Assembly (NCBI RefSeq): GCF_900099825.1
Contig: NZ_LT629693.1
Coordinates: 6,583,001 to 6,647,000, forward strand
Reading direction: 5' to 3'
Source: Bradyrhizobium ottawaense
GTDB taxonomy: Bacteria > Pseudomonadota > Alphaproteobacteria > Rhizobiales > Xanthobacteraceae
Length of the DNA: 64,000 nt
The notes beneath the pieces were generated by a model. The model saw only the letters and a list, made by a program, of their open reading frames with translations, had not been told where the DNA came from and searched no databases. Positions 1 to 64,000 of the stretch are shown in pieces (within the stretch, counting starts at the first letter, position 1; every line of letters begins with the position of its first letter). Position numbers and translations under genes: made by a program.

Positions 1-653
1 TCCTTCAGCCCGACCGCGCCGCCCTCGTTGAGGGCAAATTCGGCGTCGATCAGGTCGCGGTGGTTTTTCAGCAGCCACTGGATGCCGAGCGCATCCTTGT
101 CGAGAATCTCTTCGTCGGTCTCCAGCGCCAGGATGATGTCGCGGTCCGGCTTGTAGCCTTCCTGCTTGTAGCGGATGAGATTGGCGACAAAGGACGCCGC
201 CATGTATTTGTCGTCGCCGCTGCCGCGCGCGTAGAAATAGCCGTCCTGCTCGACCAGCTTGAACGGATCGGTCGCCCAGTCCTCGCGGGGGGCCGGCACG
301 ACGTCGATATGGGCCACCAGCAGGATCGGCTTGCGCGCGCCGGATCCTTTCAGACGCGCGACCAGATTGCCCTTGCGCGGCGCCGGCGAGAACACCTGAA
401 CGTCGGCGTCCGGAAAGCCGCCGGCGCGCAGCCGTGCGGCCATGGCTTCGGCGGCCTTTGCGGTGTCGCCGGTCGCCGTCACGGTGTTGATCTCGATCAG
501 CTCCTTGTAGATGTCGAGCGCCCGCTGCTGGTTGGGGTTCAGGCTCTCGGCGGCGGCCGGGCTTGATATCGCCAGGGCTGCTGACATCAGCATCGCTGCT
601 GCCAGGTGAGGGGATTTGAAATTCGAACTCGTCAACAGGCGCATCGGTTTCAT
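1..653 (-). CDS. M20 family metallopeptidase, exported (3' part outside window)
   Basis: This is the last gene of the minus-strand amine-oxidase operon and it runs off the left edge, leaving about 217 codons. The N-terminus has a signal peptide (hydrophobic AAAMLMSAALAIS then AAAES), so the enzyme is probably periplasmic. Family hallmarks are visible: LLVAHIDVVPA (metal-ligand His and the following Asp), then YARGSGDDKYM with the bridging Asp region, and LALETDEEI with the catalytic Glu pair typical of M20 carboxypeptidases and deacylases. The start ATG lies only 3 bases after the ridA stop, so the two are probably co-translated. M20 enzymes cleave peptide or amide bonds with one or two zinc ions. 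The actual substrate cannot be read; by context it may be an N-acyl or dipeptide form of the amine handled upstream. Confidence 0.88.
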   Translation of the reverse strand, partial: MKPMRLLTSSNFKSPHLAAAMLMSAALAISSPAAAESLNPNQQRALDIYKELIEINTVTATGDTAKAAEAMAARLRAGGFPDADVQVFSPAPRKGNLVARLKGSGARKPILLVAHIDVVPAPREDWATDPFKLVEQDGYFYARGSGDDKYMAASFVANLIRYKQEGYKPDRDIILALETDEEILDKDALGIQWLLKNHRDLIDAEFALNEGGAVGLK

Positions 654-656
654 CCT

Positions 657-1142
657 CTATTTCGAGTCCTTGGCAGCCGTGACTTCAATCTCGACCAGAA
701 ATCCGGGATTGGCCAGCGCTGCGACGCCGACGACGGAGCGGACGGGAAGGTTGGGCTGAGCGCCGCCGAAAAACTGCGTGTAACCCTCCATGAAGGCCTT
801 GAAGTCCATCGGCGCCCGGGCGTCGTGCACCAGGAACACCTGCATCTTGACGACATCGGCCATGCCGAACCCCTGGCCCTCAAGGATCTGCTTGATCCGG
901 TTGAGCACGCCGACGGTCTGCGTTTTGGTGTCGCCATAAGCCTGCGGACTGGTGGCTTCGACATCCTTGTTGATGACGGGCGGCACCTGGCCGCTCACAT
1001 ACAAAGTGACGGCGTCACCGGAGACCTTCACCGCCTGGGCGATCGGGAACGTCGAATTCGGAATCGGGTACCGCACGACTTCGGCGTGGACGACGTTCGA
1101 GCCGAGCAGCAACGCGGTCAGCGCCAGCATTCCCTTTTTCAT
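657..1142 (-). CDS. Exported RidA (YjgF/YER057c/UK114) family protein
   Basis: 161 residues: a signal peptide (MKKGMLALTALLLGSNVVHA) followed by a complete RidA domain. RidA proteins hydrolyse reactive imine/enamine intermediates to ketones and ammonia. The substrate-binding Arg is present in the motif LPVRSVVGVAALANPG (equivalent to E. coli RidA Arg105), and the acidic residues follow in FLVEIEVTA. Most RidA proteins are cytosolic, so the leader is unusual and places imine hydrolysis in the periplasm. A Shine-Dalgarno-like GGGAGACGAAG precedes the ATG. The gene sits between a cytochrome c and an M20 peptidase in an operon headed by a flavin amine oxidase, whose primary product would be an imine, so the role inferred is clearing that imine. 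Confidence 0.9.
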   Translation of the reverse strand: MKKGMLALTALLLGSNVVHAEVVRYPIPNSTFPIAQAVKVSGDAVTLYVSGQVPPVINKDVEATSPQAYGDTKTQTVGVLNRIKQILEGQGFGMADVVKMQVFLVHDARAPMDFKAFMEGYTQFFGGAQPNLPVRSVVGVAALANPGFLVEIEVTAAKDSK

Positions 1143-1163
1143 CTTCGTCTCCCATGTGGCCGA

Positions 1164-1607
1164 TCAAGGCCTGATACGTTTGACGTCGTCGGCGGTGACG
1201 GCGTCGTTATACTGATTGCCGAAATGCGTGCGCAGATAGTTGACGACGGCGGCGACCTGGTCGTCGCTCATCATCGCGCCGACCGGCGGCATCGCCTTCT
1301 GGCCCCGGACGACGACGTAGACCGGATAACCGCCCGCCTCGAGATTGCTGTCTTTCGACAGCGAGGGATAGGTGCCCGCGCCGGCGGCGCCGTGACCGTC
1401 CGGCATGTGGCAACCCTGACAGGCGCTGGCGAACAGATCCTCTCCGGTCTGCTCGGTAAACCGGAAGCCGGTGCTCAGCGACGCCAGCGGCCGCGAACGC
1501 GCTTCTTCATCCGCATGCGCCGCTGATGACGCCAGCGACGTCACCATCAGGCCTGTGGCTGCTAGCAAGCGCTTCAATCTCGTTGGCTGGATCAGGCGGG
1601 AGGGCAT
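1164..1607 (-). CDS. Class I c-type cytochrome, exported
   Basis: 147 residues with a signal peptide (RLLAATGLMVTSLASSAAHA) and one haem-binding motif CQGCH at residues 63-67. A candidate distal haem ligand is Met106 in KAMPPVG. The C-terminus (DDQVAAVVNYLRTHFGN) is the usual terminal helix of small mono-haem cytochromes. The start at 1607 is chosen because a strong ribosome site (GGAGGTGAAGCG) precedes it; the reading frame stays open further upstream only as a shadow of the amine oxidase. The oxidase stop codon lies within this ribosome site, so translation is probably coupled. The cytochrome is the likely electron acceptor of the flavoenzyme encoded just upstream, as in bacterial nicotine oxidoreductase/CycN; that pairing is an inference. 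Confidence 0.92.
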   Translation of the reverse strand: MPSRLIQPTRLKRLLAATGLMVTSLASSAAHADEEARSRPLASLSTGFRFTEQTGEDLFASACQGCHMPDGHGAAGAGTYPSLSKDSNLEAGGYPVYVVVRGQKAMPPVGAMMSDDQVAAVVNYLRTHFGNQYNDAVTADDVKRIRP

Positions 1608-1611
1608 CGCT

Positions 1612-3210
1612 TCACCTCCGGACGACGCGTTCGTGCAGCCGCGTGATGGCGTCGAGCGACGACAAGATCGCGCCTTCCTGCCATGCCGGAATGTAGGAAG
1701 CGTGCTCGCCGGCCAGCACGATCCTGCCGTCGATCTGGCAGAGGTTGTCGTAGTGTTCGGCCCGCGCTTTCTCGGTCCAGCTTCCCGCGCACCCCAACGT
1801 GAAGGGAACCCGGTGCCAGGCCACGGCGATTCCGTTTTCGAATTCGGCGCGGTATTGCGGGTGAATGCGGGAGCCGAATTCGACGGCGCGCGCGATCCGG
1901 TCTGCCGGCGCCATCGAGGTGAATTCATAGGAATTGGCGCCCTCATAGACATAGGCGCCGAGCAGCACGCCGCGGCCGCTGCGATTGAATCCGCTGCTCG
2001 GATAGGAGATCTGCCGGATCGGCAAATCCGTGTAGCTGATGCCGCCGTAGATCGACTCATCCTCTTCCCAGAACCTGCGCTTGAATTGCAGACCGATCTT
2101 GACGGACGAGGAGTAGGGGACCGCATCGATCGCTGCCTTCATGCGCGGACCGACCTGGATATTGATCTGGCTCAGGATCGACAACGGAATCGTGCACACG
2201 CACCAATCCGCCGTCGCGGTCTGCTGCGCTGACGGCGCTTTTGAATTCACAAAATTGACGGTGACGCCGCCGTCGCTTTGTTGAATCCGGGTAACCTTTG
2301 CATCGAACTGAATGAGATCCCCGACCTCTCGCGCGAACGCCTTGCCGATCATGTCCATGCCGCCGACCGGCTGAAACATGGTGGTCTGAAATTCATGCAG
2401 AGAGAAATTTCGCAAGTAACCCCAAAGCCTGGATTTCAGGATATCCTGGAGCTTGATGACCTCGCCGGCGACCGGCGCCGCACCGAGCCCGCCGCCGGGA
2501 TCCTTGGCATAGCCGCGATAAGCCGCTGAAATCAGATTGGCCTGGTAGGCATAGTTCTTGTCCAGCGCGCCCCAGGACCGCAGCGCCTGCAGCAAGATCT
2601 CCTTGTCTTCAACCGTCACCGCTTCGTCGAGCTTGCCTTGCTGCGTCGTCTTGGCGAGCAGTTCCGACACATGGCCCTGAAAATCGGTCTTGATGTCGCG
2701 AATGCGCTGCGGCTTGCCCGCGAACGCCGTCGAGGCGTGGAGCAGGGCGTTGTGATTGAGCTGGATGAAGGGTTCGAGCGCGACGCCGAGCCGTTTGCAG
2801 TAATCCAGCAGAGCGCGGTGATGATACGGAATCCGCCATGGCCCCGGATTGAGATAGAGCCCGTCTTCGAAGCCGCAGGCCTGCGTTGCGCCGCCGAGTT
2901 CGGTGAAGCTGTCGCCACCGCGCAAGCTCCAGTTGCGACCACCCGGGCGGGTGTTGAACTCCAGCACCTGGACCTTGTAGCCGGCGGCGCGCAACTCGAG
3001 CGCGGCCGTCATGCCCGCCAGACCCGCGCCGAGCACCAGCACGGACGCGCCTTTGGTGTCGCCCGCGAGCTTGATCGGCCCTTTGTAGTTGGTTTCTGAT
3101 GCGAAGCCGAGGCTGGTCATCGCCTGGTACATCGCCGCACTGCCGGCGACCGACCCCACAAGCGACAGCAGATCGCGCCGGCTTACTGTCGTCTCGCTCT
3201 CGTTCGGCAT
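1612..3210 (-). CDS. Flavin-dependent amine oxidase/dehydrogenase with Tat-like leader
   Basis: 532 residues from the ATG at 3210. The N-terminus carries a twin-arginine-like signal (VSRRDLLSLVGSVAGSAA), so a folded FAD-loaded enzyme would be exported. The dinucleotide-binding motif VLVLGAGLAGMTAALE is at about residues 57-72 and is followed by the amine-oxidase sequence FNTRPGGRNWSLRGG. The C-terminal FAD motif is GRIVLAGEHASYIPAWQEGA. The family oxidises C-N bonds of primary or secondary amines to imines. The reading frame extends to 3291, but that start would place 27 extra residues before the Tat motif. First gene of a four-gene operon (oxidase, cytochrome c, RidA, M20 peptidase). Substrate unknown; the partner cytochrome suggests dehydrogenase rather than oxygen-using chemistry. 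Confidence 0.9.
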   Translation of the reverse strand: MPNESETTVSRRDLLSLVGSVAGSAAMYQAMTSLGFASETNYKGPIKLAGDTKGASVLVLGAGLAGMTAALELRAAGYKVQVLEFNTRPGGRNWSLRGGDSFTELGGATQACGFEDGLYLNPGPWRIPYHHRALLDYCKRLGVALEPFIQLNHNALLHASTAFAGKPQRIRDIKTDFQGHVSELLAKTTQQGKLDEAVTVEDKEILLQALRSWGALDKNYAYQANLISAAYRGYAKDPGGGLGAAPVAGEVIKLQDILKSRLWGYLRNFSLHEFQTTMFQPVGGMDMIGKAFAREVGDLIQFDAKVTRIQQSDGGVTVNFVNSKAPSAQQTATADWCVCTIPLSILSQINIQVGPRMKAAIDAVPYSSSVKIGLQFKRRFWEEDESIYGGISYTDLPIRQISYPSSGFNRSGRGVLLGAYVYEGANSYEFTSMAPADRIARAVEFGSRIHPQYRAEFENGIAVAWHRVPFTLGCAGSWTEKARAEHYDNLCQIDGRIVLAGEHASYIPAWQEGAILSSLDAITRLHERVVRR

Positions 3211-3336
3211 GGCCAGCCTGGTCTCGTGCAAAGCGCTCCCTGCCGGCGCTCTCCGGATTGAACAGATAGGAACTGGCTTGCGCCCGTGCAAACCGCCTGG
3301 CGACGTTTTCGGTGAACGATGGGGTTGCCAGAAATC

Positions 3337-3369
3337 AAAACGGAGGCCGTGAGGCCTCCGTTTCTTATT
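3337..3369 (-). terminator. Rho-independent terminator of the growth-pole protein gene
   Basis: Perfect 8-bp stem CGGAGGCC/GGCCTCCG with a GTGA loop at 3341-3360. On the minus strand it lies about 30 bases after the stop at 3389 and is followed by TTTTGATTT. The plus strand also shows a T-rich tail, so it may act in both directions. Confidence 0.8.
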
Positions 3370-3388
3370 CTGTCATCAGCCTGGAGCC

Positions 3389-6300
3389 TTATCCCAGCCG
3401 TCCCGCCGCATGCGCGAGCAGGGTGTAGACCAGGCCGGTCTCCGAGGTGAGGTGACCGCGCAGCGCCTGCGGGGCTCGATCTTCGCGCGCGACCTCGTCG
3501 AGCAAGCGCTCGAACTCGGCGATGTAGCGGTCGACCGTCTGCTTGAAGCCGCGGTCGGCGCGGTACTTGCGGGCGACTTCATCGAACGCCTTCTGGCCGG
3601 CCGGCGTGTAGAGCCGCTTGGAGAACGCCTTGCTCTCGCCGCGCTGATAGCGATCCCACATCTCGGCGGCGAGGTTGCGATCCATCAGCCGGCCGATGTC
3701 GAGTGACAGCGATTCCAGCGGATTGGCAGTTCCTTGACTTTGGCCGCCTTGCGCGCGCGGGCGCGGAGCCTGGCCGCCGGCGGCGCCCGCGTCGGTGCGG
3801 TTGAGGAGATCGGACAGCCATCCGTCGCGTCCGCCTTCCTGGCTCGCCGGCGAGACCGGCGGCGCTTCGGTACGGCGCGACGGCATGCCGAGATCCGGCG
3901 GCGGCAAGGTCGATGCACTGCCGGTATCGCGCATGCGGGCGTCGTTGCGGCCGCCGGCGACGGCCATCAGGGGCTCTTCCTGACGCTGCACGGTGGCGCG
4001 GCCCTGGGTCACGACGTCGAGGCCGCGGCCATGATGGGCGACGATCCGGTTCAGTTCGGCCAGCGCCTCGATCTGGTCGACGATCACCTTGCGCATCTGC
4101 GCGGTGTTGTCGGCGGCCTCCTGCGGCATTTCGAGCACGCCGCGACGCAGTTCTTTGCGCGTGGCTTCGAGCTCGTTGTGCATCTCGGCGGCCATCTGCT
4201 TCATGGCCTGCACCATCGTGCCGAACTTCTCGGTCGACTGCTTGAACATCGCGTCGGTTTCCGCAGCGCTCTGCTGATACAGCTCACCCATGGCGTCGAG
4301 GGTCTGATGCCGTTCGTTTTCGGCAGCAGCCCGCACCGCTTCGAACTGCCGGCTGATCGCAGCCGATCCCGCACCTGCGGTCTCGGCGACGACACGCGCG
4401 ATGTCGCGGGCGCGCTCTTCGGCGGCGGCCAGCGATTCGTCGAGCAGGCCGGTGAAGCGCGACAGCCGCTGATCGAGGTCGGTGGTGCGCAGGTCAATGG
4501 TGGTCACCAGCGACTCGAGCTGCGACTTGCGATCGGCGACGGAGGCGGTGGTCGAGCGGTTGGCCTGTTCGACCACAGCCGCGGCATCGACCAGCGCCTT
4601 GCCGTGCTGGTCGAACTCGCTCGACAGCGCGCCGAGGTTTTCCAGCGCCTTGGACGTCTTGGTGTTGAAGACGGTCAACTGGTCTTCCAGCGTCTGGGTG
4701 GCGACGCCGTTGCGCGAAGTGACGTCGTTCATGGCGGACACGAAGTCGGCCACGCGGGTCACCAGCGCGCGCTCCAGCGAGTTGAGGTTGTCGTGGGCGC
4801 CGGTCAGCACTTCCTGCAGCAGGATGTTGCCTTCACGCAGCCGCTCGAACAGCGCCACGGTGTCGGTGCGCAGGATCTTGCTGGTCTCCTGCATTTCGGT
4901 CACGGCCGCGATCGAAACCTGGCGCGACTGGTCGATCGCCGAACGCGACGACTGCTCGAGGTCCTTGAGCGACTTGGCTACCGCGCCGGTGGCGAGGTCG
5001 CCGGCCGACGTGATCGTGCGCGCGACTTCCGAGCCGTTGGTCGCTATCGACTGCGAGAACGCGTTGCCGCGGGTCTCGATCGACTTCAGGGCGTCCGCGG
5101 TGACGCGGTCGATGTCGGTCGTGAGCTGCGTGGTCTTGGCGGCGAGCGCCTCGACCAGCGAACCGCGGCGGCTGTCGACGATCTGCGCCAGACGATCGGT
5201 CTGCTGCTGAACGTAGGTGACGATTTCGTCGGTCTTGCCGGTCATCGTCGAGCCGAAATTGCTGCTGGCGGCGAGAACCGAACGCTCGAGATCGGCCGAG
5301 GTCGACTTGACCTTGGAACTGACCTCGTTCGAAGCGGCAATCAGCGCGCTCTGCGCGGTCTGCGCGGTGGTCTGGATATTGTCGGTGGTAGCAGCCGTGA
5401 CGTTGCCGAGCGAACGCTCGATATCGGTGGAGATTGCCTTGATCGTGTTCGCGGCTTCGGACGAAGTCGCGGCGAACGATGTCTGCGCTTCGCGTGCGCT
5501 GCCGAGGATGGAGGCCGCGGTGGCGGCGCCTACCGCACTCAGGGTGCGTTCGACGTCGATCGCCAGCGACTTGACGTGGTTGGCGGCTTCCGAAGATGCG
5601 GTGACCAGAGTGTTCTGGGCTTCGCGGGCGCCTGTCGTGATCGCTTCGGCGGTACCGTTGCCGGCCATCCACAGCGAGCGTTGAACCTCGGCTGCCAGGG
5701 ACTGGACCTGGTTGGTCGCATCCGCGGACGCAGTGACGAGGGTGTTCTGGGCCTCCCGCGCACCCGTCGTGATCGCTTCCGCGGTAGCGGTTCCGGCGAG
5801 CGACAGCGAACGCTGGACGTCGGCGGCCAGCGACTTGACCTGGCTTGCGGCGTCGGCGGAAGCGGTGACGAGGGTGTTCTGGGCTTCGCGCGCACCCGAG
5901 GTGATCGACTCCGCGGTAGCCGTTCCGGCCATCGACAGCGAACGCTGGACGTCGGCGGAGAGCGACTTGACCTGATCGGCGGCCAGCGACGAGGCGTCCA
6001 TCAGGGTGTTCTGGGCGTCGCGCGCGCCGGCGGTGATGGCTTCCGCCGTGGCGGTACCGGCGATCGAGAGCGACCGCTCGACGTCTGCGGCGAGCGACTT
6101 GACCTGATTGGCCGCGTCGGTGGAGGCGGCGACCAGCGTGGACTGCGCCTGGCGTGCGCCGGCGGTGACTGCCTCGGCGGTCGAGGTGCCCGCGATCGAC
6201 AGCGAGCGTTCGACGTCAGCGGCGAGCGACTTGACCTGGCTTGCCGCGTCGGAGGACGCCGTGACCAGCGTGGTCTGGGCCTCGCGGGCGCCGGAGAGAA

Positions 6301-8968
6301 CCGACGCAGCCGTGGCGCTGCCTGCGGCCGAGAGCGTACGCTCGACGTCGGCGGCCAGCGACTTGATCTGCGAGGCGGCTTCGGAGGAGGCCGACACCAG
6401 CGTGTTCTGGGCGTCGCGGGAGCTGGTCAGGATCGAGTTCGCAGCCCCGGTGCCGACAGCGGTGAGGGAGGCTTCGACTTCAGCCGACGTCAGCTTGAGC
6501 TGGGCGCCGACATCGGAGGAAACGGTCAGCAGCGCCTGCTGTGCGGCGCGTGCGCCGGTCTGGATGGTCTCCGAGGTGTTGACCACGAGGTTGGTGAGCG
6601 AGCGTTCGGCGTCCTCGACATGGGACTTGATGCCCGAGGACAGCAATTCCGCGCGCGCCATGAGGTCGTCGCTGGCCTGACGGCCACTGCTCTCGATACG
6701 GCCTGCGACAGCCTCGACGCGCGAGCCCAGCAGGTCTTCGAACTGCGCAACGCGGGTGTCGATGTCGGTCGCGATCGCGCCGACTCGGGTCTCGATGCCC
6801 TGGTGGATTTCCTGGAAACGGGCGGAGATGGTGTCGGTCAGGTGGGTGCTGCGGCCATCGACGGTTTCGATGACGTTGGTGATGCGATGATCGACCGCCG
6901 CAAGCGCCTGCGCCGTGCCGTCGGTCAGCGTGGAGGTGAGGAGGCCAAGCCGCGAGTCGATCGACTGGATCGCCTGCGCCGCGCCTTCGGTCAGCGACGT
7001 CGACAGCGTGCCGAGGCGGCCGTCGATGGTTTCGGTGACGGACTTCGCGCGGGTATCGAAGGTCTGTTCGAGCGATTTCAGGCGGCCATCGATGGTCTCG
7101 TCGAATGACTTGATCCGGGTCTCAAGCGAGCCATCGAGATGGTTGATCTTGCTGTCCAGCGAGCTGTTGAGATGGCTGATCTTGCCATCCAGCGAGCTGT
7201 CGAGGCTGGTGACGCGGCTGCCGAGCGTGGTTTCGAACTGCAGCAGGCGCTGATCCAGCGACGCGGTGATCTCGCCGCCGTTCGAGGACAGGCGGGTGTC
7301 GAAGGTGTCGACGTAGTTCTTCAGGCTGTCGCCGATCTCCTGCGTGCGCTGGCCCATGCGCTCGACGATCTCGCCGCCGAAGGTTTTGACGGTGCGATCG
7401 AATTCCGAGATGTGGCGGGTGATCAGCGCGCCGAGCGTGCCGCTGTCGCGGGCGAATTTTTCCGCCAGCTCGCCGCCCTGGTTCTTCACCAGTTCGTCGA
7501 AGGCGCTCATCTGCAGCGAGAGGCTGTCGTGCGCGGTTTCGGTCTGGCTGATCACCTTGGCGACCAGCGTGTTGACCGTGACATCCAGCGCGTCGCTGGC
7601 CTTGTCGCCCGAAGACATGATCTGGGTCGCGAGGCGATTGCCGGCGTCGTCGATCTTGCTGACGAGGTCGCCCGAGCGCAGCTCGAGCTCGAGCAGCAGG
7701 GAGTCGGAGGAATTCTTCAGGCTGTCGTGGACCTGTTCGGTGCGATCCGAAATGCCGTCGACGATGGTCGAGGAGCGCTGTTCGAATTCGCCGGTGATGC
7801 GGTCGATGCGCTCGTTCAGCATCTCGTGGACGCGGTCGGCCAGATCGACGAACTCGTCGTGGACGTGCCCGGTCTTGAAGTTGAGGCTGGTGGTCAGGCG
7901 CTCCGAGGCGTCGAGCACGGCGCGCGTGGTCTCGGCGCTGGCTTCCTCGAGGCGGTCGAGCAGGTCGCCGCCGCGTTCGCCAAGCGCCAGGATCATGTTG
8001 TCGCCGGCATGGCTCAAGGCGCCGGTGATGTGCTGGCCGCGCTCTTCAAGCGCGCCAGTGATGCTTTTCGCGACTTCGTCGACGCGGGAAGCGATCGCGT
8101 CCGAGATCAGCGCGATATCGTGGCGCAGGTCGATCTGCACGCCGGAAATGGCGCTGCGAACCTGCTCGGCCTGGCCGACCAGATTGTCGCGCTGATGGGC
8201 GATGTCCTGCAGCAGCGCGCGGATGCGCACTTCGTTATCGGTGTAGGCACGCTCGAGCGCCGAGACCTCGTTGGCGACCAGCGTTTCGAGTTCGCCGGCG
8301 CGCGCGATCGCGCGTTCGACGCCGTCGCCCATCGCAGCGACCTCGCGGCGGATCGCCTGACCGACGGTCACCATGGAATCGGCGGCCGCATTTTCCGGCT
8401 CGGAGAAGCGGATCGCGACCTGCGCCATCGACTGCGCGATCATGCGCATTTCCTGGCCGCGCCAAGCAAGGCTGGCGAGGAAGTAGAACAACAGTACCGG
8501 CGCAAAGAACAGCGCGGCAAGGCCGCCGAGGACCAGCACGCCGCCGCTCTGTCCGATCGCGGCCTGCAGCGAGGGCAGGAAGCTGACGGTCAGAAGCGCG
8601 GAGCCGACCAGCCAGACGGCGCCGAAGATGGTTGCAAGCGTATAGACGCTGCGGGCAGGGCGGCCCTTCTGGATCGCTTGCAGGATCTGTCCGATGGTTT
8701 CGCGATCGTCGTTGGCGGCGCGACGGGGACTGCGCGGCTCGTCGATCGGATCGAACACGGGACGATCCGCGCTCTGGCGCATATCGCGCGTGTCGTATGG
8801 TGTTTCGGAATAAGACGGTTCAGCGGAGGAAATGGTCGGCGGCGCCATGTCGTTGCCGATCGAATTTCGGCTGGTGTCGACGGTCGTATCGCTGATGTTC
8901 AACGCTTCCTGAATGGCGGAAAGCGCGACTTCAGTGGGATCTTTGACCTTCTTGGGAGTGTTCGCCAT
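3389..8968 (-). CDS. Giant membrane-anchored coiled-coil protein, GPR/RgsE (growth pole ring) type
   Basis: 1859 residues from the ATG at 8968 (MANTPKKVKDPTEVALSAIQ). Two transmembrane segments (about residues 109-131 and 143-168) follow a Pro/Asp-rich N-terminal region of about 105 residues. Almost all the rest is low-hydrophobicity helix predicted as coiled coil, with apolipoprotein-like repeats. Residues of about 780-1262 are roughly eleven tandem 44-residue units (4 x 11, hendecad). A more conserved C-terminal patch holds LYTPAGQKAFDEVARKYRAD and ends LLAHAAGRLG. Length, two N-terminal membrane helices and the apolipoprotein-like body match the Agrobacterium GPR and Sinorhizobium RgsE proteins that organise unipolar growth; orthology is inferred. 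Single-gene unit with its own terminator; a CtrA-type box lies about 190 bases upstream. An in-frame start at 9118 is possible but unlikely. Confidence 0.8.
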   Translation of the reverse strand: MANTPKKVKDPTEVALSAIQEALNISDTTVDTSRNSIGNDMAPPTISSAEPSYSETPYDTRDMRQSADRPVFDPIDEPRSPRRAANDDRETIGQILQAIQKGRPARSVYTLATIFGAVWLVGSALLTVSFLPSLQAAIGQSGGVLVLGGLAALFFAPVLLFYFLASLAWRGQEMRMIAQSMAQVAIRFSEPENAAADSMVTVGQAIRREVAAMGDGVERAIARAGELETLVANEVSALERAYTDNEVRIRALLQDIAHQRDNLVGQAEQVRSAISGVQIDLRHDIALISDAIASRVDEVAKSITGALEERGQHITGALSHAGDNMILALGERGGDLLDRLEEASAETTRAVLDASERLTTSLNFKTGHVHDEFVDLADRVHEMLNERIDRITGEFEQRSSTIVDGISDRTEQVHDSLKNSSDSLLLELELRSGDLVSKIDDAGNRLATQIMSSGDKASDALDVTVNTLVAKVISQTETAHDSLSLQMSAFDELVKNQGGELAEKFARDSGTLGALITRHISEFDRTVKTFGGEIVERMGQRTQEIGDSLKNYVDTFDTRLSSNGGEITASLDQRLLQFETTLGSRVTSLDSSLDGKISHLNSSLDSKINHLDGSLETRIKSFDETIDGRLKSLEQTFDTRAKSVTETIDGRLGTLSTSLTEGAAQAIQSIDSRLGLLTSTLTDGTAQALAAVDHRITNVIETVDGRSTHLTDTISARFQEIHQGIETRVGAIATDIDTRVAQFEDLLGSRVEAVAGRIESSGRQASDDLMARAELLSSGIKSHVEDAERSLTNLVVNTSETIQTGARAAQQALLTVSSDVGAQLKLTSAEVEASLTAVGTGAANSILTSSRDAQNTLVSASSEAASQIKSLAADVERTLSAAGSATAASVLSGAREAQTTLVTASSDAASQVKSLAADVERSLSIAGTSTAEAVTAGARQAQSTLVAASTDAANQVKSLAADVERSLSIAGTATAEAITAGARDAQNTLMDASSLAADQVKSLSADVQRSLSMAGTATAESITSGAREAQNTLVTASADAASQVKSLAADVQRSLSLAGTATAEAITTGAREAQNTLVTASADATNQVQSLAAEVQRSLWMAGNGTAEAITTGAREAQNTLVTASSEAANHVKSLAIDVERTLSAVGAATAASILGSAREAQTSFAATSSEAANTIKAISTDIERSLGNVTAATTDNIQTTAQTAQSALIAASNEVSSKVKSTSADLERSVLAASSNFGSTMTGKTDEIVTYVQQQTDRLAQIVDSRRGSLVEALAAKTTQLTTDIDRVTADALKSIETRGNAFSQSIATNGSEVARTITSAGDLATGAVAKSLKDLEQSSRSAIDQSRQVSIAAVTEMQETSKILRTDTVALFERLREGNILLQEVLTGAHDNLNSLERALVTRVADFVSAMNDVTSRNGVATQTLEDQLTVFNTKTSKALENLGALSSEFDQHGKALVDAAAVVEQANRSTTASVADRKSQLESLVTTIDLRTTDLDQRLSRFTGLLDESLAAAEERARDIARVVAETAGAGSAAISRQFEAVRAAAENERHQTLDAMGELYQQSAAETDAMFKQSTEKFGTMVQAMKQMAAEMHNELEATRKELRRGVLEMPQEAADNTAQMRKVIVDQIEALAELNRIVAHHGRGLDVVTQGRATVQRQEEPLMAVAGGRNDARMRDTGSASTLPPPDLGMPSRRTEAPPVSPASQEGGRDGWLSDLLNRTDAGAAGGQAPRPRAQGGQSQGTANPLESLSLDIGRLMDRNLAAEMWDRYQRGESKAFSKRLYTPAGQKAFDEVARKYRADRGFKQTVDRYIAEFERLLDEVAREDRAPQALRGHLTSETGLVYTLLAHAAGRLG
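5181..6632 (-). repeat. About eleven tandem 132-bp (44-codon) hendecad repeats
   Basis: Within the giant coiled-coil gene the protein repeats every 44 residues, with units beginning SLAADVERSLS and ending around SDAASQVK. The central units (about copies 2-7) are most alike; both ends are degenerate. 44 is four 11-residue hendecads, compatible with a continuous, slightly right-handed coiled coil. Confidence 0.8.
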
Positions 8969-9154
8969 GTTCAGTCCGAGCCCTCTTACTTTTTTGCGCA
9001 TCCAGCCGTTCTTGCTAACGTCCCCGCAAGCCCGATGCCGACGTCTTTGCCCCGCCGCGCAGCGCAAGCGCGCCCGTGCAGAAACCAGGGCCCGCTTGTC
9101 CGCTACATCCGCAAACATCCTATTGGGAGAGCGATACGAATGAAATGGCCGCGA

Positions 9155-9169
9155 TTAAGACATTCTTAA
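9155..9169. promoter_or_regulatory. Perfect CtrA-type box TTAA-N7-TTAA
   Basis: The sequence TTAAGACATTCTTAA matches the alphaproteobacterial CtrA consensus at all eight fixed positions. It lies in the divergent gap between the growth-pole coiled-coil gene and the Hpt gene and could control either one. Confidence 0.6.
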
Positions 9170-9368
9170 TCATCGTTAACAGCTTTGTTCGTTAAGGCCT
9201 TACGGATACACAAATTTCTTGCGGCGGTGGATCGATTGGGGCGACTCCCCGTCAAAAACAAGGCGAAGTTGCGGCAAATTCCTGCAACGTTCCGTTAACC
9301 AGTTCCGTGATTGGCTGGCCGAAACGACCCTTCCGGCAACCGACGGCAGGGCGATCCGGACCTGTGCC

Positions 9369-9746
9369 ATGTCACTTCATTTCGAACGGATACAATGGAT
9401 GCCATCGCCGCCGCTCGCACCCGATGACGGTCCGATCGATTTCGAACATCTCAAACGCATGACGCTTGGCGACGCGGGCCTCGAGCAGGAAGTGCTGGCG
9501 ATGTTCGCGGCCCAGTCGGCCAGCCTCGTCGGCACCCTCGCCACCATGCCTGCGGATGCGCCGGCGCTGGCGCACACCCTTAAAGGCTCGGCCCGCGCCA
9601 TCGGCGCGTTTGCCGTCGCCGATGCCGCCGCCCGTCTGGAGGCGGTGATATCAGGCGGAGCCGACCCGGCCGACCAACTCACCGAGCTGGCCGATGCGGT
9701 CGCACTCGCCCGGACCGCGATCGAGGCGGTCCTGCGTCGTTCCTGA
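9369..9746 (+). CDS. Small Hpt (histidine phosphotransfer) domain protein
   Basis: 125 residues. The phosphotransfer motif is AHTLKGSARAIGA, with the phospho-accepting His at residue 69 and the usual K-G two residues later. The surrounding helices (LEQEVLAMFAAQ, VADAAARLEAVI) fit the four-helix Hpt fold. There is no receiver or kinase domain, so it is a stand-alone intermediate of a phosphorelay. The open frame begins at 9219; the start at 9369 is chosen because the preceding residues show no conservation-like character and this gives a normal Hpt length, though no strong ribosome site is visible. It is divergent from the growth-pole coiled-coil gene, with a CtrA box between, so a cell-cycle or polarity role is plausible but unproven. 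Confidence 0.8.
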   Translation: MSLHFERIQWMPSPPLAPDDGPIDFEHLKRMTLGDAGLEQEVLAMFAAQSASLVGTLATMPADAPALAHTLKGSARAIGAFAVADAAARLEAVISGGADPADQLTELADAVALARTAIEAVLRRS

Positions 9747-9884
9747 GCAAGACCCGGCTCCATCAGGCCAAAGCCCCGAAAAATGCCCTGTCAGGTTTTC
9801 CCCCCGAGCGCTGGCGCTGTGCGGATCGACCCGTTATAGGACTGCCGGGACCCTCCTTTTCGTATTCCGGCAGCACGAGCGATC

Positions 9885-10205
9885 ATGGCCAAAATTCACT
9901 TTGTCGACCATTCGGGCGAAAAACGAACCATTGAAGTCGAAAACGGCGCGACCGTGATGGAAGCCGCGATTCGCAACGCCGTTCCAGGCATCGAAGCCGA
10001 ATGCGGCGGCGCCTGTGCGTGCGCGACCTGCCATGTCTATGTCGACGAAACCTGGCGCGAAAAAGTCGGCGCCCCGACGCCGATGGAAGAAGACATGCTG
10101 GATTTCGGCTTCGACGTGCGGCCGAATTCGCGCCTGTCGTGCCAGATCAAGGTCAGCGACGAGCTTGACGGCCTCGTGGTGACGACGCCGGAACGGCAGG
10201 CCTGA
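9885..10205 (+). CDS. 2Fe-2S ferredoxin, adrenodoxin/putidaredoxin type
   Basis: 106 residues. Cluster ligands are Cys40, Cys46, Cys49 and Cys86 (C-x5-C-x2-C, then NSRLSCQI), the spacing of vertebrate-type ferredoxins; Cys44 is an extra cysteine inside the binding loop. The acidic stretch [16 protein letters not shown] corresponds to the partner-binding helix of this family. Such ferredoxins feed electrons to cytochromes P450 or Rieske oxygenases, or act in Fe-S biogenesis. A ferredoxin-NADP reductase gene lies 0.7 kb downstream on the same strand, separated by a minus-strand thioesterase, and is the natural partner; no P450 is present in the window. Confidence 0.93.
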
Positions 10206-10224
10206 GGGCCTTATCGGTTCGTCA

Positions 10225-10265
10225 GCGCGGCGCAGACGATCAGGATCGTCAGCCGCGCCGCGCGC
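10225..10265. terminator. Strong hairpin between convergent genes
   Basis: A GC-rich stem (GCGCGGCG... pairing with ...CGCCGCGC, with an inner GACGATC/GATCGTC stem) fills the gap between the ends of the ferredoxin and the thioesterase. There is no T-run, so it is either a bidirectional attenuating hairpin or a Rho-assisted terminator. Confidence 0.45.
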
Positions 10266-10266
10266 A

Positions 10267-10722
10267 TCATGCCGGGTCGATCCCGCGGCGAATCCAGGGC
10301 TGGAAACTCTCGAGGATGTCTGATGTCAGCGCCGTCGGCTTGCGTGTCGCCTCGTCAAGCAGCACCGACACCGACCGCGCCGATGCGACGCAGACGCCGC
10401 CGGAAAACACCACCTGATCGAAAGTCACGGATGTGCGGCCGAACTTGACCACGCCGAGCCCCAATTCGATGGTGCCCGGCCAGCGCAGTTCGGCGCGAAA
10501 GTGGATGTCGAGCCGGACCATGATCCAGGTGACGCCTTCCGGCATCAGCCCGTAGCTGCGGTCCTTCATCAGCGTGACGCGGCCGGTCTCGAAATAGGTC
10601 GCATAGACCGCATTGTTGACGTGCTGGTTGGGGTCGAGGTCGGCAAAGCGCACATTGTCCGACAGGCGATAGGGAAAATCCTCCAGACGCGGGGTCGCGT
10701 CGGGGCGCAGGGGGGCGTTCAC
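10267..10722 (-). CDS. Hotdog-fold acyl-CoA thioesterase (4HBT/YbgC type)
   Basis: 151 residues. The motif NVRFADLDPNQHVNNAVYAT contains the Asp (residue 30) and the HVNN signature of the 4-hydroxybenzoyl-CoA thioesterase/YbgC family, where the Asp activates the hydrolytic water. The remaining strands (WIMVRLDIHFRAELRWPGTI, RTSVTFDQVVF) fit a single hotdog domain of normal length. It hydrolyses an acyl-CoA thioester; substrate cannot be assigned. It is transcribed alone, convergent with the ferredoxin and divergent from the ferredoxin reductase. Confidence 0.85.
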   Translation of the reverse strand: MNAPLRPDATPRLEDFPYRLSDNVRFADLDPNQHVNNAVYATYFETGRVTLMKDRSYGLMPEGVTWIMVRLDIHFRAELRWPGTIELGLGVVKFGRTSVTFDQVVFSGGVCVASARSVSVLLDEATRKPTALTSDILESFQPWIRRGIDPA

Positions 10723-10833
10723 GGGAGCATCTCCGAATGTTTCACGCCGTTACAGCCCAGTTGTCGAATGACGGCAAGGGGTTGCGGCAGCCACGCACGC
10801 CATATTATGGCTTTCCTGTTTCCGCAGCGTTAG

Positions 10834-11910
<1,077 letters not shown>

Positions 11911-11933
11911 TTCCAACCAAAATATGACCGATA

Positions 11934-11980
11934 GAGCGTTTTCAAGTGAAGTGGATACCGGTTCACGTCAGGAAAACGCG
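11934..11980. repeat. REP-like palindromic element, family A
   Basis: Imperfect palindrome opening GAGCGTTTTC and closing GGAAAACGCG around a core AAGTGGATACCGGTTCACGT. The same core recurs near 30340, 33540, 34115, 36940 and 48280, always between genes. Confidence 0.75.
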
Positions 11981-12108
11981 TTAACGGCAAAAGATACAGG
12001 CCCCGGCATGCGTGCCGTGGCTCTGCGTTCCGCTCCCCGGCACTGGAACCGTCCGCGAAATGGCCTTAGTCTGCAGCCATTCATTTGGTGAATTGATCAG
12101 GTGCCATC

Positions 12109-12711
12109 ATGCGAAATGCACTATCCGGAATTCCACTGATACTGCCGATCGTGATGGCGCTCGCCTGTGCTTCCGAACTTGCAGCACAGCCGGTCGAGCC
12201 GTCGGCCGCGGGGCTGTGGCAGAAGGTCGAGAACAACAAGCCGGTGGCCTGGTTTCTCGTGATCGATCACAGCGGAATCTTCGAGGGCGTCATCGCCAAG
12301 ACGTTTCCGCTTCCGGGCGAAGATCCCAACAAGGTCGATATCTGTTCGAAATGCACTGACGATCGCAAGAACGCGCCGGTGCTCGGCATTTCCCTGATCC
12401 GCGACATGAAGCGCGACGGGTTGAAATACGAAAACGGCAACGTGCTCGATCCGCGCGACGGCAAGATCTACAAGGCCAAGATGTCCGTCAGCGCCGACGG
12501 CCAGCAATTGACCATGCGCGGCTTTCTCGGGATATCGCTGTTCGGCAAGGACGAGATCTGGGAGCGTCTGCCGGATACGGCCGTGGCGCAGCTCGATCCC
12601 GCGATCATCGCCAAGTATCTGCCGGCGCAGGCGGCCGCCATCAAGCCTGGTCCGGCGCCAAAAGCGGCAGCTCCGGCGCCGAAGAAGGGCGCGCCCGCAC
12701 CGGCGCACTAG
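12109..12711 (+). CDS. DUF2147 family secreted protein
   Basis: 200 residues. A signal peptide ([20 protein letters not shown]) precedes a DUF2147 domain: [19 protein letters not shown], then [18 protein letters not shown] and [20 protein letters not shown], the repeated beta-strand signature of this family. The C-terminus is a low-complexity Ala/Pro/Lys tail (about 30 residues) that probably extends into the periplasm. A Cys pair (CSKC) lies in the middle and could form a disulfide. Biochemical function of DUF2147 is unknown. Stand-alone gene, convergent with the large SGNH hydrolase. Confidence 0.8.
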
Positions 12712-12833
12712 GAAACCGGCGTAGTCGGCGTCATCGCTGAAGAAAAACGCTTCGGCTGCGGCTGAATCCTGTCGTCGATGTCGACGCCTGCCGCAGGCCG
12801 ACTGCAAGTTCGATCGCGACTTCGATCTTGGGC

Positions 12834-14786
12834 TTAGCGTGAGTCGGCCGGGACCGGGGATATCGGCCCGGACGTGACATCGGGCACGGCTGCATCAAGT
12901 TGCAGCACGGCGGCTGCGGCCGGCAACGCGGCGTCCGCCATCGCGGCGTGACCTTCGGCACTGGGATGGACGGCGCCGCCATACACTGCCGACAACACGC
13001 CCCAGGTCGCATCGTGAATGTCGTTGGGCTGCATCGAGGACGGCAGGCCCTGCGGATAGGTCATCGCGGCGAAGTAGCTGTCGTTGGCATCGCGGATCCA
13101 GCGCGCACGCGGCAGATAGGCGCGGAATTCGCCGGCGCTGCGGCCGCACAGCATCGGCTGGCTGGCTGACGTGACGATGTCGGGATCGAAGCTGTCGCCG
13201 GTGGCCGAGAAGCATTGCCGGTCGAACTCCGGATCGCTCTCGGCGCGGGCGCAGAAACCGTGGCTGGCGAACGCGGCCTGGTGGCTGTCGACGAAGGTCA
13301 TGCGATCGGCGCGCGGATTGCGGCACAGGATGCCGGACTGGCACAGCGCCAGCGCCTTCAGCTGCGGCAGGAATTCGCTTTCGACGAAGTTCGACACCGC
13401 GGCCAGCCGCTGCGGCTGGGCGTTGAAGGAGGGGTGAATATCGAAGCCCGCGCGTCCGCCCGGGCAGGGCGTGCCGCCTTGCGCCAGCGTCGGGTTGGCA
13501 TAGGAGGTGTAGATCACCCGCGACATGTCGCCGACCAGCGGTTTCAGCGCCTCGCGCAGCTTGGCGAACCCTTGCGGCAGGTCGCGGGTCAACGCGCCGC
13601 GGGCGTCGTCCACCGAGGCCATCAGGCCGCTGCGCCGGAACAGCGCGCGTTCGGTCGGGGTGTCGACGATCACGTCGGCAACCAGCCCGGAAAAATAGAT
13701 GTCGTTGGCGCCGACCGACAGCAGCACCAGATCGAGCTTGCGGTCGGGCTGCCGGCGTTTCGCGGCGGTGAGGGCGTCGCGCAGTTCGGCCAGTTGTCCG
13801 TTGACGGTACCACCGCACGTCGCCGCCTTCGATGGTGGGCAATCGCGGGCGCGCTGCGAGCCGAACAGTCCTTCGGCGATGGTGGCGCCGGTACAGGCGA
13901 GCGGCAGATAGGTCACCGCGATATGCGGATACTGTACCGCGAGCGCCAGCGCGGTCCGGGTCTGATAGCTGTAGAGCGAGCGGTGACAGGCAGGATTGAA
14001 CCAGAGCGCGCTCTGCCGCTGCCATACCGGCAGCAGGTCCGGCGCTTCGCAGGCCCGCCCGCCTTTGTAGCCGGCGCGGCTCGGCCGGTAGTATTGCGCC
14101 GCCGCCGTGCCGAGATAGGAGCGGAAGCAGAAGCCCTCATCGGCGAGCGCGACCGGGCGGTCCGGGTTTCCCTCACCCGAGGCGACGCTGTCGCCAAGAC
14201 CGGCGACGAGGATATCGCGCACCGCGATCTCGGTGGAAACGCGCTGGCTGCCGTCCGAGCCGGAGGAGACGTCAACGGTGGCCGCCGTGGTGCGGCCATA
14301 GCGGACCCTGAGATTGACCGGCTCGGCGCAGTCGAAGGTGGAAACCAGCGGGCCGTCGCCATCGTCGAACGACCAGGCGCAGGTGGCGCCGACCGGGACC
14401 GGCCCGGCCAGCCGCACCACGACAGGGTGATCGATCGGCGTCAGGTAGCTCTCCTTGACGTTTTCGCGGCTGCAGGGCTCGCTGACGTGCCCGGCAAGAT
14501 CGATGCAAAGCCGGTTCACGGTGTTGCGCGCCCAGCCGCGGCCGTCGCTCTGCAGCTCCAGCGCCTGTTCGGCGGCCAGTACACTGCGTCCGCGTCCGGC
14601 GTCGGTGTGCAGCAGGAAATCCCGTTCTTCCCGGAACAGGCGGAAGCGGTTGCGGACCTCCCAGGAGATCTGCAAGGCGCCGCTGCCATCAGCGGTCTGG
14701 GCTTCGGCTAACGACGTGGATATTCCGACCAGCGCGCCGGCGAGCAGCGCGATGGACAGGATCGAGCGTGAGAGAATTCCGGCCAT
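12834..14786 (-). CDS. Large secreted SGNH/GDSL-like hydrolase
   Basis: 650 residues from the ATG at 14786 with a signal peptide (SILSIALLAGALVGISTSLAEA). About 190 residues of probable beta-sandwich come first (CAWSFDDGDGPLVSTFDC resembles a PKD-like strand pair). The catalytic domain has block I ILVAGLGDSVASGEGNPD with the Ser nucleophile, block III LLSVGANDIYFSG with the oxyanion Asn, and block V VHPSAEGHAAMAD supplying the His. At least ten cysteines suggest disulfides. GDSL enzymes of this size act as extracellular lipases, esterases or polysaccharide deacetylases; the substrate is not readable. The frame opens at 14843, but the residues before 14786 do not look like part of a leader. 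Confidence 0.85.
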   Translation of the reverse strand: MAGILSRSILSIALLAGALVGISTSLAEAQTADGSGALQISWEVRNRFRLFREERDFLLHTDAGRGRSVLAAEQALELQSDGRGWARNTVNRLCIDLAGHVSEPCSRENVKESYLTPIDHPVVVRLAGPVPVGATCAWSFDDGDGPLVSTFDCAEPVNLRVRYGRTTAATVDVSSGSDGSQRVSTEIAVRDILVAGLGDSVASGEGNPDRPVALADEGFCFRSYLGTAAAQYYRPSRAGYKGGRACEAPDLLPVWQRQSALWFNPACHRSLYSYQTRTALALAVQYPHIAVTYLPLACTGATIAEGLFGSQRARDCPPSKAATCGGTVNGQLAELRDALTAAKRRQPDRKLDLVLLSVGANDIYFSGLVADVIVDTPTERALFRRSGLMASVDDARGALTRDLPQGFAKLREALKPLVGDMSRVIYTSYANPTLAQGGTPCPGGRAGFDIHPSFNAQPQRLAAVSNFVESEFLPQLKALALCQSGILCRNPRADRMTFVDSHQAAFASHGFCARAESDPEFDRQCFSATGDSFDPDIVTSASQPMLCGRSAGEFRAYLPRARWIRDANDSYFAAMTYPQGLPSSMQPNDIHDATWGVLSAVYGGAVHPSAEGHAAMADAALPAAAAVLQLDAAVPDVTSGPISPVPADSR

Positions 14787-14900
14787 GGCGCCTTTGACGT
14801 TAGCGGTAAGGCAGAAATAAGAGAACTGGCGAGAGCTAACCAAAAAGTCCCGATCGCGGGGATAACGACGCTGTTACCGGCTTGGGGCTGCGTTACCGGC

Positions 14901-15956
14901 TCAGGGCTGCCGGCTGTTGACCGGCTGCCGCACCCGCGCCTTCGCCGTGCAGGCTTCGCTGAGCCGGCGGCGTTCCTGCCATGGCTGCACGACGTTGAGC
15001 CAGAGTTCGCGCGCCCCCAGGATCGAAATCGAGATGCCGAACGGGATCAGGAAGTACAGGATCCGGAACACCACCAGCGTCGCCACCAGTTGCTCCTTGC
15101 TGAACTGCGGCAACGCCACCAGCATCGCCGCGTCGAACACGCCGAGACTGCCGGGCGCATGGCTGGCAAAGCCGAGCAGTGTCGCCAGGATGAACACCAC
15201 CGCCAGCGAAACAAAATCGATATAGGGCGCGGTCGGCATCAGCAGATACATCGCCAGCGCGCAGAAGCCGAGATCGACCACGCCGATCAGGACCTGCAGC
15301 AAGGTCAGCCTGGCTGAGGGCAACACCACCTTCCAGCCGTTCTGCCCGAGCTCGCGCCGTTGCTCGCCCATCACCAGCCAGACGAAATAGGCCGCAATCC
15401 CGGCGAGGCAGCCGATCGCGATCAGCCGGTTTATCGATGGCGGCAGCAGGTCCATCGCCGACGCCGCCCAGGGATGCCATGCCATGCCGAAGCCGAGCAC
15501 GAACAGGTTGCCGAGCCAGAACGTCAGTCCGGAGAGAAAGCAGATCTTGGCGACATCGATCGCGGTCAGACCGTAGTCGGAATAGATCCGAAACCGGATC
15601 GCACCGCCGGTAAAGACGGTGGCGCCGATATTGTGGCCGATGGTGTAGCTCGTGAAGCTCGACAGCGCGGCGATCCGATAGGGGACGTGGTTCTTGCCAA
15701 TGGTTCGCAACGCGAAGAAATCATAGAAAGTCAGCGTACAAAAAGCGCCGACCACGCACAGCGCGGCCAGCGCGATCCGGTGCGGCGCAATTTCGGTCAG
15801 CGCGGTCAAGATGACCCCGGTGTCGACGCCCTTCAGGGTCCGGACCAGGGTGGTGACCGCAAAGATGATGATGAGGAGACTCGCAGCGATCCCTAGCCGT
15901 TTCCAGCCGATCTTCTCCTTGAAGCCACGCTTGAGCGTGGTCAGCAGCCGATGCAT
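14901..15956 (-). CDS. YbhN/UPF0104 family membrane protein (lysylphosphatidylglycerol synthase TM domain)
   Basis: 351 residues with about eight hydrophobic segments and no soluble domain. Signature segments of the LPG_synthase_TM family are present: FTSYTIGHNIGATVFTGGAIRFRIY, in which the Gly and Arg residues are conserved, and FASHAPGSLGVFDAAMLVALP. In MprF this region flips lysyl-phosphatidylglycerol, while stand-alone YbhN-like proteins are linked to lipid or hopanoid transport. The aminoacyltransferase domain of MprF is missing, so no lipid lysylation is predicted. Transcribed alone; its 3' end lies in a short direct repeat (GTTACCGGCT units near 14872 and 14892). Confidence 0.85.
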   Translation of the reverse strand: MHRLLTTLKRGFKEKIGWKRLGIAASLLIIIFAVTTLVRTLKGVDTGVILTALTEIAPHRIALAALCVVGAFCTLTFYDFFALRTIGKNHVPYRIAALSSFTSYTIGHNIGATVFTGGAIRFRIYSDYGLTAIDVAKICFLSGLTFWLGNLFVLGFGMAWHPWAASAMDLLPPSINRLIAIGCLAGIAAYFVWLVMGEQRRELGQNGWKVVLPSARLTLLQVLIGVVDLGFCALAMYLLMPTAPYIDFVSLAVVFILATLLGFASHAPGSLGVFDAAMLVALPQFSKEQLVATLVVFRILYFLIPFGISISILGARELWLNVVQPWQERRRLSEACTAKARVRQPVNSRQP

Positions 15957-16651
15957 TCATCCTCCCGGCGGGGCGGCAAAAACCTGTCGCAAAAGCTGAC
16001 AGACGACGGTCAGATGCACCGTGTGCGAAGACACATAAGCTAAAACCGGGGCGTTGTGCAGTCCTTGACAAGCCAAGCTTTTGCCTTCGTTCGCGGTCCC
16101 CGTCATACGTTCTACATATGTCGCCGCGTTAACGATTTTGAGTCGGGGGCGTACTGGTTCCGTCGCCGCCGTTCCGCGTGTTCCATCCGCTCCCATTCGG
16201 GCTTTTTAGGAACATCGCCGCCATCGGCCGTTGGTCCGTATCAGCAACCGAACATGGCGGCGTTTGTGGGGCGAGGAAACCCGCGCTGTCGACGCATGGG
16301 CGCGGCGGCTCGGCCGCAACGACTGCGCCGGTGCCCTGCCGAAAACGCTCGATCAAGAACACATGACCGAAAAGAAGCTGACCTCGCGGGCGGAAGGCAG
16401 GGCTAACCTGCGCGCCGCGAGCTGATCTGATCGATCTGGTGAGGCAAAACGCCGCGTGGGGAATGTCCCCGCGCGGCGTTTTCGCGCGCAGGGCTCCGGT
16501 GAAGACGGACGGTCACGCCACGTCGCCACCCAAAATATCGAAAACAACCCCATGCAAAGTAGCGCGTGACAAGCATACTTCGATCGGTAGCGAAGCGTTC
16601 CATTGAACACGGACCGTCGTGATGCGTTAATTTCGCAAATGGAGGTGATCC
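15957..16651. other. 695-base intergenic stretch with an orphan terminator
   Basis: No convincing long gene. A short plus-strand frame at 16231-16425 (64 codons, TTG start, ending NLRAAS) stops 20 bases before a strong terminator hairpin at 16445-16483, so it may be a small protein or the 3' end of a non-coding RNA. No family was recognised and no clear ribosome site precedes it. Confidence 0.5.
16445..16483 (+). terminator. Strong bidirectional terminator hairpin without an obvious gene
   Basis: An approximately 18-bp stem (AAAACGCCGCGTGGGGA pairing with TCCCCGCGCGGCGTTTT, one mismatch) around an ATG tri-loop. It is A-rich on the left and T-rich on the right, so it could stop transcripts in both directions. 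The next gene starts 169 bases later. Confidence 0.8.
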
Positions 16652-18079
16652 ATGCGAAGCGCTTCTCTCGAACTGCAGCCGGCATCGTACAAGAATACCG
16701 CCCCTCGACCGGAAACCGGACCGGTTTCCTCAGGCTACGCGGCGGCGTTGACGCTTGCGGCGATGAGCCTCGGCTATGGCGTGGTTCAGCTCGACGTCAC
16801 CATCGTCAACACCGCCCTGCACAGCATCGGAAGCTCGCTCGGCGGCGGGGTCTCCGAATTGCAGTGGGTCGTGAGTGCCTACACCATCACGTTTGCCGCC
16901 TTCATTCTGACCGCGGGCGCGCTCGGCGACCGGATCGGTGCCAAGCGGATATTCATGGCCGGCTTTGCGATCTTTACCGCGGCCTCCGCCGCCTGCGCGC
17001 TGGCTCCTTCCGCCACGATTCTGATCGTCGCGCGCTGCGTCCAGGGCTTGGCTGCCGCCATCCTGGTACCGAATTCACTCGCGCTGCTCAGTCATACCTA
17101 CGCTGACGGGAAGGCGCGCGGTCGTGCCGTGGCCATCTGGGCCGCCGGCGCCAGCCTTGCCCTGACGGCCGGTCCATTGGTCGGCGGCGCGTTGATCGCG
17201 CTGGTCGGCTGGCGTTCGATCTTCCTGGTCAATCTGCCGATCGGTCTTGCCGGTCTGTGGCTGACCTGGCGCTTTGCCGACGAGACGCCCCGCTCACCCG
17301 GGCGTGAGATCGACCTGCCGGGTCAGTTCATGGCGATCGCGGCGCTCGGCTCTCTCGCCGGCGCGATCATCGAGGGCGGCTCGCTCGGCTGGGAGAATCC
17401 ATTCGTGATGGCGGGCTTCGCCGCTTTTGCGGCGTTTGCAGCGCTGTTTGTCTGGCGAGAGGTGAGCGCGGCGCAGCCGATGCTGCCGCTGTCGCTGTTC
17501 AAACATCGGGTATTCGCATTGGCCTCGCTGGTCGGCCTGCTGGTCAATGTCGCGCTCTACGGCTTGATCTTCGTGCTGAGCCTGTACTTCCAGCAGCTCA
17601 ATGGATTGTCTGCGTTCGAGACGGGTCTTGCCTTCGTACCGATGATGGGCGCGGTGCTGCCGGTGAATTTGATCGCCCCGCGCATCGCCGAGCGTATCGG
17701 CGCGCCCGCCACCATTGCGGCCGGTGCGGTGCTGTCCGCAGCAGGATGCCTGGCGGCCCTCGGCATCGAAGCCGATACGAGCTACTGGGCGATCTGCGCG
17801 CAGTTGATCGCGATGAGCAGCGGGCTCGGATTGTTGGTGCCGCCATTGACGTCGACATTGCTGGGAAGCGTGGAGAAGTCGCGTTCGGGCATCGCCGCCG
17901 GCGTGCTCAATGCAACCCGGCAAACCGGCAGTGTGCTCGGCGTCGCGTTGTTCGGTTCACTGGTCAGCCAGTCCGGCACCTTCATGGCCGGCTTTCACGC
18001 GTCGCTGATGATCGCGGCCGGCGTGCTGATCGCCGGCGCCGCGGCGATCTCGTTCGTCGGTCTGCGGCGCTCGAATTGA
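16652..18079 (+). CDS. MFS multidrug exporter, DHA2 (14-TMS, EmrB/QacA-like) family
   Basis: 475 residues and about 14 hydrophobic segments. DHA2 hallmarks are the segment VQLDVTIVNTALHSIGSSLG in helix 1, ELQWVVSAYTITFAAF in helix 2 and motif A as GALGDRIGAKRIF. Proton-driven export of drugs or metabolites across the inner membrane is the family function. The start is firmly set by a strong ribosome site (GGAGGTGATCC) directly before the ATG. No adaptor (EmrA-like) or regulator gene is adjacent, so the substrate and inducer are unknown. A GCCGGCCA/TGGCCGGC hairpin at 18089-18114 follows the stop and may terminate it. Confidence 0.92.
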   Translation: MRSASLELQPASYKNTAPRPETGPVSSGYAAALTLAAMSLGYGVVQLDVTIVNTALHSIGSSLGGGVSELQWVVSAYTITFAAFILTAGALGDRIGAKRIFMAGFAIFTAASAACALAPSATILIVARCVQGLAAAILVPNSLALLSHTYADGKARGRAVAIWAAGASLALTAGPLVGGALIALVGWRSIFLVNLPIGLAGLWLTWRFADETPRSPGREIDLPGQFMAIAALGSLAGAIIEGGSLGWENPFVMAGFAAFAAFAALFVWREVSAAQPMLPLSLFKHRVFALASLVGLLVNVALYGLIFVLSLYFQQLNGLSAFETGLAFVPMMGAVLPVNLIAPRIAERIGAPATIAAGAVLSAAGCLAALGIEADTSYWAICAQLIAMSSGLGLLVPPLTSTLLGSVEKSRSGIAAGVLNATRQTGSVLGVALFGSLVSQSGTFMAGFHASLMIAAGVLIAGAAAISFVGLRRSN

Positions 18080-18284
18080 GTGCCATGCGCCGGCCAGTTC
18101 TTCGCATGGCCGGCGTCCCGCGGACAAACAATCGGAACTCCCGGGCAGTCGCTGGAATCTGCCGAGAACGATCCGGTTCCGCCGTCTTTTGAGCCTTTGT
18201 TCACCATCGGCGCAACCGAAACCGCGGCGTTAACTGAAATACACCATTAGCGCTGTCATTACAGACCGATAGCAGGGGTCTGTA

Positions 18285-20687
18285 ATGTATCAAGTTCTGA
18301 ATTGCCTGGTCACCGAGCATGATTGGCGACTGGTCGTCCTTGGTGGGGCTATTTGCTGGCTGGCCAGCGCGGTGGCGATCAGTTTGCTTCATCGCGCCAG
18401 GGCTTCGCAGGGGCGTACCCGCGCGATCTGGGTCGGCCTCGATGCGGCTGTGGGCGGCTGCGGAATTTGGGCCACCCACTTTGTTGCGATGCTGGCCTAC
18501 GATCCCGGCGCGGGCGCCGGATACAACATTCCGGTCACCCTGATCTCGCTGGTCTTCGCCGTGGCAATCTCCGCCGTCGGCCTCGGCATTGCGTCGCTCA
18601 ATGAGCGCCGGTGGACGGTCGCGATGGGCGGCGCGGTGGTCGGCCTCGGCGTTGCAGCGATGCACTACACCGGCATGATGGCCCTGGAGCTTCCGGCGCG
18701 GATCGTATGGTCGCCCGGCATTGTTCTCGCTTCGGTGGTGTTCGGAAGTGTTTTCGCAGCCATGGCGCTTGTTGTCGCCGTGCGCCGGGACGATCGCAGT
18801 CATACCTTGGCCGCCACGGGTCTGCTGACGGTCGCGATCGTTTCGCACCACTTCACCGCGATGGGGGCCGTCACGCTGGTTCCGGATCCTACCCTCGTCA
18901 TCGACGAATTGACGATCGCTCCGGCCGCGCTTTCCTTTTTGATCGCGGTGGCGGCCTTCGCCATTCTCGGCATATCGCTGGTGGCTGCCATGCTCGATCG
19001 CCGTTCGAGCAGCGAGCTGCATCAGCAGAAGGTTCTGCTCGACTCCGCGATCGGAAACATGTCGCAGGGACTTTGCATGTTCGATGCGGAAGGCCGCATC
19101 CTGCTGTTCAACGAACGTTACAGCGAGATGATGGATCGGACCGGTATGCCCCTCCAGGGCCGCATGTTGATCGACGTCCTCCAGGATCAGAAATCGAACG
19201 GGAAATGGGACGGCGATCCCGATGAGTTCTTCAACATGGTGGTGGCTGCGGCGAAAGCGGGCGAGACCCTGACCAGGGTCGTGACCCGCAACGGCCGTTC
19301 GATCCGCGTGGTCGATCAGCCGAAGAAAGGCGGCGGCTGGGTCGCGACCTTCGAGGATATTACCGAGTGGCAGCAGGCCCAGGAGCGGATTTCGCATATG
19401 GCGCGCCATGACGCGCTGACCAATCTGCCGAACCGGACGCTGTTCCGGGAGCAGCTCGAAAAGGCCTTGCGCCTCGCCAAGCGCAGCGACCAGCTCGCGG
19501 TATTTTGCCTCGATCTCGATCATTTCAAGGAAATCAACGACACGCTCGGCCATCCCGTCGGCGACGCCCTGCTGAAGGAAGTTGCCCGCCGGCTCGGCGA
19601 ATGCGTCACCGAGCACGATACGGTAGCGCGACTTGGCGGCGATGAATTCGCGGTCGTCCAGTTCTGCAGCGACTGCGATCCCTCAGCGGTGTCCTTGCTC
19701 GCCAGCCACATCGTCGAGCAGATCGGGGAGCCCTACGATATCGGCGGCCACCAGCTCGTCGTCGGCGTCAGCATCGGCATCTCGCTTGCGCCCGAGGACG
19801 GCAAGAATCCCGATGAACTATTGAAGAACGCCGATCTCGCGCTTTATCGCGCCAAGGCGGACGGCCGCGGCACCTATCGTTACTTCGAGACCGGCATGGA
19901 TGCCCGCGCCCAGGCGCGCCGCATTCTGGAACTGGATTTGCGCGCGGCGCTGCAGCGCCACGAGTTCGAAGTGTACTATCAGCCGATCCGCGACGTTGCC
20001 AGCGACGAGGTCGTTGCGTTCGAAGCCCTGGTTCGCTGGAATCATTCGCTGCGCGGCCTGATCTCTCCAGTCAACTTCATTCCGCTGGCGGAAGAAACCG
20101 GCCTGATCGTTCAACTCGGCGACTGGGTGCTTCGACAGGCCTGCATGGACGCCACCGGCTGGCCGGACAACGTCGATGTCGCCGTCAATCTTTCGCCGGT
20201 GCAGTTCAAGAATCCGAACCTGGTGTCGTCGGTGAAAGCGGCGTTGCGGGCCTCGGGTCTTCCGGCGCATCGCCTCGAGCTGGAGATTACGGAATCGGTG
20301 CTGCTGCAGAACAGCGCGGCGACGCTTGCGGTTCTGCACGAGCTTCGCGGCTTTGGCGTCAGGATCTCGCTCGACGACTTCGGAACCGGTTATTCGTCCC
20401 TGAGCTACCTGCGCAGTTTCCCGTTCGACAAGATCAAGATCGACCGTTCCTTCGTCAACGAACTCACCACGCGCGACGATTCCATGGCCATCGTCCGTGC
20501 CGTGACCAGTTTGGGCAAAAGCCTCGGGATCGTTACCACCGCGGAAGGCGTCGAGACCGAGGCGCAGTTCGAACTGTTGCGCCGCGAGGGCTGTACGCAG
20601 GCGCAGGGCTATTTGTTCAGCCAGCCGCGTCCCGCCGCCGAGGTGAACACGATGCTGTCGCGGCCGCGTGCGCGCATCGTCGCTTAG
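18285..20687 (+). CDS. MHYT-PAS-GGDEF-EAL cyclic-di-GMP enzyme
   Basis: 800 residues. Residues of about 1-235 form the MHYT membrane sensor, with the motif recurring as ATHFVAM, AMHYTGM and SHHFTAM on successive helices, where conserved His/Met are thought to bind a metal and sense a diatomic gas. A PAS-like region (SAIGNMSQGLCMFDAEGRI) follows. The cyclase motif RLGGDEF at about residue 448 is intact; the position of the RxxD inhibitory site reads TEHD, so product inhibition is probably absent. The phosphodiesterase domain keeps FEALVRWNH, ELEITES, DDFGTGYSSL, KIDRSF and AEGVETEAQ, so both activities look possible. Stand-alone gene, start supported by AGGGG before the ATG. Flagellar genes lie 16 kb away; motility control is an inference. 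Confidence 0.93.
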   Translation: MYQVLNCLVTEHDWRLVVLGGAICWLASAVAISLLHRARASQGRTRAIWVGLDAAVGGCGIWATHFVAMLAYDPGAGAGYNIPVTLISLVFAVAISAVGLGIASLNERRWTVAMGGAVVGLGVAAMHYTGMMALELPARIVWSPGIVLASVVFGSVFAAMALVVAVRRDDRSHTLAATGLLTVAIVSHHFTAMGAVTLVPDPTLVIDELTIAPAALSFLIAVAAFAILGISLVAAMLDRRSSSELHQQKVLLDSAIGNMSQGLCMFDAEGRILLFNERYSEMMDRTGMPLQGRMLIDVLQDQKSNGKWDGDPDEFFNMVVAAAKAGETLTRVVTRNGRSIRVVDQPKKGGGWVATFEDITEWQQAQERISHMARHDALTNLPNRTLFREQLEKALRLAKRSDQLAVFCLDLDHFKEINDTLGHPVGDALLKEVARRLGECVTEHDTVARLGGDEFAVVQFCSDCDPSAVSLLASHIVEQIGEPYDIGGHQLVVGVSIGISLAPEDGKNPDELLKNADLALYRAKADGRGTYRYFETGMDARAQARRILELDLRAALQRHEFEVYYQPIRDVASDEVVAFEALVRWNHSLRGLISPVNFIPLAEETGLIVQLGDWVLRQACMDATGWPDNVDVAVNLSPVQFKNPNLVSSVKAALRASGLPAHRLELEITESVLLQNSAATLAVLHELRGFGVRISLDDFGTGYSSLSYLRSFPFDKIKIDRSFVNELTTRDDSMAIVRAVTSLGKSLGIVTTAEGVETEAQFELLRREGCTQAQGYLFSQPRPAAEVNTMLSRPRARIVA

Positions 20688-21003
20688 GACGTGTGCTCAC
20701 AAATCCAGTACGGGCATACGGGATGGCGATGCCCGCATTCCCCCTCAAAAGCGGACATCGACCGTGCACAACGAATGTCCGCTTGGTGCGTGCCAACAGC
20801 CGATCTTCGCAACGCGCCAGTTCAGGCTACTCGAACGTGCCGAGTGTGGAACCAGGAAGCCGCCGCAAATCGCGCGCGGAGGGTTCCCGCATTTGAAATA
20901 AAAATTGATCGAATGGCTAAAAAAAGCGGGGATATTTCCCAAAAGCGGCTTGATTTTCCATTCTTCTTTTTGCCTGGGGCATTTGTTTGATGGGTAAGAA
21001 CAG
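20688..21003. other. Intergenic stretch with an inverted repeat
   Basis: No gene recognised in 316 bases. It contains an inverted repeat AAGCGGACAT/ATGTCCGCTT at about 20750-20787, a sequence type scattered through this accessory region (similar AGCGGACA fragments occur near 25093 and 28470). Composition is less GC-rich than the flanking core genes. Confidence 0.5.
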
Positions 21004-21192
21004 ATGACTGATCAACAATTGGCACTTGAGGCGATTAACGAAGCGCAACACATACTGGAAGACTACCTTCGGCCCCGGCCGCAGAACAATGAGCGTATCC
21101 TCGACAGGTTGGTGGAAGTTCTCGAACGCCCCGATTTGGTAGTCGCTGTAGGCCGCTTGCAGCTGCGAAGCAGTCTCTCAGTGCGCAAATGA
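21004..21192 (+). CDS. Small hypothetical protein
   Basis: 62 residues, mostly helical and charged (EAINEAQHILEDYLRPRP, LDRLVEVLERPDLV), no signal peptide or membrane segment. No family recognised. It overlaps the next gene by four bases (ATGA), the usual arrangement of translationally coupled partners, which is the main reason to regard it as real. No strong ribosome site is seen. Confidence 0.5.
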   Translation: MTDQQLALEAINEAQHILEDYLRPRPQNNERILDRLVEVLERPDLVVAVGRLQLRSSLSVRK

Positions 21193-21542
21193 GGAAACTG
21201 CCATCAATCGCTTTGGCCGCCTCTATTGCTGCGCTCTTGTCAGAGATGCCAAATGCGCAGGCCAAACAACAATGCAGCGCCGCGACGCCATCAAATCCGC
21301 ACGGGCGTTGGTGGTCCTATCGTCTGATCGATGGACGAAAGTGCTGGTACGAAGGCAAGCCCATGCTTTCGAAATCGTTGCTGGTATGGCCGAAGGAGGC
21401 CTCCGCGCAACCCGCCTCCGACGGAGAAGTTACACGCATTGTCACACAGAAGCCTGCCAATCCGTTAGACGCGCAAGCCCGGTCACTGAAAGACGCTGAT
21501 ACTTTCGAAGCGCGATGGCGAGAAAGGGTGGAAACGCAATAG
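21189..21542 (+). CDS. Small secreted hypothetical protein
   Basis: 117 residues with a clear signal peptide (PSIALAASIAALLSEMPNAQA). The mature part begins with a Cys/Trp-rich stretch (WWSYRLIDGRKCWYEGKPM), a pattern seen in short exported proteins of bradyrhizobia in which tryptophans and a Cys pair recur. The rest is hydrophilic and ends EARWRERVETQ. It overlaps the preceding 62-codon gene by an ATGA, so the two form a small operon. Function unknown. Confidence 0.6.
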   Translation: MRKLPSIALAASIAALLSEMPNAQAKQQCSAATPSNPHGRWWSYRLIDGRKCWYEGKPMLSKSLLVWPKEASAQPASDGEVTRIVTQKPANPLDAQARSLKDADTFEARWRERVETQ

Positions 21543-21627
21543 GCGTTGCCGCCAAAGGAAGTCTCGACGCAATTGGTTGTTGGCTGCTCGCGAGCAGCGC
21601 TTGTTTTTCAACCGGCGGAAACCAGCA

Positions 21628-22269
21628 ATGCGAACGGCGGCAGATTTCAATCTCTATTACGCGACCCCTGACCCCTGGCATATTTCCCACGCGCGATTCA
21701 GGGACAAGGTCTTGCGCCGACGCCTCAAGCCATTGATCCGGGGCAAATCCGTTCTTGAGCTCGGATGCGGCGAAGGCCACTTGACCCACGCAGTTTTTGG
21801 CAAAGCACGATCCGTCGTCGGCATCGACATAAGCGATATAGCAATTGCTCGCGCCAAATCGCTAAACCTGCCAAATGCCAGATTTGAAATCTGTGATTTT
21901 TTACAGGCGTCATTCGAGGGGCACGACGTGATCACAGCCCTCGAATGCGTCTACTATCTGTCCTTCCAGGAGCAGGGAGCGTTTTTGGAGAAAGTTGCCA
22001 AAGAACACCCGGGCAAAATACTTCTGCTTTCGGGTCCAATTGTCGACTACAGAAGACACTTCAGTCATAAGCGATTGATGCTCGAGTTCACGACTCTGGG
22101 GTTCGCTCCCCTTAAATTTTATAACCTGTCCGTTTATTGGTATCCGCCTTCATCCAGAATTGTCGCAAACCTGATCAAGCTGCCACTTGGACATACCTTG
22201 CTTGATTGGATACCGGAGTCGATGGTCTACCAAAGGCTATACGTACTTCGCGCACCGAAACCCCTCTGA
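21628..22269 (+). CDS. Class I SAM-dependent methyltransferase, NodS-like
   Basis: 213 residues from the ATG at 21628; an in-frame start at 21577 would add 17 residues. SAM motif I is VLELGCGEGHLTHAVFG, followed by an acidic residue at the end of the next strand (VVGIDISDIAIARAK) and the motif FEICDFLQASF. The N-terminal YATPDPWHISHARFRD resembles the DPW segment of the NodS and related N-methyltransferases. The acceptor is unknown; no nod genes are in the window, so a nodulation role is not claimed. The gene is less GC-rich than its core neighbours and lies next to an IS110-family element, consistent with horizontal gain. Confidence 0.75.
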   Translation: MRTAADFNLYYATPDPWHISHARFRDKVLRRRLKPLIRGKSVLELGCGEGHLTHAVFGKARSVVGIDISDIAIARAKSLNLPNARFEICDFLQASFEGHDVITALECVYYLSFQEQGAFLEKVAKEHPGKILLLSGPIVDYRRHFSHKRLMLEFTTLGFAPLKFYNLSVYWYPPSSRIVANLIKLPLGHTLLDWIPESMVYQRLYVLRAPKPL

Positions 22270-22552
22270 CGATATTCGATAGCCCTACAAAAGAGGCTTC
22301 GTGTGGGCTCGGCCGGAGCAAGCAATCCGACCATGCAAGCGACTGCAATGTCTCCCCTCAATGTGGTTTGCTTCAACGCAACCACCCTATGGCACCTCGA
22401 TGCCGAAGAGTGGGCGCCGTCCACATGGGGTAATCGCAGGAGCGAGTTGCCCAAAATCAATCACTAGTCTTGGAGGGTGGCTGTTCCCCGATAGGATGGA
22501 GATACGGGCTCACGACTGGACGCCGGGCCCAAGCATCGAATGGAGAACAGCC
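22270..22552. other. Left flank of the IS110-type element
   Basis: No gene. The true left end of the insertion sequence lies somewhere here, but no clean terminal inverted repeat is visible. An 8-base GGCTCACG at about 22508 has its reverse complement CGTGAGCC at about 23628 beyond the transposase, a possible subterminal pair. Confidence 0.35.
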
Positions 22553-23578
22553 ATGGAAGAATATATCGGTCTCGACGTGTCGATGAAAGAGACGTCAATC
22601 TCGATCCGCCGAGCAGGTGAACGGATCTGGCGCGGCAAGTGCGCATCTGATCCCAGACTCATAGCCGAGCTCATCCGCAAGCGGGCGCCAGCCGTGAAAC
22701 GCGTGGTGTTCGAGACCGGACCACTGTCGATATGGTTTTATCATTCTCTGCGCACCGAGGGGTTGCCGGCGATCTGCATCGATGCGCGCCATGCTAAAGC
22801 GGCGCTCGATATGGCAGCGAACAAGACGGACGCGAACGACGCCGATGGTCTGGCGCAGCTCGCAGAAGTCGGTTTCTTTCGTGAGGTTCGGGTGAAGGGA
22901 TTTGACAGCATGCTGACCCGCACGCTTGTCGCGGCACGCACGCGGCTGGTCCGTATCACTACAGAGCTTTCCAACCAGATCCGCGGTGTCATGAAAACCT
23001 TCGGTCTGCTCGTTCCTGCTGGAAAGGGAAGCACCTTCGAGAAGAACGTCCGGAGCCTTCTTGCCGATCAGGGCGGACTTGCATTGATCGTGCTTCCGAT
23101 GCTGGAAGCCTGGCGAGGCATTCGCATCCGCGCCGCCGAACTCGGACGCCAGTTGGTCCGGGACGCGCGCCAGAGTCAGGCTTGCCGTATCCTTATGTCC
23201 ATTCCCGGCATCGGTGCGATCACCGCAACTGCCTTCAGCACAGCCATTGAGAGGCCAGACAACTTCAAGAAATCCCGATCTGTTGGCGCCTGGATCGGCC
23301 TGACGACGCGTCGCTACCAATCCGGAGAAGTCGATTATGACGGCCATATATCCCGACGTGGCGATCGCCATTTGCGAGGGCTTCTCTACGAAGCGGCCGC
23401 GGTCATTCTGACGCGCAGCTCAACCGACAGCACTCTGCGCAGGTGGGGTCTGAAGCTCCGGGAGAGGATCGGCTTCAAAAGAGCTGCCGTGGCCGTGGCG
23501 CGCAAACTGGCGGTTATAATGCATACGATGCTTAAGACTGGCGAACTCTTCAATCCGAATGCCGGAGCCGCCGCATAA
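22553..23578 (+). mobile_element. IS110-family transposase (DEDD type), apparently intact
   Basis: 341 residues. The N-terminal RuvC-like domain shows the DEDD residues: YIGLDVSMKE (Asp), VVFETGPLS (Glu) and NKTDANDADGLAQL (Asp pair). The C-terminal Transposase_20 domain has the helix-hairpin-helix MSIPGIGAITATAF and the region SVGAWIGLTTRRYQSG. IS110 elements move through a Holliday-junction-like intermediate and are guided by a structured non-coding RNA transcribed from the element's own end (bridge RNA), so the non-coding flanks matter. The reading frame is uninterrupted. A frame extending upstream to 22301 is judged artefactual. The element sits between the methyltransferase and the beta-barrel gene. 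Confidence 0.92.
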
Positions 23579-24046
23579 GTCCCGATAGCGTTCAGAACCT
23601 GAACGCCTAAGGTGTCCCTGCCGGGACGTGAGCCGAGCCATTCCGCTGATGCTGTTGCACTGCTGACTCAGCAAAGTGCGTCGTCCACATTGAAGGCTCG
23701 TCCTGCGAAGCTCTATCATGCGGCGGCTACTGTCGACCGCGAAGACAACCATGCACCCGGCAGCGTCCCCTGAACGAATTATATACTTGACGCCTCAGCA
23801 GCGATTAGACAACAGCATCAATCGCTACCGAATCGGACTTTCAGGCCATGTCCGGTCTTCCCTCGGAAGCGACCGGATTGCGGGCATCCCGGATTGGCAG
23901 CATTGTGCCACTTCCGGACTCATTCCAGCCATCTTTGAAAAAGGGACTGTTGCATTTACGGTACGGAGTTTCAGGGTTTAAGCGCCTATAATGCATTCAA
24001 GATTATGGTTGCTTATTGCATTAGATCAGAGGCTGGAGGAACTACG
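23579..24046. other. Right flank of the IS element and leader of the beta-barrel gene
   Basis: No gene is supported in 468 bases. The first part probably belongs to the IS110 right end. A TATAAT-like -10 box lies at about 23986, 60 bases before the porin-like gene, but no convincing -35 is seen. Confidence 0.4.
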
Positions 24047-24817
24047 ATGAAGAAGTTCTTGCTGGGTACGGTTGGTTTGGTTGCATTGGGGGTGGCGGCT
24101 CCCGCGTCGGCGGCTGATCTGGCTGCGCGTCCTTACACCAAGGCGCCGCCCCCGATGGTCGCGGCGATCTATGACTGGAGCGGTTTCTACATTGGTGCGA
24201 ACGGCGGTTGGGGAAGCCAACGGAATTGCTTCACTGCCGTGAGCGCGACAGGCACTTTCCTCGCTGCTGAAGGTTGCCACAACGCAACCGGAGGCGTCGC
24301 TGGTGGTCAGATCGGTTATCGCTGGCAGGTCAGCCAATGGGTGTTCGGCCTCGAAGCCCAAGGCGACTGGGCTAATCTGCGTGCATCAAATGCAAGCCTC
24401 TTCTTTCCCGGTCCCGGTTTCATCAATCGCTCGCAAATGAACGCGTTCGGGTTGTTCACCGGTCAGGTTGGCTATGCCTGGAACAACGTCCTGCTCTACG
24501 TGAAGGGCGGCGCCGCGGTGACCGACAATCGTAGGGATATCCTCTTCGCCGCAACGAACGCGGTTGTAGCAACGTCCAGCAATAACACGCAGTGGGGCGG
24601 CACAGTTGGCGTCGGCCTCGAATACGGCTTTGCCCCGAATTGGTCGGTTGCCGTTGAGTACGATCATATCTTCTCGAGCAACCGCAACACGACGTTTTTT
24701 GTTCCGGCAACGAGCACCTTCTTTGGCGCTGATCGGATTAGCGGCGGTGTGGATCTTGTCACGGCCCGCGTGGACTACCACTTCAACTGGGGCGGTCCGC
24801 TCGTCGCCCGTTACTGA
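24047..24817 (+). CDS. Outer-membrane beta-barrel protein, Omp25/Omp31-like
   Basis: 256 residues: signal peptide KKFLLGTVGLVALGVAAPASA, then DLAARPYTKAPPPMVAAIYDWSGFYIGANGG, the typical opening of rhizobial and Brucella Omp25/Omp31-like 8-strand barrels. Alternating hydrophobic strands run to the C-terminus, which ends with the aromatic pattern ARVDYHFNWGGPLVARY. The start at 24047 is set by GGAGGA just before the ATG rather than the upstream frame start at 24005. Followed at once by a strong terminator, so transcribed alone. These proteins stabilise the outer membrane and may bind haemin; this one lies immediately beside the IS element. Confidence 0.9.
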   Translation: MKKFLLGTVGLVALGVAAPASAADLAARPYTKAPPPMVAAIYDWSGFYIGANGGWGSQRNCFTAVSATGTFLAAEGCHNATGGVAGGQIGYRWQVSQWVFGLEAQGDWANLRASNASLFFPGPGFINRSQMNAFGLFTGQVGYAWNNVLLYVKGGAAVTDNRRDILFAATNAVVATSSNNTQWGGTVGVGLEYGFAPNWSVAVEYDHIFSSNRNTTFFVPATSTFFGADRISGGVDLVTARVDYHFNWGGPLVARY

Positions 24818-24843
24818 TTTCCCTCTAATCTCCAGCAAACTTA

Positions 24844-24870
24844 AGCCCCGGCATTGTCCGGGGCTTTTTT
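24844..24870 (+). terminator. Rho-independent terminator of the beta-barrel gene
   Basis: Stem AGCCCCGG/CCGGGGCT with a short CATTGT loop and a following T6 run, 27 bases after the stop. Confidence 0.9.
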
Positions 24871-25122
24871 CGGCTCCGGATTGATAAGTTTGGTTTCCAG
24901 TTGCCGCGTGGCATCGAATTCCGTTCCGGGTCATTCGCGTCGGTTTCGCCGCTTGCCGGTCACTTCCGGTGTACCCTCATCATCGGACATGGCCAGGCCG
25001 ACCGGGCTGGTCTGGTTCGTGCCGGAAGCGGAGATCACGACTTTGCCCCGGGATGCGTGCTTTGCTCCCAAGATCGGCTAGAGGAGATGGCGGAAGCGTT
25101 GTCCGCTTGGTGCCAGGAAGAG

Positions 25123-25803
25123 CTAGCTTGCCCCCGAGCCAGGTGCCGGCGCAGGACTCAGCGGGGCGCCCCCTACCGAAAAGGGGCCGACAGGCTTGGG
25201 AAGCGGAGGAAGAGTTGGAGGAAGAACTGGAGGGAGTACTTTTCGCGACGCCTGGACGACCCGCGCGCGAGGATTTGGACGTGGGATGCTGGAAGTCGTC
25301 GACGGTGGGATGCTGGAAGTCGTCAGCGGCGGCGTCACCTGATTCTGCAGGGAGCTCACCTGCGCCGTCAGCAAGGAGAGTTGACGGGTTATTCTTTTCA
25401 AATCCGCCTGTTGGGTTGCGGAGCTCTGCGTGAGCGACACTAACACATCGGCGTCTTGCTGCTGCGACGACTGAATGTCCCTCAGTCCCGCCCTGACAAC
25501 TGGATCCGGTACGAGGACTGGAGCCGGGTTGGGCGGCGGAGGTGCAGCGACGCGATTGAAATTCCGCGGGGAGAAGCGCCTGAAGTCCGGCAAGGAGAGC
25601 CGATCGACGCTCGGCAAAGAGAACTGCTTGAAATCCGGCAGAGAGAATCCACCGAAACTCGGCAAGGAATTGGCGGTGGCGGCACCAAGGACGGCCAGGG
25701 CAGCCAGGGACACCGCTATCACCGGCACCCGGCTCGAGGCCACCTGCGGTGCCGCCTCGGGCTGTTTGTCCCCTTGCGTTTCCCTGTCCGGTGCTTCGGT
25801 CAC
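25123..25803 (-). CDS. Membrane-anchored protein with octapeptide repeats
   Basis: 226 residues, no family recognised. An acidic cytoplasmic N-terminus is followed by one membrane segment (VPVIAVSLAALAVLGAATA), then about five tandem 8-residue repeats, SLPSFGGF, SLPDFKQF, SLPSVDRL, SLPDFRRF and SPRNFNRV. After a Pro-rich linker comes a predicted coiled coil (DIQSSQQQDADVLVSLTQ ... TRQLSLLTAQVSSLQNQV) and a Pro/Ser-rich C-terminus. This architecture suggests a periplasmic stalk anchored in the inner membrane. Codon-period repeats and the intact frame argue that it is real. Located in the accessory region between the beta-barrel gene and small orphan genes. Confidence 0.65.
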   Translation of the reverse strand: MTEAPDRETQGDKQPEAAPQVASSRVPVIAVSLAALAVLGAATANSLPSFGGFSLPDFKQFSLPSVDRLSLPDFRRFSPRNFNRVAAPPPPNPAPVLVPDPVVRAGLRDIQSSQQQDADVLVSLTQSSATQQADLKRITRQLSLLTAQVSSLQNQVTPPLTTSSIPPSTTSSIPRPNPRARVVQASRKVLPPVLPPTLPPLPKPVGPFSVGGAPLSPAPAPGSGAS

Positions 25804-26386
25804 CTGCGTTCCCTACGTCTCAGCCCAGTCGCGAGATTCTTCCCATCGCCGGTCAGCAAAACAAAAGAGCCGCCGCGGTGAGAAACCAGCAATGGCTCGC
25901 GCGCGCTTGCCCACCCGAATTCGGCTCAAATCATGGGCTCGTATGGTTAATGATCGGTTATTCCAGAGACCAGCCGACCTCAGTGCCCGTCCGAGCCAGG
26001 TCCGTTGATACCCCTGATACTGTTCCAAAGCTCCCGTTGAGACGACTCGCGATCCGTCATTCCTTTCAAACGGCTATGACCGGCGACATCAGCTGCAAAA
26101 TATGGGCTGTAAGCCGTCGCACTAAGTGTTCGCGGGTCAAGAGATTCTCCCGCCGAGGCCCGTTTGTTGCCGGCCTCGTAGCAGCGGCGCGCCAATTCAT
26201 CACGCTTGTCAGCGTTGCGGCGGCAGCCTGGCCGCTCGGGTCGCGCGCGCAACAGTCGGGGTGGGGATCAGAAATGAAACGGCGCGGGCGCGGTTGGCTC
26301 AAGAGAACCGGTGCGCCCTTCAACAGCTTCGCCTGGCCGCTAGGATCAGCCCGCCAGCGCTGAAGGACTTAAAGGCGGCCTTAGTG
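25804..26386. other. Gene-poor stretch with a decayed ABC_sub_bind leader
   Basis: 583 bases without an intact gene. The only recognisable content is a fragment of a Tat-type leader at 26190-26255 (separate entry). The rest shows scattered short frames only. Confidence 0.5.
26190..26255 (+). pseudogene. Remnant of an ABC_sub_bind (DUF534) signal region
   Basis: The plus-strand translation RQFITLVSVAAAAWPLGSRA followed by QQ closely resembles the leader of ABC_sub_bind proteins such as the intact copy at 28341 (RREFIGLLGGAVAWPLAAHGQQ). After the QQ no family sequence continues, so only about 22 codons survive. It marks recombination or decay of a paralogue. Confidence 0.5.
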
Positions 26387-26590
26387 CTATTCAGATGATG
26401 AGGATATATAGCCCATGTGCAAGCAGGTCGGTCGTCGGTCACCATCGAACAGCACGGTGATACCGGTGGTGCGACGGCTCAAGCCGACAACGATGCCGAT
26501 CTTGTCAGCCAGATTTGGGCAACGAACCGCTCCAAGTTTGTTGATCTTAAAGCGGGTGCCGACTGCGATTCTATTTGCGTCCCAGTCCAT
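26387..26590 (-). CDS. Small conserved-type hypothetical protein
   Basis: 67 residues. The pattern IAVGTRFKINKLGAVRCPNL, then GIVVGLSRRTTGITVLFDGD and a C-terminal SLH-like end (LHMGYISSSSE) resembles a short beta-rich protein common in bradyrhizobial genomes, with a KOW-like strand arrangement. Function unknown. A GGAG lies eight bases before the ATG. It stands alone in the accessory region. Confidence 0.6.
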   Translation of the reverse strand: MDWDANRIAVGTRFKINKLGAVRCPNLADKIGIVVGLSRRTTGITVLFDGDRRPTCLHMGYISSSSE

Positions 26591-26887
26591 GGCTTAGCTC
26601 CGCAAAGCCTTGATCGACCGGGCATTGTTGACGGCCTTTGTTTCAGGATCATTGCGTGGCCTACAGAAATTGGTTTCGTGGCAGCTACCGGCGTTGTCGT
26701 TCGTGTGCCGGAAGGTGGATGGAACTTAAGGGGTCCTCCTTTTTAGTCGTCATTGCATTGGTTCCTTCGGATAGAGTGTGTCGGCCTACCGGGCACACGC
26801 CGCCCAGCCCCCGGCCCGGAGACCAGGCGGCCCTGCCAAGCGTCTCGCGAGGCGGGGTCGCTGTGCGGGCTTGCTGGAACCAAGGTG

Positions 26888-27199
26888 ATGCGTAGCTCCC
26901 CCTCCATCGTGCCGCATGACGCTGACCGCGACACCTATCTGGTGCTAAACGATTTTGGCAGGCTCGGGCGCGCTTGGTGCGAGGCCGACGAGGAAGGCAC
27001 AGACCGCGAGACGCTGATCCGCCGTTTCCTCGCTGACCAGTTTAGCCATCCGGTGCGGATCGTTGCCTTCAATACCGCCGAGGGCTGGTCGCGCGACGTC
27101 ACGGTCGATATTGCCGACGAGCTGCGTCGGCGCTTTCCCGAATACGACGAGGTGCCGCTCTCTGTGCAGAAGTTCTTGGAAATCGCTGCCCGGCGCTAA
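26888..27199 (+). CDS. Small hypothetical protein
   Basis: 103 residues from ATG 26888 (AAGG just upstream). The sequence has an N-terminal HDADRDTYLVLNDFGRLGRA and the central ETLIRRFLADQFSHPVRIVAFNTAEGWSRD, then VTVDIADELRRRFPEYDEVP; proteins of this pattern recur in rhizobial genomes near mobile regions. No catalytic motif recognised. Soluble, acidic, no leader. The frame is open to 26753, but the extra residues look like translated intergenic DNA. Confidence 0.6.
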   Translation: MRSSPSIVPHDADRDTYLVLNDFGRLGRAWCEADEEGTDRETLIRRFLADQFSHPVRIVAFNTAEGWSRDVTVDIADELRRRFPEYDEVPLSVQKFLEIAARR

Positions 27200-27357
27200 G
27201 CTGTCCGATTCGCACCATGAGGTTAAATACGACGGTGACCTGAGACGACACGGAGGTCCGTTCTACCTCCCCCCGAAGCAGACATCGTCAGGCGACACGC
27301 TTAAGTCGGTTCAGTGCCGATTTTTGCAACAAAATCTGCCAGATGCAGACATGAACA

Positions 27358-28341
27358 TTATTCGATCACGTCGTCGGCTCGGGCGAGGAGCGTTGGAGGA
27401 ACTGTGAGGCCGAGCGCCTTTGCCGTCGTGATGTTAATGACGAGTTCGAGCTTTGTGACCCGCTGCACGGGCAGGTTCTCCGGCTTCTCACCGTTCAGCA
27501 CACGACCGACATAGTCGCCCACCTGACGGTATGCTTCCGAATAATTCGTTCCGTAGCTCATCAATCCGCCGCCAGCGACGAATTCCCGAATTGGATAGAC
27601 CGCAGGCAGCCTGTGTCGGGCCGCCAAGCGGACCAGCGTTGCGCGATTTTGAAACATCAATGCGTCGGCCGAAACCAGCACCGCATCCGGTCGCTCGTTC
27701 ACCATTGTGGTGAAAGCTGCGTCGAAATCATCGGCATGCCGCGCTTCCACGGGCGATAGCTTCACAGCGAGAGCTTCGGCCGCCGATGCCAGCTCGTTGC
27801 CGATGGAGTCGCCCCCGGACACAAGGCCTGTCGGGCTGTAGAGGAACGCAATGGACTTTGCCGACGGCATCAGTTCGCATAGCACCTGTAGACGCTTGGC
27901 CAGCAGTTCGGTGTTGAGAACTGAGATCCCGGTGGCATTGCCGCCAGGCCGGTTGAGGCTTGCGACGAATCCACTCTGGACGGGATCGAACCCGGTAAAG
28001 AAGAGGATTGGAATGGATGTGGTGGCGGCCTTGGCAGCAACGATGGATTGACCTGCAAAGACGACGATGGCATCCACGCGGCGCTGCACGAGTTCTGCGG
28101 CCAGTTCGGCCAGCCGGTTCTCACGGCCGTTGGCCCCGCGATATTCGATCGTGAGGTTTCGGCCTTCGACATAGCCCATCTCGGCGAGGCGGCGCTGGGT
28201 CGGGACAAAACCTGTCCGCGCGGCTTCTATCGATCCAAATCCCAGAACGCCGATAATCCGCGAAGCCGGCTGCTGCCCGTGTGCAGCAAGTGGCCACGCT
28301 ACCGCACCGCCAAGAAGGCCGATGAATTCCCGCCGCCTCAT
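27358..28341 (-). CDS. ABC_sub_bind (DUF534) ABC transporter substrate-binding protein
   Basis: 327 residues. Tat-like leader MRRREFIGLLGGAVAWPLAAHG, then the two-lobed periplasmic binding fold: IIGVLGFGSIEAARTGFVPTQ, DAIVVFAGQSIVAAKAATTS, IPILFFTGFDPVQSGFVASL, and the family's closing signature FELVINI-like KLELVINITTAKALGLTVPP with LLARADDVIE. This family, very expanded in bradyrhizobia, is thought to bind small organic solutes, but no permease or ATPase gene is adjacent, so it is an orphan receptor. A decayed relative survives at about 26.2 kb, suggesting duplication and loss in this region. Confidence 0.9.
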   Translation of the reverse strand: MRRREFIGLLGGAVAWPLAAHGQQPASRIIGVLGFGSIEAARTGFVPTQRRLAEMGYVEGRNLTIEYRGANGRENRLAELAAELVQRRVDAIVVFAGQSIVAAKAATTSIPILFFTGFDPVQSGFVASLNRPGGNATGISVLNTELLAKRLQVLCELMPSAKSIAFLYSPTGLVSGGDSIGNELASAAEALAVKLSPVEARHADDFDAAFTTMVNERPDAVLVSADALMFQNRATLVRLAARHRLPAVYPIREFVAGGGLMSYGTNYSEAYRQVGDYVGRVLNGEKPENLPVQRVTKLELVINITTAKALGLTVPPTLLARADDVIE

Positions 28342-28522
28342 GCCGACACCTCATGGGATATCATTATAACAGCTTGCATAGGTACGCTGGAAGGCATGAG
28401 GCAATGCCCGCGATGGGGTCATAAGACGACGTTCGCAGGTCGTCGCTGAGTGTCAGCCTTACCCCCCGAAAGCGGACAACACCACATCTATGGGTGTAAC
28501 GCCCCAGGCGAGCAACCGCGGC

Positions 28523-28957
28523 TCAGACCTTGCGTAGCGCGAAATGCGCGCCGCAAAACGCCATCACGGCGCCGAGGCACAATGCCGCAAGGCCGGCAAG
28601 CACGCCCGATATGGTCGGGATCGGACTGGGCGCAGAAGCTGCCTGTCCGGCGCCGGCCAGGATCAGCACGCCGACGGCGATCAGGAACTGCCGCATCCGC
28701 TGCGGAATTTGTCCCGAAACCGCGCTGTGCATCAGGTTGGCGGTGAAATAACCGCCGGAGAAGCCGACCGTTGCGATCAGCCACCATGCGATGGCTGCGC
28801 CCGCGGGCATGAATTCGTGGGTGTCGGATCGCCACAGGCCGCCGAGATCGAGGCCATAGCGCGCGCCCAGCATGTGCACGGCAAGCGCCAGCAGCACCCC
28901 GGATATCATGGCGCCGGCCATGATCAGGCGGCGCGGAAAATAGGTCGTCTCGGCCAT
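28523..28957 (-). CDS. Small integral membrane protein
   Basis: 144 residues from the ATG at 28957 (MAETTYFPRRLIMAGAMISG), with about four hydrophobic helices (MAGAMISGVLLALAVHML, AIAWWLIATVGFSGGYFT, MRQFLIAVGVLILAGAG, ISGVLAGLAALCLGAVMAF). No family recognised. Divergent from the next gene, also a membrane protein of unknown function, at a distance of about 67 bases. Confidence 0.65.
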   Translation of the reverse strand: MAETTYFPRRLIMAGAMISGVLLALAVHMLGARYGLDLGGLWRSDTHEFMPAGAAIAWWLIATVGFSGGYFTANLMHSAVSGQIPQRMRQFLIAVGVLILAGAGQAASAPSPIPTISGVLAGLAALCLGAVMAFCGAHFALRKV

Positions 28958-29024
28958 GGCCCGCTTGTAAGGTAAAGCCGGCTCGCCGCGCAAGCGGACG
29001 GCGCGCGATCAACGCAGGGATTTT

Positions 29025-29633
29025 TTGTTGCCAACCTCACTCCCGGACCAGACCGCAGCAGGCGAGGGCGGCCCCGAGACCCGTTATGCCTACAAGGCGT
29101 CGCTGATCGGATCGGCGCATGAGTTCGAGCTGACCGATGCCGGCTTGTCATGGCGGGTCGGCGGCAGGTCCGGCGTCTGGCCCTATGCCGATATCGCTTC
29201 GGTCCGTCTGTCCTTTCGGCCGGTGTCGATGCAGGCGCGCCGCTTCCGGGCCGATATCGAAAATGCCGCCGGCGGCAGGATCGCCATCCTCTCGACCACC
29301 TGGCAGACGGTCTCGTTGATGGCGCCGCAGGACCACGGCTACCGCACCTTCATGATCGAATTGCACCGGCGCATGCACGGCGCCGGCAGCAAGGCTGAGC
29401 TGATCGGCGGCATCGGGCCGAAGACCTACGCCGCCGCGCTGGTGCTGCTGGCGCTGCTCGCGATCGCGATGACCGGACTTCTGGTTCGCGCGCTTGCGAC
29501 CTTCGAATTCACCGGTGCACTGTTTCTGGTCGGGTTTGCCGTTCTGTTCACCTGGCAGATCGGCGGCTTTGTCAAACGCAACCGGCCGCGCGGCTACTCG
29601 TTCGACGCGCTTCCCGACGCGCTGCTCCCTTGA
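29025..29633 (+). CDS. Hypothetical membrane protein with PH-like N-terminal region
   Basis: 202 residues, TTG start preceded by AGGGA. The N-terminal half (FELTDAGLSWRVGGRSGVWP, YADIASVRLSFRPVSMQ, RIAILSTTW) looks like a beta-rich cytoplasmic domain of bacterial PH type. Two membrane helices follow (YAAALVLLALLAIAMTGLLV and FTGALFLVGFAVLFTWQIGG), then a basic tail with NRPRGYSFDALPDALLP. Function unknown. It lies 19 bases before the YdcF-like gene and is probably cotranscribed with it. Confidence 0.7.
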   Translation: MLPTSLPDQTAAGEGGPETRYAYKASLIGSAHEFELTDAGLSWRVGGRSGVWPYADIASVRLSFRPVSMQARRFRADIENAAGGRIAILSTTWQTVSLMAPQDHGYRTFMIELHRRMHGAGSKAELIGGIGPKTYAAALVLLALLAIAMTGLLVRALATFEFTGALFLVGFAVLFTWQIGGFVKRNRPRGYSFDALPDALLP

Positions 29634-29652
29634 GACTTCGCAATCAAGCGCA

Positions 29653-30345
29653 ATGAAACGTGACTTCGCCGGACGCGCGGCGCGCGGCATCGTGGCGGCG
29701 CATTTCCGGGAACGAACTGCCGTGACCGACCCAAGCGGGCGACTGCCGACCGAAGACGAAATTGCCGCAATCAACGCGCGGCATCTGGTCGACACCCCGT
29801 TGCGGCCGGCCGATCTGCTGTTCGTGTTCGGCACCCGCCAGGATGTCGACGAGCGCGTCGCGGAAGCCGCGAGACTCTGGCACGACGGCTATTTTCGCTG
29901 GGCCATCGTCAGCGGCGGGGTCACGCCGGGGGCGGGGCTTTCCGAGTGTGAGATCATGACGGAGGCGATGATCGCGCGCGGCGTTCCGGCCGGAATCATC
30001 CTGCGCGAGGATCGCGCGATGAACACCGGCGAGAACGTCATTTTCTCGCTGCCGGTCATCGACGCCGCGATCGGTTTGAAAAACATCCGCCGCGTGATCT
30101 GCCTCGGCAATACCTGGACCGCGCGCCGCTATCCGATGACGCTGCATCGCCACTGGCCGGACGTCGAGAAGATGCTGGTCATGATCGACAGTTTTGAGAC
30201 GCCGCGGTCGCTGTGGCACACCGATCCCGAATTCAGCCGCCGCATGCTAGGCGAGTGGGACAAGATTGAGCCCTATAAGGCCAAGGGCTTCATCGCAGAG
30301 TGGCCGGTGCGCAACGAGCTCGAGCGGCAGAGCGTTTTCGAGTGA
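29653..30345 (+). CDS. YdcF-like DUF218 protein
   Basis: 230 residues from the ATG at 29653. DUF218 motifs: DLLFVFGTRQDVDERVAEAA, then WAIVSGGVTPGAGLSECEIM, GIILREDRAMNTGENVIFS with the NTxEN signature, and IRRVICLGNTWTARRYPM. Members resemble SAM-binding or vancomycin-resistance SanA-type proteins; biochemical role unsettled. No membrane anchor, so probably cytosolic, unlike SanA/ElyC. The last codons and stop lie inside a REP-like element, so the C-terminal QSVFE is repeat-encoded. Confidence 0.85.
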   Translation: MKRDFAGRAARGIVAAHFRERTAVTDPSGRLPTEDEIAAINARHLVDTPLRPADLLFVFGTRQDVDERVAEAARLWHDGYFRWAIVSGGVTPGAGLSECEIMTEAMIARGVPAGIILREDRAMNTGENVIFSLPVIDAAIGLKNIRRVICLGNTWTARRYPMTLHRHWPDVEKMLVMIDSFETPRSLWHTDPEFSRRMLGEWDKIEPYKAKGFIAEWPVRNELERQSVFE

Positions 30346-30414
30346 AGTGGTTCCGGTTCACGTAGCAATCAAGTTTACGCAGATTGCATAGACTTATCTG
30401 CGGTAGAAAACGCG
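30331..30414. repeat. REP-like palindromic element, family A (long form)
   Basis: Begins AGCGTTTTCGAGTGAAGTGG with the CCGGTTCACGT core and ends AGAAAACGCG, with an inner segment of about 40 bases between. It overlaps the end of the YdcF-like coding region. Confidence 0.7.
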
Positions 30415-30431
30415 TCCAATAGAGACCGTGC

Positions 30432-31772
30432 CTATTCGGTCGTATCGAAATCTTCCTTCTCGGTCAGCAGTCCTCCCAGTGTCCGCAGCGCGGTATCGAG
30501 CTGTTCGGTGCTGGGAGCGCCAAGCGCCAGCCGGACGGCATTGGGCGCATGCCCGGGCGCCACGGCGAAGGTGGTCGATGGCGTCAAGGCGATGTCGCGG
30601 CGGGCGGCGGCCGCGACGAAGGTCTGCGAGCGCCAGTGTGGCGGCAGGGTCAGCCAGAGATGATAGGACTGGATGTTGGCCTGGACCTCGAAGCCGGCAA
30701 GATACTTTGCTGCCATCTGCTGGCGCCGGGCCGCGTCGATCCGCTTCAGCCGGACCAGTTCGGAAACCGTGCCGTCGCCCATCATCCGTGTTCCGGCCGC
30801 CAGCGCAAAACCCGAAGCGGTCCATCCGCCCGATCGCACCGAGGCCATGATGCGTTCGCGCAAGCGTGGCGGCGAAACGATGAAGCCGACCGCCAGTCCC
30901 GGCGCCACCTTCTTCGACAGGCTGTCGAGCACAATGCAGGTATCGGGAGCGAGCGCTGCGAGCGGCGCTTCGTCGCCGAGAAAGCTGTAGACGGTGTCTT
31001 CGATGATGGGCAGGCCGAGTTTCTCGACGACGCGCACCAGGTCGGCGCGGCGGCCCGGCGGCATTGTCATGCCCAGCGGATTTTGAATCGTCGGCTGGAT
31101 ATAGAGCGCGGACAAGTGCGCCTCGCGATGGGCTTTCTGTACCGCGTCCGGTCGAACGCCTTCTTCATCCATCGTCAGCGGCACCAGCGTCACGCCGAGG
31201 CGGGCGGCAATGTCCTTGATGAAGGGATAGGTCAGCGCCTCGACGCCGCAGCGGCCGCCGCTCGGCACCACCGCTGCAAGGGCTGCGGCAATGCATTGCC
31301 GGCCGTTGGCGGTGAAGACGAACTGGTCGGCGCCCGGGGACCAGTCGCCGCGGGAGAGAAACTCGGCCGAAATGGTTCGTGCCGCTTGCGTGCCGGTGAT
31401 GCTCGTCTGCCGGAGCGCGACATCGAGTGCTTCGGGCCGCTCCAACCCTTCGAGCGACCGCGCGATCATCGCCGATTGCGTCGGCAGCAGCGGATAATTG
31501 ACTTCGAGGTCGATGCGCTGGCCGCGCGGTTCGGTCAGCGAGGAAACGCCGCGGCGCGTTTCGCCGGACACGAAGGTGCCGCGTCCGACTTCGCCGACGA
31601 CGAGGCCGCGGCGCAGCAGCTCGGTGTAGACGCGGCTCGCGGTCGAAACCGCGATCTTGCGCTCATAGGCAAAGCTGCGCTGCGGCGGCAGCCGGTCGCC
31701 GGGTTTGAGCGCGCCGTTGGCGATTTCGACGGCGACGGTATCGGCAAGCTTCAGATATTCGAACTTGGACAT
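30432..31772 (-). CDS. MocR/PdxR-type GntR transcriptional regulator with aminotransferase domain
   Basis: 446 residues. N-terminal GntR winged helix (ALKPGDRLPPQRSFAYERKI, VSTASRVYTELLRRGLVVGE) is joined to a fold-type I aminotransferase domain. The PLP-binding Lys is in CIVLDSLSKKVAPGLAVGF at about residue 286; other PLP contacts include QFVFTANGRQCIAAALAAV and PTIQNPLGMTMPPGRRADLV. MocR proteins sense PLP adducts of amino compounds and control amine, GABA, taurine or PLP metabolism. The gene faces a DUF1127 gene, and the shared promoter region contains repeated TTGCACCGAGA sites. The target is unknown because no metabolic gene is next to it. Confidence 0.9.
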   Translation of the reverse strand: MSKFEYLKLADTVAVEIANGALKPGDRLPPQRSFAYERKIAVSTASRVYTELLRRGLVVGEVGRGTFVSGETRRGVSSLTEPRGQRIDLEVNYPLLPTQSAMIARSLEGLERPEALDVALRQTSITGTQAARTISAEFLSRGDWSPGADQFVFTANGRQCIAAALAAVVPSGGRCGVEALTYPFIKDIAARLGVTLVPLTMDEEGVRPDAVQKAHREAHLSALYIQPTIQNPLGMTMPPGRRADLVRVVEKLGLPIIEDTVYSFLGDEAPLAALAPDTCIVLDSLSKKVAPGLAVGFIVSPPRLRERIMASVRSGGWTASGFALAAGTRMMGDGTVSELVRLKRIDAARRQQMAAKYLAGFEVQANIQSYHLWLTLPPHWRSQTFVAAAARRDIALTPSTTFAVAPGHAPNAVRLALGAPSTEQLDTALRTLGGLLTEKEDFDTTE

Positions 31773-31774
31773 TA

Positions 31775-31893
31775 TTGCACCGAGAGCAATGTTTCACTTG
31801 CACCGAGAAGTGTATCGGATCATTTAAACGCTATCAAGCCCATGATTGCACTGAGGGGGTGCAAGCAATCGGACGTTACGAAAGGTGCAATCG
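31775..31893. promoter_or_regulatory. Repeated MocR-operator-like sites
   Basis: TTGCACCGAGA occurs as direct repeats at 31775 and 31798 (23-bp spacing), a variant TTGCACTGAG at 31846 and an inverted TTGCACC at about 31885. Direct repeats two helical turns apart are typical of MocR binding sites. The sites cover the regulator start and the leader of the DUF1127 gene. Confidence 0.6.
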
Positions 31894-31954
31894 CTGTTCG
31901 CAGCGGCAGCGCCAGCGGTGTTGCTTGGCCGCGCGGAAGCCACGGAGAAGACCC

Positions 31955-32191
31955 ATGACGATGATTTCCTCAGCCGCTGGCCAGCCTGCATCCCAAAGTT
32001 CGCAGGCCGGATTGCCCCGATTGCTCGGAGGCTGGGCGACCAGTCTCGTGACCTATTGGGCCCGCCGGGAAGCCATCAAAGTGCTGAGCGAAATGGACGA
32101 CCGTGCGCTCCGCGATATCGGGATCGCGCGCAGCCAGATCGAGGCGGCGGTCGGTGGGGCGCTCAATCCGGGGATGGCACGCCTGCGCTGA
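31955..32191 (+). CDS. DUF1127 small protein
   Basis: 78 residues. The C-terminal DUF1127 (YjiS-like) signature is clear: VLSEMDDRALRDIGIARSQI with the basic/aromatic lead-in VTYWARREAIK. Short DUF1127 proteins affect phosphate and carbon metabolism and small-RNA turnover in other alphaproteobacteria. The ATG at 31955 is preceded by GGAGAAGACC. It is divergent from the MocR regulator and 55 bases upstream of the mddA-like gene, so an operon with that gene is plausible, in which case the MocR sites could control volatile sulfur metabolism; this is speculative. Confidence 0.85.
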   Translation: MTMISSAAGQPASQSSQAGLPRLLGGWATSLVTYWARREAIKVLSEMDDRALRDIGIARSQIEAAVGGALNPGMARLR

Positions 32192-32246
32192 GCGCCGCGC
32201 GCCGGCCCGTCCGGCTTCCCTGAGTGCAAACCCGACTGGAAGTGAC

Positions 32247-33029
32247 ATGACCATTACCGTCGAGCATCGGCAGCCCGGCATCGGCTGGCGGCTGGTGCCG
32301 GGAAGTCTCGCAAGGCTTCTCGGCATCGGCTACGGCGCGGCCGTCTATGCGATCTTTGTCGTCACGCTGCTTTACGCGATCGGCTTCGTCAGCGGCGTCA
32401 TCGTCCCCAAGAGCATCGATACCGGCGCGATCTGGCCGCCACCGGTCGCGCTCTGTATCGACCTTCAACTGCTCGGCCTGTTCATGGCGCAGCACAGCGG
32501 CATGGCGCGGCGCGGCTTCAAGCGCGTCTTGACCGGCCATGTCCCGCCGCTGATCGAGCGAAGCACCTATGTGTTGTGCGCCAGCCTGGTGCTGATCCTG
32601 CTGTTTGCAGGGTGGCAGCCCTTGCCCGCGACGGTGTGGCAGGCGGCGGATCCGCGGGCGATCGCGGCGCTGCGGTCGTTGTCGGCGCTCGGTTGGCTGA
32701 TCGTGCTCGGCACGTTCCTGACCGGGCACTTCAAGCTGCTGGAGCGAAAGCTGAAGGTGCTGAACTTCGCCGGCCGTGTCACGTCGCCGGTCGCGTTCAA
32801 GACGCCCGGATTGTATCGCTTCGTCCGGCATCCGCTCTATTTCGGATTCATCCTCGCCTTCTGGGCGACACCGGCGATGAAGGCGGGACATCTGCTGTTC
32901 GCCGCTGTCATGACCGCCTATATCTGCGCCGGCATCTGGCTGGAGGAGCGCGATCTCCTGGCCTTCTTTGGCGATCGCTACCGGCAGTATCGCAAGCGCG
33001 TCGCGATGCTGCTGCCGGGCCTGTTCTGA
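32247..33029 (+). CDS. mddA: MddA-type methanethiol S-methyltransferase, isoprenylcysteine methyltransferase superfamily
   Basis: 260 residues, the usual MddA length. Membrane protein with about five hydrophobic segments. Typical features are LFMAQHSGMARRGFKRVLTG, the middle segment IERSTYVLCASLVLILLFAG with WQPLPATVW, and the C-terminal methyltransferase motif RFVRHPLYFGFILAFWATP plus WLEERDLLAFFGDRYRQYRK, the SAM-binding ICMT signature. MddA converts methanethiol to dimethyl sulfide with SAM and has been characterised in Bradyrhizobium. NnrU-like relatives are an alternative. It follows DUF1127 by 55 bases and is convergent with a small membrane protein. Confidence 0.75.
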   Translation: MTITVEHRQPGIGWRLVPGSLARLLGIGYGAAVYAIFVVTLLYAIGFVSGVIVPKSIDTGAIWPPPVALCIDLQLLGLFMAQHSGMARRGFKRVLTGHVPPLIERSTYVLCASLVLILLFAGWQPLPATVWQAADPRAIAALRSLSALGWLIVLGTFLTGHFKLLERKLKVLNFAGRVTSPVAFKTPGLYRFVRHPLYFGFILAFWATPAMKAGHLLFAAVMTAYICAGIWLEERDLLAFFGDRYRQYRKRVAMLLPGLF

Positions 33030-33040
33030 GTTCGGGTGGC

Positions 33041-33505
33041 TTACGCGGGCGCCAGCGTGCCCCACGCAATTCCAAGGCCGCGGTCCTCGTCGGACGAATC
33101 GGAAATCCGGCGCGGCTTCGAATGCGCCGCGGTGCGCCGTTCGCGCAACCTCCTGAGCGTCAGGGCCGGCAGACCGAGCGCCGCATTCAATGCGCGCAGG
33201 ACCAGCCGGGCGAGGCGGGTCGCCTGATGCAGCATGGCCCTGACATGCATCACGCCGGCCGCAAGGCGGATGGCGATCACGAATTCCAGATACATCAGGA
33301 TGTCGCCGGCAAACAGGATCGCCAGGTCGAACGGCAAGGTCTGGGCGAACGCCATCACCAGCAGCGCGATGGCCACGAACTCGACGACCTTGCGGACGGT
33401 GAGCCGGTCGAGAAAGGCCGCGAACTGCACCACCAGCACTTCCCAAAGCGCATCGCCGATCGCGAGCGGGATTTCGTAACTCCACTTCTGCCACAACTTC
33501 TTCAT
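33041..33505 (-). CDS. Hypothetical membrane protein
   Basis: 154 residues. N-terminal amphipathic region (WSYEIPLAIGDALWEVLVVQ), two hydrophobic helices (VVEFVAIALLVMAFAQTLPF and ILFAGDILMYLEFVIAIRLA), then a basic tail with a run of Arg-rich helices (LRALNAALGLPALTLRRLRE). No family recognised. ATG preceded by AGAGATCG, a weak ribosome site. Convergent with the mddA-like gene (12 bases between stops). Confidence 0.6.
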   Translation of the reverse strand: MKKLWQKWSYEIPLAIGDALWEVLVVQFAAFLDRLTVRKVVEFVAIALLVMAFAQTLPFDLAILFAGDILMYLEFVIAIRLAAGVMHVRAMLHQATRLARLVLRALNAALGLPALTLRRLRERRTAAHSKPRRISDSSDEDRGLGIAWGTLAPA

Positions 33506-33533
33506 CCACGATCTCTGCCGCCAAAAGCGTTTT

Positions 33534-33557
33534 CAAGCCAAGAGGATACCGGGTCTA
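33534..33557. repeat. Half REP-like element, family A
   Basis: AAAGCGTTTTCAAG followed by GAGGATACCGGGTC, one arm of the family A palindrome. Confidence 0.5.
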
Positions 33558-33585
33558 ACGAAGAAACTGCATCGAACCGCTGACG

Positions 33586-34011
33586 CTAGTGCCGCACCAC
33601 CAGAACCGAGCATTTGGCGTAGCGCACCACATGGCCGGCATTGGAGCCGAGGAAATAGGTTCGCATCGCCGGACGGTGCGATGTCATCACGATCAGGTCG
33701 GCCTTGATCGCCGAGGCTTCTTCGAGGATTTCGTGATAGATGCCGCCCTGTCTTACGACATAGGAAATGCGCGCCGCCGCGATGCCGGATTCGCGGGCCA
33801 CGATCGCAAGCGCTTCTTCCGAGGTCTCGCGCTGCTGGGTTTCGAAATCGGCCGGCACGTATTCCGCCAGCATCACTGGCGTCATCTGCAGCACATTGAG
33901 CAGCCGCACTGCACCATTCCAGGTTTGCGACAATGTCGCCGCGGTCGCAATCGCGGGCTTGGCCAGATCGGTATCGGCCAGGTCAATCGGCACCAGGATG
34001 GATTTGAACAT
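33586..34011 (-). CDS. Universal stress protein (UspA family)
   Basis: 141 residues, single Usp domain. The N-terminus FKSILVPIDLADTDLA has the nucleotide-contacting Asp, and the C-terminal motif DLIVMTSHRPAMRTYFLGSN with the following VVRYAKCSVLVVR is the ATP-binding G-x2-G-x9-G-like loop, although the first glycines are replaced (SHRPAM), so ATP binding may be weak. ATG supported by AGGAGG. Single gene flanked by repeats; role in stress endurance is family-based. Confidence 0.85.
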   Translation of the reverse strand: MFKSILVPIDLADTDLAKPAIATAATLSQTWNGAVRLLNVLQMTPVMLAEYVPADFETQQRETSEEALAIVARESGIAAARISYVVRQGGIYHEILEEASAIKADLIVMTSHRPAMRTYFLGSNAGHVVRYAKCSVLVVRH

Positions 34012-34036
34012 CTGCGCCTCCTGCTGGAGGCAAGTC

Positions 34037-34140
34037 TAGAGCCATATCGATTCTGATAAAATCAGAATCGGGCTCTAGTCTTTTGTTTTGACGCGTTTTC
34101 TTTACGCGAACCGGTATCCGCTTCGCTCGAAAACGCTTTC
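34037..34140. repeat. Composite palindromes: TAGAGCC type plus REP-like family A
   Basis: A first palindrome, TAGAGCC ... GGGCTCTAG, encloses GATTCTGAT/ATCAGAATC (34037-34078). A second, family A, follows at 34081-34140 with GACGCGTTTTC, GCGAACCGGTATCCGC and GAAAACGC. The same pair, in the same order, recurs at 48216-48314. Confidence 0.75.
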
Positions 34141-34169
34141 GCACGGGCGAGCGGAGATGTCCGCCGGCC

Positions 34170-34748
34170 TCACTCGTCCGATGCCTGCTTCAGCAATCTG
34201 GGACTGGTGAAGCGCACGAGTTTGCCGCTGCGAAACCTGAGCTCGCTCCAGTCGTCGATGGCGAAGTCGAGGATCGCAAGGCCCGCGGTCGGCAGGTTGT
34301 GCTCGAGCGCTTTCTTCGCCGCCGCATCGCCGCTGCCGGTCAGCATCAGCGCCAGCTCGTGCATGCCGGGATTGTGGCCGACCACCAGCAGATGACCGGG
34401 ACTGGTGACCTCGGCCATGCGGATGACATGCAACAGCTGCGCCGGTTCGGCGCCGTAGATATCGGCCAAAAACTCGGCCTGCCATTTCGTCTGCCATTCG
34501 CGCCGGCGGGAAGCTGCCTGTTCCCGGATCGCGTCCTTCATGGCTTGCCCGGCAATCTCCCAGGTCTGCTGCGCCCGTACCGCGGTCGAGACCAGGACGG
34601 CGTCGGGGAGGGGCGGATGCCGGCCGATCCAGTCGCCGATGGCGGCGGCATCCAGCCGGCCGCGGTCATCGAGCCGGCGGTCGTGGTCCTGGCCGGAGGG
34701 TGCGTCATGTTCGGTCTTGGCGTGACGCAGCAGCATCAAACGGCGCAT
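34170..34748 (-). CDS. SixA-like histidine phosphatase
   Basis: 192 residues. The phosphohistidine motif is LMLLRHAKTEHD (catalytic His in RHA), and the second motif LLVVGHNPGMHELALML supplies the second His; STAVRAQQTWEIA matches the third conserved region. SixA enzymes dephosphorylate histidine in phosphotransfer proteins such as ArcB Hpt or PTS components. A direct link to the Hpt gene at 9.4 kb cannot be shown. Transcribed divergently from the FAD oxidoreductase. Confidence 0.85.
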   Translation of the reverse strand: MRRLMLLRHAKTEHDAPSGQDHDRRLDDRGRLDAAAIGDWIGRHPPLPDAVLVSTAVRAQQTWEIAGQAMKDAIREQAASRRREWQTKWQAEFLADIYGAEPAQLLHVIRMAEVTSPGHLLVVGHNPGMHELALMLTGSGDAAAKKALEHNLPTAGLAILDFAIDDWSELRFRSGKLVRFTSPRLLKQASDE

Positions 34749-34841
34749 GGGCGCAATCTCGATTCGTTTTGGCCTGAATTAATCTACAAGCTCATGCTTA
34801 GGACAAGGTGACAAGCGCCGCAGCGGTCCGTAGAAAACGTC

Positions 34842-36359
34842 ATGGCTGAGACTTTCACAAGTGCGACCGACGGCCCCGACGACGACGCGCCCTTTCGCTC
34901 GCGCCTGACGTTCGACCTGGACGTCGATATCTGCATCGTCGGCGCCGGCCTTGCCGGCCTGACGGTGGCGCTGGAGGCAGCCCGGCTCGGCGCCAGCGTT
35001 GCCGTGCTCGAAGGCCGGTATGTCGGCTGGAACGCGTCGGGCCATCAGCTCGGCACCGTGATGCCGGGCTATGGTCTGCCGATCGGCGAATTGATCGAGC
35101 GCGTCGGCATCGAGGATGCCCGCGAGCTGTGGGCGCTGTCGAAGGAGGGCGCCGACTATGTCCGCGCCGCCGCGAACGAGGAGGCGATGCCGGGTATCGC
35201 GCTCACCGAGGGGGCGCTGGAAGTTTCCAACGTCGATGCCGGCGACACGCTGATCAGCCGGCTGCAGGTGCTGAGCGAGGATTTCGAAACCGAAGTCGAG
35301 GGCTGGCAAATCGATCGTGTCCGCGATCAGCTCGGCACCGCGCGCTATTTTCACGGCATCTATTACCCGAAGGCGTTTCAGATCGACGGCCGCAAATACA
35401 TCCAGGGACTGGCCGAGCAGGCCAAACGGGCCGGCGCCCGCATCTTCGAGGACACGCCGGTCGTCAGCATCGATCCATCGGGCATTCGCAAGCGCATCGT
35501 GACGCCGTCGGCGCGGCTGCGCGCATCGCACATCGTGCTGGCCGGCAACATCCATCTCGGCGCGCCGCTGCGGCGGCTGTCGGAGACGCTGCTGCCGGTC
35601 TGGCGCTATGGCGCGGTGACCGAGCCGCTGGGCGAGCGCCTCGGCGAGGTCATCCGGTTCCGCGGTTCGGTGAGCGACAGCGACGGCGTCGATCATTTCC
35701 GCATCGTGGGCGGCGACCGGCTGATGTGGGCGAGCCCGGAAACCACCTGGGACGCGCGGCCGCGCCGTTTCGGTTCCGCCATCCAGCGCCGCATCGCGAC
35801 GGTCTTTCCAAGGATCGGCAAGGTCCAGATCGCCGACGTGTTCGGCGGTGCGGTCGGATTGACCGTGCACGGCATGCCGCAGATCGGCCAGTTGCGCAAA
35901 GGGCTGTGGGTTGCCTCGGGCTTCGGCCGTCAGGGCCTCAATACCTCGGCGATGGCGGGTCAACTGATCGCGCGCAGCATTCTGTGGGGCGATGAGCGCT
36001 GGCGGTTGTTTTCGCCATTCGAGCTGGTCTGGGCCGGCGGTACGACCGGCCGGGTCGCCGGCCATCTGATCGGGATGTGGGGGCGTGGCAGTTCGGCGGC
36101 CGCCGGCGCGCTGGCCCGTTACCGGGAAGGCGCGCGGGCGCGGGAGCGGATCCGCGAGGCACGGCTGGCGGAAGCCAACCGGCAGGCCGGAACCGGAACC
36201 CGTCCATCGCCGCGCCGTCCACCGCCCGGCGCTCCGCGTCCGCCCGGCGGGCCGCGCCCGGTGCGTCCGCAGCTGCCGGAACCGGTCGAGATGCAAGACC
36301 CGGCGCCGGTGGCGCTTGCCTCGCAGGAAAGAGAGAAAATTCGGGACGGATCGATGTAA
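34842..36359 (+). CDS. DAO-family FAD-dependent oxidoreductase
   Basis: 505 residues. The Rossmann motif [20 protein letters not shown] is at about residues 27-46, then [22 protein letters not shown], the Gly-rich flavin region of D-amino-acid-oxidase-type enzymes. The C-terminal motif [19 protein letters not shown] completes the FAD site. The last about 75 residues are Pro/Arg-rich and probably disordered ([16 protein letters not shown]), not part of the catalytic fold. Substrate unknown; such proteins oxidise amino acids, glycine-type amines or tRNA-like substrates. It is followed by msrB on the same strand. Confidence 0.85.
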
Positions 36360-36423
36360 CTTCGACCCCCACGGGCCGTATTTGATGGCGAACCGTTTCA
36401 TTCCGCTTCGCACGGAGACCCCT

Positions 36424-36924
36424 ATGATCGACCGCCGTATCCTGCTCGCATCCGTCGCCGGCCTGTTTGGCCTGTTCGCTTTCCGCTGGCTGCGCGCCTC
36501 GCCGGCGCAAGCCGCCGAAAAATTCGAGATCGAAAAGACCGATGCCGAATGGCGTGCGCAACTGACGCCGCAGCAATATGAAATCCTGCGCAAGGAAGGC
36601 ACCGAGCGGCCGGGTTCGAGCCCGCTCCTGAAAGAACACCGCAAAGGCATCTTCGCCTGCGCCGGCTGCGACCTGCCGCTGTTCTCCTCGGAAACCAAGT
36701 TCGAGAGCGGCACCGGCTGGCCGAGTTTCTACCAGCCGCTGGAGAACGCTGTCGGCAAGACCGAGGACCGCACCTTCGGCATGCTGCGCACCGAAATTCA
36801 CTGCCGCCGCTGCGGCGGCCATCTCGGCCACGTCTTCGACGACGGGCCGAAACCAACCGGTCTGCGCTACTGCATGGACGGTTTTGCCCTGGTGTTTCAC
36901 CCGGCGACGTCGTCGGCCTCCTAG
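36424..36924 (+). CDS. msrB: Exported peptide-methionine (R)-S-oxide reductase
   Basis: 166 residues from the ATG at 36424, preceded by GGAG. A Tat-like leader ([20 protein letters not shown]) suggests a periplasmic MsrB. The zinc cysteines are in [14 protein letters not shown] and [18 protein letters not shown]; the substrate-binding WPSFYQPL and GTGWPSF and the active site [10 protein letters not shown] follow, the catalytic Cys lying in RYC. It repairs the R-form of methionine sulfoxide in proteins. Alternative start 36385 is possible but lacks the ribosome site. Confidence 0.92.
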
Positions 36925-36972
36925 CGCATGATCCGGAAAAGTGGTTCCGGTTTTCCGGCAAAGATCATGCGC
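36924..36972. repeat. REP-like palindrome, family A variant
   Basis: GCGCATGATCCGGAAAAGTG paired with ...TTTTCCGGCAAAGATCATGC, around the AAGTGGTTCCGGTT core. It directly follows the msrB stop codon. Confidence 0.8.
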
Positions 36973-37065
36973 AAAACATAACGATCGGCGGCGGGCGTGC
37001 TTGAACCCGGTTCAAGCAGGCCCGACGCTTTTCGCCCGGCAATTGTTGCCCCGCCCGGCAATTGT

Positions 37066-37093
37066 GCCCCGGTCCCTGGACCGGGGCTTTTTA
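37066..37093 (+). terminator. Terminator after msrB
   Basis: GCCCCGGTCC/GGACCGGGGC stem with minimal loop and TTTTTATTT. Two near-identical copies of CGCCCGGCAATTGT (about 37034 and 37052) lie just before it. Confidence 0.85.
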
Positions 37094-37126
37094 TTTAACC
37101 GTCTGAAATGAAAGGATTTTTGCCTT

Positions 37127-37141
37127 TGGCATAGCCCTTGC
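37127..37141 (+). promoter_or_regulatory. Sigma-54 (-24/-12) promoter of flgE
   Basis: TGGCATAGCCCTTGC matches the TGGCAY-N5-TTGC consensus with correct GG-to-GC spacing, about 74 bases before the flgE ATG. It sits after the msrB terminator. Confidence 0.75.
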
Positions 37142-37214
37142 GAATCCCTCCTGCGATTGCGGCCGCAGTTTTGCGGATCGGCTGGCCGCCCGGATCGAAT
37201 TTGGAGACGATGTC

Positions 37215-39077
37215 ATGGGTATTTTTGACGCACTGAACACTTCCGTCGGCGGCTTGCAGGCGCAGTCCTTCGCGCTCCAGAACATCTCGGGCAACATCGC
37301 GAACGCCTCGACCACCGGCTACAAGGGCATCGGCACCAGCTTCGAGGATCTGATCCCGCAGTCGGCAACGCCGGACCGGCAGGTGGCCGGCGGCGTCACT
37401 GCCTTCGCGCAGGCGACCATCACGACACAGGGCACGGTGACTTCGACCACGGTCGCGACCAACATGGCCATCAACGGGCAGGGCTTCTTCAACGTGCAGA
37501 AGCCGATCGGCATCACCGACAACTCGCCGGTGTTCGACGGCACCACCGACTACACGCGGCGCGGCGACTTCCAGCTCAACGCCAGCGGCAACCTCGTCAA
37601 CGGGGCCGGCTACTACCTGATGGGCGTAACGGTCGACCCGAAGACCGGCAACCCGATCGGCAACGTGCCGAAGGTTCTGCAGTTCGCGAACAACTTCATC
37701 CCGGCGCAGGCCACGACTGCGATTCAATATGCGGCCAACCTTCCGACCACGCCGTCGACCGCGGCATCTTCCGGCGCCTCCACCGGTACGCTGGTCGCCG
37801 CAGGCGGTCTCAACCCGACCGACTTCACCACGGGGCACAACCCACTGGTGATCGGCACGCCGGCGCCGCCCTTGGCCGACGCGTCGATTACGGGAAGTCC
37901 GGTTACCGACAGTACTTCGCCCGCGGTGGCCATCACAGCGGCGACGAAGCTCGGCGGCGCGGGCGCGGGCGTGTTGAACCCGGCGATTGTAAGTGGCAAC
38001 AGCATTGTCGTTGATGGCCAGACGATCACGTTTACCAACGCCGGCGCCAACACCATCACCGCGACTGGCGCAACGCTCAACATCAACACCGCAACCGTCG
38101 GCAACCTGCTTACGGCGATCGATACCATCACTGGTACCGTCGGCACGGCCAATGCTTCGACCATCAGCGCCACCGGCGCCGTCAGCCTGCACACCGGCAC
38201 GAGCTATACGCCTGCGGATAATCTCAGCATCACGACCTCGTCCGGCACGCCCTTGGCCGGATTGGGCTTCAGCACCACCGTGACTCAGCCCATGGGAGGC
38301 GGCGGTACCGCGGGCCTCGGCATCGTCATCGGTAACGACAACGCGATCTTCACCAAGGAATCCATCAGCGGCGGCGCCGTGACCGCCTATGATTCAACGG
38401 GAACGCCGGTCAACCTGCAGTTGCGATGGGCCAAGAGCGATAGCGCCGCGCTCGGCAGCCCGCATGTCGATACCTGGAACCTGTTTTATCAGACCAGTCC
38501 GAATGCGACGGGGACCAGCGCCGCCTGGGTCAATGTTGGCACCAACTTCGTGTTCGGCCCCAACGGATCGCTGACCAGCCCGACGGGCTCGACCATCACC
38601 CTCAACAACGTGACGGTTGGCAACCAGTCGGTCGGAAATCTTTCCATGAATTTCGGCTCCGGTGGTCTCACGCAATATGCCTCGACCGGCGGCACCGCGA
38701 CCATCAACCAGATCTCGCAAAACGGTTACGCGGCGGGGCAGTTGCAGTCGATCGCGGTCAACAACAACGGCCTCGTGGTCGGCACGTTCTCCAACGGCCA
38801 GAACCTCGATCTCGCGGCGGTCTCGATGTCGCACTTCAACGGCACCAACTACCTCAAGGCGCTGGACGGCGGCGCCTATGCCGTCACCAACCAGTCCGGC
38901 GTGGCGATCGCCGGTGCAACCGGAACCATCAGCGGTTCGTCGCTGGAAGGTTCGAACACCGATATCGCGGACGAATTCACCAAGCTGATTGTGACCCAGC
39001 AGGCCTATTCCGCGAACACCAAGGTGATCACCACGGCCAACAGCATGGTGCAGGATCTCCTGAACGTCCTGCGCTGA
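37215..39077 (+). CDS. flgE: Flagellar hook protein FlgE
   Basis: 620 residues. The N-terminal axial D0 region is GIFDALNTSVGGLQAQSFAL and NISGNIANASTTGYKG, followed by the hook-type extension MAINGQGFFNVQKP. The C-terminal helix ends QQAYSANTKVITTANSMVQD. It is longer than enteric FlgE (about 400) because of a Ser/Thr/Ala/Gly-rich insert of about 250 residues, part of which resembles an insert in FlgL and flagellin (see findings). Assembles the curved hook outside the cell after export by the type III apparatus. First gene of flgE-flgK-flgL, downstream of a sigma-54 site. Confidence 0.95.
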   Translation: MGIFDALNTSVGGLQAQSFALQNISGNIANASTTGYKGIGTSFEDLIPQSATPDRQVAGGVTAFAQATITTQGTVTSTTVATNMAINGQGFFNVQKPIGITDNSPVFDGTTDYTRRGDFQLNASGNLVNGAGYYLMGVTVDPKTGNPIGNVPKVLQFANNFIPAQATTAIQYAANLPTTPSTAASSGASTGTLVAAGGLNPTDFTTGHNPLVIGTPAPPLADASITGSPVTDSTSPAVAITAATKLGGAGAGVLNPAIVSGNSIVVDGQTITFTNAGANTITATGATLNINTATVGNLLTAIDTITGTVGTANASTISATGAVSLHTGTSYTPADNLSITTSSGTPLAGLGFSTTVTQPMGGGGTAGLGIVIGNDNAIFTKESISGGAVTAYDSTGTPVNLQLRWAKSDSAALGSPHVDTWNLFYQTSPNATGTSAAWVNVGTNFVFGPNGSLTSPTGSTITLNNVTVGNQSVGNLSMNFGSGGLTQYASTGGTATINQISQNGYAAGQLQSIAVNNNGLVVGTFSNGQNLDLAAVSMSHFNGTNYLKALDGGAYAVTNQSGVAIAGATGTISGSSLEGSNTDIADEFTKLIVTQQAYSANTKVITTANSMVQDLLNVLR

Positions 39078-39129
39078 TCGATTTTTACAAGCGGCAAAGG
39101 TGAGCCTGGTCTGACCTGAGGCGGTAAAC

Positions 39130-41004
39130 ATGAGTTTGGGTTCCTCTCTCGCCACGGCAATGACGGCGCTGCGTGCCAACCAGGCAGCGCTCTCGATCGT
39201 ATCGTCGAATGTCGGCAACGCGCAGACGCCCGGTTACGTCTCCCGCACCGTCAATCAGGTCGCGGAAGCAACCGGCGACGTGGGCTCAAGCGTCCGGGTC
39301 ACCGGCGTCAACCGTTCGCTCGACCAGTTCGTGCAGTCGCAACTGCGTTCCGAGACTTCCGGCGGCGCCTATGCCGACCAGACGGCGAGCGTGCTGACCC
39401 AGTTGCAATCGGTTTACGGAACGCCCGGCGCCGCCGGCTCGCTCGAAACCGCGTTCTCGAATTTCACCACGGCGCTGCAGTCGCTGTCGACGACCTCGGG
39501 CAGCGCGTCGACGCAGATCTCGGCCGCGCGGGCCGCGCAGTCGCTGGCGCAGCAGCTCAACGCCACGACGCAAGGCATCCAGACCCTGCGTTCCAATATG
39601 GAGCAGGACCTCAACATCTCGGTCGGGCAGGCCAATGCGGCGATGAACCAGATCGCGCAGCTCAACACCCAGCTCCAGAGCATGACCACGAACGATCCCG
39701 CTGCCGCGAACCTGATGGATCAGCGCGACAGCGCGATCGACCAGTTGTCGAAACTGATGGACGTTCGCGTTTCCACCAACGGCAGCAACCAGACCACGAT
39801 CTACACGTCCAACGGCGTCGAACTCGTCGGCCTGCAGGCCTCGCAACTGACCTTCAATTCGCAGGGCACGCTGAGCGCGAATTCGCAATGGAATGCCAAT
39901 CCGGCCCAGTCCTCGGCGGGCACCATCTCCTGCAAGCTGGCAAACGGTTCGACGATCGACATGATCGCGTCCAATTCGTTCAAATCCGGGCAGATCGCGG
40001 CAGACCTGACGCTGCGCGACACCACGCTGGTGCAGGCGCAGACGCAGGTCGACCAGTTGGCTGCATCGATGGCGAGTGCACTGTCGGATCAGACCACGGC
40101 CGGCACCGCGGCGCCGGCGGCGCTTGCGCCAAAGGCCGGTTTCGATCTCGACCTGTCGAACGTGTTGCCGGGCAACACCGTCAATCTCACTTACACCGAC
40201 GCCGCGACCAACACCCAGCATCAGGTCTCGATCGTTCGCGTCGACGATCCGACCGTGCTGCCGCTGTCAAACGCCACCGGTGCCAATCCGCAGCGGATCG
40301 GCATCAATTTTTCGGGCGGAATGGCGTCGATCGTAACGCAACTGAACGCGGCGCTCGGCAGCGCCAATCTTCAGTTCTCCAATCCGTCCGGGTCGACGCT
40401 GCGCGTCGTCGACAACGGTGCGGCCGCGACCACCGTCAATGCGGCTTCGGTCACCAAGACGGCGACGTCGCTGGCGAACGGAAGCCCGCAACTGCCGTTG
40501 TTCACCGACGGCGCCTCGCCCTATACCGGCTCGATCTCCTCGGCCGGCACGCAGTTCGTCGGGCTGGCGGGGCGCATCACGGTCAACGCCGCCGTTCTCA
40601 GCGATCCCTCGAAGCTGTCGGTTTACAACACGTCGCCGGCGACCCAGGCCGGCGACACTACGCGTTCCGATTTTCTCTACAACCAGCTGACATCCGGAAC
40701 ATTCAGCTACTCTTCCGCGACGGGGCTTGGCACGCCGGCATCGCCCTTCAAGGGCACGCTGAGCAGCTACATGCAGCAGTTCCTCAGCCAGCAGAGCAAC
40801 GCGTCCACCACCGCGACCCAGCTTCAGCAGGGCCAGGACGTCGTCGTCAACACGTTGAAGCAGAAGATGCAGTCCACCTCCGGCGTCAACATCGACACCG
40901 AGATGGCGAACCTGATTGCGCTGCAGAATTCCTACGCCGCCAATGCCCACGTGATGTCGGTGGTCCAGAGCATGATGAACACCTTGCTGCAGGCACAGGT
41001 ATAA
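39130..41004 (+). CDS. flgK: Hook-filament junction protein FlgK (HAP1)
   Basis: 624 residues. N-terminal signature MTALRANQAALSIVSSNVGN and GYVSRTVNQV, and C-terminal helix IDTEMANLIALQNSYAANAH followed by VMSVVQSMMNTLLQAQV, which are HAP1 hallmarks. The middle contains long Ser/Thr/Ala-rich beta regions. FlgK sits between hook and filament. It starts 52 bases after flgE and ends 11 bases before flgL, forming one operon. Confidence 0.95.
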   Translation: MSLGSSLATAMTALRANQAALSIVSSNVGNAQTPGYVSRTVNQVAEATGDVGSSVRVTGVNRSLDQFVQSQLRSETSGGAYADQTASVLTQLQSVYGTPGAAGSLETAFSNFTTALQSLSTTSGSASTQISAARAAQSLAQQLNATTQGIQTLRSNMEQDLNISVGQANAAMNQIAQLNTQLQSMTTNDPAAANLMDQRDSAIDQLSKLMDVRVSTNGSNQTTIYTSNGVELVGLQASQLTFNSQGTLSANSQWNANPAQSSAGTISCKLANGSTIDMIASNSFKSGQIAADLTLRDTTLVQAQTQVDQLAASMASALSDQTTAGTAAPAALAPKAGFDLDLSNVLPGNTVNLTYTDAATNTQHQVSIVRVDDPTVLPLSNATGANPQRIGINFSGGMASIVTQLNAALGSANLQFSNPSGSTLRVVDNGAAATTVNAASVTKTATSLANGSPQLPLFTDGASPYTGSISSAGTQFVGLAGRITVNAAVLSDPSKLSVYNTSPATQAGDTTRSDFLYNQLTSGTFSYSSATGLGTPASPFKGTLSSYMQQFLSQQSNASTTATQLQQGQDVVVNTLKQKMQSTSGVNIDTEMANLIALQNSYAANAHVMSVVQSMMNTLLQAQV

Positions 41005-41014
41005 GGCGAACGAT

Positions 41015-42895
41015 ATGGCAATCAACTCGCTTAGCTACGCCGGCTCCTTGATCCTGAACCAGTCGGTTCAGGCCCTGAAGAACCAGATGACGGTTCTGCA
41101 GTCCCAGCTCACGACCGGAAACAAGTCGACGACCTATGCGGGCATGGGCGTCAACGAAGGCTTCGCCATCGCGGCGCGGTCGCAGCTCTCGGGGATTTCC
41201 GCGTTCACCGACACGATGTCCATCATCAACACCAACATCGGCGTTGCCAACACCGTGCTGCAGGCGATGAACGACATTGGCAAGACGATCCAGAACAGTG
41301 CGAACAGTTCCTCGCAGACGCTGAACACCGCCGGCCAGAGCATCGCCCAGCAAACCGCGACTTCGCAGCTTTCCTCGATGCTCGGAATTCTCAATACCCA
41401 GGCCGGGGACCGCTTTCTGTTTTCCGGCACGGCCGTCACCACCCCGTCGGTGGCGTCGATGGACGACATCATGAACGGGACGACGACGCAGGCCGGATTG
41501 AAGCAGGTGATCGCCGAGCGCAATCAGGCCGACATCGGCACCACCGGGCTCGGCCGTCTCGTCATCACGTCGCCGACGCCGACGTCGGTGAAGGTCGCGG
41601 AAGATGTCGCCGGCTCGCCGTTCGGTCTGAAGCTGAGTTCGATCTCGTCGTCGCTGACCGGCGCGACGGTGACCGGCCCGTCCGGATCGCCCTCGGGTAT
41701 TTCGATCGACCTCGGTGCCACCAACCCCAACAATGGCGACAAGGTCAGCTTCACGTTCAATCTGCCTGACGGAACGCAGGGATCGATTGCGCTGACGGCC
41801 TCCAGCGCGACGCCGCCGCCGGCCGGCAGTTTCGCCATCGGCGTCAGCACGACGGCGACGGCCGCCAATCTCAATGCGGCTTTGAATACCGCGATCGGCA
41901 CGTTGGCCAATACGTCGCTGGTGGCGGCGTCGGCGATGCAGGCCGGCAATGATTTTTTCAATACGACGGGAACGGCGACGGGTAGCGTGGCCAACAACCA
42001 GATACCAGCGCCCATCACCGGCGCCACCTTGCTGTCTGGCGCCGTGGGCACCGACTCGCTGGGCCCGAGCTTCGCGGCCGGTAACACCATCACCGTCAAT
42101 GGCACGCCGATCACCTTTGTCGCGTCGGGTGCCACCGGCAACCAGCTCAATATCACCGACAGCGTCCAGACCCTGCTGACGAAAATCGATTCGATCACCG
42201 GCACTTCCACGCCGTCGACCGTCAGCGGCGGCGTGATCGCGTTGCACACCGACAACGCTGCGAGCCTGTCGGTCTCCAGTTCGAATACGGCCGCGTTCGC
42301 TGCGCTCGGCTTCAGCGCGACCGCGACCGCGACCGTGCCGCCGTTGCGGGTGGGTGGTTCGCCGCTGGGCTCCGCGACATCGCTGGTCAGCGGCACGCCG
42401 GCGAACACGGTCACCTGGTACACCGGCAACCCCGGACCGACCGCTACCGCGCGCGCGTCGGCGACCGCGCGGGTCGATGCCTCGGTGAAGGTTGAATATG
42501 GAATCCAGGCCGACGAGCCGGCGATTCGTTCGCAGCTTCAGGCGCTGGCGGTGTTCTCCGCGGTGACGACTTCGACGACGAACCCGAATGGTGCGGCGCA
42601 AGTATCGGCGCTGAGCCAGCGGATCACGCAAGCGCTCACCGCGCAGCCGGGAAAGCAGACGATCCAGGATATCCAGACTGATCTGGCAACGGCGCAGGCC
42701 ACGATGAGCGATGCCACGGCGCGGCAAAAGCAGGCCAAGGCAATGTTGCAGAGCGTCGTCGACCAGACCGAGACGATTTCTCCGGACCAGGTGGCGAGCC
42801 AGCTTCTGGCGCTTCAGACCAGCCTGCAGGCTTCCTACCAGACCACGTCGATGCTCTCCCAAATGAGCCTCGTGAAGTATCTGCCGGTGGGGTAG
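41015..42895 (+). CDS. flgL: Flagellar hook-associated protein FlgL (HAP3), long form
   Basis: 626 residues, about twice the enteric FlgL length. The N-terminus SLILNQSVQALKNQMTVLQ and the coiled segment QSQLTTGNKSTTYAGMGVN are flagellin/FlgL-like, with the matching C-terminal helix LATAQATMSDATARQKQAKA and MLQSVVDQTETI. The expansion is a central block of about residues 180-480, which includes a module shared with FlgE and flagellin. It joins the junction to the filament. Third gene of the flgEKL operon, 11 bases after flgK. The lack of a separate large cap gene in the window means the filament cap is elsewhere. Confidence 0.9.
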   Translation: MAINSLSYAGSLILNQSVQALKNQMTVLQSQLTTGNKSTTYAGMGVNEGFAIAARSQLSGISAFTDTMSIINTNIGVANTVLQAMNDIGKTIQNSANSSSQTLNTAGQSIAQQTATSQLSSMLGILNTQAGDRFLFSGTAVTTPSVASMDDIMNGTTTQAGLKQVIAERNQADIGTTGLGRLVITSPTPTSVKVAEDVAGSPFGLKLSSISSSLTGATVTGPSGSPSGISIDLGATNPNNGDKVSFTFNLPDGTQGSIALTASSATPPPAGSFAIGVSTTATAANLNAALNTAIGTLANTSLVAASAMQAGNDFFNTTGTATGSVANNQIPAPITGATLLSGAVGTDSLGPSFAAGNTITVNGTPITFVASGATGNQLNITDSVQTLLTKIDSITGTSTPSTVSGGVIALHTDNAASLSVSSSNTAAFAALGFSATATATVPPLRVGGSPLGSATSLVSGTPANTVTWYTGNPGPTATARASATARVDASVKVEYGIQADEPAIRSQLQALAVFSAVTTSTTNPNGAAQVSALSQRITQALTAQPGKQTIQDIQTDLATAQATMSDATARQKQAKAMLQSVVDQTETISPDQVASQLLALQTSLQASYQTTSMLSQMSLVKYLPVG

Positions 42896-42986
42896 TCCTA
42901 CGGGGCGGGCCGTTAGGTTTTCGTTAACCACGCTTATTTACTGTTAGTTGAGGATTGCGGCGTGCGTCCGCCGCTCGGAGCCGTTG

Positions 42987-43766
42987 ATGACCGATCAAGT
43001 TCACCTGGTGGTAGCCACGCCCTGCTTCGGCGGACAGGTTTCCAGCATCTATGCCAGTTCGATCTTCCAGTTGCAGCGGGTGCTGCGTTCGAAAACCAAC
43101 ATCGATCTCAAGGTCCTGCTGCGCGATGGCGATGCGCTGATCACGCGCGCGCGGGCCAACCTGATGACGATGTTCCTCGACGACCCCGCCGCCACCCATT
43201 TCCTGTTCGTGGATGCTGATATCGGGTTTACGCCCGACCAGGTGTTCCGGCTGATCGAATCCGGCGCCGACGTGGTGGCCGGCCTCTACCCCATCAAGCG
43301 CATCAACTGGGACAAAGCGAAGCGCATGCTGGAGTCGAACCGGCCGAACGTGGCTTCGTCGGCGCTCGACTATGTGCTGGAGATCGACGATCCCGAACAG
43401 GTCGTCGTCGTCAACGGCTTCACGCGCGTGCGTTACGCCGGGACGGGCTTCCTGATGATCAGGCGCCATGTGTTCGAAAGGATGTGCGAGCATCCGGCCT
43501 ACGCGCCGCTGCAGTTCTTCCGCGAACACTCGGTCGATGCGCTGGCGGGAAGTCCCAACCGCTTCGCGCTGTTCGAATGCATGATAGATCCGGCGACCGG
43601 GACATACCTCAGCGAGGATTTCGCCTTCTGCAAACGCTGGACCGACATCGGCGGCGAGATCTGGGCAGATCTGGAGAGCCGCCTCGATCACGTCGGTCCA
43701 TCGGTATTCCGCGGCGATGTCTCCTCGCAATTTGCCGAGCCCGCGAGCGAGGCGGATGCGGCGTGA
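42987..43766 (+). CDS. Glycosyltransferase-like protein (DXD type) of a flagellum-linked operon
   Basis: 259 residues from the ATG at 42987. The N-terminal VHLVVATPCFGGQVSSIYAS begins a Rossmann GT-A-like fold, and the metal-binding motif is THFLFVDADIGFTPDQ. Conserved acidic/aromatic residues follow in TYLSEDFAFCKRWTDIGGEI, resembling GT family 2-type or related transferases. Soluble, no membrane anchor. The stop is four bases before the next gene and all four genes of the block are coupled. Since it follows flgL, flagellin or another axial protein is a possible acceptor, but no evidence of specificity is visible. A weak CtrA-like site (TTAA-N7-TATT, 42924) lies upstream. Confidence 0.7.
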   Translation: MTDQVHLVVATPCFGGQVSSIYASSIFQLQRVLRSKTNIDLKVLLRDGDALITRARANLMTMFLDDPAATHFLFVDADIGFTPDQVFRLIESGADVVAGLYPIKRINWDKAKRMLESNRPNVASSALDYVLEIDDPEQVVVVNGFTRVRYAGTGFLMIRRHVFERMCEHPAYAPLQFFREHSVDALAGSPNRFALFECMIDPATGTYLSEDFAFCKRWTDIGGEIWADLESRLDHVGPSVFRGDVSSQFAEPASEADAA

Positions 43767-43770
43767 AAAC

Positions 43771-45432
43771 ATGTCGACGCTGAGCGCCTCGCTTCGGTTG
43801 CAGGCGGTCGAGGCGCCGATCTCTCAGGATCGATCCCGTTCGGCTGCCGCTATGGCCGAGCTGTTCGGGCCGCTGGACGGTCTGCTTCGCGGCGGCGGCG
43901 ATCCGCGGCTCGACATCGACCCGACGAGCGGCGCCAACGAATATGGCTGCCAGCCGTTTCCTTGTCCGGGCACGCTGAGCTTTGCCTCAAGCACGGCGAC
44001 TTCGATATCGGCGCGAGCCTATGCGCGTGCGGCGGACGCGCGGGACTCCCTGATGCGGTCGGCGATCGCCATCGGTATCGACGGAGCATTCGAAGCCCGC
44101 ATCGAAGCCATGCGCGACGAATTGAAAGCTCATCTCGGAATATCCGGAACGCGGGCCGACGTCATTTTCGCGCCCTCGGGCACCGACGCCCAGCTTCATG
44201 CGCTGTTTCTGACCCGGGCGCTGCGCGGTCCTGCGCTAACGACCGTCATCGTGGCTGCCGATCAAACCGGAAGCGGAACCGCAGACACCGCGCGCGGCCA
44301 TCATTTCAGGACCGCGACTGCGAACGGAGTTCGGGTTCGAAAGGGAGAGCCCATTGCCGGATTGGCTCATTCGGTCGCAAGCGTCGCACTGCCGCTGTTC
44401 GATGATGGCGGTGATTTCCGCCCGCAGACCGAGACCGATTCACGCGTTCTCTCTGCGATCGAAAAGTTGGTTGCGAGCGGCAGCAACGTTCTTTTTCAAG
44501 TCATGGATTCATCGAAGCTGGGCTGGCGCGCTCCAAGCGAGGCGTGCCTCGAGGAGATATCGGTACGCTGGCCCCAACAGGTCCAGGTCGTCGTCGATGC
44601 CTGCCAAATGCGTCTCGGTCGTCCGCGGCTGCGAAAATATCTCGATCGTGGTTATCTGGTGATCGTTACCGGCTCAAAGTTTTTCGCCGGCCCTCCCTTT
44701 AGCGGTGCACTGCTGGTACCTGCGGTCCTCTCGAAAGCGCTCGATGCGGTTCCCGCGATTGCATCGGGGCTCCGTGAATATAGCAGCCGCAGCGACTGGC
44801 CGATGCAGTGGTCGGCCCTGCGCGCGCGCTTTCCGGTCCGTATCAATTTCGGCCAATGGCTTCGCTGGGAGGCGGCACTCGAGGAAATCCGCGCATACTA
44901 CAGCGTGCCCGACGAATTTCGCCTGCTGGCTCTCACGACGTTTCGCACAGGCGTGGAGCGGATCATCGCGTCGTCGCCATTGCTTCGCCCGTTGCCGCCG
45001 CAGCAAAAGCCGGAAGGCGCCGGCGCTGACGACGAGGAACTGGCTCAGACGACGATCTTTCCGTTTGCGATCAGGCGTGGCGATCGGCTTTTGTCGCCGT
45101 CTGATTGCAGGAAGATATATCGTGGGCTTGCACGCGATGCGCTGGATGCGGTCTCGGCGAGCGGGCGCGGATGTGCGCCGGAAATCGCAGCGAAGCCTTG
45201 TCTTATCGGCCAACCCGTCGCCTTGAACGAGGTCGAGCAGGGTCCGGTCGCGGCGCTTCGCATCTCGGCAAGCGCACGCCTCGTCACCGAGACGTGGTCG
45301 CTCGACCTGGATACGGCTCATGACAATTTGCAGCGCGAACTCGGCCATGTCGGCGCAATCGTTTCAAAGATCGAGTGGCTGCTTGCGCATCTGGACGGCT
45401 TGAACGTGATGGAGACTCCGCATGCATCCTGA
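43771..45432 (+). CDS. Fold-type I PLP enzyme, aminotransferase class V-like
   Basis: 553 residues. PLP-fold landmarks: the phosphate-binding segment DVIFAPSGTDAQLHALFL, the ring-stacking aspartate in VQVVVDACQMRLGRPR and the Schiff-base lysine in VIVTGSKFFAGPPFSGAL. This places it with cysteine-desulfurase or aminotransferase-like enzymes, but the remaining sequence is divergent and long (a C-terminal region of about 200 residues has no match I recognise). Overlaps the next gene by 11 bases. With the neighbouring ATP-grasp ligase, decarboxylase and glycosyltransferase it looks like part of a small-molecule or modification pathway. Confidence 0.75.
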   Translation: MSTLSASLRLQAVEAPISQDRSRSAAAMAELFGPLDGLLRGGGDPRLDIDPTSGANEYGCQPFPCPGTLSFASSTATSISARAYARAADARDSLMRSAIAIGIDGAFEARIEAMRDELKAHLGISGTRADVIFAPSGTDAQLHALFLTRALRGPALTTVIVAADQTGSGTADTARGHHFRTATANGVRVRKGEPIAGLAHSVASVALPLFDDGGDFRPQTETDSRVLSAIEKLVASGSNVLFQVMDSSKLGWRAPSEACLEEISVRWPQQVQVVVDACQMRLGRPRLRKYLDRGYLVIVTGSKFFAGPPFSGALLVPAVLSKALDAVPAIASGLREYSSRSDWPMQWSALRARFPVRINFGQWLRWEAALEEIRAYYSVPDEFRLLALTTFRTGVERIIASSPLLRPLPPQQKPEGAGADDEELAQTTIFPFAIRRGDRLLSPSDCRKIYRGLARDALDAVSASGRGCAPEIAAKPCLIGQPVALNEVEQGPVAALRISASARLVTETWSLDLDTAHDNLQRELGHVGAIVSKIEWLLAHLDGLNVMETPHAS

Positions 45433-46675
45433 TTTTTACGAACCGCTCGCCGTCGCCGAACCGGAATGCGCGGACAGGATCGGCATGGCCAGGCTGGCCA
45501 AGCTGGCATTCGACGGCGGGGACTTGCGCCCGATGTGGCGCGACCTGATCGCCAGGCTCATTGACGGCACGGCCGATGCGGGCGAGGGGCTTGACCTGTC
45601 GCTGATCGCGCAACTGCTCGGCGACAAGCAGACGGGCCTTGCGATCCAGCAGGACGTGCTCAAGTCCCAACGGCTGTTTCGCTCGCCGTGCGTGGCAAAG
45701 CAGCCCCGATTGAGGGTTCTTGCGCTCGCTGCAGCCACCGACATGGGCAGCAACACGCCGATCGAATTCCTGCTTGAACAGTCCGGCATCGATCTCATGA
45801 TCCTGTATGTGATCCCGGAATTCGAACTGCCGGTACCGTTGCCCGATCATGACGTCGCGATTGTGATCGCCTCGGACTCGGAGGATTGCCGGGCCGCGCT
45901 CGACCAGATCGATCGGGCCGCGGTGCGCTGGCCGCGGCCGTTGCTCAATATCCCGCGGCAGGTCTGCAATCTGGACCGGGACAAGCTTTACCGTCTGCTT
46001 GCCGATATCGAAGGGCTGGTCATCCCGGCAACGATCGCCGTCGCTCGTGGGCAGCTGCAGGAGGTGTCGCGCTCGGCCGGGGTGCTCGCGGGGATCGCAA
46101 CCGAACTCGCCTTTCCGATCGTCGTCAGGCCGCGTGGCTCGCATGCCGGGGTCGGGCTTGCCAAGATCGACGATGGCGCCGCGTTGGAACGCTACCTTTC
46201 GGAGAGGCAGGAGCAGGAATTCTTCATCTCGCGCTTTGTCGATTACTCCGACGAGGATGGCCTGTTTCGGAAATACCGGGTCGTGTTCGTCGATGGTCGC
46301 GCTTACGCCTGCCACATGGCGATCGCCGAGCGATGGGACATCTGGTATCTCAACGCGGGAATGACCGCGAGTGCAAGCAAGCGTCTCGAGGAAGAGACAT
46401 TCATGCACACGTTCGATATCGGATTCGCCCGTCGTCACCAGACGGTACTTGCAGCGCTCGTCGAACGCGTCGGTCTCGAATATTTTATGATCGATTGTGC
46501 GGAGACCGCCGATGGATCGCTGCTGATCTTCGAAGCCGACAACACGGCCGTCGTGCACAACATGGATCCGCCAAGCGTCTTTCCGTACAAGTCGCCTCAG
46601 ATGCACAAGATATTCGATGCATTCGCGGCGATGCTGGAGCGCCGCGCGCGATGTGGCCGGGAGCGGGCGGCGTGA
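45422..46675 (+). CDS. ATP-grasp domain ligase
   Basis: 417 residues. The C-terminal about 230 residues are an ATP-grasp domain: the adenine-binding strand FPIVVRPRGSHAGVGLAKID, the conserved EFFISRFVDYSDEDGLFRKY with its acidic residues, and the Mg-binding segment YFMIDCAETADGSLLIFEAD followed by NTAVVHNMDP. Enzymes of this fold join a carboxylate to an amine or thiol by an acyl-phosphate intermediate. The N-terminal 150 residues form a separate domain with no motif recognised. It overlaps both neighbours (11 bases upstream, GTGA downstream), so expression is coupled. Confidence 0.85.
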   Translation: MHPDFYEPLAVAEPECADRIGMARLAKLAFDGGDLRPMWRDLIARLIDGTADAGEGLDLSLIAQLLGDKQTGLAIQQDVLKSQRLFRSPCVAKQPRLRVLALAAATDMGSNTPIEFLLEQSGIDLMILYVIPEFELPVPLPDHDVAIVIASDSEDCRAALDQIDRAAVRWPRPLLNIPRQVCNLDRDKLYRLLADIEGLVIPATIAVARGQLQEVSRSAGVLAGIATELAFPIVVRPRGSHAGVGLAKIDDGAALERYLSERQEQEFFISRFVDYSDEDGLFRKYRVVFVDGRAYACHMAIAERWDIWYLNAGMTASASKRLEEETFMHTFDIGFARRHQTVLAALVERVGLEYFMIDCAETADGSLLIFEADNTAVVHNMDPPSVFPYKSPQMHKIFDAFAAMLERRARCGRERAA

Positions 46676-48189
46676 CCAAGACGTTGCGCGGTCGCAGCCT
46701 GCAGTCCGAATCGAGCGAGACGCTCGATCCGAAAAATTGGGACGAGATCCGCGCGCAGGGTCATCGCATGCTCGATGACATGATCGACTATGCCGCCAAT
46801 ATTCGCGCGCGGCCGGTCTGGCAGCCGATACCGGATGAGGCTCGCGCTCGGTTTCGCGCCGAGCTTCCGCGCGAATCTTCCGATCTCGGTGACGTCTATC
46901 GGGAGTTTGTCGATTTCGTACTTCCCTACACGACGGGCAACGTCCATCCGGGCTTCATGGGGTGGGTGCATGGCGGCGGATCGGCAGTCGGAATGCTGGC
47001 GGAGATGCTGGCGGCCGGCTTGAATGCCAATCTTGGCGGGCGCGATCACATCCCGATTGCCGTGGAGCGCCAGATTGTCGAGTGGACGCGGGAGATGTTC
47101 GGTTTTCCGGCGGAGGCGAGCGGAGTCTTTGTAACCGGCACGTCGATGGCGAATTTGATGGCGGTGCTGGTGGCGCGAACGGCGACGTTGGGTTCGTCCG
47201 TGCGGCAACGGGGGATCGAGGATGACGGCGCGTCGCTGGTTGCCTATACGTCCGTGGCCGCGCACGGCTGCATCAGTCAGGCGATGGATCTGGCGGGATT
47301 TGGCACTGACGCGTTGCGATGTGTTGAAGTCGACAGCGCGCACCGCATCGATGTGGCCGCGTTGCGCATCCGGATCGCGTCGGATCGCGCGGCCGGCCTG
47401 AAACCCTTTCTCGTCGTCGGCTCTGCCGGCACGGTCGATATCGGCGCGATCGACGATTTGGCCGCGCTCAGCGCGTTGTGCCGCGAGGAGGGGCTTTGGT
47501 TTCACGTGGATGGCGCCTATGGCGCGCTCGGGATTCTCTCATCGACGCTGGCGCCGCGGCTGGCCGGGCTCGAATGCGCCGATTCGATCGCGTTTGATTT
47601 CCACAAATGGGGACAGGTGCCCTATGACGCGGGCTTCCTGATTGTGCGCGACGGCGAGCAGCATCGGCAGACGTTCGCCGCTCCGGCGGCGTATCTGCGG
47701 CGCGAGACGCGCGGGCTCGCGGCCAACTCGATCTGGCCTTGCGACCTTGGCCCGGATCTGTCGCGGGGCTTCAGGGCCCTCAAGACATGGTTCACCCTGA
47801 AGACCTACGGCACGGAGAAACTTGGAGCCGTCATCACCCGGACCTGCGCGCTTGCGGGGTATCTGGAAACCCGAATCCTGGCGGAGCCGCGGCTCGAGTT
47901 GCTTGCCCCGGTGCAGCTCAATATCGTCTGCTTCCGCTATCGATGTGCCGACGCCAGTCGCGTCAATGGCGATATCGTCATGGACATTCAGGAGTCCGGC
48001 ATCGCGGCTCCGTCGACGACGCTGCTGAACGGAGAGCTCGCAATACGTGCGGCGATCGTCAACCATCGCACCGATACCTGCGACATCGACGCCCTGATCC
48101 AGGCCGTACTCGAATATGGCGCGAGGCGAACGTCTGGCGGAGACGAGCCGGTGCTCGACATCGTGCCGTCGCCGCCGTTGGCGCTATAG
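46672..48189 (+). CDS. Group II PLP-dependent decarboxylase, aromatic-amino-acid/glutamate decarboxylase type
   Basis: 505 residues, GTG start overlapping the previous stop; GGGAG eight bases upstream supports it, though an in-frame ATG at 46651 is possible. Family landmarks: NVHPGFMGWVHGGGSAVGML, the PLP phosphate-binding EASGVFVTGTSMANLMAVLV, the WFHVDGAYGALGILSS aspartate and the Schiff-base lysine in SIAFDFHKWGQVPYDAGFL. It would remove the alpha-carboxyl of an amino acid and could supply an amine for the ATP-grasp partner. Last gene of the four-gene block; flbT converges from the other side after REP-like repeats. Confidence 0.88.
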   Translation: MTKTLRGRSLQSESSETLDPKNWDEIRAQGHRMLDDMIDYAANIRARPVWQPIPDEARARFRAELPRESSDLGDVYREFVDFVLPYTTGNVHPGFMGWVHGGGSAVGMLAEMLAAGLNANLGGRDHIPIAVERQIVEWTREMFGFPAEASGVFVTGTSMANLMAVLVARTATLGSSVRQRGIEDDGASLVAYTSVAAHGCISQAMDLAGFGTDALRCVEVDSAHRIDVAALRIRIASDRAAGLKPFLVVGSAGTVDIGAIDDLAALSALCREEGLWFHVDGAYGALGILSSTLAPRLAGLECADSIAFDFHKWGQVPYDAGFLIVRDGEQHRQTFAAPAAYLRRETRGLAANSIWPCDLGPDLSRGFRALKTWFTLKTYGTEKLGAVITRTCALAGYLETRILAEPRLELLAPVQLNIVCFRYRCADASRVNGDIVMDIQESGIAAPSTTLLNGELAIRAAIVNHRTDTCDIDALIQAVLEYGARRTSGGDEPVLDIVPSPPLAL

Positions 48190-48215
48190 GCGATCGGGAG
48201 CCTGGACGGTTGCGC

Positions 48216-48314
48216 TAGAGCCCCGTTCCAATAGAATTGGAACGGCGCTCTAGATTTTGATTTGACGCGTTTTCTTGACGCGAACCGGTTCCCACTTCGC
48301 TGGAAAACGCTCTC
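48216..48314. repeat. Composite palindromes: TAGAGCC type plus REP-like family A
   Basis: TAGAGCCCCGTTCCAAT/ATTGGAACGGCGCTCTA palindrome, then GACGCGTTTTCTTGACGCGA with CCGGTTCCCACTTCGC and GGAAAACGC. Same layout as at 34037. Confidence 0.8.
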
Positions 48315-48332
48315 TTCTGTCAGACGGGCGCG

Positions 48333-48746
48333 TTAGGCGGCGTCGCCAGCCTGCAGGCGCTTCGCACGGTCGATGAGTGCCTCTTCGTGGACTATCAGTT
48401 TCTTCGCTTCTTTCAGCGCGTGATAGAGATCGCCGTTGAGAATGTAATTATTGATGCCCTCGATGAAGGGCCATGCACTCGGCATTGCGGTCAGGATGTC
48501 GCGCACCAGGCTGAAATAGGTCGGGTGGTGGTTCATCGGGTCAGGCGACAGATACATCAACTGCACGGCGAGATAGACCAGCTTGGCCGGGGTGTCGGCG
48601 GTTTCCGGCGTCAGGATATCCTTTTCGCGCAAAATCGGAATCCGGTCGCCGTCGATCAGGAGCCTGGCCCGCTGGTCGGTGTTGGTGACCACGCAGGCGC
48701 CGATAATGATTCGCTCATGCGGCTTGAGCTCGACTTTCAAGGCCAT
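48333..48746 (-). CDS. flbT: Flagellin mRNA-binding repressor FlbT
   Basis: 137 residues. The sequence ALKVELKPHERIIIGACVVT, RARLLIDGDRIPILREKDIL and YLAVQLMYLSPDPMNHHPTY are FlbT signature segments. FlbT binds the 5' leader of flagellin mRNA in Caulobacter and destabilises it until the hook is complete. The ATG at 48746 gives the usual length; the frame is open to 48881. It is divergent from flagellin, which puts the regulator next to its presumed target. Confidence 0.93.
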   Translation of the reverse strand: MALKVELKPHERIIIGACVVTNTDQRARLLIDGDRIPILREKDILTPETADTPAKLVYLAVQLMYLSPDPMNHHPTYFSLVRDILTAMPSAWPFIEGINNYILNGDLYHALKEAKKLIVHEEALIDRAKRLQAGDAA

Positions 48747-49061
48747 GCCTGTTCTCCGTTTGAGGGCTTTTCGCGCGATTGGTCGATGCCCGCCGGCAGA
48801 ATCGCATCCTTTATGATGATGGTTAACCAATGGTGAATGCACGATTAGTGCTTGTACGGCGCGGCTTGGTCGCATTGGCACCGTAGGAATACGGAGGATG
48901 CGGCCGTTCCGCGCATTAATTGCAAATTCATTCTCTTTCTGAGCGGCTTAATCGCTCGCATTCATTTTTTCTTAGAGACTTGGTTCCAGAGTTAGGCGTC
49001 GCCCGATCGAGAGATTGGGATAGTGGCTCGTCCTTAATTTCACACCAGAAAGGTATGAAAC
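48747..49061. other. Divergent control region of flbT and flagellin
   Basis: 315 bases. A TTAACC half-site of CtrA type lies at about 48821. A TGGCACC at about 48873 resembles a -24 element but has no TTGC at the correct distance, so a sigma-54 promoter is not claimed here. The region after 48905 is AT-rich and is the probable flagellin mRNA leader, possible FlbT target. Confidence 0.5.
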
Positions 49062-50768
49062 ATGTCTGGTATTGTTCTCTCGGCTTCGGTTCGTCAGAAC
49101 CTTCTCTCTCTACAGTCGACCGCCGACTTGTTGGCGACCACGCAGAACCGTCTCTCCACCGGCAAGAAGGTCAACACGGCTCTCGATAACCCGACCAACT
49201 TCTTCACCGCGGCGAAGCTCGATAGCCGCGCCAGCGACATCAACAACCTGCTCGATGGTATCGGCAACGGCGTGCAGGTGCTGCAGGCCGCCAACACCGG
49301 CATCACCTCGCTGCAGAAGCTGGTCGACAGCGCCAAGTCCGTCGCCAACCAGGCATTGCAGACGCAGGTCGGCTATTCGAGCAAGTCGAGCTTCTCGGTT
49401 TCGCTCGGCGCGGGTGCAACCGCCACCAACCTGTTCGGCGGCAACTCCTACACCTCCGCGACCCTGACCGGCGTGGCAGCGACCGACGCGAACGCCGCCG
49501 CTTTGGCCTCTACCGGCTCGCTGACCTTCACCGCTGCCTCTACCTCGATTTCAGCGACGATCGCCAACGGCGACACGTTGACGGTCGATGGCCACACCAT
49601 CACCTTCAAGACCGGTGCGCCTCCGCTCCCTGCCGGTGTCACCGCTGGCTCCGGCGTCAGCGGCAACGTCGTCACCGACGGTTTCGGCAACTCGTCGGTC
49701 TATCTCAATGCGGGTGCGGGCAAGGTCAGCGACCTCCTTACCGCGGTTGACCTTGCCACCGGCGTGCAGACGGCTACGATCTCGGCGGGCTCGGCCACCA
49801 TCGCCGCCTCCGTCCCCGCCACCGGCACCGCCGCCACGGTCACCGCCGGCAAGCTCGTGATCTCGACCGGTACCGCCGCCGACCTTGCGATCAGCTCGAG
49901 CAATGCGAACCTGCTGGCGTCGCTCGGCATCGGCACCGGCGGCGCGACCACGACCCTGGCGCGCACGCCGTCGTCGAATTCGAACCTCGCCATCGGAGCG
50001 GTTCTCGACATCGCGGCTGTCGGCACCGGCACGGCAACGTCGATCACGTTCGGCACCGGCGCCGGCCAGGTCAAGGACCTCAACGGTCTGAACGCCGTAC
50101 TGGCCACCAACAACCTGCAGGCCACGGTGGATGCCGCCGGTACGCTGACGATCCAGGCGAACAACGACAACGCTTCGCTTCAGATTGGCTCTCTCACCGG
50201 CAGCACCGGTCTGTTTGCCGGCAAGTCGGCCTCGGCTCCCGTGCAAGATCCGGCTGCTCAAGCCACCCGCGCCAATCTGGTTGGTCAGTTCAATAATATC
50301 CTGTCGCAGATCACCACGACCTCGAAGGATGCGTCGTTCAATGGCGTCAACCTCCTGAATGGCGACTCGCTCAAGCTGGTGTTCAACGAGACCGGCAAGT
50401 CGACGCTGAACATCACGGGCACGACCTTTGACGCGGCGGGTCTTGGCCTTGCCAACCTGACGGTCGGTACAGATTTCATTGACAGCAACGTCACGAACAA
50501 GATTTTGAGCCAGCTCAGCAGCGCTTCGGACACGCTCCGATCCGAAGCGTCCTCGCTGGGTTCGAACCTGTCGATCGTGCAGATCCGTCAGGACTTCTCG
50601 AAGAACCTGATCAACGTGCTGCAGACCGGCTCGTCGAACCTGACGCTGGCCGACACCAACGAGGAAGCGGCGAACAGCCAGGCGCTGTCGACCCGTCAGT
50701 CGATCGCGGTGTCCGCGCTGGCGCTGGCCAACCAGTCGCAGCAGAGCGTACTGCAGCTGCTCCGCTGA
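49062..50768 (+). CDS. fliC: Flagellin
   Basis: 568 residues. N-terminal SGIVLSASVRQNLLSLQSTA, TTQNRLSTGKKVNTALDNPT and the coiled region DINNLLDGIGNGVQVLQAAN; C-terminal STRQSIAVSALALANQSQQS ending VLQLLR, the matching D0 helix pair. The middle is a Ser/Thr/Ala/Gly-rich domain of about 250 residues with a duplicated-looking module shared with FlgE and FlgL. It polymerises into the filament. Only one flagellin gene is in the window. Followed by a terminator; flaF comes 289 bases later. Confidence 0.95.
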   Translation: MSGIVLSASVRQNLLSLQSTADLLATTQNRLSTGKKVNTALDNPTNFFTAAKLDSRASDINNLLDGIGNGVQVLQAANTGITSLQKLVDSAKSVANQALQTQVGYSSKSSFSVSLGAGATATNLFGGNSYTSATLTGVAATDANAAALASTGSLTFTAASTSISATIANGDTLTVDGHTITFKTGAPPLPAGVTAGSGVSGNVVTDGFGNSSVYLNAGAGKVSDLLTAVDLATGVQTATISAGSATIAASVPATGTAATVTAGKLVISTGTAADLAISSSNANLLASLGIGTGGATTTLARTPSSNSNLAIGAVLDIAAVGTGTATSITFGTGAGQVKDLNGLNAVLATNNLQATVDAAGTLTIQANNDNASLQIGSLTGSTGLFAGKSASAPVQDPAAQATRANLVGQFNNILSQITTTSKDASFNGVNLLNGDSLKLVFNETGKSTLNITGTTFDAAGLGLANLTVGTDFIDSNVTNKILSQLSSASDTLRSEASSLGSNLSIVQIRQDFSKNLINVLQTGSSNLTLADTNEEAANSQALSTRQSIAVSALALANQSQQSVLQLLR

Positions 50769-50791
50769 GCCCGGCTACGACTTCATCGATC

Positions 50792-50825
50792 ACGGCGGTG
50801 GGGGAACCCCCGCCGTTTTTCTTTT
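50792..50825 (+). terminator. Flagellin terminator
   Basis: ACGGCGG stem with CCGCCGT, G5/C5 inner pairing, then T5 and TTTT, starting 24 bases after the stop. Confidence 0.85.
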
Positions 50826-51057
50826 CACGCGCGGAATGAAGCCCTCCGCGTGAAGAAACCGCATCATGCGAAGAATTTGCGTCGCGATCTTAATTCCCCG
50901 AGAACCGATGGCGGGCATGGTGATTGAAATATGGATTTCTGCCGGCTTGTCGACACAATTGGTAACCGGCGCTAACCATATTTAAAGGCACGATCTGTAT
51001 GAAAGTTGAGCAGCTTCAACGCCCATGGTCCGCGGACCGTCCCATCGAGGTTAGTGA

Positions 51058-51423
51058 ATGTCCAACGCAGCCCAAGCCTACGCGCGTACGTCCCAGACGA
51101 CGTCGTCTCCCCGAGAAATCGAAGCGCAGGCGTTGCTGAAGGCCGCACGACAGCTCCAGGAAGTCCAAACCAACTGGGCCGGTCCCGGCAAGGCTCTCGA
51201 CACCGCGCTGCTGTTCAATCGCCGCCTGTGGTCGATTTTCATGAGCGCGGCGCAGACCGACGAGAATCCGCAGCCGATCGAGGTGCGCCAGAACATCGCC
51301 AATATCGGCGTGTTCGTGATGAAGCAGACGGTCGATATGCAAATGAATCCGGACCCGGCAAAATTGAAGCCGCTGATCGCCATCAACTGCAATCTCGCGG
51401 CAGGCCTTTCCGGCCGCGGCTGA
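51058..51423 (+). CDS. flaF: Flagellar biosynthesis regulator FlaF
   Basis: 121 residues. FlaF signature segments are MSNAAQAYARTSQTTSSPRE at the start, KALDTALLFNRRLWSIFMSA and LPQPIEVRQN-like NPQPIEVRQNIANIGVFVMK. FlaF is needed for flagellin translation and secretion in Caulobacter and acts opposite to FlbT. Placed 0.3 kb after flagellin, as in other alphaproteobacteria. The next small gene is 31 bases downstream on the same strand. Confidence 0.93.
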   Translation: MSNAAQAYARTSQTTSSPREIEAQALLKAARQLQEVQTNWAGPGKALDTALLFNRRLWSIFMSAAQTDENPQPIEVRQNIANIGVFVMKQTVDMQMNPDPAKLKPLIAINCNLAAGLSGRG

Positions 51424-51454
51424 TGGCTAGTTGGCGGTGAAGGAGCAATAGCTC

Positions 51455-51820
51455 ATGGCCGATCTGTTCGCCACCATCGCGGCCAACTACAAGACGGTCG
51501 GACTGACCGTACCGTCCAAGACCGCCTATGTGGCGGTCGATCCGGCGCTTTATTCGGGCGGCTGGACCGGAACATACGCCAACAAAAAGACGTTCAAGAT
51601 CACGGTCTCGAACGTCACGGGCTTTCGCGCCAAGGTGCACTATCAGAGCGAGGGCACCAGCAAATATCAGGACGTGCTGATCAAGGACGGTGGGTTCCGC
51701 GTCGGCGATACCAAGTTTACACTCACGGGAAGCAAGAAGGCGCTGATCAAGAACGTCGTCACCGACCCGTCCAGCGGACAGACCTTTCTCGACCAGGCCT
51801 ACGCAGCGCTTACGTCCTGA
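51455..51820 (+). CDS. Small unknown protein of the flagellin locus
   Basis: 121 residues, probably beta-rich: ANYKTVGLTVPSKTAYVAVD, GGWTGTYANKKTFKITVSNV, GFRVGDTKFTLTGSKKALIK, with several repeated beta hairpins. No leader and no membrane segment, so if external it would need the flagellar export path. GAAGGAG precedes the ATG. It sits 31 bases after flaF and probably forms an operon with it. No family recognised; a filament-associated or chaperone role is only an inference from place. Confidence 0.6.
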   Translation: MADLFATIAANYKTVGLTVPSKTAYVAVDPALYSGGWTGTYANKKTFKITVSNVTGFRAKVHYQSEGTSKYQDVLIKDGGFRVGDTKFTLTGSKKALIKNVVTDPSSGQTFLDQAYAALTS

Positions 51821-51897
51821 GCGGATCGTCGGGCGAACTCGCCCGCGCGCGCCTGGCAACGTTTCTATTTGGATTTTCAGTTCGAAGACCGGCCGGC

Positions 51898-52302
51898 TCA
51901 GGCCCTGCGGTCAGTCGCGCGAAGCCGCGTCGGCGCGTCCTTGGTCAGGTCGAGCGTGTGGAAATAGGCGCGGCGGCGCAGCACCGCTTCGTCGGGAAAC
52001 TGCTCTACCACTTGACTCGTCCTGACATCGACGACCTGGTAGACGACGGTAGCGGCATCGCGATCGATCACCACCTGGTTCGTCACCGAAGCAGCCGCAG
52101 CATTCGACGCCGCAGCGTTCGAAATCGATACCTGCACGGCATCGGATTCGTTGCCCGTGCGCGAGCTGGCGTCGACCGCCGCGACGCTCTGGCTCGCCGG
52201 CAGTACGGTCGCAACCGCATTTTGCGCCGCACCGCTCACGGGCTGAGCGATCGGCGCTGCAACCGGTGCCCCCACCGGTCTGATGTTGAAATCTGTACTC
52301 AT
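51898..52302 (-). CDS. FlaG-like flagellar protein
   Basis: 134 residues. A long Ala/Ser/Val-rich disordered N-terminal half precedes a short FlaG-like C-terminal region: NQVVIDRDAATVVYQVVDVR, then SQVVEQFPDEAVLRRRAYF, which matches the FlaG pattern of a charged strand followed by VxQIPDE-like residues. FlaG affects filament length. AGGAGG lies nine bases before the ATG. Lies alone, convergent with the unknown 121-residue gene. Confidence 0.75.
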   Translation of the reverse strand: MSTDFNIRPVGAPVAAPIAQPVSGAAQNAVATVLPASQSVAAVDASSRTGNESDAVQVSISNAAASNAAAASVTNQVVIDRDAATVVYQVVDVRTSQVVEQFPDEAVLRRRAYFHTLDLTKDAPTRLRATDRRA

Positions 52303-52484
52303 GGCAGCCTCCTGGCTTGCTGCGAGTCAAATCCCAACCCCTCGTCATCCGCAATATATCTCGTCACCTCTCAACATGGAGTTAGGGAACGCGCTGAATG
52401 AGGTTCTGATGCGAATGCGCTGATTTATTGAAAAATTGATGCATTCCCGGCGCGTTGCGCCGGGGCCGCGCGCGCCCGCAACGT

Positions 52485-52970
52485 TCAGAGCGAGCGGCTG
52501 ACCGAGAGCGGCGTGTGGTTGCGCGGGCCCGGCGAGGTGCGCTGTCCGGAAGCCGTATAGGTGTTCGGCATGCTGCGGCGCTGAATCTCGGTGCTGACGC
52601 CGCGCACGATTCCTTCGGAAACCGCATGCGCGGTCGCGAGCACGGTGAGATTGATCTGCAGCATCGCGCGGAAGGTGTCGTGATGGCGCCGCAGCGTGGT
52701 CAGCAATTCCGGCGATACCTGCGACAGATAGGCCTGCGAGTTCTTCAGGTGCTCGACCGCGAGCGTATAACGGCGAGACTGCTCGTTCTTCTGCGCTTCG
52801 AGCTGCATGGCTTCGTGCAGCTTGCCGGCGCGGACCAGTTCGGTCTCGCGCTCGATGACGCCGAGCAGCGCGCTCATCACTTCCATCAGGTTTTCAGCGA
52901 GCTTGCGGGCTTCGACCGGAGTGGAAATCGCCGCGGCCTGCGCGGGTCTTGCCTGAGGACGCTGATTCAT
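52485..52970 (-). CDS. FlgN-like flagellar chaperone
   Basis: 161 residues. Helical throughout: ARKLAENLMEVMSALLGVIE, RETELVRAGKLHEAMQLEAQ and YLSQVSPELLTTLRRHHDTF, and a C-terminal part with SMPNTYTASGQ and NHTPLSVSRSL. This matches FlgN-like export chaperones in alphaproteobacteria, which protect FlgK/FlgL; both partners are encoded at 39-43 kb. Starts 18 bases after the flgJ-like stop in the minus-strand operon flgI-flgJ-flgN. Confidence 0.75.
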   Translation of the reverse strand: MNQRPQARPAQAAAISTPVEARKLAENLMEVMSALLGVIERETELVRAGKLHEAMQLEAQKNEQSRRYTLAVEHLKNSQAYLSQVSPELLTTLRRHHDTFRAMLQINLTVLATAHAVSEGIVRGVSTEIQRRSMPNTYTASGQRTSPGPRNHTPLSVSRSL

Positions 52971-52988
52971 GTCGGGTTCCCCGTTGGG

Positions 52989-53351
52989 TTAGGCGGCGCG
53001 ATTGGCTTGCTGCATGATCAGCGTGCGATAGACGTCATCCGATATTCCGACGCCGCCGGCCTTGGCGAAGGATTTCGAATATTGTTCGGTCAGCATCGAG
53101 CGCCAGACTCCGGTGCCGGGCGTATCGCCGAACGGGCCGTCGCCTTTGACGCCGGTGGTCATCTGCGAGAACATCGAGTTGAGGAACATCGCTTCGAAGT
53201 CGGTTGCCGTCGCCTTGGCCTTGGCCTGCGCCTGCGGCGACACTTTCGCCAGCGCCTCGGTGAACGCCGGATCCGGGCGGCCCTTGAAGAGAGGCATCAT
53301 CGCCCTGGTGGGGATGCTGCCGGTGGTGCTGTTGATCAGGCTCTGCTGCAT
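52989..53351 (-). CDS. flgJ: Rod-binding protein, FlgJ N-terminal type
   Basis: 120 residues. The rod-binding domain signature is AKATATDFEAMFLNSMFSQM followed by GPFGDTPGTGVWRSMLTEQY. The peptidoglycan hydrolase domain of enteric FlgJ is absent, as in most alphaproteobacteria, so muramidase activity must come from another protein. The ATG shares its A with the flgI stop codon (one-base overlap), indicating coupled translation. Confidence 0.85.
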   Translation of the reverse strand: MQQSLINSTTGSIPTRAMMPLFKGRPDPAFTEALAKVSPQAQAKAKATATDFEAMFLNSMFSQMTTGVKGDGPFGDTPGTGVWRSMLTEQYSKSFAKAGGVGISDDVYRTLIMQQANRAA

Positions 53352-54475
53352 CACATCACCTCGATGTCGGCCTGGATCGCGCCGGCGGCCTTGATCGCCT
53401 GCAGGATGCCGATCAGGTCGCGCGGGCCGATGCCGAGACCGTTGAGGCCGTCGACCAGCTGCTGCAGCGAGACGCCGTCTTTCACGACCGCGAATTTCTT
53501 GCCGTCCTCGGTGACGCTGACGCCGGTGCGCGGCGTCACCACCGTCCGGCCGCGTGATAGCGGATTGGGCTGACTGACCTGCGGGCTTTCCGAAATCGTC
53601 ACGGTGAGGTTGCCCTGCGCCACCGCCACGGTGGCGACGCGGACGTCGCGGCCCATCACGATGATGCCGGAGCGTTCGTCGATCACGATCTTGGCGGCGA
53701 GATCCGGCTCGACCTGCAACTGCTCGATCTCGGTCAGGAAGGCGACGACGTTGCCCTTGAATTCGGCGGGGATCGACAACTGCACGGTGGAGGGATCGAT
53801 CGGCTCGGCGGTCTTGACGCCGACGAAGTCGTTGACCGCGGCCGCGATGCGCTTGGCGGTGGTGAAGTCGGCGTTGCGCAGCGCCAGCCGGACGTTGGGC
53901 AGACGGTTGAGCGCGAACTCGATCTCGCGTTCGATGATGGCGCCGTTGGCGATGCGGCCGACGGTCGGCACGCCGCGGGTGACGCTGGCGGCGGCGCCTT
54001 CGGCCGCGAATCCGGAGATCGCGAGCGAACCCTGCGCCACCGCATAGACGTTGCCGTCGGCGCCGAGCAGGGGCGTGACCAGCAGCGTGCCGCCGGTCAG
54101 GTTCTTGGCGTCGCCGAGCGCGGAGACGGTAACGTCCATCCGCGTGCCCTGGGTGCCGAACGCCGGCAGATTGCCGGTGACCATCACGGCGGCGACGTTG
54201 CCGGTGCGGATGGTGGCGCCGCGGATGTTGACGCCCATGCGTTCGAGCATCGCCTGCAGCGATTGCTTGGTGAAGGGGATGTTGTTCAGCGTGTCGCCGG
54301 TGCCGTTGAGGCCGACGACGAGGCCGTAACCGATCAACTGGTTCTGTCGCACGCCTTCGATGTTGGCGAGATCCTTGATCCGCGAGGTCGCGCCCGCGGA
54401 TACGGGCGACAGCACCAGCGCCAGTAGCGCGGCGCAGGCCACCCAGATTACTCTTGCCGAACGGATGCCGGGCAT
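53351..54475 (-). CDS. flgI: Flagellar P-ring protein FlgI
   Basis: 374 residues with a signal peptide (RVIWVACAALLALVLSPVSA). Signature segments of FlgI: RIKDLANIEGVRQNQLIGYG, LVVGLNGTGDTLNNIPFTKQ, SLQAMLERMGVNI, and DERSGIIVMGRDVRVATVAV. FlgI polymerises in the periplasm as the P ring with help from FlgA (encoded at 63 kb). First gene of flgI-flgJ-flgN, behind a sigma-54 site about 70 bases upstream. Confidence 0.95.
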   Translation of the reverse strand: MPGIRSARVIWVACAALLALVLSPVSAGATSRIKDLANIEGVRQNQLIGYGLVVGLNGTGDTLNNIPFTKQSLQAMLERMGVNIRGATIRTGNVAAVMVTGNLPAFGTQGTRMDVTVSALGDAKNLTGGTLLVTPLLGADGNVYAVAQGSLAISGFAAEGAAASVTRGVPTVGRIANGAIIEREIEFALNRLPNVRLALRNADFTTAKRIAAAVNDFVGVKTAEPIDPSTVQLSIPAEFKGNVVAFLTEIEQLQVEPDLAAKIVIDERSGIIVMGRDVRVATVAVAQGNLTVTISESPQVSQPNPLSRGRTVVTPRTGVSVTEDGKKFAVVKDGVSLQQLVDGLNGLGIGPRDLIGILQAIKAAGAIQADIEVM

Positions 54476-54545
54476 CCTGTGCTCCCCTCGAGGTCTTCAA
54501 CCGGACCGCAGCGCCACTCCCATGACGGTGATCCGCCATTAACTA

Positions 54546-54561
54546 TGCGAGATCGGTGCCA
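54546..54561 (-). promoter_or_regulatory. Sigma-54 promoter of the flgI operon
   Basis: On the minus strand TGGCACCGATCTCGCA: a perfect -24 TGGCAC and correct GG-to-GC spacing, with one change in the -12 (TCGC for TTGC), about 70 bases before the flgI ATG. Confidence 0.7.
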
Positions 54562-54676
54562 CGCGGCGCGATGCACTTAATGCGTTGATAACAATAGGAA
54601 TTGTTTGAGCGCGCCGGGCGGGAGCGGTGCCCGAGCGATGGCGAAACTGCCGCCGGCGGCAGATTTTGCCGGGTCG

Positions 54677-54692
54677 TTTACGCATCGTTAAC
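54677..54692 (+). promoter_or_regulatory. CtrA-like box upstream of fliX
   Basis: TTTACGCATCGTTAAC matches TTAA-N7-TTAAC at all but one base, 49 bases before the fliX ATG. CtrA control of fliX is known in Caulobacter. Confidence 0.5.
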
Positions 54693-54740
54693 CATGGCGG
54701 GGCGATGCTGCGCTCACTTCTCCCGGGCGAGATCACGACG

Positions 54741-55154
54741 ATGCGCATCTACGGACCGAACGGCACCACGCTTGGAGCGCCCGCGAGCCAGACGCGGCGA
54801 ACCAGCTCGACCGGCTTTTCGCTGCCGGAGACGCCGGCCGCACCGGAGGAGCCGCGCTCCGCCTCGGCACCGAAGGCCGCCGGCAGCATCGATGCGCTGC
54901 TCGCGATGCAGGGCGTCGAGGATCCGACCGAGCGCCGCAAGCGTTCGGTGGCGCGGGGCAGGGGTGCGCTCGACGTGCTCGACGACCTCAAGCTCGGGCT
55001 GCTCTCCGGCAATCTCGATGCCTCGACCGTCAACCGGCTGCGCGATGCCGCCGCCAACCTGAAGTCTTCCTCCGGCGATCCCGGTCTCGATTCGGTGTTG
55101 TCCGAAATCGAGCTCCGCGTCGAAGTCGAACTGGCCAAGGCTGGTCAGTTCTAA
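54741..55154 (+). CDS. fliX: Flagellar assembly regulator FliX
   Basis: 137 residues from ATG 54741 (MRIYGPNGTTLG); the frame is open to 54627. The FliX segments are the N-terminal MRIYGPNG with a Pro/Ala-rich linker, GSIDALLAMQGVEDPTERRK and ALDVLDDLKLGLLSGNLDAS. FliX works with FlbD in Caulobacter to couple class II assembly to late flagellar transcription that needs sigma-54. It is divergent from flgI, the usual arrangement. Confidence 0.9.
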   Translation: MRIYGPNGTTLGAPASQTRRTSSTGFSLPETPAAPEEPRSASAPKAAGSIDALLAMQGVEDPTERRKRSVARGRGALDVLDDLKLGLLSGNLDASTVNRLRDAAANLKSSSGDPGLDSVLSEIELRVEVELAKAGQF

Positions 55155-55156
55155 GC

Positions 55157-55318
55157 TCCTCCCTATGTCATTGCCCGGCATAGTAGTCTGCCTTGCGCAG
55201 ACTACGTAAACTTGTCTGCGCTCCGGGCAATCCAGTATTCCAGCGACGTCCGCGTTTTACCGATAGGTCGCGGCGTACTGGATGCCCCGCTTGAAGCGGG
55301 GCATGACAGCGGTGCACT
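55157..55318. repeat. Bradyrhizobial interspersed repeat (GTCATTGCCCGG type)
   Basis: Unit opening GTCATTGCCCGGC and a CCGGGCAATCCAGTATTCCA segment, with a second arm GTACTGGATGCCCCGCTTGA ending GGGGCATGACAG. Palindromic, between fliX and the HxlR gene. Non-coding. Confidence 0.65.
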
Positions 55319-55721
55319 AAGCCGCGATCGGCTTGCGCTGTGCGTCGTAGCGGCGCTGCGCACTCAGCACCTCCTTCAGATTTTGTTCGGCCCAGTCGCG
55401 CAAGGGATCGACGGCATTGGCGAGCGTCGCGCCGAGCGGCGTGATCGAATACTCCACCGTGACAGGCACGGTGGCGATGGCGCGGCGCTTGATCAGCCCG
55501 TCGCGCTCCAGCGACTTCAACACCTGGCTGAGCATCTTCTGCGAGATGCCTTCAATAGTGCGGCGTAACGCATTGAAACGCATCGGCTCGTGCCGCACGA
55601 GAAGCAGGATGAGGACCGCCCATTTGTCGCCGACGCGATCCAGTATCTGGCGCGTCGGGCAATCGGCCGAATAGGCGTTGGCGGCCCGGGCGGTGATGGT
55701 TTTCACGGTTGCAGCTTTCAC
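55317..55721 (-). CDS. HxlR-family redox-type transcriptional regulator
   Basis: 134 residues from a GTG at 55721, chosen for GGAG eight bases upstream; the frame is open to a TTG at 55754. HxlR signature CPTRQILDRVGDKWAVLILL, then ISQKMLSQVLKSLERDGLIK as recognition helix and wing. A single conserved-position Cys (SADCPT) near the N-terminus is the residue that senses quinones or electrophiles in YodB/QorR relatives. Divergent from an NAD(P)H-binding protein, probably its target. Confidence 0.85.
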   Translation of the reverse strand: MKAATVKTITARAANAYSADCPTRQILDRVGDKWAVLILLLVRHEPMRFNALRRTIEGISQKMLSQVLKSLERDGLIKRRAIATVPVTVEYSITPLGATLANAVDPLRDWAEQNLKEVLSAQRRYDAQRKPIAA

Positions 55722-55834
55722 GGCGGTTACTCCGGCGTAATCAGGTGACCCCAAAGTGCTCTCTTAACACCTACATACTTTTCGCTATCTAGTTACCATA
55801 GGATACCACATCCGCCACGCCAATGGAGACCCCC

Positions 55835-56446
55835 GTGAAAATCGCCGTCATCGGCGCATCCGGCAACGCCGGTTCGCGCATATCAGCCGAACTCGCCCGC
55901 CGCGGCCACGCCGTCACCGCCATCGCCCGCAACCCAGGCAGGATCGCGGCCCAGGCCAATGTCACCGCCGTCGAGGGCGATGTGCTGGACCAGGCCGGGC
56001 TCGCGCGCCTGATCGCCGGCCATGACGCCGCGATCAGCTCGGTCCATTTTACGGCCAGCGACCCGGTGAGGCTGATCGGGGCGGCCAAGGCTTCGAAAGT
56101 CGGCCGCTACCTCGTGGTCGGCGGCGCCGGCAGCCTTGAGGTGGCGCCCGGCGTCCGGTTGGTGACAACCCCCCGTTTTCCCGCGGCCTACAAGGCCGAG
56201 GCCGAGAAGGGGGGCGCCTTCCTCGACCTGCTCCGGGGCGAAAAGGAACTGAACTGGACCTTTCTGTCGCCCTCGGCCCTGTTCACGGCCGGCCAGCGGA
56301 CCGGCAAGTTCCGCCTCGGAACGGACCAGCTTTTGACCGCGGAAGACGGGAAAAGCTGGATTTCCTTCGAGGACTTCGCAGTTGCACTCGCCGACGAAAT
56401 CGAGCGCCCGGCCCATATCCGGCGGCGTTTCACGGTTGGCTATTAA
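55835..56446 (+). CDS. NAD(P)H-binding protein, NmrA/YwnB type
   Basis: 203 residues from the GTG at 55835 (GGAG six bases upstream); an ATG at 55823 is possible. The dinucleotide motif is IAVIGASGNAGSRISAELAR, and the rest (LARLIAGHDAAISSVHFTAS, KASKVGRYLVVGGAGSLEVA) matches atypical SDR proteins like YwnB and Yhf-type quinone-linked reductases. Catalytic YxxxK of classical SDRs is not obvious. Divergent from the HxlR regulator, which suggests induction by an oxidant or quinone. Confidence 0.85.
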   Translation: MKIAVIGASGNAGSRISAELARRGHAVTAIARNPGRIAAQANVTAVEGDVLDQAGLARLIAGHDAAISSVHFTASDPVRLIGAAKASKVGRYLVVGGAGSLEVAPGVRLVTTPRFPAAYKAEAEKGGAFLDLLRGEKELNWTFLSPSALFTAGQRTGKFRLGTDQLLTAEDGKSWISFEDFAVALADEIERPAHIRRRFTVGY

Positions 56447-56602
56447 ATGGGCTGGCCGCCCCGGTAGTTTTGCCTGTGCAATGCCTTGGGGGCGGGCTCT
56501 CCCCGGGGATGGACGATATTGTCTGTCACAACCCGCCGCTATATAAGGCGCGCGCGGACGGATACTTTTCCGTCCCGCCTTGCACGTGAAGATGGGCTGG
56601 CC

Positions 56603-57013
56603 TTGGAAAAGTTGAAGAACTATCGACCTACCGAAAAAGAGCCTTTCATGAACGACCGCCAGCGCGATTACTTTCGCGCGAAGCTGCTGGCGTGGAAGGA
56701 TGAGATCCTGAGGGAATCGAAGGTCACCCTGCAAACCCTCCAGGAAGAGAACGTCAATCATCCCGATCTGGCTGATCGCGCCTCTTCCGAAACCGACCGC
56801 GCCATCGAACTGCGCGCCCGCGACCGCCAGCGCAAGCTGATCTCCAAGATCGACGCGGCGCTGCAGCGCATCGAGGACAACAGCTACGGCTATTGCGAGG
56901 AGACCGGCGAACCGATTTCGCTGAAGCGGCTCGAAGCCCGCCCGATCGCAACGCTGTCGGTGGAAGCGCAGGAACGCCACGAGAAGCGCGAGAAGGTTTA
57001 TCGCGACGAATAG
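56603..57013 (+). CDS. dksA: DksA, cysteine-poor type
   Basis: 136 residues from a TTG at 56603. The residues KLKNYRPTEKEPFMNDRQRD match the conserved N-terminus of alphaproteobacterial DksA, so the ATG further on (56648) would truncate it; TTG at 56612 is an alternative. The coiled-coil tip region (NHPDLADRASSETDRAIELR) has the acidic residues that enter the RNA polymerase channel. The zinc finger keeps only one of four cysteines (Cys98 in YGYCEETGEPISLKRLEARP), so it is probably a zinc-poor form. It modulates transcription with ppGpp. Confidence 0.88.
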   Translation: MEKLKNYRPTEKEPFMNDRQRDYFRAKLLAWKDEILRESKVTLQTLQEENVNHPDLADRASSETDRAIELRARDRQRKLISKIDAALQRIEDNSYGYCEETGEPISLKRLEARPIATLSVEAQERHEKREKVYRDE

Positions 57014-57018
57014 GGTTT

Positions 57019-57150
57019 TGACTGCCGCACGCTCCTCATGGTGAGGAGCGCGGCACGCGCGTCTCGAACCATGAGGCAGCGCCGCCACAGCATCCTTCGA
57101 GACGCGGCCAAGCGGCCGCTCCTCAGGATGAGGCCGGTTGGTGATGCCGG
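57019..57150. repeat. Bradyrhizobial interspersed repeat (CATCCTTCGAGACG type)
   Basis: CTCCTCATGGTGAGGAG palindrome followed by CATCCTTCGAGACGCGGCC and GCTCCTCAGGATGAGG. The arrangement is the common bradyrhizobial repeat, lying between dksA and the hydratase gene. Confidence 0.65.
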
Positions 57151-57181
57151 CCTGTTCGGGAAACAGAGAAAGCCGCCGCCG

Positions 57182-57967
57182 ATGGACAAAATTCTCGCGG
57201 CCGCAAAGATCATCGCCACCGCCCGCCGCAGCCGCGCGCCGCTGGCGGCGCTTCCGCCTGATATCGCGCCCGGCGACGAGGCCGAAGGCTACCGGGTTCA
57301 GCGCGCGCTGCACGCCCTGCTGCTGCCGCAGGTCGGAGCCCTGGTCGGTTACAAGATCGGCTGCACCAGCCCGGTGATGCAGCGATATCTCGACATCCCT
57401 TATCCCTGCAGCGGCGGCGTGTTCGCCAAGGGTGTGCACAACAACGGCGCGTCGTTGCGCTTTCGCGATTACGTGCGCGTCGGTGTCGAATGCGAGATTG
57501 CGGTAAGGCTCGCGCGCAACGTGCTGCCGACCGAAGCGCCGTTCACGGCCGAATGGGTGATGGAGGCGATCGAGGCCTATTACCCCGCGATCGAGATCGT
57601 CGACGACCGCTACGTCAAATGGGAGACGGCGGGAGCGCCGACGCTGGTCGCGGACGATTTCTTCGCCGCCGGCTGCGTGCTCGGCGCGCCGGTTTCGCGT
57701 TTCGACGCGCCCGACCTGCTCAAGGTCACCGGCCGCGCCATGATCAACGGCAAGGAAGTTGGCCGTGGCACCGGCGCCGACGTGCTCGGGCACCCGCACA
57801 ACGCGCTGGCCTGGCTCGCCAATCATCTCGCCGCCGCGGGCAAGGGATTGCACGCGGGCCAGATCGTGCTGACCGGCAGTCTGGTCAAGACCGTGTGGCT
57901 CAATGCCGGCGATGCCGTGGTGATGGAGCTGGACGGACTGGGCAAGGTGGAAGCAAGTTTCAATTAG
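57182..57967 (+). CDS. 2-keto-4-pentenoate hydratase/FAH-fold family protein
   Basis: 261 residues. MhpD/FAH-like motifs: GALVGYKIGCTSPVMQRYLD, GVECEIAVRLARNVLP with the metal-binding Glu pair, AIEIVDDRYVKWE, and the C-terminal GQIVLTGSLVKTVWLNAGDA. The family hydrates or decarboxylates 2-oxo-dienoates in aromatic meta-cleavage pathways. No other pathway genes lie nearby, so it is a probable orphan. The ATG at 57182 is preceded by a GC-rich repeat; the frame continues upstream to 57038 through the repeat. Confidence 0.85.
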   Translation: MDKILAAAKIIATARRSRAPLAALPPDIAPGDEAEGYRVQRALHALLLPQVGALVGYKIGCTSPVMQRYLDIPYPCSGGVFAKGVHNNGASLRFRDYVRVGVECEIAVRLARNVLPTEAPFTAEWVMEAIEAYYPAIEIVDDRYVKWETAGAPTLVADDFFAAGCVLGAPVSRFDAPDLLKVTGRAMINGKEVGRGTGADVLGHPHNALAWLANHLAAAGKGLHAGQIVLTGSLVKTVWLNAGDAVVMELDGLGKVEASFN

Positions 57968-57973
57968 GTTTCG

Positions 57974-58100
57974 TAGGGTGGGCAAAGCGGCTTGTCCGCC
58001 GTAGCTCAACAAGCGAAGGCGGAAGCGTGCCCACCATTCCCCGCCACAATGTCGATAGATGGTGGGCACGGCGCCAAGTGCGCCTTTGCCCACCCTGCAA
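57974..58100. repeat. Bradyrhizobial interspersed repeat (GTAGGGTGGGCAAAG type)
   Basis: Arms GTAGGGTGGGCAAAGCG and CGCCTTTGCCCACCCTGC with GTGCCCACCATT/GATGGTGGGCACG inside. Large imperfect palindrome between the hydratase and the DehI-like gene. Confidence 0.7.
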
Positions 58101-58120
58101 TTTCCAACCAAGTGAGTGTG

Positions 58121-58933
58121 ATGGCCGAGAGCGTTCCATCGATCCTTGAGACCGACGCCAAAGGCGAGACGGCCGAAATCTATGCCGATATCCGCAAGGT
58201 GCTCGGCACCAGCGTGGTCAACCTGATTTGGCGCAATCTCGCGACCATGCCGGGCGCGCTGTCATGGACGTGGTCGACGGTGCGCCCGCTTTATCTCGGC
58301 GCCGCGCCGCTTCATGCCGAAGCTGTCAGGCGCAGCATCGCGCTGCCGGACTGGCCGGATTTTTCCGCCGACACGCTGCTCGCCGCCGGCATCGATGAAT
58401 CCGACCAGGGCATCATTCGCAACGTGCTCGACAGCTATCAGTATACCAACGCGCTGGCGCTCGTGGTGCTCTCCGCGCTGCTGGCGCATTACGAGCCGCG
58501 GCCGGCCGATGCCGTGACGCCGGCGGCCATGGCGCCGAAACCATCGGGCATCAAAATTCCCGAGCTGCCGCCGATGGACGCGCTGGATCCCGAAGCGGCT
58601 GTTCTGGTCGAGGAGTTGAACGGTTTTGGCGAGGACACCGAACCGCAACTGATTGCAAGCATGTACCGGCATCTGGCGTATTGGCCATCCTATCTGGCGC
58701 TGGTGCGCACCATGCTGGCGCCGCTGCAACAAGACGGGCGGCTGAACGCGCTGACGCTTTCGACCCGCACGCTCGGCCACGCCCATGGCGCGGTGCTCGC
58801 GTCGCACCTGAAACCCGCGACGCCGCCGGACACGCTCAAGGGTGCGCTGGCATCCTGCCGCCTGTTCGTCGAACATCCGATCGCCCGCATGACCGGGCTC
58901 TGCGCGTTGATCCGGCGCGGGACGCCGGAATAA
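58121..58933 (+). CDS. DehI-like family protein (halocarboxylic acid dehalogenase superfamily)
   Basis: 270 residues, all helical. The sequence VPSILETDAKGETAEIYADI, GTSVVNLIWRNLATMPGALS, GIIRNVLDSYQYTNALALVV and RHLAYWPSYLALVRTMLAPL resembles the DehI group, whose members include D,L-2-haloacid dehalogenases and many uncharacterised relatives. I cannot tell whether dehalogenase residues are kept, so the function is not claimed. The frame opens upstream in a repeat (57992) but the ATG at 58121 gives the natural N-terminus. Confidence 0.5.
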   Translation: MAESVPSILETDAKGETAEIYADIRKVLGTSVVNLIWRNLATMPGALSWTWSTVRPLYLGAAPLHAEAVRRSIALPDWPDFSADTLLAAGIDESDQGIIRNVLDSYQYTNALALVVLSALLAHYEPRPADAVTPAAMAPKPSGIKIPELPPMDALDPEAAVLVEELNGFGEDTEPQLIASMYRHLAYWPSYLALVRTMLAPLQQDGRLNALTLSTRTLGHAHGAVLASHLKPATPPDTLKGALASCRLFVEHPIARMTGLCALIRRGTPE

Positions 58934-58950
58934 TTCAGCGCGCGGCCGTC

Positions 58951-58990
58951 CTTGTAGCCCGGATGTCGCTTCGCTCATCCGGGCTACGAA
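58951..58990. repeat. Short palindrome (TAGCCCGGATG type)
   Basis: TGTAGCCCGGATG ... CATCCGGGCTACGA stem of 12-13 bp. It lies just before the convergent carbonic anhydrase end and may also stop transcription. Confidence 0.65.
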
Positions 58991-58993
58991 GCT

Positions 58994-59734
58994 CTAGCCA
59001 ACCATCTCGACCTTGCCGTCGCCGAGGCGGTAGACACCGCCGACGATTTTCAGCGTTCCCTTGTCAACCGCGGCGCTCAGGATCGGCGTCGCCGCCTTCA
59101 GTTTTGCAATCGTGTCGATCACGTTCCGACGCGTCGCGTTGGCGAGCTTGTCGCCGGGCTGGTCCGCGACCGCCTTCACCGCCGGCGCCAGCGCCGCGAC
59201 CAGCGAAGGCAGATGGCCGGGCAGGGTGGTATTGTCCTTGAGCGACTTGATCGTTGCATCGACCGCGCCGCAGCTTTCATGGCCGAGCACCAGAACGAGC
59301 GGTGAGTTGAGCACCGCGACCGAATATTCCAGGCTCGCCACCGTGTCGTCATTGGCGAAATTGCCGGCGACGCGGCAGACGAACAGGTCGCCGCGGCTGC
59401 TGTCGAAGGCGTATTCGGGCGCGATGCGGGAATCCGCGCAGCTCAGAATGCTGGCAAAGGGATTTTGGCCGCCGACCAGTGCCTCGCGCTCGTGCTTGAA
59501 ATCGTGCCGGCGCGAGACACCGTCGACATAGCGGGCTTTGCCCTTCATCAACCGCTCCAGCGCCGCGTCCGGCGAGATCGCGTTCTGCGGCTTTGGCGGC
59601 GGCTTTGTATCCTTGGCGAAGGCATTGGGCGCAAACGCCAGACCGGCGGCGACGCCGCCCGCGAGCGTCAGGAAGCGCCGGCGCGTTGGTTGCCTCGAGT
59701 GAATGGCTTCACCGGTATCGCAGAGGTGGCACAT
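58994..59734 (-). CDS. Exported beta-class carbonic anhydrase
   Basis: 246 residues from the ATG at 59734 (AGGAGAATTGCG upstream); an in-frame start at 59809 is less likely. The Tat-type leader PTRRRFLTLAGGVAAGLAFA follows an unusual N-terminal MCHLCDTGEAIHSRQ, which has a Cys-x-x-Cys before the export motif. Zinc ligands: Cys/Asp in SILSCADSRIAPEYAFD and His/Cys in VLVLGHESCGAVDATIKSLK; FVCRVAGNFAN follows the first motif. It interconverts CO2 and bicarbonate, here probably in the periplasm. Stand-alone, convergent with the DehI-like gene. Confidence 0.9.
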   Translation of the reverse strand: MCHLCDTGEAIHSRQPTRRRFLTLAGGVAAGLAFAPNAFAKDTKPPPKPQNAISPDAALERLMKGKARYVDGVSRRHDFKHEREALVGGQNPFASILSCADSRIAPEYAFDSSRGDLFVCRVAGNFANDDTVASLEYSVAVLNSPLVLVLGHESCGAVDATIKSLKDNTTLPGHLPSLVAALAPAVKAVADQPGDKLANATRRNVIDTIAKLKAATPILSAAVDKGTLKIVGGVYRLGDGKVEMVG

Positions 59735-60258
59735 CGCAATTCTCCTGGAAGAAGAAAAATCACCGCACAGCAAGTTCAAGTTTATGTCACCGGGCGCTGC
59801 GTGAAGCAATCCGGGCTGTCATTCCGGGGCGATGCGCAGCATCGAACTACGATGCGCAATTGCGCATCTGAGGTCTGGTCCTTCGGACCATCCCGGCATG
59901 ACGATGGATAGATACAACTTCGCATTCTCGCGGCGCGATGCGCCCGGAGTTTTGCAAGAAAACCGTGCCCTCGAAAGACAGAGGGCGCGGGGAAGACCGG
60001 GTGCGTGCTGCACCCGCGGTCTCGCGTGCATGTGCATCAAAAAATGCGCACAGGAGTTAAACCCCTGATTTGGCCAACGGCAAAAGCAGAATATTTTTAC
60101 ACCGAGGGCTTGACCAATATCTGGGGTGATTTGCCCCGTCGGGCATCTCAGATCACGCGATCACCTAACAGTGAGGCCCGCGATGTGAACTAGCTCACCC
60201 TGTAATGCCTGCACCGGACCTACCAACAGAGCGGGAGGCTTCAACGCAGGAGGGAAAA
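59735..60258. other. Intergenic stretch with an interspersed repeat
   Basis: 524 bases without a supported gene. A repeat with GTCATTCCGGGGCGATGCGC, ATTGCGCATCTGAGGTCTGG and CATCCCGGCATGACGATGG spans about 59818-59905, a common bradyrhizobial unit. The rest, up to the DUF3551 gene, has no recognised signal; short frames here are not convincing. Confidence 0.5.
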
Positions 60259-60516
60259 ATGCGTACCGTATTTCTTGCTCTCGCGACTTCCGTGACGATT
60301 TTCGTCATTGGCCTGGCGCCTGCCGCAGCGCAGGATTATCAATATTGCATCCAGGGTGATGAATTCGCCGGCGGGGCCGGCGAGTGCACCTTCTCAAGTT
60401 ACGCCCAGTGCCAAGCGAGTGCTTCGGGCCGAACGGCCACTTGTGCACCCAATCGTTACCTCAATGTCTACGCTCAGATCGTCGATCGAAACCACCCGCG
60501 TCACCGTTCGCACTGA
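60259..60516 (+). CDS. DUF3551 secreted small protein
   Basis: 85 residues: signal peptide (VFLALATSVTIFVIGLAPAA) then a small Cys-rich DUF3551 domain, YQYCIQGDEFAGGAGECTFS and YAQCQASASGRTATCAPNRY with four cysteines at positions usual for this bradyrhizobial family. Function unknown. AGGAGGG before the ATG. It ends 26 bases before the left 92-bp repeat. Confidence 0.8.
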   Translation: MRTVFLALATSVTIFVIGLAPAAAQDYQYCIQGDEFAGGAGECTFSSYAQCQASASGRTATCAPNRYLNVYAQIVDRNHPRHRSH

Positions 60517-60542
60517 CATCGCCGCCGCGACGCGCCAAACCT

Positions 60543-60634
60543 AAAACGACCGCGGCCCTCGTCAGGGGAGCTGACGAGGGCCGCGTTGGAACACTTCGTC
60601 GCGCCTAGGTTCGCAACGAGGTGTGGGAGTTCTT
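60543..60634. repeat. 92-bp repeat, copy 1: displaced copy of the flgH terminator region
   Basis: 87 of 92 positions identical to 61587-61678. It holds a 14-bp perfect stem (GCGGCCCTCGTCAG/CTGACGAGGGCCGC, loop GGGAG) and a second stem of about 12 bp (ACACTTCGTCGC/GCAACGAGGTGT). No gene ends here on the minus strand, so its terminator role is lost. Confidence 0.85.
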
Positions 60635-60659
60635 AGGGGCTTGATCGGAACGGCAGCGT

Positions 60660-60745
60660 GTACGGCGGGGTAGCCGAAGGCGTAACCCGCCGCTTTGCCG
60701 TCGAAGGGGCGGCGGATTACGCTTCGCTAATCCGCCCGGCTGATT
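60660..60745. repeat. Interspersed repeat (GGCGGGTTACGCCTTCGG type)
   Basis: Arms GGCGGGGTAGCCGAAGGCGT and ACCCGCC, followed by GGCGGATTACGCTTCGCTAA with TCCGCCC. Lies directly upstream of the toxin-antitoxin promoter. Confidence 0.6.
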
Positions 60746-60766
60746 TTCCCGTCGGCAATTGGATAA

Positions 60767-60801
60767 ATTGCTATAGACCGGTTTATAGCAATACTGCTAT
60801 A
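60767..60801. promoter_or_regulatory. Overlapping inverted-repeat operator of the toxin-antitoxin module
   Basis: ATTGCTATA and TATAGCAAT arms (perfect, 8-base spacer) at 60767-60792, and TATAGCA with TGCTATA at 60784-60801. The three half-sites probably bind the HTH antitoxin and overlap the -10 region, giving autoregulation. Confidence 0.65.
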
Positions 60802-60810
60802 TTGCCGGTA

Positions 60811-61183
60811 ATGATCGCACAGAAGCCCGCGATTTGGATTGGATCCTCCCGGCACGACCTGCGGGCTTTCCCGGATGAAGTTCGTCGCGTCATGGGCTGC
60901 GATCAACGACGCGCAGAACGGCGATGAGCATCCGCGGGCCAACGCCTTGAAGGGGTTTGGCGGTCGAAGTGTGCTCGAAGTGGTCGATGACGAAGACGGC
61001 GATACCTACCGTGCCGTCTACACCGTTCGCTTTGCCGCCGTGGTCTATGTCCTTCATGCCTTCCAGAAGAAGTCGAAGAAGGGGATCGAAACGCCAAGGC
61101 GCGAGATCGAGGTAATCAAGGCGCGGCTCAAAACGGCCGAGGCCCATTACCGGGAGAACTATGGAAAAGGAAGCAAGACATGA
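60811..61183 (+). pseudogene. HigB/Gp49-type toxin, frameshifted
   Basis: The toxin is split over two frames. The first frame reads MIAQKPAIWIGSSRHDLRAF then PDEVRRVMG, and the usual continuation (…AINDAQNGDEHPRANALKGF, then GRSVLEVVDDEDGDTYRAVY and VRFAAVVYVLHAFQKKSKKG) is found in the next frame from about 60895. This fits a small indel (net loss of two or gain of one base) between ATGGGC and TGCGATC at about 60893-60900. Left as is, the first frame ends at 60927 after ERR, giving a 38-residue product. HigB-type toxins are mRNA interferases; RelE-like fold. The frameshift may inactivate it, or be a sequence error; no slippery heptamer is seen. Confidence 0.75.
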
Positions 61184-61500
61184 GCACCGCGAAGAAAGTG
61201 ACCGCGAGTAGCGGCAACGTCTTTGCCGATTTGGGTTTTGCCAATCCGGAAGAAGAGCTTCTCAAGGCGAAGCTGGTTCGCGAGATCCGCGCCATCATCA
61301 AGCGCCGGAAGCTAACCCAGACCAAGGCGGCCGCCGTGCTGGGGCTCAAGCAGCCCGATGTTTCCGCCCTTGTCACCGGCCGTGTCGGCAAATTCTCGAT
61401 CGATCGTCTGGTCCGCTGTCTGGATCGGTTGGACTACAAGGTGGACGTCGTCGTGCGTCAAAAGCCGCGGCGCGCGTCTTCGCGTGCGATTGCGGCGTAG
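61180..61500 (+). CDS. HTH (XRE-type) antitoxin, HigA-like
   Basis: 106 residues. Helix-turn-helix: VREIRAIIKRRKLTQTKAAA, VLGLKQPDVSALVTGRVGKF and SIDRLVRCLDRLDYKV, the usual XRE antitoxin pattern. It overlaps the toxin end by ATGA, so it was co-translated with it. It would neutralise the toxin and repress the shared promoter at the inverted repeats upstream. The reading frame is intact although the toxin is broken, so it may now act only as an autoregulated repressor or as an antidote to a related toxin elsewhere. Confidence 0.85.
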   Translation: MSTAKKVTASSGNVFADLGFANPEEELLKAKLVREIRAIIKRRKLTQTKAAAVLGLKQPDVSALVTGRVGKFSIDRLVRCLDRLDYKVDVVVRQKPRRASSRAIAA

Positions 61501-61586
61501 TAGGGGAGGCCAAAGGCGTTGTCCCTAGAATCCTCAAATATGACTAGTCTGCGCTTCTAGGTGCCTAATTCGATCCGCTATCCCTC

Positions 61587-61678
61587 AAAACGACCGCGGC
61601 CTCCGTCAGGGGAGCTGACGGAGGCCGCGTTGGAACACTTCGTCGCGCCTAGGTTCGCAACGAGGTGTGGGAGCTCTT
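61587..61678 (-). repeat. 92-bp repeat, copy 2: terminator of the flgG-flgA-flgH operon
   Basis: Starts 13 bases after the flgH stop on the minus strand. The stem GCGGCCTCCGTCAG/CTGACGGAGGCCGC (14 bp, loop GGGAG) is followed on the minus strand by GGTCGTTTT, a terminator. A second stem lies nearer flgH. Differs from copy 1 by two compensated base pairs in the stem and one more base. Confidence 0.85.
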
Positions 61679-61690
61679 GAAACGGAATTC

Positions 61691-62443
61691 TCAGAACGGC
61701 AGCAACACGTCCATCACCTGCTGGCCGTAGCGGGGTTGCTGGATGTCGCTGATCTGGCCGCGGCCGCCATAGGCGATGCGGGCCTGTGCGATCTTCGAGG
61801 AGTCGATGGTGTTGTCGCTCTGGATGTCTTCCGGGCGCACGATGCCGGCGACGATCAGTTCGCGGATTTCGAAGTTGACGCGGATCTCCTGCTTGCCTTC
61901 GACCACCAGGTTGCCGTTCGGCAGCACCTGCGTCACCACGGCGGCGACGTTGGTCTGCAACGCTTCCTGGCGGTTGACCGAACCCTTGCCGTCGCTGGAA
62001 GCCGTCGAGTCCGCGGTCAGGATGCGGCCCGGCAGGATCTTATTCGCCTGCGTGATGGTCTGGGCGCCGATGAAGTTGGTGACGCCCGAATCTTCTTTGT
62101 TGGTGCGGCTGCGCTGGGTCTCGTTGGAGAGGGTGGCCTTGTCAGTGATGTTGACGGTCACGGTCAGGAGATCGCCGATGCGCGCGGCGCGCTGGTCCTT
62201 GAAGAAGGCGCGCGAGCCGTTCCGCCACAGCGAGTTGGCATTGTAGGAAGCCTGCTCCGGTTTTGGCATCGGCATCTGCACCGGCTTGTAGCCGGGCTGC
62301 GTGGTCGGATTTTCGATCTCCGTCAGCTTCGGCTTTTCGCCGATCTGGGAGAGGCGGTCGATCGAGGAACAACCGCTGGCAGCGGCGGCCAGCGAGAGAA
62401 GCGCGCCGGTCAGGATGAGGCGGTTGATACGGGAAACAGACAT
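61691..62443 (-). CDS. flgH: Flagellar L-ring lipoprotein FlgH
   Basis: 250 residues. Lipobox at SLAAAASGCSSIDR, so the mature protein is lipidated and sits in the outer membrane. Signature segments are SLWRNGSRAFFKDQRAARIG, DLLTVTVNITDKATLSNETQ, LPNGNLVVEGKQEIRVNFEI and the C-terminal RIAYGGRGQISDIQQPRYGQ. It forms the L ring with P-ring FlgI. Last of flgG-flgA-flgH, five bases after flgA; followed by a terminator. Confidence 0.95.
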   Translation of the reverse strand: MSVSRINRLILTGALLSLAAAASGCSSIDRLSQIGEKPKLTEIENPTTQPGYKPVQMPMPKPEQASYNANSLWRNGSRAFFKDQRAARIGDLLTVTVNITDKATLSNETQRSRTNKEDSGVTNFIGAQTITQANKILPGRILTADSTASSDGKGSVNRQEALQTNVAAVVTQVLPNGNLVVEGKQEIRVNFEIRELIVAGIVRPEDIQSDNTIDSSKIAQARIAYGGRGQISDIQQPRYGQQVMDVLLPF

Positions 62444-62448
62444 TTACA

Positions 62449-63540
62449 TTACTCGGTTTTGGCAGCGACTGAACTGACGTTGGCGACGGCGACGGCGACG
62501 GGAGCGGTGGACTGAGGTGCTTCGAGCGACGAGGTGGCATCGCTGACCGGCCCGGGGGCGAGCCGCGGCGTTGCGACCGAAATCGAAACCTGGCCGCGGC
62601 CAGTGACGACGCCGGACACCGTGCGCTTCGATTGCAGATTCATGACATTGACGACGTCGCCTTCGGTGCCGCCCTCGATCGCCTTGCCGCGAACGGTGAG
62701 GTAAAGCCCCGGCGACTCGTAGATCAGCGTGACGTTCTGGTCGCGCTGCACCAGATCGGGCTTGGCGAGATCGGCGACCTTGACGGCCTGGCCGGCGCGG
62801 AGCTGGCGGCGGGCCTGCATGCCGACCGCGCGGTCGCGGGTGGCGGCCTCGCCGCCCACTTCGGCCTTCGGGCGGCGCTCGACCATCACGTCGGAGGATT
62901 TCAAGACTTCGTTGCGCTCGACATTGCGCGCCAGCACCGCGGCCTCGACGGTCTCGACCGCCGTGCCGGTGAAGCGCAGCTTGGTCGCGCCAAGGCCGTT
63001 GTCATTGGCAATCTCGAAGGTGACGTCGAAGCGGCCGTTGCGGTTGTCGTAGCGTACCGACGTGGGCTGCATGGCGCCGGTGAAGCCGGCATCCAGCCTG
63101 ATATCGCCGGGATCGCGGTCGAAGGTGAGGCTGAGATTGGCAGCGTCGCCGAGACCGTTCCTGCGCTCCAGCGCACGGCCGACCTGCGCCTCGATATCCT
63201 TGCCCTCGATCGAGCGGGCCAGCCGCGTCACCGAAATTTCCTTGAGATCGCGGGTGTCGACGCCGATCACCTGGTGCGCGCGCAGCGCATTGATCACCAG
63301 CGGCACGGACAGCGAGCCGGTGGTGCCGAGATCCGGCGCGCGGTAGATCGCGATCTGGGAGGCCGAGCCGGCATTGTCGACGAGGTCGCCGATCCGCACG
63401 ATGTCGCTGGAGACCTGGACATTGGCGCGCAGCGCGGGGGCGGCGATGATGTCGGCCTGTTCCAGACGGCTTTGCGCGACCGCAACGGAAGCGGAGGCTG
63501 CGAGCAGGGCAGTGGCGAGGATGAGCGAGCGGGCGATCAT
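62449..63540 (-). CDS. flgA: P-ring assembly protein FlgA, long form
   Basis: 363 residues from the ATG at 63540; AAGGA before it. A TTG two codons earlier is possible. Signal peptide SLILATALLAASASVAVAQS. The C-terminal SAF-like domain has RNVERNEVLKSSDVMVERRP, AVGMQARRQLRAGQAVKVAD and VTLIYESPGLYLTVRGKAIE, the conserved half of FlgA. The N-terminal extra part (about 150 residues) makes it larger than the enteric protein (219). FlgA is the periplasmic chaperone for FlgI polymerisation. Confidence 0.92.
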   Translation of the reverse strand: MIARSLILATALLAASASVAVAQSRLEQADIIAAPALRANVQVSSDIVRIGDLVDNAGSASQIAIYRAPDLGTTGSLSVPLVINALRAHQVIGVDTRDLKEISVTRLARSIEGKDIEAQVGRALERRNGLGDAANLSLTFDRDPGDIRLDAGFTGAMQPTSVRYDNRNGRFDVTFEIANDNGLGATKLRFTGTAVETVEAAVLARNVERNEVLKSSDVMVERRPKAEVGGEAATRDRAVGMQARRQLRAGQAVKVADLAKPDLVQRDQNVTLIYESPGLYLTVRGKAIEGGTEGDVVNVMNLQSKRTVSGVVTGRGQVSISVATPRLAPGPVSDATSSLEAPQSTAPVAVAVANVSSVAAKTE

Positions 63541-63549
63541 GGCCAATCC

Positions 63550-64000
63550 TTAGCGGAACATATTGGAGGTGGACTGCAGCATCTGGTCGGCCGCGCTGAC
63601 CACCTTGGCGTTCATCTCGTAGGCGCGCTGCGCGGCGATCAGGTCGGAGATTTCCGAGACTACCTCGACGTTGGCCTGTTCGAGGTTGGACTGCTGCATG
63701 TCGCCGAAACCGTCGGTGTTGGCGATGCCGTCCTGCGGCGTGCCGGAAGCCGGCGTATCCGTGAACAGGTTGTCGCCGATCGGATTGAGGCCGGCCTTGT
63801 TGATGAAGCGGGTCAGGCCGATCTGGCCGACCGTGGTCGGCGTGGTCGAGCCCGGCAGGGTGACCGAGAGCTGGCCCTGCGCATTGATGGTGATGCCGGA
63901 GGCGTTCTGCGGGATCGTGATCGTCGGCTGCACCGGATTGCCCTGCGCGGTGACGACGCGGCCCTGCGCGTCCATCTGGAACGAGCCGTCGCGGGTATAG
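63550..64000 (-). CDS. flgG: Distal rod protein FlgG, 3' part
   Basis: The right edge cuts the gene; about 149 codons of the C-terminal end are present, with RDGSFQMDAQGRVVTAQGNP, QIGLTRFINKAGLNPIGDNL, the DxxGLxQGxLE-like region DGFGDMQQSNLEQANVEVVS and the helix ISDLIAAQRAYEMNAKVVSA. These are FlgG hallmarks (distal rod, flgF/flgG family). The start lies outside. It ends ten bases before the flgA ATG, and is cotranscribed with it. Confidence 0.93.
   Translation of the reverse strand, partial: YTRDGSFQMDAQGRVVTAQGNPVQPTITIPQNASGITINAQGQLSVTLPGSTTPTTVGQIGLTRFINKAGLNPIGDNLFTDTPASGTPQDGIANTDGFGDMQQSNLEQANVEVVSEISDLIAAQRAYEMNAKVVSAADQMLQSTSNMFR

Follow-up and report, generated by a model that had tools for sequence, protein, structure and literature searches.

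A predicted exported L-amino-acid oxidoreductase, a cytochrome c, a Rid protein and an M20 peptidase encoded by one compact operon of Bradyrhizobium ottawaense

The lao-cccA-ridA cluster of Gluconacetobacter diazotrophicus PAL5 (GDI2456-2454) was published in 2016, when mutants were found to lose auxin and the cluster was found to be needed for the conversion of tryptophan into indolepyruvate (PMC5053998). The cluster is cited in PMC10805672, which describes LAO1 of Chlamydomonas, an L-amino acid oxidase of the periplasm that is paired with a Rid protein (LAO2/RIDA) and likewise leads from tryptophan to indolepyruvate; LAO1 differs from the system analysed here in belonging to a eukaryote and in making H2O2, and the passages on it describe no cytochrome partner. 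Action on imines derived from L-amino acid oxidase was reported for the isolated Rid3 proteins PSPTO_3006 and PFL_1385, in a paper whose main text contains neither 'signal' nor 'periplasm' (PMC5619798). A Tat motif together with an adjacent monohaem cytochrome c gene, as found here, characterizes amine dehydrogenases that use cytochrome c, namely NicA2/Pnao and clades 1-3 of an enzyme set that was derived from a NicA2 search, the main text using none of the terms 'L-amino acid', 'amino acid oxidase', 'LAAO' or 'imine' (Akram 2025, PMC12224317).

The operon described here, from a soil bacterium, opens the window, i.e. the whole stretch of 64,000 nucleotides of contig NZ_LT629693.1 that was analysed, and repeats the gene order of GDI2456-2454 on one strand, followed by an M20 peptidase gene (Table 1). 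Its core is orthologous to the G. diazotrophicus cluster, with identities of 57% for the flavoenzyme (519 aa), 42% for the cytochrome (135 aa) and 46% for the Rid protein (148 aa); both lao genes belong to the same clade (tree; six primers), and the G. diazotrophicus Rid protein has a signal-like start as well. The auxin phenotype belongs to the G. diazotrophicus cluster, while the operon here is known from sequence. Among the ORFs flanking that cluster in a 12-kb stretch, no M20 match was found; the three-gene core is already known, and the M20 gene is a local addition to this core. The compact four-gene layout described by the first-pass annotation is borne out by gaps of 4, 21 and 3 bases (lao-cccA, cccA-ridA, ridA-M20), by a ribosome-binding sequence embedded at the lao stop codon and by the shared minus strand, although only lao, cccA and ridA lie entirely within positions 1 to 3210 and the M20 gene does so in part. 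Pfam scores were 173.9 bits for Amino_oxidase, 47.1 for Cytochrome_CBB3, 73.8 for Ribonuc_L-PSP (PF01042) and 102.2 for Peptidase_M20 (full protein). Tat- or Sec-type N-termini are visible on all four products and the comparison across loci agrees with them, so that export of the whole set, also claimed earlier, is predicted. We consider it likely that the operon encodes a periplasmic, cytochrome-coupled L-amino-acid dehydrogenase module with a Rid protein and a probable M20-based supply. The Tat-exported flavoenzyme would convert free L-amino acids into 2-imino acids, the co-encoded monohaem cytochrome c would reoxidise it and feed the respiratory chain with no H2O2 being made, and the exported Rid protein would split the imino acid hydrolytically within the periplasm, yielding ammonia and the 2-oxo acid; in the lineage of the source strain, the amino acid would probably be provided by the exported M20 peptidase from dipeptides or N-acyl amino acids.

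Table 1 Features of the operon (positions within the window unless a locus is named)
Feature	Position	Strand	Remark
Flavoenzyme gene (lao)	1612..3210	minus	exported L-amino-acid oxidoreductase (predicted), 532 aa
Twin-arginine (Tat-type) signal region, residues 1-41	3088..3210	minus	SRRDLLSLVG
Arg126	2833..2835	minus	pairs with Arg84 of Rhodococcus enzyme
Cys474, clade-diagnostic, beside Trp426 position	1789..1791	minus	96/96 clade rows, 0/27 outside
Ribosome-binding sequence GGAGGTGA for cytochrome gene	1612..1619	minus	overlaps lao stop codon; sequence reading
Monohaem cytochrome c gene (cccA)	1164..1607	minus	147 aa; Pfam PF13442/PF00034
Cytochrome Sec-type signal, residues 1-32			sequence reading
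Haem motif CQGCH, residues 63-67	1407..1421	minus	cytochrome c
Rid gene (ridA)	657..1142	minus	161 aa; Pfam PF01042
Rid Sec-type signal MKKGMLALTALLLGSNVVHA	1083..1142	minus	sequence reading
Arg135, counterpart of essential RidA Arg105	738..740	minus	65/65 rows
M20 peptidase gene	1..653	minus	N-terminal 217/481 residues; remainder beyond window edge
Full M20 gene	L003:9208-10653		481 aa
M20 Sec-type signal, residues 1-35			sequence reading
Terminator-like hairpin, 11 pairs	3338..3363	.	between operon and upstream gene 3389-9118

Sequence and fold comparison revealed Rhodococcus-type L-amino acid oxidases as the nearest relatives among the matches listed, over the whole catalytic chain, and on both counts we assign the flavoenzyme to this type; the imine is consequently expected to be a 2-imino acid, which would give a 2-oxo acid as product. 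The Rhodococcus opacus enzyme (2jae) has the fold in common, is 36% identical and shares the pocket Arg and Trp; unlike 2jae, the protein here has a Tat-type N-terminus, an adjoining cytochrome gene, W125 and C474, and has lost the counterpart of Trp426. Arg126 is invariant in all 96 clade rows and all 27 other rows, and its partner Arg84 is taken by us to bind the carboxylate, while Trp467, Tyr371 and Trp426 of the Rhodococcus enzyme are presumably pocket residues. Trp510, the counterpart of Trp467, is present in 96/96 clade rows, and the letters of Arg84 and Trp467 match the 2jae pairwise alignment at index+1. Tyr420 (93/96 clade rows, Phe in three) stands opposite a 2jae Tyr in the many-row alignment, the pairing with Tyr371 being alignment-dependent, as the pairwise alignment sets the second Tyr of AYY against Val421. 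At the Trp426 position, Trp occurs in 0/96 clade rows versus 20/27 outside, which suggests a different side-chain pocket and possibly special substrates; the loss of this residue, W125 and C474 are changes of the active site confined to the clade. The Tat assignment is motif-based and covers the window flavoenzyme and 46 clade rows of alignment A2, in which position 12 is Arg and position 11 Arg or Lys throughout (46/46 each). For the lao tree, 127 LAO rows were taken minus four with less than 85% coverage, and the input of 124 rows including 2jae was thinned at 75% identity to 63 and analysed by a quick method with SH-aLRT only.

The L-amino acid oxidases as nearest relatives among the matches listed and the invariant, presumably carboxylate-binding, arginine make it very improbable that the enzyme is a NicA2-like dehydrogenase of amines rather than of amino acids, with the M20 peptidase releasing the amine from a conjugate, and the nicotine- or amine-type enzyme of the first-pass annotation gives way to the Rhodococcus type. 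The combination of Tat motif and cytochrome does resemble the NicA2-CycN layout (PMC12224317), but the orthologue is required for tryptophan conversion (PMC5053998), and the clade appears to belong to the L-amino-acid-oxidase branch, in contrast to the NicA2 basis of the set of Akram 2025. NicA2 was found neither among the 60 listed of 103 sequence matches nor among the 50 fold matches listed, which excludes nothing, and no match at 1e-30 was obtained from the PDB when a Tat-type paralogue from the source genome served as query.

The cytochrome gene follows lao in 79 of 80 loci (best 80 of 574 confirmed matches), which as top-scoring matches are clade members by selection, and in 15/15 further clade loci chosen irrespective of context. 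C63, C66, H67 and M106 of the cytochrome are invariant in 96/96 rows, Met106 being the probable axial haem ligand, and the role of electron acceptor that had been proposed for this protein appears likely. Solved L-amino acid oxidase relatives use O2, and Lys371, invariant in the alignment, is the probable counterpart of the O2-favouring lysine beside flavin N5 of oxidases; both points would suit an exported true oxidase that produces periplasmic H2O2 for competition or signalling, with the cytochrome serving peroxide removal or being incidental. Relatives outside the clade combine the twin Arg with no cytochrome, a layout that was mostly fast with O2 among the enzymes tested, while lysine beside flavin N5 is present in dehydrogenases too (Akram 2025, PMC12224317). 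We nevertheless regard a true oxidase as fairly unlikely in view of the near-constant adjoining cytochrome, the clade-only changes of the active site and the cox genes that precede lao in D. shibae; this last arrangement is limited to one lineage, as no cox genes lie beside lao in 129 other loci scanned, and a peroxide-handling gene may still be present among the neighbour families.

The Rid protein belongs by sequence to the imine deaminase family with catalytic Arg (PF01042, 73.8 bits), and its predicted activity agrees with the imine hydrolase role suggested earlier, which is likely given that Arg135 is kept throughout. Its best solved matches, 9bka (PSPTO_3006) and 9bkc (PFL_1385), are both Rid3 proteins, the catalytic Arg being kept (PMC5619798). 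Exported RidA, described earlier as unusual, is so within the source genome, where only the ridA of the operon among 10 Rid genes has a signal-like start, but not among lao loci, where such starts were counted in 66/68 Rid rows, including genes some kb away from lao, versus 1/24 control rows (24 rows found and counted in 38 loci searched). The test takes the best among several possible starts, for test and control equally, and the control start of L193 is evidently signal-like and was missed by this crude test, so that the controls may amount to 2/24.

Among the same 80 loci (best 80 of 574), the Rid gene occurs in 46, a PRK09133-type M20 gene in nine and the full set of four in five. The complete pathway claimed by the first-pass annotation is therefore a local feature, and synteny across homologous loci keeps the lao/cytochrome pair but not generally the four genes together. 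The Rid gene is not adjoining in 34/80 and the M20 gene in 71/80, so that the core can do without either; the downstream side of L058 ends at a contig edge, and both L057 and L068 are contigs shorter than 4 kb. In a second genome set, all four genes were found in the source genome, G138, G095 and, in pieces, G099. The full M20 protein is assigned to NCBIfam NF006596/PRK09133 (618 bits versus a cut-off of 349), a type that co-occurs with lao at p 0.004 by genus, genome counts including related genomes; 10 of 21 lao genomes are without it. On a Microvirga ossetica plasmid, the M20 gene upstream of lao is PRK09133-related yet below cut-off (277 of 349 bits). The idea that the same M20 had been recruited twice independently was considered and rejected, as the M20 proteins beside lao in Mesorhizobium/Aminobacter (L100, L102, L103) are of another type, with no visible signal at the start, and hence do not count as a second recruitment; in the NCBIfam run on L100 and L103, both score as PRK13013.

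The four genes form a single cassette at a junction that is empty in 9/10 congeners, the comparison covering 10 of 12, and this, like the recurrent lao/cytochrome pair, speaks against a chance grouping. Foreign base composition was discarded as a sign of transfer, with a G+C of 0.630 for the operon versus 0.631 for the window, so the case for transfer is made by the empty junction together with the plasmid copies. Clade members are plasmid-borne in isolates from root nodules (Rhizobium tropici, R. gallicum, Mesorhizobium huakuii, Microvirga ossetica), which, together with the auxin loss of the G. diazotrophicus mutants (PMC5053998), would be in line with a dedicated pathway from tryptophan via indolepyruvate to auxin on plants. 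We judge such dedication to be quite unlikely, since Alteromonadaceae and plasmids of Sulfitobacter and Dinoroseobacter harbour the clade too, the identical mutant phenotype would follow from a broad amino-acid enzyme, and TIGR03394 (indole/phenylpyruvate decarboxylase), the one model used, had no match above cut-off in the genome. The majority of the annotated plasmid copies listed are named 'flavin monoamine oxidase family protein', a label that conceals the likely substrate.

Members of the flavoprotein amine oxidase superfamily have long been regarded as oxidases. On balance, we lean towards seeing the clade as an independent cytochrome c-using lineage of this superfamily, arisen in the L-amino-acid-oxidase and not the NicA2/Pnao branches, which together with the exported Rid protein would form a mobile module for the respiration of extracytoplasmic L-amino acids, in one case (D. 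shibae) linked to cytochrome oxidase genes of its own. If true, an independent lineage would explain the auxin loss of G. diazotrophicus mutants in cytochrome c maturation, would give the exported Rid protein a plain rationale and would join three threads, namely L-amino-acid-oxidase-dependent auxin, cytochrome c-using members of the superfamily and the physiological role of Rid. The W125/C474 clade with cytochrome and its relatives without also offer a natural set for the question of the choice between O2 and cytochrome. A literature search largely outside subscription papers returned no print on the four-gene set or on cytochrome reduction by the clade. A recurrent fifth gene was considered by eye and set aside; the sole neighbour family recognised as widespread besides Rid and M20 was a TonB-type receptor, present in 15 loci.

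The flavoenzyme (lao, a predicted exported L-amino-acid oxidoreductase), cytochrome c (cccA), Rid (ridA) and M20 peptidase genes form a compact minus-strand set at the window's left edge, with intergenic gaps of 4, 21 and 3 bases and, as read from the sequence, export-type N-termini, in agreement with the first-pass annotation. As a terminator-like hairpin parts the set from a 1909-aa gene and the gene beyond M20, MlaD-like by eye, lies on the opposite strand, the four genes look like a self-contained unit. A consensus scan returned no sigma-70-type promoter. The surrounding genome is a single contig of 8.34 Mb and, judged from the named genomes closest to it, resembles Bradyrhizobium.

Features of the operon and its upstream neighbour (window coordinates unless stated)
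Feature	Position	Strand	Remark
Flavoenzyme gene	3210-1612	minus	1st in transcription order
Cytochrome c gene	1607-1164	minus	2nd in transcription order
Rid gene	1142-657	minus	3rd in transcription order
M20 peptidase gene	653 onward, leaves window	minus	4th; full gene L003:9208-10653, 481 aa
Terminator-like hairpin	3338-3363		between operon and upstream 1909-aa gene
1909-aa gene	3389-9118	minus	many near-repeated segments
Long open frame	3734-7108	plus	example of opposite-strand frames in the 1909-aa gene, probably composition shadows

The set had been read as a four-gene periplasmic amine oxidation pathway; it extends locally the lao-cccA-ridA cluster published for Gluconacetobacter diazotrophicus (Rodrigues et al. 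2016, PMC5053998). There, transposon insertions in lao abolished auxin and left most Trp unmetabolised, while earlier ccm mutants made only 5% of the auxin; these authors also pointed out a Tat signal and suggested the cytochrome as a possible acceptor of the electrons. The cluster was located via the published primers, one of which matched 2 of 397 genomes (exact matches: 6/6 in locus L230, 5/6 in L229). Identity between the window and L230 amounted to 57% for the flavoenzyme, 42% for the cytochrome and 46% for Rid, and the window flavoenzyme fell within the lao clade of our tree. The three-gene core is thus already known. The literature searched yielded no biochemical characterisation of the flavoenzyme.

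A scan of named genomes gave 574 matches, and the best-scoring 80 are clade members by choice. Among these best 80 of 574, synteny held for the cytochrome, with a same-type CxxCH protein encoded downstream of lao on the same strand at 79 loci, but all four genes occurred together at only 5; Rid adjoined lao at 46 and an M20 of the PRK09133 type did so at 9. In independent searches, with the source genome counted each time, a lao relative was present in 21/198 family genomes (E 1e-30) and in 24/387 class genomes (E 1e-60). Of 41 loci read from these two sets, all 15 with a clade enzyme carried the cytochrome, compared to a single one (L080) among the 26 whose relative is more distant (≤45% identity), L058 being cut there. 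The tree of 63 dereplicated lao rows recovered the clade as 41 rows (SH-aLRT 96), 40 with cytochrome and one (L101) without, while 20 rows outside lacked it and L080 had one. Residue W125, directly before the carboxylate Arg, is found in 96/96 clade sequences vs 1/27 outside (again L080), and C474 in 96/96 vs 0/27; the latter adjoins the column of Rhodococcus L-amino acid oxidase Trp426, which is Trp in 20/27 outside and 0/96 inside. Both clade-marking residues lie at the active site. In the cytochrome, CxxCH and Met106 are conserved in 96/96 rows.

L101 (4998-6587, Bradyrhizobium tropiciagri) is the sole locus among the best 80 of 574 without a recognisable cytochrome, and the stretch behind its lao appears degraded. 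L072 holds a doubled copy in tandem (lao-cyt-lao), and in L078 (5986-11560) two lao clusters face one another. A TonB-type receptor gene, assigned by eye, lies near lao in either orientation at 15 loci, including L114, L116, L117, L118, L120, L121, L127, L129, L153 and L159.

According to Akram et al. 2025 (PMC12224317), a Tat signal plus an adjacent cytochrome, the latter being the stronger predictor, marks those dehydrogenases of this superfamily that use cytochrome c; the enzymes they compared came from a NicA2 query, and L-amino acid oxidases go unmentioned in the main text. Under this rule, the lao clade enzymes should be dehydrogenases, and the L-amino-acid branch may use cytochrome c. 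A natural pointer comes from Dinoroseobacter shibae plasmid pDSHI02 (L261, 1-7054), where a c-type cytochrome gene, coxB, ctaD, a small gene and an oxidase assembly gene directly precede lao and its cytochrome on the same strand, 22 bases apart, as if lao were coupled to a dedicated terminal oxidase. No cox match appeared in the 129 other loci scanned (flanks of at most 6 kb, often shorter), the arrangement being confined to the D. shibae lineage.

The N-terminus of the flavoenzyme shows a twin-arginine region (SRRDLL), and those of the cytochrome, Rid and M20 resemble ordinary Sec-type signals. Since the twin Arg recurs in nearly all lao relatives inside and outside the clade, export appears to predate the cytochrome or to be independent of it. 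A crude test, which looked for a charged start, an uncharged hydrophobic stretch and small-x-small, classed 66/68 Rid rows from lao loci as signal-like, the exceptions being a split-gene piece (L109) and a remote Rid of weak similarity (L135), compared to 1/24 control rows from Rid genes elsewhere in the source and related genomes. Of the ten Rid genes in the source genome, the one in the operon is alone in starting with a signal-like stretch by eye. Lipoprotein-like Rid starts (Cys after the hydrophobic stretch, by eye) were seen in L073, L074, L077, L079 and L117.

The catalytic residue Arg135 is conserved in 65/65 Rid rows, as is Glu151. The nearest solved relatives, the Rid3 proteins PSPTO_3006 and PFL_1385, deaminate L-amino-acid-oxidase imines from Leu, Gln, Phe, Met and His and also act on iminoarginine (PMC5619798); a 2015 paper (PMC4433059) described Rid genes that cluster with amine oxidases. 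A 2-imino acid formed in the periplasm would be beyond the reach of a cytoplasmic Rid, which would explain the export of this one. The chemistry first suggested, with imine formation, electron transfer to the cytochrome, imine hydrolysis by Rid and amine release by M20, is mostly right, except that L-amino acids are the substrate class to expect.

The full M20 scored 618 bits (cut-off 349) against PRK09133, a subfamily without assigned function; among solved proteins it is remotely related to aminoacylase-1, PepV, DapE and a dipeptidase. The metal-ligand motifs of the M20 family can be made out by eye. PRK09133 exceeded the cut-off in 14/198 family genomes, and a lao relative was present in 11 of these 14 vs 10 of the 184 others (Fisher p 3e-10) or, by genus, in 7/10 vs 7/37 (p 0.004), both values being inflated by relatedness. 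In genomes G147 and G162, a PRK09133-type M20 adjoins a more distant lao relative on a contig (<4 kb) that carries neither cytochrome nor Rid, and therefore the M20 is associated with the flavoenzyme itself. These loci (L057, L068) are a further, separate case of the two families being paired. In the simplest reading, whose chances we consider about even, the M20 acts on dipeptides or N-acyl amino acids to release L-amino acids. A different M20 with no visible signal follows lao-cyt-rid in Mesorhizobium and Aminobacter (L100, L102, L103); those of L100 and L103, the two run against NCBIfam, score as PRK13013.

Comparison of the junction in ten fetched congeneric genomes revealed that the MlaD-like and 1909-aa genes are direct neighbours in nine, with no operon and 317-578 bases between aligned ends, while the tenth (G587, L251) holds transporter-like and histidine-kinase-like genes (by eye). 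As the four genes occupy this junction in the source genome and G138, they are present or absent as one cassette in the genus, which supports their joint action. Lao relatives (E 1e-60 or better) also occur on 35 plasmid records, several from root-nodule isolates. Clade members on large plasmids of such isolates (L254-L256, L259; Rhizobium tropici, Microvirga ossetica, Mesorhizobium huakuii and R. gallicum) have transposase, recombinase or group II intron genes close by.
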